Shown here: positions 1 through 24,529 of the stretch, one piece after another
Position numbering within the stretch: the first letter of the stretch is position 1
How the letters are laid out: every line of letters starts with the position of its first letter
IMG/VR virus record: IMGVR_UViG_3300034375_003846
Location: 1 to 24,529 of that record
Source: a virus
Reading direction: 5' to 3' (one strand)
Length of the DNA stretch: 24,529 nucleotides
Notes under the pieces: generated by a model
What the model was told of the DNA's origin: nothing
The model's database searches: none
What the model saw: only the letters and a program-made list of their open reading frames with translations
Program-made: the position numbers and the translations under genes

Positions 1-1236
1 GGCTACTGTGAAGTTGAGATGAGAGAACTCCAGTCGATCCACGAGTTTAACCGCATTTCCACTCATTCTGTCAATCGCAACAAATCCTTCTGGTGTAGTC
101 GCGCGATAACCGTCGTTCACCTTAACAAAGGTTCTCGCCATTCCTCCAGCAGTGTTGAGTTTTCTTACCAACATATTCTTTGCTGCCATGATGTTAATCT
201 GAAACTCAATGACACTTCTTAGGGTAACTTCAATCTCAGCAATCGCACGAAGATGCTCCTTCAGGAGCCGACGCTTCTCTTCGATCTTCTCAGGGCTCTT
301 CACCTTCGCAATCACCTTCGTCTCCCAGTAGTTCTTGAAATACTCTCTATATTCTCTGGTGTGCTTACGCGGATCTGTGATCGTCTTACCCTGACGAATC
401 AGACTATTGGTATATGTGGCAAAAGAAGCTCCAGAAACCGATCCAGACAATGATTGCTGAAACGTCAGAAACTTTCGTAGAGCTGGCCCGGGAATCTTTT
501 GGAATACTGTTCCCGCACGAGATAGATAACGAGTGACTTCAGTTGTTTCGTTCGCTGTCAATGTAGCTGTTCCTGATACGTCACGGTAATCTGCATTATC
601 AAAAAATACACTACCCGTTCTTCGTAGCTTAGACACATCGGCACCAAATGAGGCTGTCATATCTTGTAATGTGTCACCGGTATATGTGGTGTGAAAGATA
701 ACTCCTATTTTACTTTTCTTCACTCGCTTGGCCAGAGCAGAATTGCTTGGAATAGCATATGTGATCGTGTTCGGAGTAAATGTCACATGACTCACGCCAT
801 CAAAGTCTTTCTCTTCCAAATCACCAGGCCCATACAGCATATCACCTTGGAGAACAACTCCTTTTGGTATATTCATCTTTTTGAGTTCATCAAATGCGAT
901 ACTCAATTTGTCCTGTAGCCCAGATCCATATTGAGACAGATCAGCTTTCGACTTAACATACTTGGGTGTCTTGTTGAATACTCCTTTGGTTCCAACAAAA
1001 AACTTTCCGTCTTCGGGATCAATACCAGCAAAAATAGCAGGTGCGCCGTCCCATTTGACTGTTATGTTAACCGATTTCTTGCTCTGCCCGGCTAGCATGT
1101 CTCGAACCGAACGCAGAAAGTTGATCGAATCGCGGCCGCCAGTCACTCCATTCAGAAGAATAAGCTCTTCCAAATGAGTCATATGAAGGTTCTTTTGCCC
1201 TTTCTCTTCAACAATATATTGGCGGAATGATTCCAC
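1..1236 (-). CDS. Nucleotidyltransferase/ligase-like phage protein (DUF6267-like), 3' end cut by window
   Basis: This frame is open for 412 codons from a GTG at 1236 to the left edge, so the C-terminus is missing. The GTG directly follows the TAA of the upstream gene, and the N-terminus (ESFRQYIVEEKG) matches my memory of a protein common in T4-like cyanophages. An alternative ATG lies at residue 19. The sequence carries motifs of covalent nucleotidyltransferases such as DNA/RNA ligases and capping enzymes: KWDGAP at residues 61-66 (motif I, K61 the candidate nucleotide-accepting lysine), VVLQGDML near 127-134 (motif III position), PEGFVAI near 382-388 (motif IV) and VKLVDR near 396-401 (motif V). 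The family assignment is from memory. A ligase-like fold is well supported by motif order, but substrate and activity are unknown. It is the last gene visible in the late unit. Confidence 0.8.
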   Translation of the reverse strand, partial: MESFRQYIVEEKGQKNLHMTHLEELILLNGVTGGRDSINFLRSVRDMLAGQSKKSVNITVKWDGAPAIFAGIDPEDGKFFVGTKGVFNKTPKYVKSKADLSQYGSGLQDKLSIAFDELKKMNIPKGVVLQGDMLYGPGDLEEKDFDGVSHVTFTPNTITYAIPSNSALAKRVKKSKIGVIFHTTYTGDTLQDMTASFGADVSKLRRTGSVFFDNADYRDVSGTATLTANETTEVTRYLSRAGTVFQKIPGPALRKFLTFQQSLSGSVSGASFATYTNSLIRQGKTITDPRKHTREYREYFKNYWETKVIAKVKSPEKIEEKRRLLKEHLRAIAEIEVTLRSVIEFQINIMAAKNMLVRKLNTAGGMARTFVKVNDGYRATTPEGFVAIDRMSGNAVKLVDRLEFSHLNFTVA

Positions 1237-2442
1237 TTAGCAATCCCACTTTCTCAAGGCTAGTGCCTTGCGAGTTGGACGACCTTTCTCGTCTTTCATT
1301 GGTCCGGGCATTCCACCCATTCGAGCGCAGAATGACTTGCGACGTTTCGCAGCCTTTCCACCCTTGCTCTTCTTTGCTTGTGCTGCGGAAACTGGAGCTT
1401 TCAGATCGCTGCCGGGATTCTCGCGTTCGTATGAAGCACGACCCTTTGCGTTCAATCCACCTTCCTGATTCTTGCCTTCCTTGCGTTGCCACGCAGCAGA
1501 CTTCTCGATAATCTGCTCGAACTCTTCATTCTTAGCCGCCTTTCGTGCAGCACGTCGTTCTCTTTCCCGAGCAGCTTTAGCAGCTCGTTTTTGCTCAGCC
1601 TTTTCAGCAGCAGCCTTATTGTTCGCTTCATAGTCTTTTTGATTGTCGTCTATTCGTTTCCTCAATATGCGACTATCTTCCCGCTTCTTCGTCTTCCATT
1701 TCTCCCCGGACCCATGCTTATCTTCAATGCGCCTCAACGTCTTCTTGGCTCGATTCGATGCAATTCTATGATCATATCCACTATACGGATCATCCGATGT
1801 CTTCATCTTTCTTTCGGTATCATAAGCACGATCACGCATCTTAGCATACGCACGATTTTTAGTTTCCAGAGAGATTTCATCAAGAGCAACAATAAGAGCC
1901 TCGTCTACCTTACCCTTGGACTTGCGCCATCCTCCACCCTTCTTCTTATATTCTTTTGCTGCCCATGCGTTAGCATATGCTGAAGGATACACATCAAACT
2001 TTGAACGGGTCGTTGCGAGAACAGAAGCCCACAACGTCGGGTTCGTAGGAACATTCTTCTCTTGTAGTTCCGTGCGAAAATCGTCGAATGACTTACTCAT
2101 TTCTTGTATTCCTCTCTTGTTAGGATCTTTGTCCGTCACGCCTGTCTTTACATTGATAGGCTTGTTCCCTTTGCCACTAATGTCTTTCTTTCCTTTGCCT
2201 AGCTCGCGTTGCTTTGCTCGCTTGCGTAAAACAAAGGACTTGACGCCCTTCTTTCCTAGCTTGGCTGCTTTCTGCTTGGATAGACACGCAGCATAAGGCT
2301 CACCTGGCTTGCTATCACCGCACTTGCCAGCTTTCTCGCCTTTGCTGTCATAGCGATCCCACCCAGGCTCTCCACCAGCAGATTGATTATGAAACCACTT
2401 TCCAAGCCCTGAGTTCTTATATACTTCGTCTAATTTCCCCAT
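1237..2442 (-). CDS. Lysine/arginine-rich phage protein with DUF5872-like and DUF6321-like segments
   Basis: This is a 401-residue, very basic protein of unknown function. Three conserved blocks are visible. The N-terminal block has GLGKWFHNQSAGG and two Cys-containing turns. A central block around residues 134-174 holds KFDVYPSAYANAWA and GGGWRK, typical of what I recall as DUF5872. The C-terminal 70 residues hold GLNAKGRASYERENPGS and RRKSFCARMGGMPG, as in DUF6321. A charged Ala/Lys/Arg-rich helix separates the last two. The frame continues upstream to a TTG at 2472. I prefer the ATG at 2442, which overlaps the upstream stop by 13 nt; the ATG at 2457 has AGGAG too close. An internal ATG at 2100 (MSKSFDDF) has a purine-rich AGAGG about 10 nt upstream and could give a shorter product. 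A nucleic-acid-binding or internal virion role would fit the charge but is inference. Confidence 0.75.
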   Translation of the reverse strand: MGKLDEVYKNSGLGKWFHNQSAGGEPGWDRYDSKGEKAGKCGDSKPGEPYAACLSKQKAAKLGKKGVKSFVLRKRAKQRELGKGKKDISGKGNKPINVKTGVTDKDPNKRGIQEMSKSFDDFRTELQEKNVPTNPTLWASVLATTRSKFDVYPSAYANAWAAKEYKKKGGGWRKSKGKVDEALIVALDEISLETKNRAYAKMRDRAYDTERKMKTSDDPYSGYDHRIASNRAKKTLRRIEDKHGSGEKWKTKKREDSRILRKRIDDNQKDYEANNKAAAEKAEQKRAAKAARERERRAARKAAKNEEFEQIIEKSAAWQRKEGKNQEGGLNAKGRASYERENPGSDLKAPVSAAQAKKSKGGKAAKRRKSFCARMGGMPGPMKDEKGRPTRKALALRKWDC

Positions 2443-4808
2443 ATCGTAGTATCCCATACTCCTGTATTCCAAATATTGGCACCTTCGTCAATAAATATAC
2501 TTTCTGGGTCTGTTGGTGTCCCAAATGCAGCACAACCATAAAAACTTAAAGGCAAAAATGAGTTACTATGCGCTACGCCTTCTCGGTGTGTGATTTTTGC
2601 AAAAGGATAATTGTTCCCACCTCTAACTCCTACTGTTCCATCATTTAATGAAAAATACATACAAAAATCATTATAGTATGTACCTGCGACATAGCGATAT
2701 GCTTGTGCTTCATCCGTTGTATAATAGTCATTAAATGTGCCTTGATAACTACCACCAGTAACATTAAATTCTGTGGTGGAAAAGACTATGGCATCATATA
2801 GTGCTTGATTTGGATTTGGTCCTGTATCATGTGGAGATATATCAAAACATCGTCTACCGTCTCCGTCAATTCTACGAAACATTTCACAAACTTTAGATAG
2901 TCCTACCGTAGCTAATTGTTGCTGATAATGTGCTTGCCCACAGTCAGCCCTTACTGGAGAAGAGATTGCACTTGGGCAAGAAAAAGATATAGAGGTTGCA
3001 TCGCAATTATTAGATCCCCCTTCAACTATAAGTTCATCAGGAAATGCTCCTGTTGCTTGAAGCCCATATGGAAAATTAAGACCATAAGAATTGCAAGTGC
3101 TATCTCTGAATGTATCTTTTCCCCCGATTGGTTTATTACTTATCCATTCATCAAATATTTTTTTGATTCTGGTTGATATAAATTGAACACTATCGACAGT
3201 TGTATCAGGATATAATGTTAAAATTTCTCCGGCCTGAGTGTATTTACTATATTCTGCGATTGCCATTGTTCCACCTATAGCTGATATGCCCCAGTAATTC
3301 TTCTTAGTTAATGCTGCCCAACTTATAGGGGTAAATATAGTAGATTTCATCCACTCTACTAATTGATTTCTATCATTTTCTGACCAAGAAGTGTATTCAA
3401 CATCTTCCATCAGCCAAGCTGATTCAATTAGTTGTGGAACAGCTATACTAAAATCATAAATGCAAGTATTTGTATTAGGATCTGTTACATTGTTTGTGCC
3501 AAATTCAATACTTGTGATAGCCTCAAATTCATTTATTCTGGTTTTTGCGGCAGCAAAATAAGCATCTCCGCTTCCAGCAGATGCAGTATCTAACATTGCA
3601 CCATAAAGAGTCATAGCAAAAATATCAGAAGCAGCCTTTTCTGCGTCAAATTTAACATTAGTTGATCCTCCAACAGAAGAACTATCCCCAAACATCCAAT
3701 TATCAAATCTATACTGCATGGGGTTCCTAGTAATTATGCCACCCCTCTTTCCTATATCAGCAGGGCCCGCGCTAGTAGCAGACGGAAGAGTAGTAAACGT
3801 ATAATCACATCCAGTTTGACATACTGTTAGGTGTGGATTCCCCCAGTTTTCTCTTGCAGGAGGGCCATTCAAATACGCAATTCCATCAATCGACATATCA
3901 GGATTATTGGTATTACTCCAATGCCATAAATTAAATTTAACATCATCTCCAGTTCCTTCAACCTCAACTCCAAGAGAATGCCCACGCTCGCCGACCGCAG
4001 TCCCCCAAAGTTTTAATGGCCCAACTTGGGTCTGCCCAGCATCAAGAAAAAAAGGAATAAATGCCAACTCTTCACACTCTATTCTTCCGTCACAAGCCCA
4101 AAGTGAATAACCGTAAATGCTATTTACTGTAAAAGCATAAAAACTACCTGTTCCTAAATCAGAAAGCCCTTCATCGCGAAGAGTTACCCCGCTTACATAA
4201 CCTCCCGAACTAAGAGCCAATTCTACAGCAGCATATTGCGATATAGTATCAGCTTGGTTTGTGGCATTATTTACTAATCTTGCTCTGATTTGTTCACCTG
4301 TGAAAAGCCTATTAGCATGAACTCCAATCGTTCCCGTAAAATTCGTATAATTACCACTTCTAGGAGGAACTTGATGATCTGCAAATTTTATTTCCCATTC
4401 ACAGGTGTTAGGCGAGCCGCCACAAGTGATGTCATTACTCAATTCGTCTAAAGATATATTAATCCTCGTGGGATTTCTATCAAAATTGTCAATAAATTGT
4501 TTACCAGAATTTGGCGCACATTCATTATTTTCAGACCCCCAAGTTCCAGCAGCTATGTCATGTAAAGTTGCCCATGAATCTTTGGCGCTGTTTGCGATTT
4601 GCTGAAGTTCAGCTCTATCATCTTGAATCGGGCCAGATCCTCCTTCCGCACTCCACAAAGTATTAAATCTCGCTATCTCAATTTGATTGGTTTGTAACCC
4701 TATTTTTCTGGCTTGTGCATTAAGGCCACCACCCAAATTGAGACTAATAAATGATCCGAGTTGAAGAACAGCAACAATACAGACCAGTATGTAAAATAGC
4801 TTACGCAT
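2430..4808 (-). CDS. Large exported protein, tentative alginate-lyase-like polysaccharide lyase
   Basis: This 792-residue protein begins with a signal-peptide-like N-terminus: MRK, a hydrophobic stretch from about 4 to 24, and a possible cleavage site after AQA near residue 33. About 16 cysteines follow, which fits a protein that folds outside the cytoplasm. Residues of about 90-350 look like beta-rich domains. From about 360 the sequence is helical and recalls the alpha/alpha-toroid of alginate and chondroitin lyases: a VPQLIESAWLMED segment, ISWAALTKKNYWG near 490-502, and RADCGQAHYQQQL near 617-632, resembling the arginine/GH motif region of that fold. The usual Asn-His pair appears as Asn-Tyr, so activity is uncertain. 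Codons are clearly more AT-rich than in all neighbours. ATG at 4808 has GGAG 8 nt upstream. A depolymerase or envelope-directed role is inference; a receptor-binding protein is an alternative. Confidence 0.6.
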   Translation of the reverse strand: MRKLFYILVCIVAVLQLGSFISLNLGGGLNAQARKIGLQTNQIEIARFNTLWSAEGGSGPIQDDRAELQQIANSAKDSWATLHDIAAGTWGSENNECAPNSGKQFIDNFDRNPTRINISLDELSNDITCGGSPNTCEWEIKFADHQVPPRSGNYTNFTGTIGVHANRLFTGEQIRARLVNNATNQADTISQYAAVELALSSGGYVSGVTLRDEGLSDLGTGSFYAFTVNSIYGYSLWACDGRIECEELAFIPFFLDAGQTQVGPLKLWGTAVGERGHSLGVEVEGTGDDVKFNLWHWSNTNNPDMSIDGIAYLNGPPARENWGNPHLTVCQTGCDYTFTTLPSATSAGPADIGKRGGIITRNPMQYRFDNWMFGDSSSVGGSTNVKFDAEKAASDIFAMTLYGAMLDTASAGSGDAYFAAAKTRINEFEAITSIEFGTNNVTDPNTNTCIYDFSIAVPQLIESAWLMEDVEYTSWSENDRNQLVEWMKSTIFTPISWAALTKKNYWGISAIGGTMAIAEYSKYTQAGEILTLYPDTTVDSVQFISTRIKKIFDEWISNKPIGGKDTFRDSTCNSYGLNFPYGLQATGAFPDELIVEGGSNNCDATSISFSCPSAISSPVRADCGQAHYQQQLATVGLSKVCEMFRRIDGDGRRCFDISPHDTGPNPNQALYDAIVFSTTEFNVTGGSYQGTFNDYYTTDEAQAYRYVAGTYYNDFCMYFSLNDGTVGVRGGNNYPFAKITHREGVAHSNSFLPLSFYGCAAFGTPTDPESIFIDEGANIWNTGVWDTTIWGN

Positions 4809-4812
4809 TGAA

Positions 4813-5133
4813 CTACTCCAATGTTTCTGGCGGGCCTGCTGACCTTAAAGCACGAACGTCTATTCCAGTCTCACGAGACTTTCGTTCAATGCTGTCACCC
4901 CAGAGCCCGTAGTGTGCTGCCCAACGATTACTGTGAATATTGAGTCTATAATCCATTCTCTCAACTTGCTCTTCAAGTTGTTCCTCAACCTCTTCGAGCC
5001 GAGCGATCTGCGCGTGTAGCTCATCAATGCGATTCAAAAAAGCACGATAACCTTCGACACTAGCAAAAAGAGCGCCTATAATTGCAATAACACCTGTAAT
5101 AATTGTCATATGTCTTCCCAGTTCGGCACTCAT
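4813..5133 (-). CDS. Small membrane-anchored coiled-coil protein
   Basis: This is a 106-residue protein with one hydrophobic segment at about residues 10-24 (TIITGVIAIIGALFAS) followed by a charged heptad-like helix from about 32 to 62, rich in Glu and Leu (DELHAQIARLEEVEEQLEEQ). The ATG at 5133 follows the upstream TAA directly and has GAGGAG about 7 nt before it. One N-terminal membrane helix plus a coiled coil resembles i-spanin (Rz-like) or some holin-like proteins, but no conserved motif confirms either. It lies in the late unit between a possible nuclease-fold protein and the exported lyase-like protein. Function is unassigned. Confidence 0.65.
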   Translation of the reverse strand: MSAELGRHMTIITGVIAIIGALFASVEGYRAFLNRIDELHAQIARLEEVEEQLEEQVERMDYRLNIHSNRWAAHYGLWGDSIERKSRETGIDVRALRSAGPPETLE

Positions 5134-6042
5134 TTACTCACTCCTCACAATAGACCAAGGATCAATAGAAACTTCAATCGGGGTCGCAAGCGGAACTGTA
5201 CCATACTTGATTCTTACCCTTGCTATATTTATGTCCCCTGCTTTGAAGGTAATTGAATCGTTGCCGCTTTTGTCCATGACGACCTTCTGTGTCTTCAAAG
5301 CTGTTCGCTTTTCATTCTTCTTGGGATTGGTGATCGTGACTTTACCTGATCCATGCCCCGTCACCTGAACATAACTCAAAGAATGGGTGTTATCACCTAA
5401 CAGTTGGGTGGATATAAATTGCTTTAGCTTAGGCTGTGGCATCATATCCAACTTGCGATAGAGCGTATTTCTAATGTTCCGAAGTATCACACTGCGTTCA
5501 TCGTTGGCTTTATTTACCATGATAGGATTCCCTCGAATCTCTTCCTTGCGACGAATAGGCTGATCCGATAGGTTGTATTTTTCAATGAATCGCTGCTCTG
5601 CTCTGTTTCGGATGTCCACGAGATTGGTCTTGAGCGCGGAATCAATCGTACCAAGCCCTGCTGACTGATAGACAATCTCTCTTCCTTGCCCGGTACTCTT
5701 CGCAGAGACACCAAATGTCTTTCCGTCCGTGAATGTCACGATCAAATCCACAGCGTTAGGTGAATCGGATGTCGTTCTGCCCACCCACTCGACTGTCTTG
5801 ATCTTACCAAAACCTTGTTCATCAAACCAAGTTCTCAGCTCGGGTGCCATGGTCTTCGCTCTGCGTTCTTCCTCTGCGTATTCTTCTGGATCGAGCGCAT
5901 CGCGACGAACCTTGAGAGCTTTTTTGACTTCTGATGAGTTGACAATACTATCCCATGATCCTGCGAGCTGAACTCCCAGAACGATCTCATTCGCATCTCC
6001 ACGAAAGGTATTATTCTCTGTCAAGAAGTCGTTGAATGTCAT
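5134..6042 (-). CDS. Phage protein with possible PD-(D/E)XK nuclease-like core
   Basis: This is a 302-residue protein I cannot name. The N-terminal part has a helix with Glu (DANEIVLGVQLAGSWD), followed near residues 95-120 by AVDLIVTFTDGKTFGVSAKS. The order Glu-helix, Asp, beta strand, then S-x-K matches the layout of PD-(D/E)XK restriction-endonuclease-like domains, with D and K as candidate active-site residues. The rest is mixed alpha/beta with many basic residues. It overlaps the upstream gene by 4 nt (ATGA), which suggests translational coupling, and its neighbour carries a similar D...SxK pattern. The nuclease-like fold is an inference from a short pattern; a virion protein is equally possible. 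Confidence 0.7.
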   Translation of the reverse strand: MTFNDFLTENNTFRGDANEIVLGVQLAGSWDSIVNSSEVKKALKVRRDALDPEEYAEEERRAKTMAPELRTWFDEQGFGKIKTVEWVGRTTSDSPNAVDLIVTFTDGKTFGVSAKSTGQGREIVYQSAGLGTIDSALKTNLVDIRNRAEQRFIEKYNLSDQPIRRKEEIRGNPIMVNKANDERSVILRNIRNTLYRKLDMMPQPKLKQFISTQLLGDNTHSLSYVQVTGHGSGKVTITNPKKNEKRTALKTQKVVMDKSGNDSITFKAGDINIARVRIKYGTVPLATPIEVSIDPWSIVRSE

Positions 6043-6776
6043 CTAACAGTTATCACCAATGCCGTCTTTGGTACCTTATCCGTTACCACCAAGCGTCCAG
6101 CAGAGTCTCCTCGCGATGGCGATTTGCCATATATTTTTGGAACCCCTCTAGGATCTTTCGCGTCTGGGTCGAATCGCTGATCTATTCGTCGGGCCCGAAG
6201 TCGAAAATACAGATCATGCGTTTCAGCATACTCATTTGCTTCATGTAGCCCACCGTTTACTGTCAAGGTGTTCTTCTTCGCATCGTATGTGTTGCTAACA
6301 GTCATTGGACCGATATACATATAATGAATTGGGCCACCCATCGCTTTGTTTCCAATAACGATCTTCTTCTTATATGTGGTACTAATCTTACCAAACACAT
6401 CTGGGATCTTGTCTCCGGGGTTATGTCCCTCATTCAACAATCCCTTGTGCGCCGCTCTGAAGAACCTGGCACCCAGCCCCGGAACCGCAAGTTCGATTCC
6501 GCGCAATCCGCCACCAGCCAAAGATGGAGCAGACTCTCCTTTCATTGAAAGGTTCACTGCGACCTTCTTCCCTCTTACTCGTCTATAAATGATAACGTCA
6601 GTGTACGGCTCCGATCCCGTGACCTGACGCCCTCCATACTTTGTCGCGTCGATCACGGCTGTCAGAGTTGTGTTACCTGCGACAAGTGTGATCGGATTAC
6701 CTTTGTTTTTCTTGACCGCAGACTTGATCGCAGACACGAGGCCTGATTCTTGTCTCTCCGCTGCTGCACCTGCCAT
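6039..6776 (-). CDS. Phage protein with possible nuclease-like SxK motif, first gene of the late unit
   Basis: This is a 245-residue protein of unknown function. The segment TDVIIYRRVRGKKVAVNLSMKG near residues 80-105, followed by SAPSLAGGGLRG, again places Asp, a beta strand and S-x-K in the order seen in PD-(D/E)XK folds, as in the next gene. Later residues are beta-rich with many Gly and Lys. ATG at 6776 has an excellent AGGAGG 7 nt upstream. A CATAAATA late-promoter-like box lies 25 nt before the start and a terminator lies just beyond it, so this gene begins a separate transcription unit. The nuclease-like reading is tentative. Confidence 0.7.
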   Translation of the reverse strand: MAGAAAERQESGLVSAIKSAVKKNKGNPITLVAGNTTLTAVIDATKYGGRQVTGSEPYTDVIIYRRVRGKKVAVNLSMKGESAPSLAGGGLRGIELAVPGLGARFFRAAHKGLLNEGHNPGDKIPDVFGKISTTYKKKIVIGNKAMGGPIHYMYIGPMTVSNTYDAKKNTLTVNGGLHEANEYAETHDLYFRLRARRIDQRFDPDAKDPRGVPKIYGKSPSRGDSAGRLVVTDKVPKTALVITVR

Positions 6777-6800
6777 GGGAAACCCTCCTGTTGCTTCCCC

Positions 6801-6807
6801 TATTTAT
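6801..6807 (-). promoter_or_regulatory. T4-late-promoter-like ATAAATA box before the late unit
   Basis: On the minus strand the sequence reads GGCATAAATAGGGG, 7 of 8 matches to the T4 late consensus TATAAATA. It lies between the UUCG terminator and the start at 6776, so a transcript would have a short leader containing the AGGAGG site. Confidence 0.5.
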
Positions 6808-6823
6808 GCCACAGCAAGACCTG

Positions 6824-6853
6824 AAAAAGCCCGCTATCCGAAGATAGCGGGCT
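6824..6853 (-). terminator. Rho-independent terminator with UUCG tetraloop
   Basis: On the minus strand an 11-bp perfect stem (AGCCCGCTATC with GATAGCGGGCT) encloses the loop TTCG and is followed directly by a run of T. The closing C-G pair gives the very stable cUUCGg tetraloop common in T4 terminators. It ends the transcript carrying the helicase and holin-like gene. Confidence 0.93.
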
Positions 6854-6873
6854 GTGAATCAATCAGATTCGTG

Positions 6874-7050
6874 CTATGCGTTGCGTGCGTTACCGACGTT
6901 TGCGCCAAGCAGATTAACGAAATCCAGAATCTTCTGAATAAGCGCATTATCGCTGTCGTTCGGTGTCATGGTTGCAACGATAGCAGCAATACCAACAACA
7001 CCTGTAATAATCTGAAAGATGTTGCCAATGTTAGCTGTTAGCCATTCCAT
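6874..7050 (-). CDS. Small membrane protein, probable holin
   Basis: This is a 58-residue protein with one hydrophobic segment at about residues 9-27 (NIFQIITGVVGIAAIVATM), followed by an amphipathic C-terminus (NALIQKILDFVNLLGANVG). It resembles a class of short phage holin-like proteins of the form MEW-hydrophobic-TP-helix that I recall from other phages. The ATG at 7050 is chosen over a GTG/ATG-type extension to 7083 because AAGGAG lies 7 nt upstream of it. It is expressed from a CTAAATA box and followed by a strong terminator, so it may be an independent late message. The endolysin lies about 6 kb away, so the lysis genes are not clustered. Confidence 0.65.
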   Translation of the reverse strand: MEWLTANIGNIFQIITGVVGIAAIVATMTPNDSDNALIQKILDFVNLLGANVGNARNA

Positions 7051-7094
7051 GATGTTCTCCTTTTGCAAAAGGTGAAGGATCAATCCTCCACCCG

Positions 7095-7101
7095 TATTTA
7101 G
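7095..7101 (-). promoter_or_regulatory. CTAAATA late-promoter-like box before the holin-like gene
   Basis: The minus strand reads CTCTAAATACGGG and overlaps the helicase stop codon. It resembles T4 TATAAATA and lies 44 nt before the ATG at 7050. Confidence 0.45.
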
Positions 7102-8480
7102 AGTACCTTGATCCCAGAAAAATCTCTTCCAGACTCTCGACTGCCGAACTCGGTCTTATCGAATGCAGGGCCATTGTCCACATCCTTTTGAGCCGATTGC
7201 TCACAATCATACAGTCTCATTTTGCTCCGATCCACGCCTACCACAAACTTTGCATTCTCGGTAGGGTCGTTGTAGCGATTTTTCAACTGTTTGATCATCA
7301 ACTGATTCAACTGCTGAAGCTCGTCGTTAGTGATGATTCCAAGAAACAAGTCCGCAGTAGCCGGGAGCCCAAAGCTCTCGGATACATTTTCCATCGCAAT
7401 GTCACTCGATCCATATCCTTCTCGATTGACTTGGGTTGCGGAGATGAGAATAACCTCTCGCTCCACGGCAAGACCGCGAAGCTCCTCTGCGATGCTTTTG
7501 ATATAAGTGTATGAGTTCACGTTTGCTCCGAACTTGAAGCGAGATGACATACAGATGTTGAGATAATCGACAAAGATAATCTCGGGCTGCCAATCCTTCT
7601 TCAGCTTCAGCTCGTTGAGCAGATGGCGGAAGTGAGCAGATCCAGCTTGTGAAGTGGGATACTCTTTGACGATTAGCTTGCCGTCCGTTTTCTTTCTCAG
7701 CTTCCCGATCTTCTCGTCATACTTTTCTTTGCTTAAGTGCTGAATATCCTTGATAGGCACGTTCAGCAGGTTTGCATCAATGCGCTCAGAGATGCGCTCC
7801 TCCGCCATTTCCATTGTGATGTAAAGAACGTCTTTACCTTGAGCAAGATACGCTGCTGCCATATGACACATAACAAGCGTTTTGCCAGTTCCGGGTCCAC
7901 CCATCAACACATTGAATGTTTTCGGAACTAATCCACCGTTTGTGATCTTGTTGAAATAATCAAGGTCAAACGGAATGTGCGTCTCGGTATTGTGATAGAA
8001 GTTAAATCGTTCGTCTGCGTCTTCAAGATAATCATGCCCGACGTTGGTATCAAAAGAAACACCCAGAGCCTTCGATAGAATGTCTGGAATAGCTTCCTTC
8101 GTCACCTGCCCTTGCCCGTCGAGAATAGCAATACTCTCACGCACAGCGTTGAACACCGCGCGATCCTTACAGAACTTCTCTGTAGTATCGACGAGCCAGT
8201 CAGCGTCGGGGGCCGGAGCATTGGAAGAGATTTGATTCAATGTCTCTTGAATATCTTTGAACTCAGTCTCGGTGATTCCACGTTTTTCATTCAAGTCAAT
8301 CGCAAGCGTTTCTGGAGTTGGGGACGCATTATACTCCGAAAAGAACTCAACGATTTGTTCAATGATGGTCCGCTCCGCCTTGATGCTGAAATACTCAGGA
8401 TCAATAAACGGAACGACCTTTCGCGCAAAGTCTTCATTACGGACTAGGTTGCGAATGATTGTGTATTCCACTCTATCCAC
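7098..8480 (-). CDS. 41: Replicative DNA helicase, DnaB/gp41 type
   Basis: This is the hexameric 5'-3' replicative helicase that unwinds DNA ahead of the polymerase and works with primase. The protein has 460 residues, close to T4 gp41. The N-terminal helical domain spans about 1-110 and the RecA-like motor domain begins near 165. Walker A is GGPGTGKT at 194-201, and Walker B is IIFVDYLN ending at 308, followed by a conserved SATQVNREG segment. The start is a GTG at 8480 that overlaps the upstream TAG by one base, with AGGTGA about 8 nt upstream. It follows uvsX and one small gene in the same operon. No separate primase or helicase loader (gp61, gp59) was recognised in this window. Confidence 0.97.
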   Translation of the reverse strand: MDRVEYTIIRNLVRNEDFARKVVPFIDPEYFSIKAERTIIEQIVEFFSEYNASPTPETLAIDLNEKRGITETEFKDIQETLNQISSNAPAPDADWLVDTTEKFCKDRAVFNAVRESIAILDGQGQVTKEAIPDILSKALGVSFDTNVGHDYLEDADERFNFYHNTETHIPFDLDYFNKITNGGLVPKTFNVLMGGPGTGKTLVMCHMAAAYLAQGKDVLYITMEMAEERISERIDANLLNVPIKDIQHLSKEKYDEKIGKLRKKTDGKLIVKEYPTSQAGSAHFRHLLNELKLKKDWQPEIIFVDYLNICMSSRFKFGANVNSYTYIKSIAEELRGLAVEREVILISATQVNREGYGSSDIAMENVSESFGLPATADLFLGIITNDELQQLNQLMIKQLKNRYNDPTENAKFVVGVDRSKMRLYDCEQSAQKDVDNGPAFDKTEFGSRESGRDFSGIKVL

Positions 8481-8839
8481 TAAAACGTCACCTTTCGTTT
8501 GATGGTAAGATTTCCATCTTCATCTTCTGTTTCGGTTACTTCCGAGTTGTCGATCGCGGTCTGAACAATGTCCATCAGAATGTCTCCGATCAATCTCTCA
8601 AAGTCCCACTTGACTTCATCCTCAAAAGTCTGCTCCTGTAACTGTTCAGGAACAACAAGAATATCATAGACGAAGTTGGCTGTCAAATTATCATCATTCT
8701 CTTCATTTACCTGTAGTTTAACTTTACCGTACCGATAAATGACACCTTCAAATGGCTCTTCTTTCAGACGAATACACCAAGCATCTTCTGTGCCATCGAG
8801 ATCAGGGACCATCTCATATCGTTCACTCACCTTGCTCAT
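8480..8839 (-). CDS. Conserved acidic protein between uvsX and helicase
   Basis: This is a 119-residue acidic protein of unknown function. A protein of this kind sits between uvsX and gene 41 in many T4-like phages of aquatic bacteria, as far as I recall. It contains [11 protein letters not shown] and a long acidic helix ([18 protein letters not shown]), ending in a basic tail (TIKRKVTF). ATG at 8839 has GGAGG 7 nt upstream, inside the end of uvsX, which it overlaps by 17 nt. Its place in the operon suggests a replication or recombination accessory role, but no motif proves this. Confidence 0.8.
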
Positions 8840-9857
8840 CGGTTTCCTCCTCTACGATCGCAGACCCATAACAGAACTTCGATTTACAAACGCCGTCGAT
8901 CGCATCCAACACTTCCTTTGTGAAATACTTCTCCGGGTTCTTCAGGATCGTCTTGCCGAACTGGGTTGTTCCATCAGGCAGCTCAAACTTGGTTGACATC
9001 TTCTTGAACACACCAGCTTCAACAGCCAACTCAAGAAGCCCATAGTGTCGCGACAAACCACTATCGTAGCGAAGCAACACATCAATCATCATATTTTCTT
9101 TGGTCAATCGGCTCTTCTTGTTCAGACAATGAATGATGTTTCCAACAACCTCAGTCCCATCCTTCTCCTTCTTCTTAGAAAGAAACACGATGTAGTCAGA
9201 GGCATACTTCAGACCAGCGCCACCACTCATCTCCTTCGTCGAGAACATGCCCATCGTCTCGTAGGTGTGATTGGTGACGATCATCGGAACGCCAGCCTTA
9301 CCGAGCTTCAACGTCAACACACGAAAGGTTGCACGAACGAGCTGCGCTCGCGTCATGTCTCGTGTCTCTTTACCTTCAGCGGTATCTTCAATCTCTTTGG
9401 TCGTCGAGAGCATTCCGAGACTATCCAAACAGAACATCATCGGAGGGCGATCCTTCTCGGCTACCTCCAGATACTTGTCGAGAATCGTAACAGCTTGATG
9501 CCGAAACTCCTGAACGGTCGCGACCGGAACAGAGATAACACGATCAGGATCAATGTCACGCTCGATCAACATCTGCTTCGTAATGGCATCCTCACTCTCA
9601 AAGTAGAAGCACGCACCTTCAGGATTGTCTTTAAGAAATTGTTTGACAATACCCAGAGTGAAAAACGTCTTACCAGTAGAACTCTCACCAGCCAGCGCGA
9701 CGATCTTGTTATTTGGGATGCCACCATAAATGCTTCCGCTCAAAAGAGCATTCAGCACATACGAACCAGTATCCACCCACGCTTCAACATCACCGAACTC
9801 ATTTACATCAGGATTGATCTTACTGATCGACCGTGTAATGTCTTTGAAAAAACTCAT
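8823..9857 (-). CDS. uvsX: RecA-like recombinase UvsX
   Basis: This is the strand-exchange ATPase that starts recombination-dependent replication and repair in T4-like phages. At 344 residues it is shorter than T4 UvsX (about 390) and similar in size to cyanophage versions. Walker A is GESSTGKT at 57-64. Walker B is the [11 protein letters not shown] segment with D144. A VTNHTYE segment and a GGxGLKYASD loop, the DNA-binding L2 region in RecA proteins, follow. The C-terminus is acidic, as in other RecA proteins. Its start overlaps the glutaredoxin stop by 4 nt, consistent with coupled translation. The UvsY mediator is not recognised in the window. Confidence 0.96.
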
Positions 9858-10102
9858 CTTTCACCAAGCTCCCTAAAATATTCAACCAATTCTTGGTATC
9901 CGCCGATCACTTCGCTTCCAGCATATACCTTAGGAACAGTCAGAGGTTGTTCCATACCTTCAAATATATTGATGAACTCATCCCGACTAAGATCATCAGG
10001 AACATTCAGCACATCAACGGGAACGTCATACGTCTTGAACAACGCTTTTGCTTTTACACAATACGGGCAGTTGTCTTTGCTGATCATCATATAGTAACTC
10101 AC
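9854..10102 (-). CDS. Glutaredoxin
   Basis: This is an 82-residue thiol-disulfide oxidoreductase of the glutaredoxin fold. The redox motif CPYC sits near residues 11-14, TVPKVYAG provides the cis-proline, and IGGYQEL is the Gly-Gly glutathione-binding turn. In T4-like phages such proteins usually supply electrons to ribonucleotide reductase, but no reductase is seen here. The frame extends upstream to 10144, but I choose the GTG at 10102: GGAGG lies about 10 nt before it and it overlaps the polymerase stop in the pattern GTGA. Downstream ATG codons at 10090 and 10087 have no good ribosome binding site. Confidence 0.9.
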
Positions 10103-12606
10103 GAGAAGAATGCCTCCAAAGTGGATTTGCGTTCTGTTTGCCATCCAATCGTATCGAGAATGATCTTCAACGGTTCGACGAACGCCTTATCGAACTGAGT
10201 GTCATGGTCGATCACATTGCTTAGATTAAACTCAGTCGGAATGCGATCATCGGGGAATGAAATGACGGGAGCCATAGCTTCGTTTGGTTCACGAAGATGA
10301 ACAAACTTGAGCTTGTCGCCATCACGAATCTCTTCATACTTCTTCGCAACACCACGCTCTTCGCGCATGTGATTATATATCAATGCTCCCTTGACATGAA
10401 TCGGAGTGCTTTTCTTCCAAATGGTATCTGCTGACCGATACTTTCGCAGACCATTAACGCCACGAGGAAATGCAATCTCATCCAAAGGCAATGTCTTGAA
10501 CTCCTTACGAAACGCTTCAATGAAATCAATCACATCGCTTTCAGTATGAGTCAGGATCAATCGCATCACTTTCTTGAGATTATCACGGCAAGCTGCCGGA
10601 GTCGAAGACTTGACTGCTTCCAGACCCATGATCTTCAACTTCGGCTCATCGTAGCGCACACCCTCGCTATCATGGACGTTGAGCATGTATCGCTTCTTGG
10701 CGACCCACACGCCACGATCCGCGATGACTTCTCGTTCCATATCCATCTTCTGTTCATAGGCATTCATCGTATCGGACAACTCCTGATACGACTTGTCAAT
10801 GAAAGGTTGGATCTTCTTCTGGCACAGACTGTCAAGGAAATCAATGACTTTGCTTGTTTCAGGGAGATTGTCGCCGTAGAACTTATCCACTACAGGCTTG
10901 AGATTCAGATAAACCGAATCTGTGTCACCTGCGATGACGAACTGGTTGTCTTCTGTTCCACATGCTTTGTTCAGAAACTCATTCAATCGAGCCGCGATCC
11001 AACGAATAGAAAGCTGCCCGGACATGGTAATCGCTTCCGCTTGTCGCAGATCGTAGTGGCGAAAGTATTGATTCCCCAAAGCGCCATAAGCTGAGTTAAG
11101 CTGAACCTTACGAGCGAGCTGGAAGTTTTTGAACTTCGCGATCTTGTTTTCGATCGCCGCGCGTTCAGCCAGTCCACCTGCACAATCAACAAGCTCTTGC
11201 TCTGCTTCGATCATCTCTCGCTTATATTCCTTGCGCTGATTATACAACATCTGCATCATTTCAGGAAGAAACCCACGAACATCACGCCGGAATGTGTGAC
11301 CATTTGCAGCAACGCACACATCCGAGTCTTTGAACGATACCTTGCGATCAATCACATCCTGAATGTCAATCTTCTCGGTATGTGAAGTCAACGTCTCCGG
11401 CGAAATGTTATACATCATAATCAAATGCGGATACAGAGACGCAAGGTCGAAGCTCACAACCCAATCGTGCATACCAGTAATGGGTTCAGCGACGTAAGCA
11501 CCCGCATACTTTTCATCCTTCTTGGACTCCTTCTTTTGCGGAATGACAATGTGGCGCTCCATCAAATAATTGTGAATCATCACATCCCACATACGCACTT
11601 GCGAGAATACATCGTTGAGATTGACTTTCGCAGAGTAAGCCAGAGCATAGGCTTGCTCAATGAACTTCATCTTTGCTTCAAGCCGCTCGATAAGCTCAAC
11701 GTCTTGGATGTTGTAGTCAATGAACTTCTGATAGTCATTGTCATACAAATCATGTAGAGTGCCATACTCGGAGTAATCAACCTTCTCCTGACGCAACTCG
11801 ATATATGCGATATGATTCAGCTTGTAGCTCGATTGCTGCGTGAAGGTGAACTTCTTATAAAGCTCAAGATAATCGAGAATAGCAATTCCAACAAGTGTCA
11901 TAGCTACTTGCTCACGACCATGAATGATCGCATTGCGCGTCGTGAAATGCCCCCACGGAGACAACTTGCGCGAGGTATCCAGATCAAACACATTCGTAAT
12001 ACGATTAACCAGATACGGAATATCGAAGAACTGAACATTCCATCCAGTCACAACATCCACATCCAAAGCACGCCAAGTCGCAATGAATTGTCGAAGAAGA
12101 TCCTCTTCATCTTCAGCCAAGTAGAACTGAACATTCTCATGTCGAACGTCATAGTCTTTGAGGCCAAAAACGTAAAACTGCCCAGCACTCTTGAGAGAGA
12201 TAGCAGTAATGGGTTGATCCGCGTCAGCGGGTTCGGCAAATCCGTTTCGCGTTTCGACCTCGATGTCCAGATACGCTACACGAATCAAATCAGCATTGTA
12301 GTCAATCGTTTTGGGAAATGCTTTGTTGATAAACTCGTATTGCGGGGGAATGTTGCCATACACATTGAAGTTAGACATTCCCTTATAGCGGTCGATGAAA
12401 TCACGAGACGCTTTGATACTCTCTTGAGGTCGCGGAAGCACGAAAGTCCCATCCAACGCCTGCCATCCGGTAGGTTCGTTAGACGGGACATATAGAGTGG
12501 GCTTGAAGTTAGCACGCTGCTGAACCCGTCGCCCATTCTCGTAACCGCGATAGAGAAGTTTTCCTTTGAAGTTCTCTACGCTAGTGTAAAGTCTGTCAAC
12601 CGGCAT
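10099..12606 (-). CDS. 43: Family B DNA polymerase (gp43)
   Basis: This is the replicative polymerase with proofreading, 835 residues against about 898 in T4. The exonuclease domain shows ExoI LDIEVE (D114, E116), ExoII with TGWNVQFFD (D195) and ExoIII YNIQD (Y298, D302). The polymerase domain shows motif A DLASLYP (from D387), motif B with KVQLNSAYG (K500 to G508), and motif C GDTDS (560-564). A KKRY element follows motif C (VAKKRYML). The C-terminal residues LEAFFS resemble the clamp-binding tail of T4 gp43. The ATG at 12606 is preferred to a TTG one codon upstream. The gene overlaps the preceding small gene by 11 nt. No intein or intron insertion is seen in the motif regions. Confidence 0.98.
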   Translation of the reverse strand: MPVDRLYTSVENFKGKLLYRGYENGRRVQQRANFKPTLYVPSNEPTGWQALDGTFVLPRPQESIKASRDFIDRYKGMSNFNVYGNIPPQYEFINKAFPKTIDYNADLIRVAYLDIEVETRNGFAEPADADQPITAISLKSAGQFYVFGLKDYDVRHENVQFYLAEDEEDLLRQFIATWRALDVDVVTGWNVQFFDIPYLVNRITNVFDLDTSRKLSPWGHFTTRNAIIHGREQVAMTLVGIAILDYLELYKKFTFTQQSSYKLNHIAYIELRQEKVDYSEYGTLHDLYDNDYQKFIDYNIQDVELIERLEAKMKFIEQAYALAYSAKVNLNDVFSQVRMWDVMIHNYLMERHIVIPQKKESKKDEKYAGAYVAEPITGMHDWVVSFDLASLYPHLIMMYNISPETLTSHTEKIDIQDVIDRKVSFKDSDVCVAANGHTFRRDVRGFLPEMMQMLYNQRKEYKREMIEAEQELVDCAGGLAERAAIENKIAKFKNFQLARKVQLNSAYGALGNQYFRHYDLRQAEAITMSGQLSIRWIAARLNEFLNKACGTEDNQFVIAGDTDSVYLNLKPVVDKFYGDNLPETSKVIDFLDSLCQKKIQPFIDKSYQELSDTMNAYEQKMDMEREVIADRGVWVAKKRYMLNVHDSEGVRYDEPKLKIMGLEAVKSSTPAACRDNLKKVMRLILTHTESDVIDFIEAFRKEFKTLPLDEIAFPRGVNGLRKYRSADTIWKKSTPIHVKGALIYNHMREERGVAKKYEEIRDGDKLKFVHLREPNEAMAPVISFPDDRIPTEFNLSNVIDHDTQFDKAFVEPLKIILDTIGWQTERKSTLEAFFS

Positions 12607-12874
12607 CAATCACTTTCTTGTTGTAAAATTCGAGAGTTTCATCCGAAGGTTCATAGATGAACAGAATATGATCGGCCTTTATGTCCACTTTATTGCCTTT
12701 GGCATACACGAGGATATTGCCGATGCTGACTCTCTCGTTGTTATCTTCATCCCTATAATACATCAAAGAGAAGGGATTTTCAAGTGTATAATACTCATCT
12801 CGATGAAGTTTTGACACTTTGGCAATGATCGGAGCAGACCCGCTGATAGGATGAATCACTTTCACTTCACTCAT
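12596..12874 (-). CDS. Small conserved phage protein upstream of polymerase, possibly Sm-like
   Basis: This is a 92-residue protein of unknown function. Alternating hydrophobic strands (PIIAKVSKL, YYTLENPFSLMYY, VSIGNILVYA, HILFIYEP) suggest a small beta barrel, and the arrangement reminds me of Sm/Hfq-like phage proteins with a TLENP turn. That resemblance is from memory and weak. The ATG at 12874 is chosen because GGAGG lies about 8 nt upstream; in-frame ATG codons at 12898 and 12889 lack such a site. It overlaps the endolysin stop by 8 nt and the polymerase start by 11 nt, so it is translated within a tightly packed operon. Confidence 0.75.
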   Translation of the reverse strand: MSEVKVIHPISGSAPIIAKVSKLHRDEYYTLENPFSLMYYRDEDNNERVSIGNILVYAKGNKVDIKADHILFIYEPSDETLEFYNKKVIDAG

Positions 12875-13592
12875 TTTCTTGCCCTCCATGATATACAAGT
12901 ATCGGAAGCTGTAGCTTCGTTAGACTATCGACCCGGCCTGTTGGTGGCAAGTCATTTGCAATTTGAAAATCAATAACTGCTTGAGCAGTTTCATTACCGA
13001 ACACGCCATCAACATGAACCATTCGTTTTCCATTGGAACCTAACCAATGATTTAGTTGCCGCTGAAGTTGAACAATCGCAACTCCGGTATCGAACAATTC
13101 AAGTGCAGCAGTAATATCTGTTCTGTTTCCTCCAAGCACACCATCAGCATCGAGCTTTAGATAATGCTTGTAATCAAAGACTGGGCACGATTTGTTTGAT
13201 ACTTCGCAATGCCCATGAAAAGTAACATTGCCGTTGTGTGCGTGATTGATCTCGTAACACAAGTGAATCAATGAATCGAGCTGAACTAAACGAAAGTCTG
13301 TCTGTCGTAATCCTGCCAAACAAATCGCAACTGATCCTGTGTTGTGCCCCTTCTGCGCTGCTGGCTTCTTTTCAATGTCTCGACCATGCCATATCTTTCC
13401 TTCAAAGTCAATGAAGTAGTGATAGCCGATCTCATCGAATCCTCTCTTACGATGCCACATATCAATCACATCAACACGAGCATGTTCAGGAAGACCAGAA
13501 GCAGAACAATGAAGGAATACTTTATTGATGATTCGTGTCTCTGGTTTTCGATAAAGCGGTGTTGTCGTCGGTGGCCGGCCATCCATAATCAT
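12867..13592 (-). CDS. Endolysin: N-acetylmuramoyl-L-alanine amidase with peptidoglycan-binding domain
   Basis: This enzyme cleaves the amide bond between muramic acid and the stem peptide of peptidoglycan and so acts as phage lysin. The 241 residues show an amidase_2 domain at about 18-150 very similar in layout to T7 lysozyme: LHCSASG with H28, GYHYFID with Y57, and HGHCEVSNKSCPVFD, giving zinc ligands H28, H128 and C136 and catalytic-type K134. Residues 173-230 form a PG_binding_1-like domain (LQRQLN, VDGVFGNETAQAVIDFQ). No signal peptide is visible, so export would depend on a holin. ATG at 13592 has AGGAG 9 nt upstream. Position inside the replication operon, rather than next to the holin-like gene, is unusual. 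Confidence 0.94.
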   Translation of the reverse strand: MIMDGRPPTTTPLYRKPETRIINKVFLHCSASGLPEHARVDVIDMWHRKRGFDEIGYHYFIDFEGKIWHGRDIEKKPAAQKGHNTGSVAICLAGLRQTDFRLVQLDSLIHLCYEINHAHNGNVTFHGHCEVSNKSCPVFDYKHYLKLDADGVLGGNRTDITAALELFDTGVAIVQLQRQLNHWLGSNGKRMVHVDGVFGNETAQAVIDFQIANDLPPTGRVDSLTKLQLPILVYHGGQENE

Positions 13593-13593
13593 A

Positions 13594-14031
13594 TTAGTTT
13601 ACTCCTGTAGAACCAAATCCTCCCGCCCGGGTTGTCTTGCGCGCAGGAGGTTCCATAATCTCTTGAGGATAGGGAGTGTAGTTTTCAACAAGCTCAGCCT
13701 GACATACACGCTCTCCATGATTAACGGTAAACTGATGATGCCCAAGATTGATGATAGGAATCTTCACTTCTTCTACATAATCAGAGTCAATCACACCTTC
13801 TGCGTTAATAAGTGTGATGCCATTCTTGATAGATAGCCCCGACCGAGGATGAAGTCTAATACTGTATCCGTCAGGAATGTCAAAGATAAGCCCGGTGCGA
13901 ATCAAAAGTCTCTGCCCCGGATCAATGATGTAAGAACCGTTCGGGCAATATGCTCTAATGTCAACACAGGCTGAACCAGCGGTTGCGAGCGTGGGATGCT
14001 CGACTTCATCAAACATTCTATAATAACGCAC
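13594..14031 (-). CDS. dut: dUTP diphosphatase (dUTPase)
   Basis: This enzyme hydrolyses dUTP to dUMP and diphosphate, keeping uracil out of DNA and feeding dTMP synthesis. The 145 residues carry all five motifs of the trimeric family: AGSACVDIRA (motif 1), HPRSGLS (motif 2), GVIDSDYVEEV (motif 3 with the catalytic Asp), GERVCQAEL (motif 4) and the mobile C-terminal TRAGGFGSTG (motif 5). The start is a GTG at 14031 that overlaps the upstream TAG by one base, with GAGG 7 nt before it. An in-frame ATG at 14016 is less likely. All motifs are intact, so it should be active. Confidence 0.97.
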   Translation of the reverse strand: MRYYRMFDEVEHPTLATAGSACVDIRAYCPNGSYIIDPGQRLLIRTGLIFDIPDGYSIRLHPRSGLSIKNGITLINAEGVIDSDYVEEVKIPIINLGHHQFTVNHGERVCQAELVENYTPYPQEIMEPPARKTTRAGGFGSTGVN

Positions 14032-14237
14032 TACTGATCCTCAAGAAATAGAATACCATCAGAGGTGAATCCTGCTGATAGAAACTTATCTATAAATTCT
14101 TCAGCGCCATCTTCAGTCCGAAACGGGCCAAATATCTTTGCGCTTGTTTCAAGATTTTCTTCTACATTTTCAAAATCTATGATATAGTAACCAGCATCTC
14201 TTTTTACAATAGAAAAGAAATCATCATCATTAATCAC
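14031..14237 (-). CDS. Small acidic protein, unknown function
   Basis: This is a 68-residue acidic protein. It shows a short beta strand (GYYIIDFEN), a conserved-looking turn GPFRTEDGAEEFIDKF, and an acidic end. Small proteins with a 'GPF-x-T-x-x-x-A' turn are common in phages, without known function. The start is GTG at 14237 with GAGGAG 9 nt upstream, immediately after the previous gene, and its stop abuts the dUTPase GTG. Only position and coding context support it. Confidence 0.65.
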   Translation of the reverse strand: MINDDDFFSIVKRDAGYYIIDFENVEENLETSAKIFGPFRTEDGAEEFIDKFLSAGFTSDGILFLEDQ

Positions 14238-14243
14238 GCCAAA

Positions 14244-14834
14244 TCACTCCTCAAGGTTATTAATTGCATTTCTCACTTCAACGGCCATTAGACTCATTGC
14301 CCATTTACCGTTGCGAGTATTCGGAACTTCCAACTCCTCTGCTGCCTCGACTGCGAACTTCCGGCCGCGAACACGAGAGAAAAATTGACCTTTCGCATCG
14401 CCAAATACAGGCTTTCCGACAACGTGCTTCTGATCGTAATCGGGAAAGGCGTTGCTGCGCTTAGACGTTCCGTAAAGGTATCCCTTCGTACCGAAGGGAA
14501 CGCTCAGGATACTATCCTGATCGTATAGACGACCGAGCTTGATAAGATCGCGCTCAAGCTCTCCGCCATCATCACCATCAACCTTGTGATTGGCTACAAA
14601 GAATGACTCTTCTCCAACTTCGCGCTCATCCTCACTTCCGAAATTCTCCATGTAGCTACCCTTCACCTTGATTACCGAGTAACCTTTGTCGAGAAGATAG
14701 GCTAAAACTTTCTTGTTATTGGCCTTGTTCTCAGCCTTGGATCTACCACCACGCTCAGCCGTTACTGCTCCAACAGCATACTTTTGCGTTTTCTGATAAA
14801 TTCGGGTAAGACTTGCTTCAAGTAGAGTTTTCAT
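14244..14834 (-). CDS. Conserved phage protein, possibly DUF3293-like
   Basis: This is a 196-residue protein of unknown function. The core reads AVTAERG, then ENKANNKKVLAYLLDKGY, then GSYMENFG, EESFFVAN, ELERDLIKLGRLYDQDSIL. The order 'A-x-x-R/S-G, E-N-x-x-N-x-x-L, G-Y, E-x-S-F-V, Q-D-S' is one I recall from proteins common in environmental T4-like phages and distantly from DUF3293. The assignment is tentative. ATG at 14834 lies inside the 3' end of regA (17-nt overlap) and has only a weak GGAAA upstream, so translation may depend on regA. Confidence 0.75.
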   Translation of the reverse strand: MKTLLEASLTRIYQKTQKYAVGAVTAERGGRSKAENKANNKKVLAYLLDKGYSVIKVKGSYMENFGSEDEREVGEESFFVANHKVDGDDGGELERDLIKLGRLYDQDSILSVPFGTKGYLYGTSKRSNAFPDYDQKHVVGKPVFGDAKGQFFSRVRGRKFAVEAAEELEVPNTRNGKWAMSLMAVEVRNAINNLEE

Positions 14835-15237
14835 TTTTATCGTTTCCTATCGTATACTTAGACACGAGATTCCATTGTGCTTTTTCTCTATATGGCACAA
14901 TTTTAATACTTCTCATTGAGAGTTTTTCTCCAACATCATCCACTAAATTCACCAGCCCCCACTCTGCGAGCAACGCAGAGATTGTATTTCTCCTTTGTGC
15001 GTCCTCATCTGTGAAGTTCGTTCGACCACTTTTGCCATCGAGAATAAACAATTCCTTGAAATGTAGTATAGCATATCTTCCACGCTTATGTAATATATGA
15101 CAGGATTGATTCAGCGTCATATTCTGCTTGGATGCTATACCTATTCTCGTAAGGGTTTCTTTAACTTTCAGGAAGTTTTCATCACCTGGTAAAGTAACTT
15201 CAACACCCAGCCCATTAAAAATATCATCAGTTGCCAT
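14818..15237 (-). CDS. regA: RegA translational repressor
   Basis: RegA binds the initiation regions of several early phage mRNAs and blocks ribosome binding, including its own message in T4. The 139 residues align by eye with T4 RegA over almost the full length: ENFLKVKETLTRIGIA, NQSCHILHKRGRYAILHFKE, DGKSGRTNFTDEDAQRR, LLAEWGLV and the C-terminal KYTIGND. An N-terminal extension of about 13 residues and a longer acidic tail differ from T4. ATG at 15237 has GGAG 7 nt upstream, but this site lies in the 3' arm of a perfect 8-bp hairpin (15241-15262), and a CTAAATA box lies just beyond it. The neighbours are gene 62 and a GIY-YIG nuclease gene. Confidence 0.95.
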   Translation of the reverse strand: MATDDIFNGLGVEVTLPGDENFLKVKETLTRIGIASKQNMTLNQSCHILHKRGRYAILHFKELFILDGKSGRTNFTDEDAQRRNTISALLAEWGLVNLVDDVGEKLSMRSIKIVPYREKAQWNLVSKYTIGNDKNENST

Positions 15238-15240
15238 TTT

Positions 15241-15262
15241 GTCACTCCTTCCTCGGAGTGAC
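15241..15262 (-). promoter_or_regulatory. Hairpin burying the regA ribosome binding site
   Basis: On the minus strand GTCACTCC pairs perfectly with GGAGTGAC around the loop GAGGAA. The 3' arm contains GGAG, the Shine-Dalgarno site 7 nt before the regA ATG. Transcripts reading through from upstream would hide this site. No T-run follows, so it is not a terminator. Confidence 0.75.
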
Positions 15263-15729
15263 TATTTAGATTTTTTCGCGTTCTTGTTGCCCTTCAGAGC
15301 CTCTGATATGTTCTGTCGGTGCTCGGCGGACTTCTTCTTACCCTTCTTCGCTTCGGACATCTTCCTACGGGTCTCGGCGGACTTCTTCTTACCCTTGAGA
15401 GCTTCTGAAATCTTACTTCTATGCTCTGGTGTTTGTGCGCCGTTAGTGTAGAACTTCTGACGAGCCGTTGCTTGATTGAGAAAGCGGTCGTCCTTGTGGA
15501 CTTGATACTTGTCATGTAACTGAGCTTCAGCCTCTCTGGCTTCTTGCTCTGTGTTGTGCTCCGATAGAACGATCGGGACGAACTCGTCTGTTGGCATAGA
15601 CTTGATCACCTTGCTGCTGGAGAAATAGCTAACCCACAGATCGTTCGCCGACTTTGGTTTTCGACTGCCGATGTAGAGCTTCCGGCTGGGTGTGTGAACG
15701 AGCAGATAAACATAAGGTAACGCTTCCAT
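15262..15729 (-). CDS. GIY-YIG homing endonuclease with NUMOD3 repeats
   Basis: This is a free-standing homing endonuclease of the Seg/I-TevI type, which cuts DNA lacking the gene and spreads by recombination. The 155 residues begin with the GIY-YIG core: YVYLLV at 6-11, LYIGS at 18-22, and a later segment EAREAEAQLHDKY carrying the probable metal-binding Glu. The C-terminal third consists of NUMOD3-like DNA-binding repeats of about 17 residues (SKISEALKGKK, RKMSEAKKGKK, QNISEALKGNK), visible also as a 23-bp direct DNA repeat with 51-bp period at 15323-15345 and 15374-15396. ATG at 15729 has GGAGG close upstream. It is inserted between 62 and regA, a typical intergenic site for T4-type seg genes. 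Confidence 0.92.
   Translation of the reverse strand: MEALPYVYLLVHTPSRKLYIGSRKPKSANDLWVSYFSSSKVIKSMPTDEFVPIVLSEHNTEQEAREAEAQLHDKYQVHKDDRFLNQATARQKFYTNGAQTPEHRSKISEALKGKKKSAETRRKMSEAKKGKKKSAEHRQNISEALKGNKNAKKSK
15263..15269 (-). promoter_or_regulatory. CTAAATA late-promoter-like box before regA
   Basis: The minus strand reads ATCTAAATAG, overlapping the stop of the GIY-YIG gene and touching the 5' arm of the regA hairpin. If it acts like T4 TATAAATA, the start point about 6 nt downstream would fall within the hairpin's 5' arm. Confidence 0.5.
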
Positions 15730-15751
15730 AGATCCTCCGGTGAGTTTTATC

Positions 15752-15758
15752 TATTTAG
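15752..15758 (-). promoter_or_regulatory. CTAAATA late-promoter-like box before the GIY-YIG gene
   Basis: The minus strand reads CGCTAAATAGATAAAACTC, 22 nt before the ATG at 15729, in the short gap after gene 62. The 8-mer CTAAATAG is also found at the end of the same gene (15262-15269). Confidence 0.45.
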
Positions 15759-15771
15759 CGTTTCTACCTTT

Positions 15772-16161
15772 TTAGCGAATCTTACCCTTACCGCCTGTGT
15801 TGAGTTTCTGACGCAACTCTGACATTTGCTCTGGTGTGAGCAGATCGGCAACTTCCATCGCACGCTGCGAAGAATATCCATACACCTGCTGAATGACCTT
15901 TACATCGTCCTCAATGTTCGCTTTGTGCCATCGACTAAATCGGCTCTTCTGACGAATGGATGTTCGCAAATAATCGAACTGGAGCTTATGGTCGATCCAA
16001 TGTCTTCGGTTCATCTCATTTGCGAACAATACGGTATCCGAGAAGTAACTCAGAGTCCGATTGATCGGAAACGGAGGATACTCCTTTTCCGCGAACTCGT
16101 CTTCGTCCATCAACGGCTGCTTGCTCTTATTGATGGAGGTGAGAAAATCACCCAACTTCAT
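15772..16161 (-). CDS. 62: Clamp loader small subunit (gp62-like)
   Basis: This protein pairs with gp44 to load the sliding clamp onto primer-template DNA. The 129 residues match the short clamp-loader A subunit of environmental T4-like phages (Phage_clamp_A type as I recall): KLGDFLTSINKSKQPLM, AEKEYPPFPINRTLSYF, DTVLFANEMNRR, and VIQQVYGYSSQRAMEV. T4 gp62 is longer (187 residues). ATG at 16161 lies within the preceding gene's end (14-nt overlap) with GGAG 8 nt upstream. In T4 genes 44 and 62 are adjacent and coupled; here about 2 kb with three genes separates them. Confidence 0.92.
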   Translation of the reverse strand: MKLGDFLTSINKSKQPLMDEDEFAEKEYPPFPINRTLSYFSDTVLFANEMNRRHWIDHKLQFDYLRTSIRQKSRFSRWHKANIEDDVKVIQQVYGYSSQRAMEVADLLTPEQMSELRQKLNTGGKGKIR

Positions 16162-16573
16162 CTATTCGTCTCCATGTGCCATGTAGAAACTCGTGGGCAG
16201 ACATATGATCGTGAATGATCGGAATCTTATGATCTTGGGCAAACTCAAATTCAATTTGAGTGCCTGTTCCCTTCTCCCAGCCTGGTGCTAAGAATAGCAT
16301 ATCTGAACGAGAAATCAACACCAGATCCTTGCCAATACAGTCCTCGTACTTCATTAGCCCACGATCATATGCCCACATATCCATCTCCAGCGGGCATATA
16401 ACTGCCCACCCGAGATTGGTAAACACCGCAGAGTGATACCGGAGGAGGTCGCGATTCTTTTTTTGATCCTCCTCCGGTAACTTACCACCATCACTAAATC
16501 TTCCACCAACATAGATTAGCGGCATTTGCTTGATACGTTCATCGTAGAACGACTTGTTGTAAATGTCACTCAT
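16148..16573 (-). CDS. Nucleoside 2-deoxyribosyltransferase-like protein (DUF4406-like)
   Basis: This 141-residue protein has the flavodoxin-like layout of the nucleoside deoxyribosyltransferase family. A first strand reads LIYVGGRFSD, then N-x-x-x-x-x-x-x-x-A-type helix and GWAVICPLEMD, then CIGKDLVLISRSDMLFLAPGWEKGTGTQIEFEFA, and KIPIIH at the end. The Ser-Asp and the Glu residues in the IEFEFA helix are at positions used by that family for catalysis and ribose binding. Members exchange or hydrolyse bases of deoxynucleosides or deoxynucleotides, so a nucleotide-salvage or host-DNA-degradation role is possible. The start codon lies in the loop of a small hairpin, and no good ribosome binding site precedes it, suggesting coupling to the upstream nuclease gene. 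Confidence 0.75.
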   Translation of the reverse strand: MSDIYNKSFYDERIKQMPLIYVGGRFSDGGKLPEEDQKKNRDLLRYHSAVFTNLGWAVICPLEMDMWAYDRGLMKYEDCIGKDLVLISRSDMLFLAPGWEKGTGTQIEFEFAQDHKIPIIHDHMSAHEFLHGTWRRIDEVG

Positions 16574-16582
16574 TTCAGTGAC
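16565..16582 (-). promoter_or_regulatory. Small hairpin with start codon in its loop
   Basis: On the minus strand GTCACT pairs with AGTGAC around the six-base loop GAAATG. The loop contains the end of the upstream stop region and the ATG of the next gene. The arms are the same six bases as the core of the regA hairpin. Confidence 0.4.
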
Positions 16583-17978
16583 CGTGCATTTGCTCGTGGC
16601 ACTCTACATGAAGAAGCTCACAATTATCAGGAATCGTGGGCCCACCCTTTGAATGCGGAATCGGGCTGTGATGTGCTTGCATATTATCCCAATCCAATTC
16701 CTTTCCACAATGAAAACAAACTCCTTCCTGACGCTTCCACACAATCGTCTTATCACTTGCGTTAAAGTATCGTTTCCTGTGAGTAAGCGGCTTGATAGAC
16801 ATTGATTCCAATCCGCCATTGTTCAAAGTGTGCTTCATCACAAGGTTATACTTTGACCTCCACTCTTCCCCAAACCAACCACTCACAATCGCTCCATACT
16901 CACTTTTGCGATTCCCGGGCAAGTTGGCCTTCAACTCTTCGTGTGCTGCAAGCCATGATGAAGTATACTTACCTGAATCACGAATAATTTTCGAGATAGG
17001 CTTATCATACATTATCTCCATTCCAAGCATATGATGAATCATACCATCAAAAGTTGCAAGAGACGAAAATGACTTCAAACCATTAGGAGCTTTAGACATG
17101 ACGACATAGATTTTATCTAACATATCGAGAACTTCAAGAACACATTCGTCTCTCAACTGCGCGTCACGATCCGCCAGTTTTCTCCAAAGACCTTGCGTAT
17201 TATTCGGGCCTACATACAATGATCGCCGAAGATTCTTACTGTTAACAAATTCGTAGATGTTCTTGCCGTCAACCAATTTCTTCCAAGCAATAGCAAAGAG
17301 CTTAGTGGCAACAGTATCCAGCTTGTGTCTCTTAATATGTGAAGAAGTTAATCCATCTCCAGCTTGCATCGCAGCAAACAAAGGATGTTGAGCATGTCTC
17401 CCTAGTCTAGCCAACACGGGAGATTTGACCTGAGCCTTACTGCCACGAATAAGAACGCGAACAATATCACGAATTTCCACATTAAAAGAATTTAAGTATT
17501 CCTCTTCGTTGACCTTTGTTCCATCGTTGAGCTTACGGAACACAACGCCAGTCATTTCCGGCGTCAAATCCTTGTAGATTACGATGTCAATTTTATCATA
17601 ATCCAAAAATCTGTCCCTATCCTCCTTGCTTAATTCACTCCACACGAGTTCTTCGTTATCAGGAGAGAAGGGAGGAGTCCACCCAACAAAACCTTCTTTG
17701 AATCGTTGAAGAGCAAGAGATCGGTGACTTCCATCAACAGCCTGATATTCTCCAGTGAATTTACCATTGTTATCATAGATTTCAGCGATAGCCATCTTAT
17801 AAAGATAACCATAATTCATAACTTCTCTAATGAAATCACGTTCACGTTCAGGGCTGTTAGCCTCAGTATCTCGCTGGCCAGGAGGATGCCAATTAATATC
17901 CATAGAAAGCATTTCACGAATTGTGAGCTTTCCATCTTTCAAATTTTCAGTTCGATATTCAGAGATATAATCAGACAT
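16575..17978 (-). CDS. DUF262/ParB-like protein fused to an HNH nuclease
   Basis: This is a 467-residue two-domain protein. The N-terminal part has IYDNNGKFTGEYQAVDGSHR followed by SLALQRF, the DGxxR signature of DUF262/ParB-like NTPase domains (GmrS type uses DGQQR), then FRKLNDGTKVNEEEYLN, another hallmark of DUF262. The C-terminal 55 residues form an HNH nuclease with a zinc-binding knuckle: CFHCGKELDW, then AHHSPIPHSKGG, then N and HVECHEQMHG. GmrSD Type IV restriction enzymes join DUF262 with a DUF1524 HNH domain and cut modified phage DNA; this protein has the same general design with a different HNH type. ATG at 17978 has AAGGA 9 nt upstream; the frame continues to 18029 without a better start. 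A role in excluding rival phages, homing or host-DNA degradation is inference. Confidence 0.85.
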   Translation of the reverse strand: MSDYISEYRTENLKDGKLTIREMLSMDINWHPPGQRDTEANSPERERDFIREVMNYGYLYKMAIAEIYDNNGKFTGEYQAVDGSHRSLALQRFKEGFVGWTPPFSPDNEELVWSELSKEDRDRFLDYDKIDIVIYKDLTPEMTGVVFRKLNDGTKVNEEEYLNSFNVEIRDIVRVLIRGSKAQVKSPVLARLGRHAQHPLFAAMQAGDGLTSSHIKRHKLDTVATKLFAIAWKKLVDGKNIYEFVNSKNLRRSLYVGPNNTQGLWRKLADRDAQLRDECVLEVLDMLDKIYVVMSKAPNGLKSFSSLATFDGMIHHMLGMEIMYDKPISKIIRDSGKYTSSWLAAHEELKANLPGNRKSEYGAIVSGWFGEEWRSKYNLVMKHTLNNGGLESMSIKPLTHRKRYFNASDKTIVWKRQEGVCFHCGKELDWDNMQAHHSPIPHSKGGPTIPDNCELLHVECHEQMHGH

Positions 17979-17979
17979 A

Positions 17980-18261
17980 CTAAAGAATCCTTTCAAACAA
18001 ATGGTCATACACAAAAAGTGTGTAGTCATGCTGTAAGCCTAGCTTACGTTGATTTTTTACGTTACCTGTTTTTGTTTTTTGTGAGTGCAATTCCGCCATC
18101 AACTCACCAAGTGCAAAGACTGCCTGTTGGGTATCACATCCAGCCACTCTTTCTGTGATATAGTCTCGCATCTTATTATCGAGCCATTCCCATTCAGTTT
18201 TCGTCATTGGATCGTCGAACTGAGATTTAACTGGCCACTTCACATATTTCAATGCACCCAT
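17980..18261 (-). CDS. Small protein between gp44 and the DUF262-HNH gene, unknown
   Basis: This is a 93-residue protein I do not recognise. It is rich in Trp and charged residues at the N-terminus (KYVKWPVKSQFDD, TKTEWEWLDNKMRDYI), then a helical middle (QQAVFALGELMAELHSQ) and a basic C-terminal half. ATG at 18261 lies 8 nt after the gp44 stop with GAGGAGG directly upstream. It occupies the place where gene 62 follows 44 in T4, but does not resemble the small clamp-loader subunit, which is found at 15772-16161. Confidence 0.7.
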   Translation of the reverse strand: MGALKYVKWPVKSQFDDPMTKTEWEWLDNKMRDYITERVAGCDTQQAVFALGELMAELHSQKTKTGNVKNQRKLGLQHDYTLFVYDHLFERIL

Positions 18262-18268
18262 ACCCTCC

Positions 18269-19216
18269 TCACTTGAACTTAGCGTCCACCATTAGTTCGG
18301 TCAAACAGGCTACAAGGTTCAACTCACCATCTGCACAGAAGGCGTGCTTGTAGCTGTAGTCCGCGAGCGTAACCACAGTCTGCGGAATGCTTTCCGGTTC
18401 GATATATTCATACAATGAATCATAAATCTTACGGAAGATTCGCGTCGGGTCATTGTCGATGTTTTCAACAACCCACTTTCGCATGGACTTGAAGTCCTTC
18501 TCACGCAGGGCTCCCATCAGCGTCTTGATAGAAACATCAGCAACTTGTACCAGAATGCCAGTATCAATTTTCCCACTGACTGAATATCGTTGAAGCTCAT
18601 TGATTACTCGCCTGAAATCAGGGAAGTGCTTCTTGATAAGCTCCGCGATAACTCTGCGGTCGAAGTCGATCCCCTCGCTGGTCAGAACATGCTCCATGCG
18701 AGTCATAAACTGGCTTGCAATCTGAGGCTTGTCTGCATTGTTGATACGAAAGTCGATCACACTACAGCGAGAGTGAATGGGGTCAATAATTCGATTCTTG
18801 TAGTTACAAGTAAAAACGAATCCGCAGTTTCCAGAGAACTCCTCGATGAACCCACGAAGTGCGGGCTGCGTCGAGGAAGGATTAAGATAGTCGGCCTCAT
18901 CGAGGATGACCATCTTTCTCGCGCCACTGAAACTTACCGTAGAGGCAAACTGCTTGATCTTCGTTCGTAGAACATCAATCCCGCTTTCCTCTGACCCATT
19001 GATGATGATGTAGTCCGCACCAATCTGCTCGCATAAAGCACGAGCTACTGTCGTCTTGCCAGTTCCAGCAGAACCAGCCAGCAGAAGATTAGGAATATCC
19101 CCAGCCTTGAGGAATTCATCGAAAGTGGCTTTGATACTTGACGGTAGGATACATTCATCAATCGTTTTGGGTCTATACTTTTCGACCCAAAGGAACTCTT
19201 CATTGTTCAAACTCAT
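18269..19216 (-). CDS. 44: Clamp loader large subunit, AAA+ ATPase (gp44)
   Basis: This is the ATPase subunit of the clamp loader that opens the gp45 ring and places it on DNA. The 315 residues are close to T4 gp44 (319). The N-terminus VEKYRPKTIDECILP is typical of replication factor C-type proteins. Walker A is GSAGTGKT at 48-55, Walker B is VILDEADY (DEAD 106-109), the sensor-1 region reads FVFTCNYKNRI, and the SRC motif is at 149-151. The C-terminal collar domain is present. ATG at 19216 follows the clamp gene by 21 nt, with a CTAAATA box in between. Confidence 0.97.
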   Translation of the reverse strand: MSLNNEEFLWVEKYRPKTIDECILPSSIKATFDEFLKAGDIPNLLLAGSAGTGKTTVARALCEQIGADYIIINGSEESGIDVLRTKIKQFASTVSFSGARKMVILDEADYLNPSSTQPALRGFIEEFSGNCGFVFTCNYKNRIIDPIHSRCSVIDFRINNADKPQIASQFMTRMEHVLTSEGIDFDRRVIAELIKKHFPDFRRVINELQRYSVSGKIDTGILVQVADVSIKTLMGALREKDFKSMRKWVVENIDNDPTRIFRKIYDSLYEYIEPESIPQTVVTLADYSYKHAFCADGELNLVACLTELMVDAKFK

Positions 19217-19234
19217 TTAGTAGTTGATCCTGTT

Positions 19235-19241
19235 TATTTAG
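19235..19241 (-). promoter_or_regulatory. CTAAATA late-promoter-like box before gene 44
   Basis: The minus strand reads AACTAAATAAACAGG, overlapping the clamp stop codon and ending 18 nt before the gp44 ATG. Confidence 0.4.
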
Positions 19242-19912
19242 TTGAACTTTGAGTCAGCCTGCTCTACTGCAACAAAATAACGCGCAGTATTTCCGACAAA
19301 CTCAGAAATTCCGTTGGTCGCAATACTCACGACGTAATCATCCTGAATGATCTTCAGGTTATCGAGCTTGAAGACCATTGAGAACGAATTGCCGGGAGAG
19401 GTAACAATCTCATCGTCTGCGAGAGCAACAGCGATCTGGTTTGATGTGCTGTTCTTTACATCGGTTGCGCGAAGCTCCACGTCTCCCTGCTCATCTCCTG
19501 CGATGACGATGTTGGGAAGCCCAAGCACATTCGCTGCCTTGAGAGCCTTCTGGAGATTTTCCTTCTTGATGACAACCTTAATGGCGGCATCAATCGTCAA
19601 CTCACGATCAGGAACGGTCACGATCGTATTCGGATCAGCATAGACATACCTGACCTTGCTGTTGCCATCGGTAATGACAGCATATCCATCTTCAAACACA
19701 ACATCAGGATCATTGAATAGAGAAAGAGTGCCAAGGAACTGGCTCAGATCATAAACGCAGAAGTCATCGAATGTCTCAGAGACAACTGCGCTCGCGAGCA
19801 AAGCCTTACCCGGAGAGATGGTTCGCAGAATATTTCCAGCCTTGACCTGAAGCCCGTTGTTGATCGAGGCAAAGTTCTGGAGAATGGAAATGGTTTCACT
19901 TGAAATCTTCAT
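19238..19912 (-). CDS. 45: DNA polymerase sliding clamp (gp45)
   Basis: This is the trimeric ring that tethers the polymerase to DNA and, in T4, also activates late transcription with gp33 and gp55. The 224 residues match T4 gp45 (228) in size and pattern: KISSETISILQNFASINNGL at the start, TISPGKALLASAVV, FCVYDLSQFLGTLSLF, and the C-terminal YFVAVEQADS. No catalytic residues are expected. It is the first gene downstream of a near-consensus promoter at 19956-19983 and opens the replication operon. Its presence supports the idea that CTAAATA boxes may act as clamp-dependent late promoters, although the late sigma factor gene is not in this window. Confidence 0.96.
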   Translation of the reverse strand: MKISSETISILQNFASINNGLQVKAGNILRTISPGKALLASAVVSETFDDFCVYDLSQFLGTLSLFNDPDVVFEDGYAVITDGNSKVRYVYADPNTIVTVPDRELTIDAAIKVVIKKENLQKALKAANVLGLPNIVIAGDEQGDVELRATDVKNSTSNQIAVALADDEIVTSPGNSFSMVFKLDNLKIIQDDYVVSIATNGISEFVGNTARYFVAVEQADSKFN

Positions 19913-19932
19913 TATGTATTTTCCTTATCAAA

Positions 19933-19945
19933 GACTCTTAGAGTC
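19933..19945 (-). promoter_or_regulatory. Palindrome just downstream of the clamp promoter
   Basis: GACTCTTAGAGTC is a perfect 6-bp inverted repeat with one central base. It lies within the expected first 20 transcribed bases of the clamp message, so it could be an operator or a leader element. Confidence 0.35.
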
Positions 19946-19955
19946 GTTCTTGTAT

Positions 19956-19983
19956 AGTATAGTTACTAAAGCACAAATGTCAA
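19956..19983 (-). promoter_or_regulatory. Sigma70-type promoter of the replication operon
   Basis: On the minus strand the -35 box TTGACA (6 of 6) at 19978-19983 is followed after 16 bp by TATACT (5 of 6) at 19956-19961. The -35 box lies inside the end of the DUF3310-like gene. The expected start is near 19949, giving a leader of about 37 nt before the clamp ATG. Confidence 0.85.
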
Positions 19984-20280
19984 CTGATCATCCGAAGATG
20001 GCATATTATCATCATCGAAATACATCAGCAGAATGGTATAGTGGAGAGCCTTGAGCAGATCCTTACGATTCTTGCCTCCTTTCTTGCCCCAGCGCGAAAG
20101 ATACTTGATCGCGTTAGCCTGACAGAACGGAACAGCGATACCGATCGAATGAAACAACTCCTGAATCTGAAGTGCCTCTTTGCCACCTGCGCCGCCAACG
20201 TAATGTTGCCCGTAGGTAGATTCGATATACTCGCGAAGCTCTTGCATCAACTCGTCTTCACGAAACTTGAAATCACTCAT
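19966..20280 (-). CDS. DUF3310-like protein (possible nucleotide kinase, T7 gp1.7 type)
   Basis: This is a 104-residue protein with the DUF3310 signature near residues 50-75: FCQANAIKYLSRWGKKGG followed by KDLLKALHYTILL. The family includes T7 gp1.7, described as an unusual dGMP/dTMP kinase, but most members are uncharacterised. An N-terminal acidic helix (REDELMQELREYIEST) precedes a Gly-rich loop (HYVGGAGGKE). The core is intact, so a nucleotide-metabolism role is reasonable but inferred. It overlaps the upstream gene by 8 nt. Its 3' end contains the promoter of the clamp operon. Confidence 0.78.
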   Translation of the reverse strand: MSDFKFREDELMQELREYIESTYGQHYVGGAGGKEALQIQELFHSIGIAVPFCQANAIKYLSRWGKKGGKNRKDLLKALHYTILLMYFDDDNMPSSDDQLTFVL

Positions 20281-20698
20281 CTGGAAAGTATTCCTCCATT
20301 GTCACAAAACGCATAGGAACTTTCAATTCCTCACACGCCTTTTCATTATGAACCCACACCTTCTGTTGGTGCGTAACAAACAAGTGCGGCCGCAACTGCT
20401 CAATCTCATAACCAACACTCAGATCATCCGGCTCAATGTCCGTAAATGGAGCGTATCGAAAATCTGCTCCGTGATTAGTAACAAGAACCGAATCCACACA
20501 ATCGAGTGCTTCAAGCTGTTTGATTCGAGCATTGACACGATTGCCTCGATTGGTAACTCCCATATCAACCCGACGATCGTTGTATAGAATAACAACGAGA
20601 TCATCCCCAAGCTCACTGACATAGTTCAGAAACTTGACATCAAGATCCGTGAGCCAGTCAAACTTTCCTGCTGTCGCTATCGTCTTATGCAGAATCAT
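20273..20698 (-). CDS. Nucleotidyltransferase-like protein with degenerate active site
   Basis: This 141-residue protein resembles cytidylyl/adenylyltransferases of the HldE-C/GCT type in layout: TAGKFDWLTDLDVKFLNYVSEL, then DDLVVILYNDRR, RVNARIKQLEALDCVDSVLVTN, and LRPHLFVTH. In active members the first segment has FD-x-x-HxGH; here the HxGH is replaced by residues of LTDLD, so normal nucleotide transfer seems unlikely. The Asn-Arg region and the 'cVD-V' segment are retained. I take the ATG at 20698, which overlaps the glycosyltransferase stop by 14 nt. The frame continues to 20776 inside that gene, but those residues lack family resemblance. Confidence 0.65.
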   Translation of the reverse strand: MILHKTIATAGKFDWLTDLDVKFLNYVSELGDDLVVILYNDRRVDMGVTNRGNRVNARIKQLEALDCVDSVLVTNHGADFRYAPFTDIEPDDLSVGYEIEQLRPHLFVTHQQKVWVHNEKACEELKVPMRFVTMEEYFPDE

Positions 20699-21671
20699 TC
20701 GACTTCTTTGCCTTACGTTCTTCACGACGCTTCTGAGCAGCTTCTCGTCTCCGTGCTGCTCGTGACGCAATTCCATCAGCTCGCGCAGGGGAAACAGCCG
20801 GAGGCGGAGTCAAAGGGTTCACCTTGTTTGGTAACGGTTGCCCAACCATTCCTCCGTGCGTCGCATTTGGAACCGCACTAATGGCAGGAAGATTTCCATT
20901 GAACCCATAAGCACCCTGATGCGACATCACCATCCACGGGCACATCCAAATCTTCAGCCCGATCTTTCGCGACCACTGACAGAACATATAGTCTTCGGAG
21001 AGGTAGCGGTTATGCTCATCCTCGATAACGGTATCGAAATAGCACATGATCTTTCGCTGACCATCGAAGTGTGCTGAACGATTGTGATCCGGTGTGTAAA
21101 GCAATTCAGGATATGCTTCGTTCCACTTCTCAAACACATGCCGCTGAATCATCATAAAGCCAGTTCCGCCCTCAAGCACTTCAACTGGGGTGCCAAGGTC
21201 GATCTTGTCTCCGCCTTCGACGGGATTGAATACAAAGTCTCCGACGATGTTCTCAAGCCATTGAGCGCCATACTGGTCGGTCAATCCAGACTTGACAGCA
21301 GCAACTACGCGCTCCCATGCAATGCACTTCTTCGGATACGGACCACACACAATATCATAGTCAGATCCGGGCTCTGCAATAGCAGCCAGAGCCAGAACAT
21401 CCTGAGCAGCAAATCCAATGTCCGAATCAAGAAACATCAGGTGCGTACAGTCTGATCGAAGAAACTCATCGACCAAATAGTTGCGCGCACGAGTAATCAA
21501 GCTCTCATTGAACAGGTAAAAGAATCGAACATCCATACCATACTTGGCAGCTTGAGTGGCCAAGTCAGTCGAAGACTTCGCATACATGCCATGACATTGA
21601 CCACCATACATCGGAGTCGCGACAAAAATCTTTCTCGTTCGCAACTCTTCAATCGAAATTTCCTTCTTCAT
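20685..21671 (-). CDS. Glycosyltransferase-like protein (GT-A type)
   Basis: This is a 328-residue protein of a kind common in cyanophages and other T4-like phages. The start reads KIFVATPMYGGQCHGMY, followed by FNESLITRARNYLVDEFL and THLMFLDSDIGF, with a DxD metal-binding motif (DSD) at 82-84. Later GGTGFMMIQ and LSEDYMFCQWSRKIG near 225-240 match the acceptor/catalytic region of GT-A enzymes. The last 45 residues form a Pro-rich then strongly basic tail (SRAARRREAAQKRREERK), possibly a nucleic-acid or partner-binding extension. Likely substrates are sugars on DNA, virion or host surface, but none can be chosen. ATG at 21671 has GGAGG upstream and follows a terminator. Confidence 0.82.
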   Translation of the reverse strand: MKKEISIEELRTRKIFVATPMYGGQCHGMYAKSSTDLATQAAKYGMDVRFFYLFNESLITRARNYLVDEFLRSDCTHLMFLDSDIGFAAQDVLALAAIAEPGSDYDIVCGPYPKKCIAWERVVAAVKSGLTDQYGAQWLENIVGDFVFNPVEGGDKIDLGTPVEVLEGGTGFMMIQRHVFEKWNEAYPELLYTPDHNRSAHFDGQRKIMCYFDTVIEDEHNRYLSEDYMFCQWSRKIGLKIWMCPWMVMSHQGAYGFNGNLPAISAVPNATHGGMVGQPLPNKVNPLTPPPAVSPARADGIASRAARRREAAQKRREERKAKKSNDSA

Positions 21672-21684
21672 TCAATCCTCCATA

Positions 21685-21721
21685 ATAAAAAGGGCTCCTA
21701 GTATATAGCACACTAGAAGCC
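21685..21721 (-). terminator. Rho-independent terminator before the glycosyltransferase gene
   Basis: On the minus strand GGCTTCTAGT pairs with ACTAGGAGCC (one G-U) around a nine-base loop and is followed by CTTTTTATT. It ends the small-gene cluster at 22663-21739. The loop also holds TGCTATATACT, which resembles an extended -10 box, so a promoter inside the terminator is possible. Confidence 0.8.
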
Positions 21722-21738
21722 GCAAGTCACATGCCATT

Positions 21739-21975
21739 TCAAGTTGGCATCATAATTTTTAGATAGACGTTCTCCATCAGAATTTCTCGCACATGAAAAC
21801 GAATGAGGTCGATGCCGTCGGGGGCTGTGCCGTAGTCGCTTGACAGTTTAGGTATTCTCTCTGCAATGTCTTTCGCAGCTTCAATAAGAAGTTGTTCCAG
21901 ATTATCACTCAAATCCTCTATATGGTCGGGATCACCATCAGTCACCGTACAGGCGATTGAATTATTGGCAGCCAT
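21739..21975 (-). CDS. Small acidic protein, unknown function
   Basis: This is a 78-residue protein I do not recognise. The centre is an acidic helix (LSDNLEQLLIEAAKDIAERI) and the C-terminal half is another helix (LIRFHVREILMENVYLKIMM). ATG at 21975 has a strong AGGAGG 7 nt upstream, and a CTAAATA box lies 24 nt before the start. A terminator follows within 20 nt of the stop. Good translation signals support it as a real gene. Confidence 0.7.
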   Translation of the reverse strand: MAANNSIACTVTDGDPDHIEDLSDNLEQLLIEAAKDIAERIPKLSSDYGTAPDGIDLIRFHVREILMENVYLKIMMPT

Positions 21976-21998
21976 ATATTCCTCCTATGAATGAAGAG

Positions 21999-22541
21999 TT
22001 ATTTAGACATAGAGGTTGGGGCCCAAGATCGAGAAGGTGCTTTTCGCCCTTTCTGATCCTGTTTGGGCGTGATGAATGTATTCGTTTCGTAGTTCCAGAT
22101 CCACTCTTCGACTGGTTCGGATTCAAACGGAACACCCAAAGTGTTCGAGGCCCTCGAAAAATCAGGATGATCATGGGACAGATCACTGCTCCAACGGAAC
22201 CATAGCAAGGTAAAGATATTCGGCATTAATTCCTTGCGCTGGCGAACAGAGACTAACCAGAACTTGTCCGGGTCAACGCGGTAGAACTCTTCCCACCCCG
22301 CCCTGTCCTTAATCTTCGACCAGTCCACGTCACGGTTGGGAACGAACATGACAGCAAACGGTGATTGATCATCGTTTCTGAGCAAACGAATACCAAGCTC
22401 AGAGAACTCATCGTAATATTCCAATCGCCGCGACTCCGCGTCGGTCGGAGGTGAACTAAACCCCTTCGTGAATGCACGATCCCTGAAGTCTACTTCAAAC
22501 GCCTCTATCTTTTTGTAATCGCCGCCGAACAGATCCGACAC
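21999..22541 (-). CDS. Hypothetical phage protein
   Basis: This is a 180-residue protein I do not recognise. It contains FGGDYKKIEAFEVDF, a FAVMFVPNRDVDW segment, and a Trp-rich part (LWFRWSSD, EEWIWNYETN). The C-terminus is basic and Ser/Pro-rich. The frame extends upstream to an ATG at 22589, but I choose GTG at 22541: AGGAGG lies 7 nt before it and it starts 3 nt after the stop of the 39-residue gene, whereas the longer form would overlap that gene in another frame. The stop overlaps a CTAAATA box. Confidence 0.65.
   Translation of the reverse strand: MSDLFGGDYKKIEAFEVDFRDRAFTKGFSSPPTDAESRRLEYYDEFSELGIRLLRNDDQSPFAVMFVPNRDVDWSKIKDRAGWEEFYRVDPDKFWLVSVRQRKELMPNIFTLLWFRWSSDLSHDHPDFSRASNTLGVPFESEPVEEWIWNYETNTFITPKQDQKGRKAPSRSWAPTSMSK
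22000..22006 (-). promoter_or_regulatory. CTAAATA late-promoter-like box
   Basis: The minus strand reads GTCTAAATAACTC, overlapping the end of the upstream gene and ending 24 nt before the ATG at 21975. Confidence 0.4.
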
Positions 22542-22543
22542 TA

Positions 22544-22663
22544 CTATGCCTCCTCGAACAACTCGACGATACTCTCGCACTCCAGCCAATGTGCCACGAA
22601 CTCATTGACATACTCTTGGCTCGCGCCAGCAAGCCGCTCCAAATGAAAATCCAAATCGTCCAT
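22544..22663 (-). CDS. 39-residue acidic small protein
   Basis: The frame reads MDDLDFHLERLAGASQEY, then VNEFVAHWLECESIVELFEEA and stop TAG. GGAG lies 6-9 nt before tandem ATG codons at 22666 and 22663. The protein is a single acidic amphipathic helix with one Trp and one Cys. Its stop region supplies the AGGAGG of the next gene. It is the first gene after the terminator of the AAA+ gene. Support comes from the ribosome binding site and tight spacing only. Confidence 0.5.
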   Translation of the reverse strand: MDDLDFHLERLAGASQEYVNEFVAHWLECESIVELFEEA

Positions 22664-22692
22664 CATATTCTCCGAGGGTTTGATGTAGGAAA

Positions 22693-22732
22693 CCCTGCCC
22701 CGTAAGGGAACCCAAAACCTTACGGGGCAGGG
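22693..22732 (-). terminator. Long-stem terminator after the AAA+ ATPase gene
   Basis: CCCTGCCCCGTAAGG pairs over 15 bp without mismatch with CCTTACGGGGCAGGG around a ten-base loop. On the minus strand it is followed by GTTTCC, a short T-run. The stem is strong enough for termination or for 3' end protection of the message. Confidence 0.78.
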
Positions 22733-22762
22733 GAGCCTGCGCGACGAGCGCGCGGCTCGTGA

Positions 22763-23995
22763 TTAGAACGGCACCTCGCTCGACTCGCCATCGGCAGCGT
22801 CGGGAGCCGCGGACTCGAAGATCGGCTCGTCTCCGACGACCTTGTCATAGAGGTCAAGGAAGGCCTCCTTGGTCTCGCCGTCGAAGCGATTGAGCGACAA
22901 CTCGACAGCCTTGCGCTTGTCGCCGAAGATGGCGAAAGCCTGGGCGATCTTCTCAAGCCGTCGAGTGGCGATCAACTCATCAACCGCACCTTCAGCGAAG
23001 GACGCGCGAGTGATGCCAGCCCAAGTCACAAGCTGCTTCGCCCACTCCTTGTCGGCAACTCCGAGCTTGCCGAGCGTCCCAGCGATGATCTTGGTCTCGA
23101 CCACGGGAGCAGGGTAGTCCCACTCGAACGTGATCGCGAACCGCTCAAGGAACGCATCGTTCAGGACGTTGGTTCCAACGTAGCGACCATCGTCGGACCC
23201 CTTGCCCTTCGTATTCGCCGTCGCGACGATCGTGAAGCCATCAGCAGGAGTGATGATCTCGTTGATCTTCTTGAGAAGAACAGGCTTGCCTTCGAGGACA
23301 GGCTGGAGGCACATGATCCGATTAGACGCAAGGTCAATCTCGTCGAGGAGCAGGATCGCTCCGCGTCGCATGGCCTCGACCACGGGACCATCGAACCATC
23401 GCGTCTCGCCATCGACGAGGCGGAAGCCACCGAGGAGGTCATCCTCGTCAGTCTCGACGGTCACATTGACGCGAAACAACTCGCGACCCGAGCGAGCCGC
23501 AGCCTGCTCGACAGCGAACGTCTTGCCGTTGCCGGACATTCCGGTGATGAAGGCGGGATAGAAGAAGCCAGAATCGAAGACCTGCTTCAGATCGGAGAAG
23601 TGTCCGAACGGAACGAAGTTGTCCGACTTGGAAGGAACAGCCGAGTAGGACACCGAACTGACCTTCATGATCGGAGCAACAACAGGCTCGACCGCAGCGG
23701 GAGCCGCGACCGGAGCAGGAGCCGCAACGGGCTTCGGAGCAGGAGCGCGCTTGGGTGCGCGCTTCGGAGCAGGTGCAGCAGCCGCAACCGCACCGCCGAT
23801 CGCGGGAAGAAGAAACTTGCCGCGACCAGCGCGATGCTCGACCGCGTTGATCAACCACCAAGGACGAGTGCCGTCGCCGATGATGGAGTCAATCTCAGCG
23901 TAGCCGACGACCGAGCCAGCGGGAAAGCCAGCCGCGTCAGCCGCGCGCAGGAATGCGTCCTGCTTGGGCTTGCCGGAGTAGGGTGCCTGTGCCAT
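22763..23995 (-). CDS. CobS/MoxR-type AAA+ ATPase
   Basis: This is a 410-residue AAA+ protein. Residues 1-65 form a small N-terminal domain, 68-108 an Ala/Pro/Lys linker, and about 125-330 the ATPase. Walker A is GMSGNGKT at 152-159, Walker B is AILLLDEID at 213-221, the sensor-1 segment is ATANTKG near 258-264, and FLERF follows with the arginine-finger type residue. Proteins like this are annotated as CobS in many T4-like phages of aquatic bacteria; their true role is unknown, since no CobN or CobT partner is seen. MoxR-type remodelling with an unlinked partner is the alternative. The gene has its own promoter and terminator. Codons strongly favour G or C in third position, unlike the genes to its left. 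ATG at 23995 has GAGG upstream. Confidence 0.9.
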   Translation of the reverse strand: MAQAPYSGKPKQDAFLRAADAAGFPAGSVVGYAEIDSIIGDGTRPWWLINAVEHRAGRGKFLLPAIGGAVAAAAPAPKRAPKRAPAPKPVAAPAPVAAPAAVEPVVAPIMKVSSVSYSAVPSKSDNFVPFGHFSDLKQVFDSGFFYPAFITGMSGNGKTFAVEQAAARSGRELFRVNVTVETDEDDLLGGFRLVDGETRWFDGPVVEAMRRGAILLLDEIDLASNRIMCLQPVLEGKPVLLKKINEIITPADGFTIVATANTKGKGSDDGRYVGTNVLNDAFLERFAITFEWDYPAPVVETKIIAGTLGKLGVADKEWAKQLVTWAGITRASFAEGAVDELIATRRLEKIAQAFAIFGDKRKAVELSLNRFDGETKEAFLDLYDKVVGDEPIFESAAPDAADGESSEVPF

Positions 23996-24028
23996 GATAA
24001 AAATACCTCACTTTGGGTTTTTGGGTTC

Positions 24029-24047
24029 GCTCGCAACTCTCGCGAGC
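24029..24047 (-). promoter_or_regulatory. 5' leader hairpin of the AAA+ gene
   Basis: GCTCGC pairs with GCGAGC around a seven-base loop. The hairpin begins within about 2 nt of the start expected from the upstream promoter, so it would cap the 5' end of the mRNA and could slow its decay. Confidence 0.45.
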
Positions 24048-24054
24048 TTTAGAA

Positions 24055-24082
24055 AATATAAGCGCAGAGGAGTGAGTGTCAA
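24055..24082 (-). promoter_or_regulatory. Sigma70-type promoter of the AAA+ gene
   Basis: On the minus strand TTGACA (6 of 6) at 24077-24082 is followed after 16 bp by TATATT (5 of 6) at 24055-24060. The layout is the same as for the clamp promoter. It gives a leader of about 53 nt before the ATG at 23995. Confidence 0.85.
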
Positions 24083-24103
24083 CTATCCCTGCGGGGGAAA
24101 AAG

Positions 24104-24118
24104 ATGACTCGCGGTCAC
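24104..24118. repeat. 15-bp inverted repeat, left copy
   Basis: ATGACTCGCGGTCAC here is the exact reverse complement of 24392-24406. Both copies are preceded in their own orientation by an A-rich run. The pair encloses the small basic gene at 24115-24303 and its promoter. Confidence 0.85.
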
Positions 24119-24303
24119 TTTCGGACGGCGCGCTCTGCCTTGACCGCAGCCCGGAGCGCCATTTCCCGACCGCGACACTTGGTCGAGCCGACGCGGACGC
24201 CGGTGGTCAGAGAAGCAAAACCGTTCGCCTTGCGGGTTTTCCCTCGGGTGATCTTTCCCCCACGGGAAAGGAACTCGGCAACGGTCTCTCTGGAATCGGT
24301 CAT
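24115..24303 (-). CDS. Small basic protein, unknown function
   Basis: This is a 62-residue basic protein (about 15 Arg and Lys). It reads TVAEFLSRGGKITRGKTRK, a pattern of helix plus FL-x-R/K-GGK-I/V-T found in many short phage and bacterial proteins without known function, then a segment with KCRGREMALRAAVKAERAVRK. ATG at 24303 has GAGGTG 8 nt upstream and is preferred over the in-frame ATG at 24360, which lacks a site. Small basic early proteins often bind nucleic acid or host enzymes, but that is inference. A weak promoter lies 30 nt upstream. Confidence 0.6.
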   Translation of the reverse strand: MTDSRETVAEFLSRGGKITRGKTRKANGFASLTTGVRVGSTKCRGREMALRAAVKAERAVRK

Positions 24304-24332
24304 GCGATACACCTCTTTTTTGTTACTGCGTA

Positions 24333-24360
24333 AAGGTAGCAACCTGAGGTCGGAAGTCAA
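24333..24360 (-). promoter_or_regulatory. Weaker sigma70-type promoter of the small basic gene
   Basis: On the minus strand TTGACT (5 of 6) is followed after 16 bp by TACCTT, which keeps the key T, A and final T. The spacing equals that of the other two promoters. The leader would be about 23 nt. Confidence 0.5.
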
Positions 24361-24391
24361 TGGGTTTCCCCTCGGGGAATGTCGATTTTTC

Positions 24392-24406
24392 GTGACCGCG
24401 AGTCAT
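24392..24406. repeat. 15-bp inverted repeat, right copy
   Basis: GTGACCGCGAGTCAT is the exact reverse complement of 24104-24118, 273 bp away. Confidence 0.85.
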
Positions 24407-24415
24407 TTTTTGACT

Positions 24416-24478
24416 ACCGAAAACCCGAGCAAAATCAAGCACTTACGGCAGATGCCGAAAAGGGTAATAAAATCAAGG
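24416..24478 (-). repeat. Two imperfect direct repeats CTTGATTTT...TTTTCGG
   Basis: On the minus strand CTTGATTTT, six or seven variable bases and TTTTCGG occur at 24478-24455 and again at 24440-24416. The starts are 38 bp apart. Conserved ends with a variable centre suggest paired protein-binding sites. Confidence 0.6.
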
Positions 24479-24529
24479 GGTTGCGGCGGCCCCCGACGCG
24501 AGCCGACCGCGAGCCGTCTTGCGCGGCTC

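What the first reader, a model, noticed from the sequence alone, without database searches (positions are those of the whole stretch)
15237..15269. regA may be switched by an I-TevI-like early/late hairpin
A perfect 8-bp hairpin (15241-15262, minus strand) contains the regA Shine-Dalgarno GGAG in its 3' arm. Immediately upstream is CTAAATA, a T4-late-promoter-like box. T4 late transcripts start about 6 nt after the box, which here would remove most of the 5' arm and free the ribosome binding site. Readthrough transcripts from the clamp promoter would keep the hairpin closed. T4 I-TevI is known to use this logic (hairpin in early mRNA, late promoter inside). I am not aware of it for regA, so a timing switch for a translational repressor would be new.
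Basis: partly seen in the sequence, partly recalled or inferred. Interest (0 to 1): 0.68.

Follow-up and report, generated by a model that had tools for sequence, protein, structure and literature searches.

The report
Hairpin delaying phage RegA until late
In this T4-like phage the start signal of regA, a gene whose protein shuts off early phage genes, is locked in an RNA hairpin that a late promoter would cut away. Relatives with quite different letters keep the same arrangement, so the repressor is probably made only late in infection, though no one has measured it.

Summary
On the minus strand, window 15262-15241 is a perfect 8-bp hairpin whose 3' arm holds the regA Shine-Dalgarno (SD) GGAG. 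CTAAATA (15269-15263) abuts it. A T4-type late start (+1 = 15257) would remove 5 of 8 pairs, and the computed cost of opening the ribosome site falls from about 13 to 2.7 kcal/mol.

Close relatives without the homing endonuclease keep box and hairpin at the gp62/regA junction, so the element belongs to regA, not to the endonuclease. Across 199 distinct regA leaders, a late-type [AC]TAAATA box within 45 nt of the start goes with a locked SD (14 of 24 cost >=9 kcal/mol, against 2 of 175 others). Stem sequences differ between lineages; one clade shows three pairs changed on both sides, and the tree needs several gains or losses. In a 135-kb relative the same box precedes tail sheath, tail tube, scaffold and other late genes, yet regA has the most locked start of 92 genes.

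The wiring is known (T4 e, soc, 49, I-TevI, segB; Aeh1 mobE). I found no report of it for regA; T4 has no such leader. Function is inferred; no transcript has been mapped. Partial coupling to upstream translation is the main rival.

The parts
15263..15269 (-). late-promoter-like box CTAAATA of regA (Aeh1-type late consensus)
   Evidence: conserved as CTAAATA or ATAAATA in relatives
15255..15262 (-). 5' arm GTCACTCC of the hairpin; predicted late +1 at 15257 removes its first five bases
   Evidence: +1 placed from T4 box at -13 to -6, not mapped
15249..15254 (-). hairpin loop GAGGAA
15241..15248 (-). 3' arm GGAGTGAC; holds the regA Shine-Dalgarno GGAG (15248-15245)
14818..15237 (-). regA, translational repressor, 139 aa; RNA-binding residues K14, T18, R21, W81 (T4 numbering) kept
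   Evidence: phrog_242 E 8.5e-48
15262..15729 (-). free-standing GIY-YIG homing endonuclease inserted between gp62 and regA; its stop TAG lies in CTAAATAG
   Evidence: phrog_314 E 3e-27; absent from the junction in L002, L007, L009; the GIY-YIG label is read from the sequence (YVYLLV...KLYIGS)
15752..15758 (-). second CTAAATA, in front of the endonuclease gene; its SD is not locked
   Evidence: opening cost 2.6 long, 2.4 late
15772..16161 (-). gp62 clamp-loader subunit, upstream gene
   Evidence: phrog_225 E 3e-38
19956..19983 (-). sigma-70-like promoter TTGACA-16-TATACT before the presumed clamp gene (19912-19238); possible source of readthrough mRNA
   Evidence: consensus match only

Best explanation
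It is an early/late translation switch for regA. mRNA that starts far upstream (clamp promoter) and runs through gp44-gp62(-endonuclease)-regA carries both arms, so the hairpin buries the SD and regA is poorly translated. Once late transcription starts, polymerase with the late sigma factor starts at CTAAATA; the transcript begins about at 15257, lacks five of the eight 5'-arm bases, and regA is translated. RegA, which represses early mRNAs, would thus appear late and help close early protein synthesis. Shown: hairpin, box, conservation, compensatory changes, and box placement before late genes in a relative. Inferred: transcript ends, degree of repression, timing.
For: (1) The opening cost falls from 12.8-13.5 to 2.7 kcal/mol at the predicted late start; the other switch leaders start at 8.7-14.8 and fall to 0.4-6.5; other genes behind such boxes cost 0.6-7.2. 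(2) The element precedes the endonuclease insertion and is kept in empty-site relatives; the exact element occurs in 8 viral contigs, all already found through regA. (3) Different stem letters, same design: ATAACCTCA/TGAGGTTAT, ATAGTCTCA/TGAGGCTAT, ATAGTCC/GGACTAT, ACTCCC/GGGAGT; three pairs of one clade change on both sides, and swapping arms between phages lowers pairing (75 against mean 61.6 contiguous pairs, p 0.004). (4) Near-box leaders against the rest, cost >=9: 14/24 against 2/175, Fisher 2e-13 (not corrected for kinship). The tree needs 5 changes of the switch label, at least 4 by supported branches. (5) [AC]TAAATA lies outside genes on the coding strand in 35 of 50 cases, [GT]TAAATA in 0 of 13. 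In G003 the box precedes tail sheath, tail tube, scaffold, head-tail adaptor, baseplate wedge, head closure and gp32-like genes. (6) In L243 the box lies in the loop and the 5' arm is wholly upstream, as expected if only removal of that arm matters.
Against: No 5' end or expression data. The window's own clade has no contig with recognised structural genes, so the box could not be seen before late genes there. L010 loses the outer stem pairs, and about nine near-box leaders (L035, L048, L088, L187, L228, L231, L244, L250, L439) are not clearly locked. The loop GAGGAA offers a second, poorly spaced AGGA. Energies come from a model, and independent origins rest on a short protein tree.
Confidence: 0.77

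Rival explanations
1. Translational coupling: the hairpin blocks regA until a ribosome ending at the upstream stop codon opens the 5' arm, so regA follows gp62 (or endonuclease) translation. The box would be incidental or additional.
For: The upstream stop lies at or in the box in most switch phages (stop ends -3 to +1 of the box end in WIN, L002, L010, L056, L085, L089, L090, L258, L096), within reach of a terminating ribosome.
Against: In L009, L265, L103 and L241 the stop ends 11-29 nt before the box end, probably too far, yet the stem stays. In the window the upstream gene was replaced by an endonuclease while the element stayed unchanged. Coupling does not explain the [AC]TAAATA box.
Confidence: 0.13
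2. The hairpin is a protein-binding operator (RegA autocontrol, or gp43 as at T4 gene 43).
For: T4-like phages use such operators near this cluster (PMC3014915).
Against: Loop and stem letters are not kept between lineages. RegA sites are described as unstructured and A+U rich (PMC3014915).
Confidence: 0.03
3. The hairpin is a transcription terminator or an mRNA 3'-end/processing signal.
For: On the + strand the hairpin is followed by TATTTAGATT, scored terminator-like.
Against: No T run on the gene strand. The neighbouring genes run on the minus strand. The + strand T run is weaker in the empty-site relatives (TATTTAGCG). A terminator does not need to pair the SD.
Confidence: 0.03
4. Chance hairpin without function.
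For: Short hairpins are common; 2 of 200 shuffles of the 71-nt stretch fold as well.
Against: Conserved position, compensatory changes and tight association with the box.
Confidence: 0.04

Closest known systems
T4 I-TevI (td intron endonuclease) early/late hairpin
   Same: SD locked in a stem on readthrough mRNA; late promoter so placed that late RNA lacks the 5' arm (PMC2988022)
   Different: target is regA, a core regulator in the replication cluster, not a mobile endonuclease; box variant CTAAATA/ATAAATA
T4 gene e (lysozyme), soc, gene 49 leaders
   Same: inhibitory stem in long transcripts, relieved on transcripts from internal late promoters (shown for gene e; PMC3014915)
   Different: those are late-expressed genes; regA is a repressor of early genes
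Aeh1 mobE hairpin and Aeh1 late promoters
   Same: same CTAAATA late box (PMC1524935) and an RBS-locking stem for mobE (PMC2988022)
   Different: in Aeh1 the target is an endonuclease; another Aeromonas phage, Ah1, has no box-plus-hairpin leader before regA
T4 gene 43 translational operator
   Same: hairpin near an RBS in the same gene cluster
   Different: bound by gp43, conserved loop, about 40 bases upstream of the start and not tied to a late promoter (PMC3014915)

Membership tests
T4-type early/late RBS-hairpin switch | stem pairs SD or start codon in readthrough mRNA | tested here: met
   (by computed folding)
T4-type early/late RBS-hairpin switch | late promoter box placed so that late RNA lacks the 5' arm | tested here: met
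   box 15269-15263; +1 inferred at 15257; cost falls to 2.7
T4-type early/late RBS-hairpin switch | gene lies within an early polycistronic unit | tested here: inconclusive
   replication-cluster gene order on one strand and a promoter-like site at 19983; transcripts not known
T4-type early/late RBS-hairpin switch | mapped late 5' end inside the stem and late-only protein | not testable with these tools
   needs infection RNA and protein data
T4-type late promoter | TATAAATA-like box; CTAAATA in Aeh1 | tested here: met
T4-type late promoter | box precedes late structural genes | tested here: inconclusive
   met in the relative G003; window-clade contigs gave no tail-sheath or Gp23 match
T4-type late promoter | phage encodes gp55 sigma and gp33 | not tested
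   gp55 and gp33 were not searched; window and clade contigs are fragments
RegA translational repressor | RegA family profile match and RNA-binding residues | tested here: met
   phrog_242 E 8.5e-48; K14, T18, R21, W81 invariant
free-standing homing endonuclease (the insert) | family match and empty site in relatives | tested here: met
   cleavage not testable here

The most novel reading that the evidence does not exclude
Several lineages of uncultured T4-like phages have repeatedly built, from unrelated stem sequences, a hairpin-in-late-promoter that turns regA from an early gene into a late one, so that the repressor of early genes becomes a timed off-switch that acts only after late transcription (and hence DNA replication) has begun.
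Probability: 0.55. Interest if true: 0.72.

Novelty: new member of a known kind. Interest (0 to 1): 0.62.

Why it matters
RegA is the classic global translational repressor of T4, yet what sets its own timing is little discussed in the reviews read here. If regA is locked until late transcription, which in T4 is coupled to replication through the sliding clamp, the phage has a built-in delay: early proteins are silenced only after replication and late transcription are under way. Repeated appearance in separate lineages with different stems would make it a natural experiment on how RNA switches arise, and it gives exact, testable positions.

Tried and rejected
Endonuclease-borne element (as for I-TevI): rejected, empty-site relatives have the identical box and hairpin. 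A similar switch for the endonuclease itself: not supported, its SD opening cost is 2.6 long and 2.4 late. Strand bias of CTAAATA as promoter evidence: dropped, the reversed control word is also strand-biased; position between genes against [GT]TAAATA was used instead. Known RNA family: no Rfam match in the window. Structural genes in the window's clade: none found by phrog_23 or PF07068. Isolate with the switch: none among the isolates read or by DNA similarity. Alignment A2 has a typing slip in one arm (L103x) and was not used; one search used the correct arms. A1 (MAFFT) misplaces some 3' arms and was not used for pair counts. Papers on regA with such a hairpin or late promoter: none found.

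Full report
WHAT IS THERE. On the minus strand the window carries, in order, the presumed clamp gene (by gene order), gp44, gp62, a small GIY-YIG homing endonuclease, regA and gp43. Between endonuclease and regA the sequence is CTAAATA-GTCACTCC-GAGGAA-GGAGTGAC-AAA-ATG.

IS IT MORE THAN CHANCE. The stem placed directly behind the box is not matched by 500 spacer shuffles. Opening the ribosome site costs 12.8-13.5 kcal/mol in the readthrough RNA and 2.7 when the RNA starts six bases after the box, as it would for a T4 box at -13 to -6 (PMC1524935). Other genes behind such boxes cost 0.6-7.2. Among all gene starts, regA ranks first of 92 in a relative (G003) and second in the window and in G001. 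The one start above it there is an internal start within another ORF.

NATIVE TO regA. The endonuclease is an insertion. Relatives with 85-98% identical RegA have no endonuclease at this junction and read, in L002, gp62-CGCTAAATAGTCACTCCGAGGAAGGAGTGACAAAATG. The insert sits next to the box, so that CTAAATAG now supplies its stop codon; regA keeps box and hairpin intact. L009 has ATAAATA in place of CTAAATA, with gp62's stop elsewhere, so the box is not just a stop codon.

THE SAME DESIGN WITH OTHER LETTERS. In 199 distinct regA leaders (loci and isolates), those with [AC]TAAATA within 45 nt of the start have a median opening cost of 9.6 kcal/mol. Leaders with a distant box (mostly marine cyanophage-like) have 2.8 and those without a box 2.9; costs of 9 or more occur in 14 of 24, 0 of 69 and 2 of 106. 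The locked leaders have unlike stems: GTCACTCC/GGAGTGAC (window), ATAACCTCA/TGAGGTTAT (L096), ATAGTCTCA/TGAGGCTAT (L265), ATAGTCC/GGACTAT (L056, L085), ACTCCC/GGGAGT (L078), and in L243 a stem whose 5' arm lies before the box. In the L089/L056 clade three pairs change on both sides (A-U to G-C, C-G to U-A, U-A to C-G), and exchanging arms between phages lowers the pairing (p 0.004). On a tree of 119 RegA proteins the trait needs five changes, at least four by supported branches; the tree is short and partly unresolved, so gains and losses cannot be told apart. L010 is the weak point of the window's clade: box and five inner pairs kept, outer pairs broken.

IS THE BOX A LATE PROMOTER. CTAAATA was described as the late box of Aeh1 (PMC1524935), NATAAATA as that of cyanophages (PMC2984593). 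In window, G001 and G003 [AC]TAAATA lies outside genes in 35 of 50 coding-strand cases, against 0 of 13 for [GT]TAAATA, which shares the TAA (gene calls are crude, and G001 overlaps the window's gene content). In G003, which has the regA switch, such boxes stand before genes for tail sheath, tail tube, scaffold, head-tail adaptor, baseplate wedge, head closure and single-strand binding protein. The window's own clade has no contig with recognised structural genes, so there the role rests on analogy and position.

MECHANISM AND RIVALS. A promoter-like site before the clamp could make the readthrough RNA. The main rival is opening of the hairpin by ribosomes that end at the upstream stop. It fits most leaders but not L009, L103, L265 or L241, where the stop is farther off, and the two could act together. 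A protein operator is unlikely because loops and stems are not kept, and RegA sites are described as unstructured (PMC3014915). RegA itself looks functional: K14, T18, R21 and W81 are invariant.

WHAT IS KNOWN. The logic is documented for T4 I-TevI, e, soc, 49 and segB and Aeh1 mobE (PMC2988022, PMC3014915). The review notes that known cases are late genes on long messages that also encode early and middle products. T4, Phi1, phiM19, Ochrobactrum phage OC, Ah1, Thanatos-2 and others have gp62 and regA abutting, overlapping or close together with no box-plus-hairpin leader. No paper found describes this for regA; the library holds open-licence papers only. I therefore file it as a new member of a known kind of switch, on a new and biologically telling target, with function unproven.

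Noticed in passing
window 15262-15774: The endonuclease insert carries its own leader CGCTAAATAGATAAAACTCACCGGAGG, which resembles a diverged copy of the regA leader CGCTAAATAGTCACTCCGAGG; the insert is flanked by CTAAA. One other contig (L082) has the same insert, 99.7% identical.
   Followed up: partly
window 22006-21973: CTAAATAACTCTTCATTCATAGGAGGAATATATG before a 78-aa ORF: a weaker hairpin of the same design (opening cost 7.0 long, 1.9 late), kept in G001.
   Followed up: partly
window 7101-7040: CTAAATA followed by a GGTGGAGG...CCTTCACC hairpin that does not cover the SD, before a short ORF.
   Followed up: no
L477, just before regA: TTAAATA box with a 13-bp stem AAATAACTTTCAT/ATGAAAGTTATTT that ends at the start codon.
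   Followed up: no
L243, just before regA: Late box placed in the hairpin loop, 5' arm AAAACTCC wholly upstream; a variant geometry of the same switch.
   Followed up: partly
marine cyanophage-like regA leaders, e.g. L022, L028, L207: A late-type ATAAATA box stands about 55-68 nt before regA without SD-locking stem, which suggests late regA transcription there too.
   Followed up: partly
window 16148-18029: A 484-aa ORF with a C-terminal HNH endonuclease domain, followed by a nucleoside deoxyribosyltransferase-like ORF, lies between gp44 and gp62 and interrupts the usual order.
   Followed up: no
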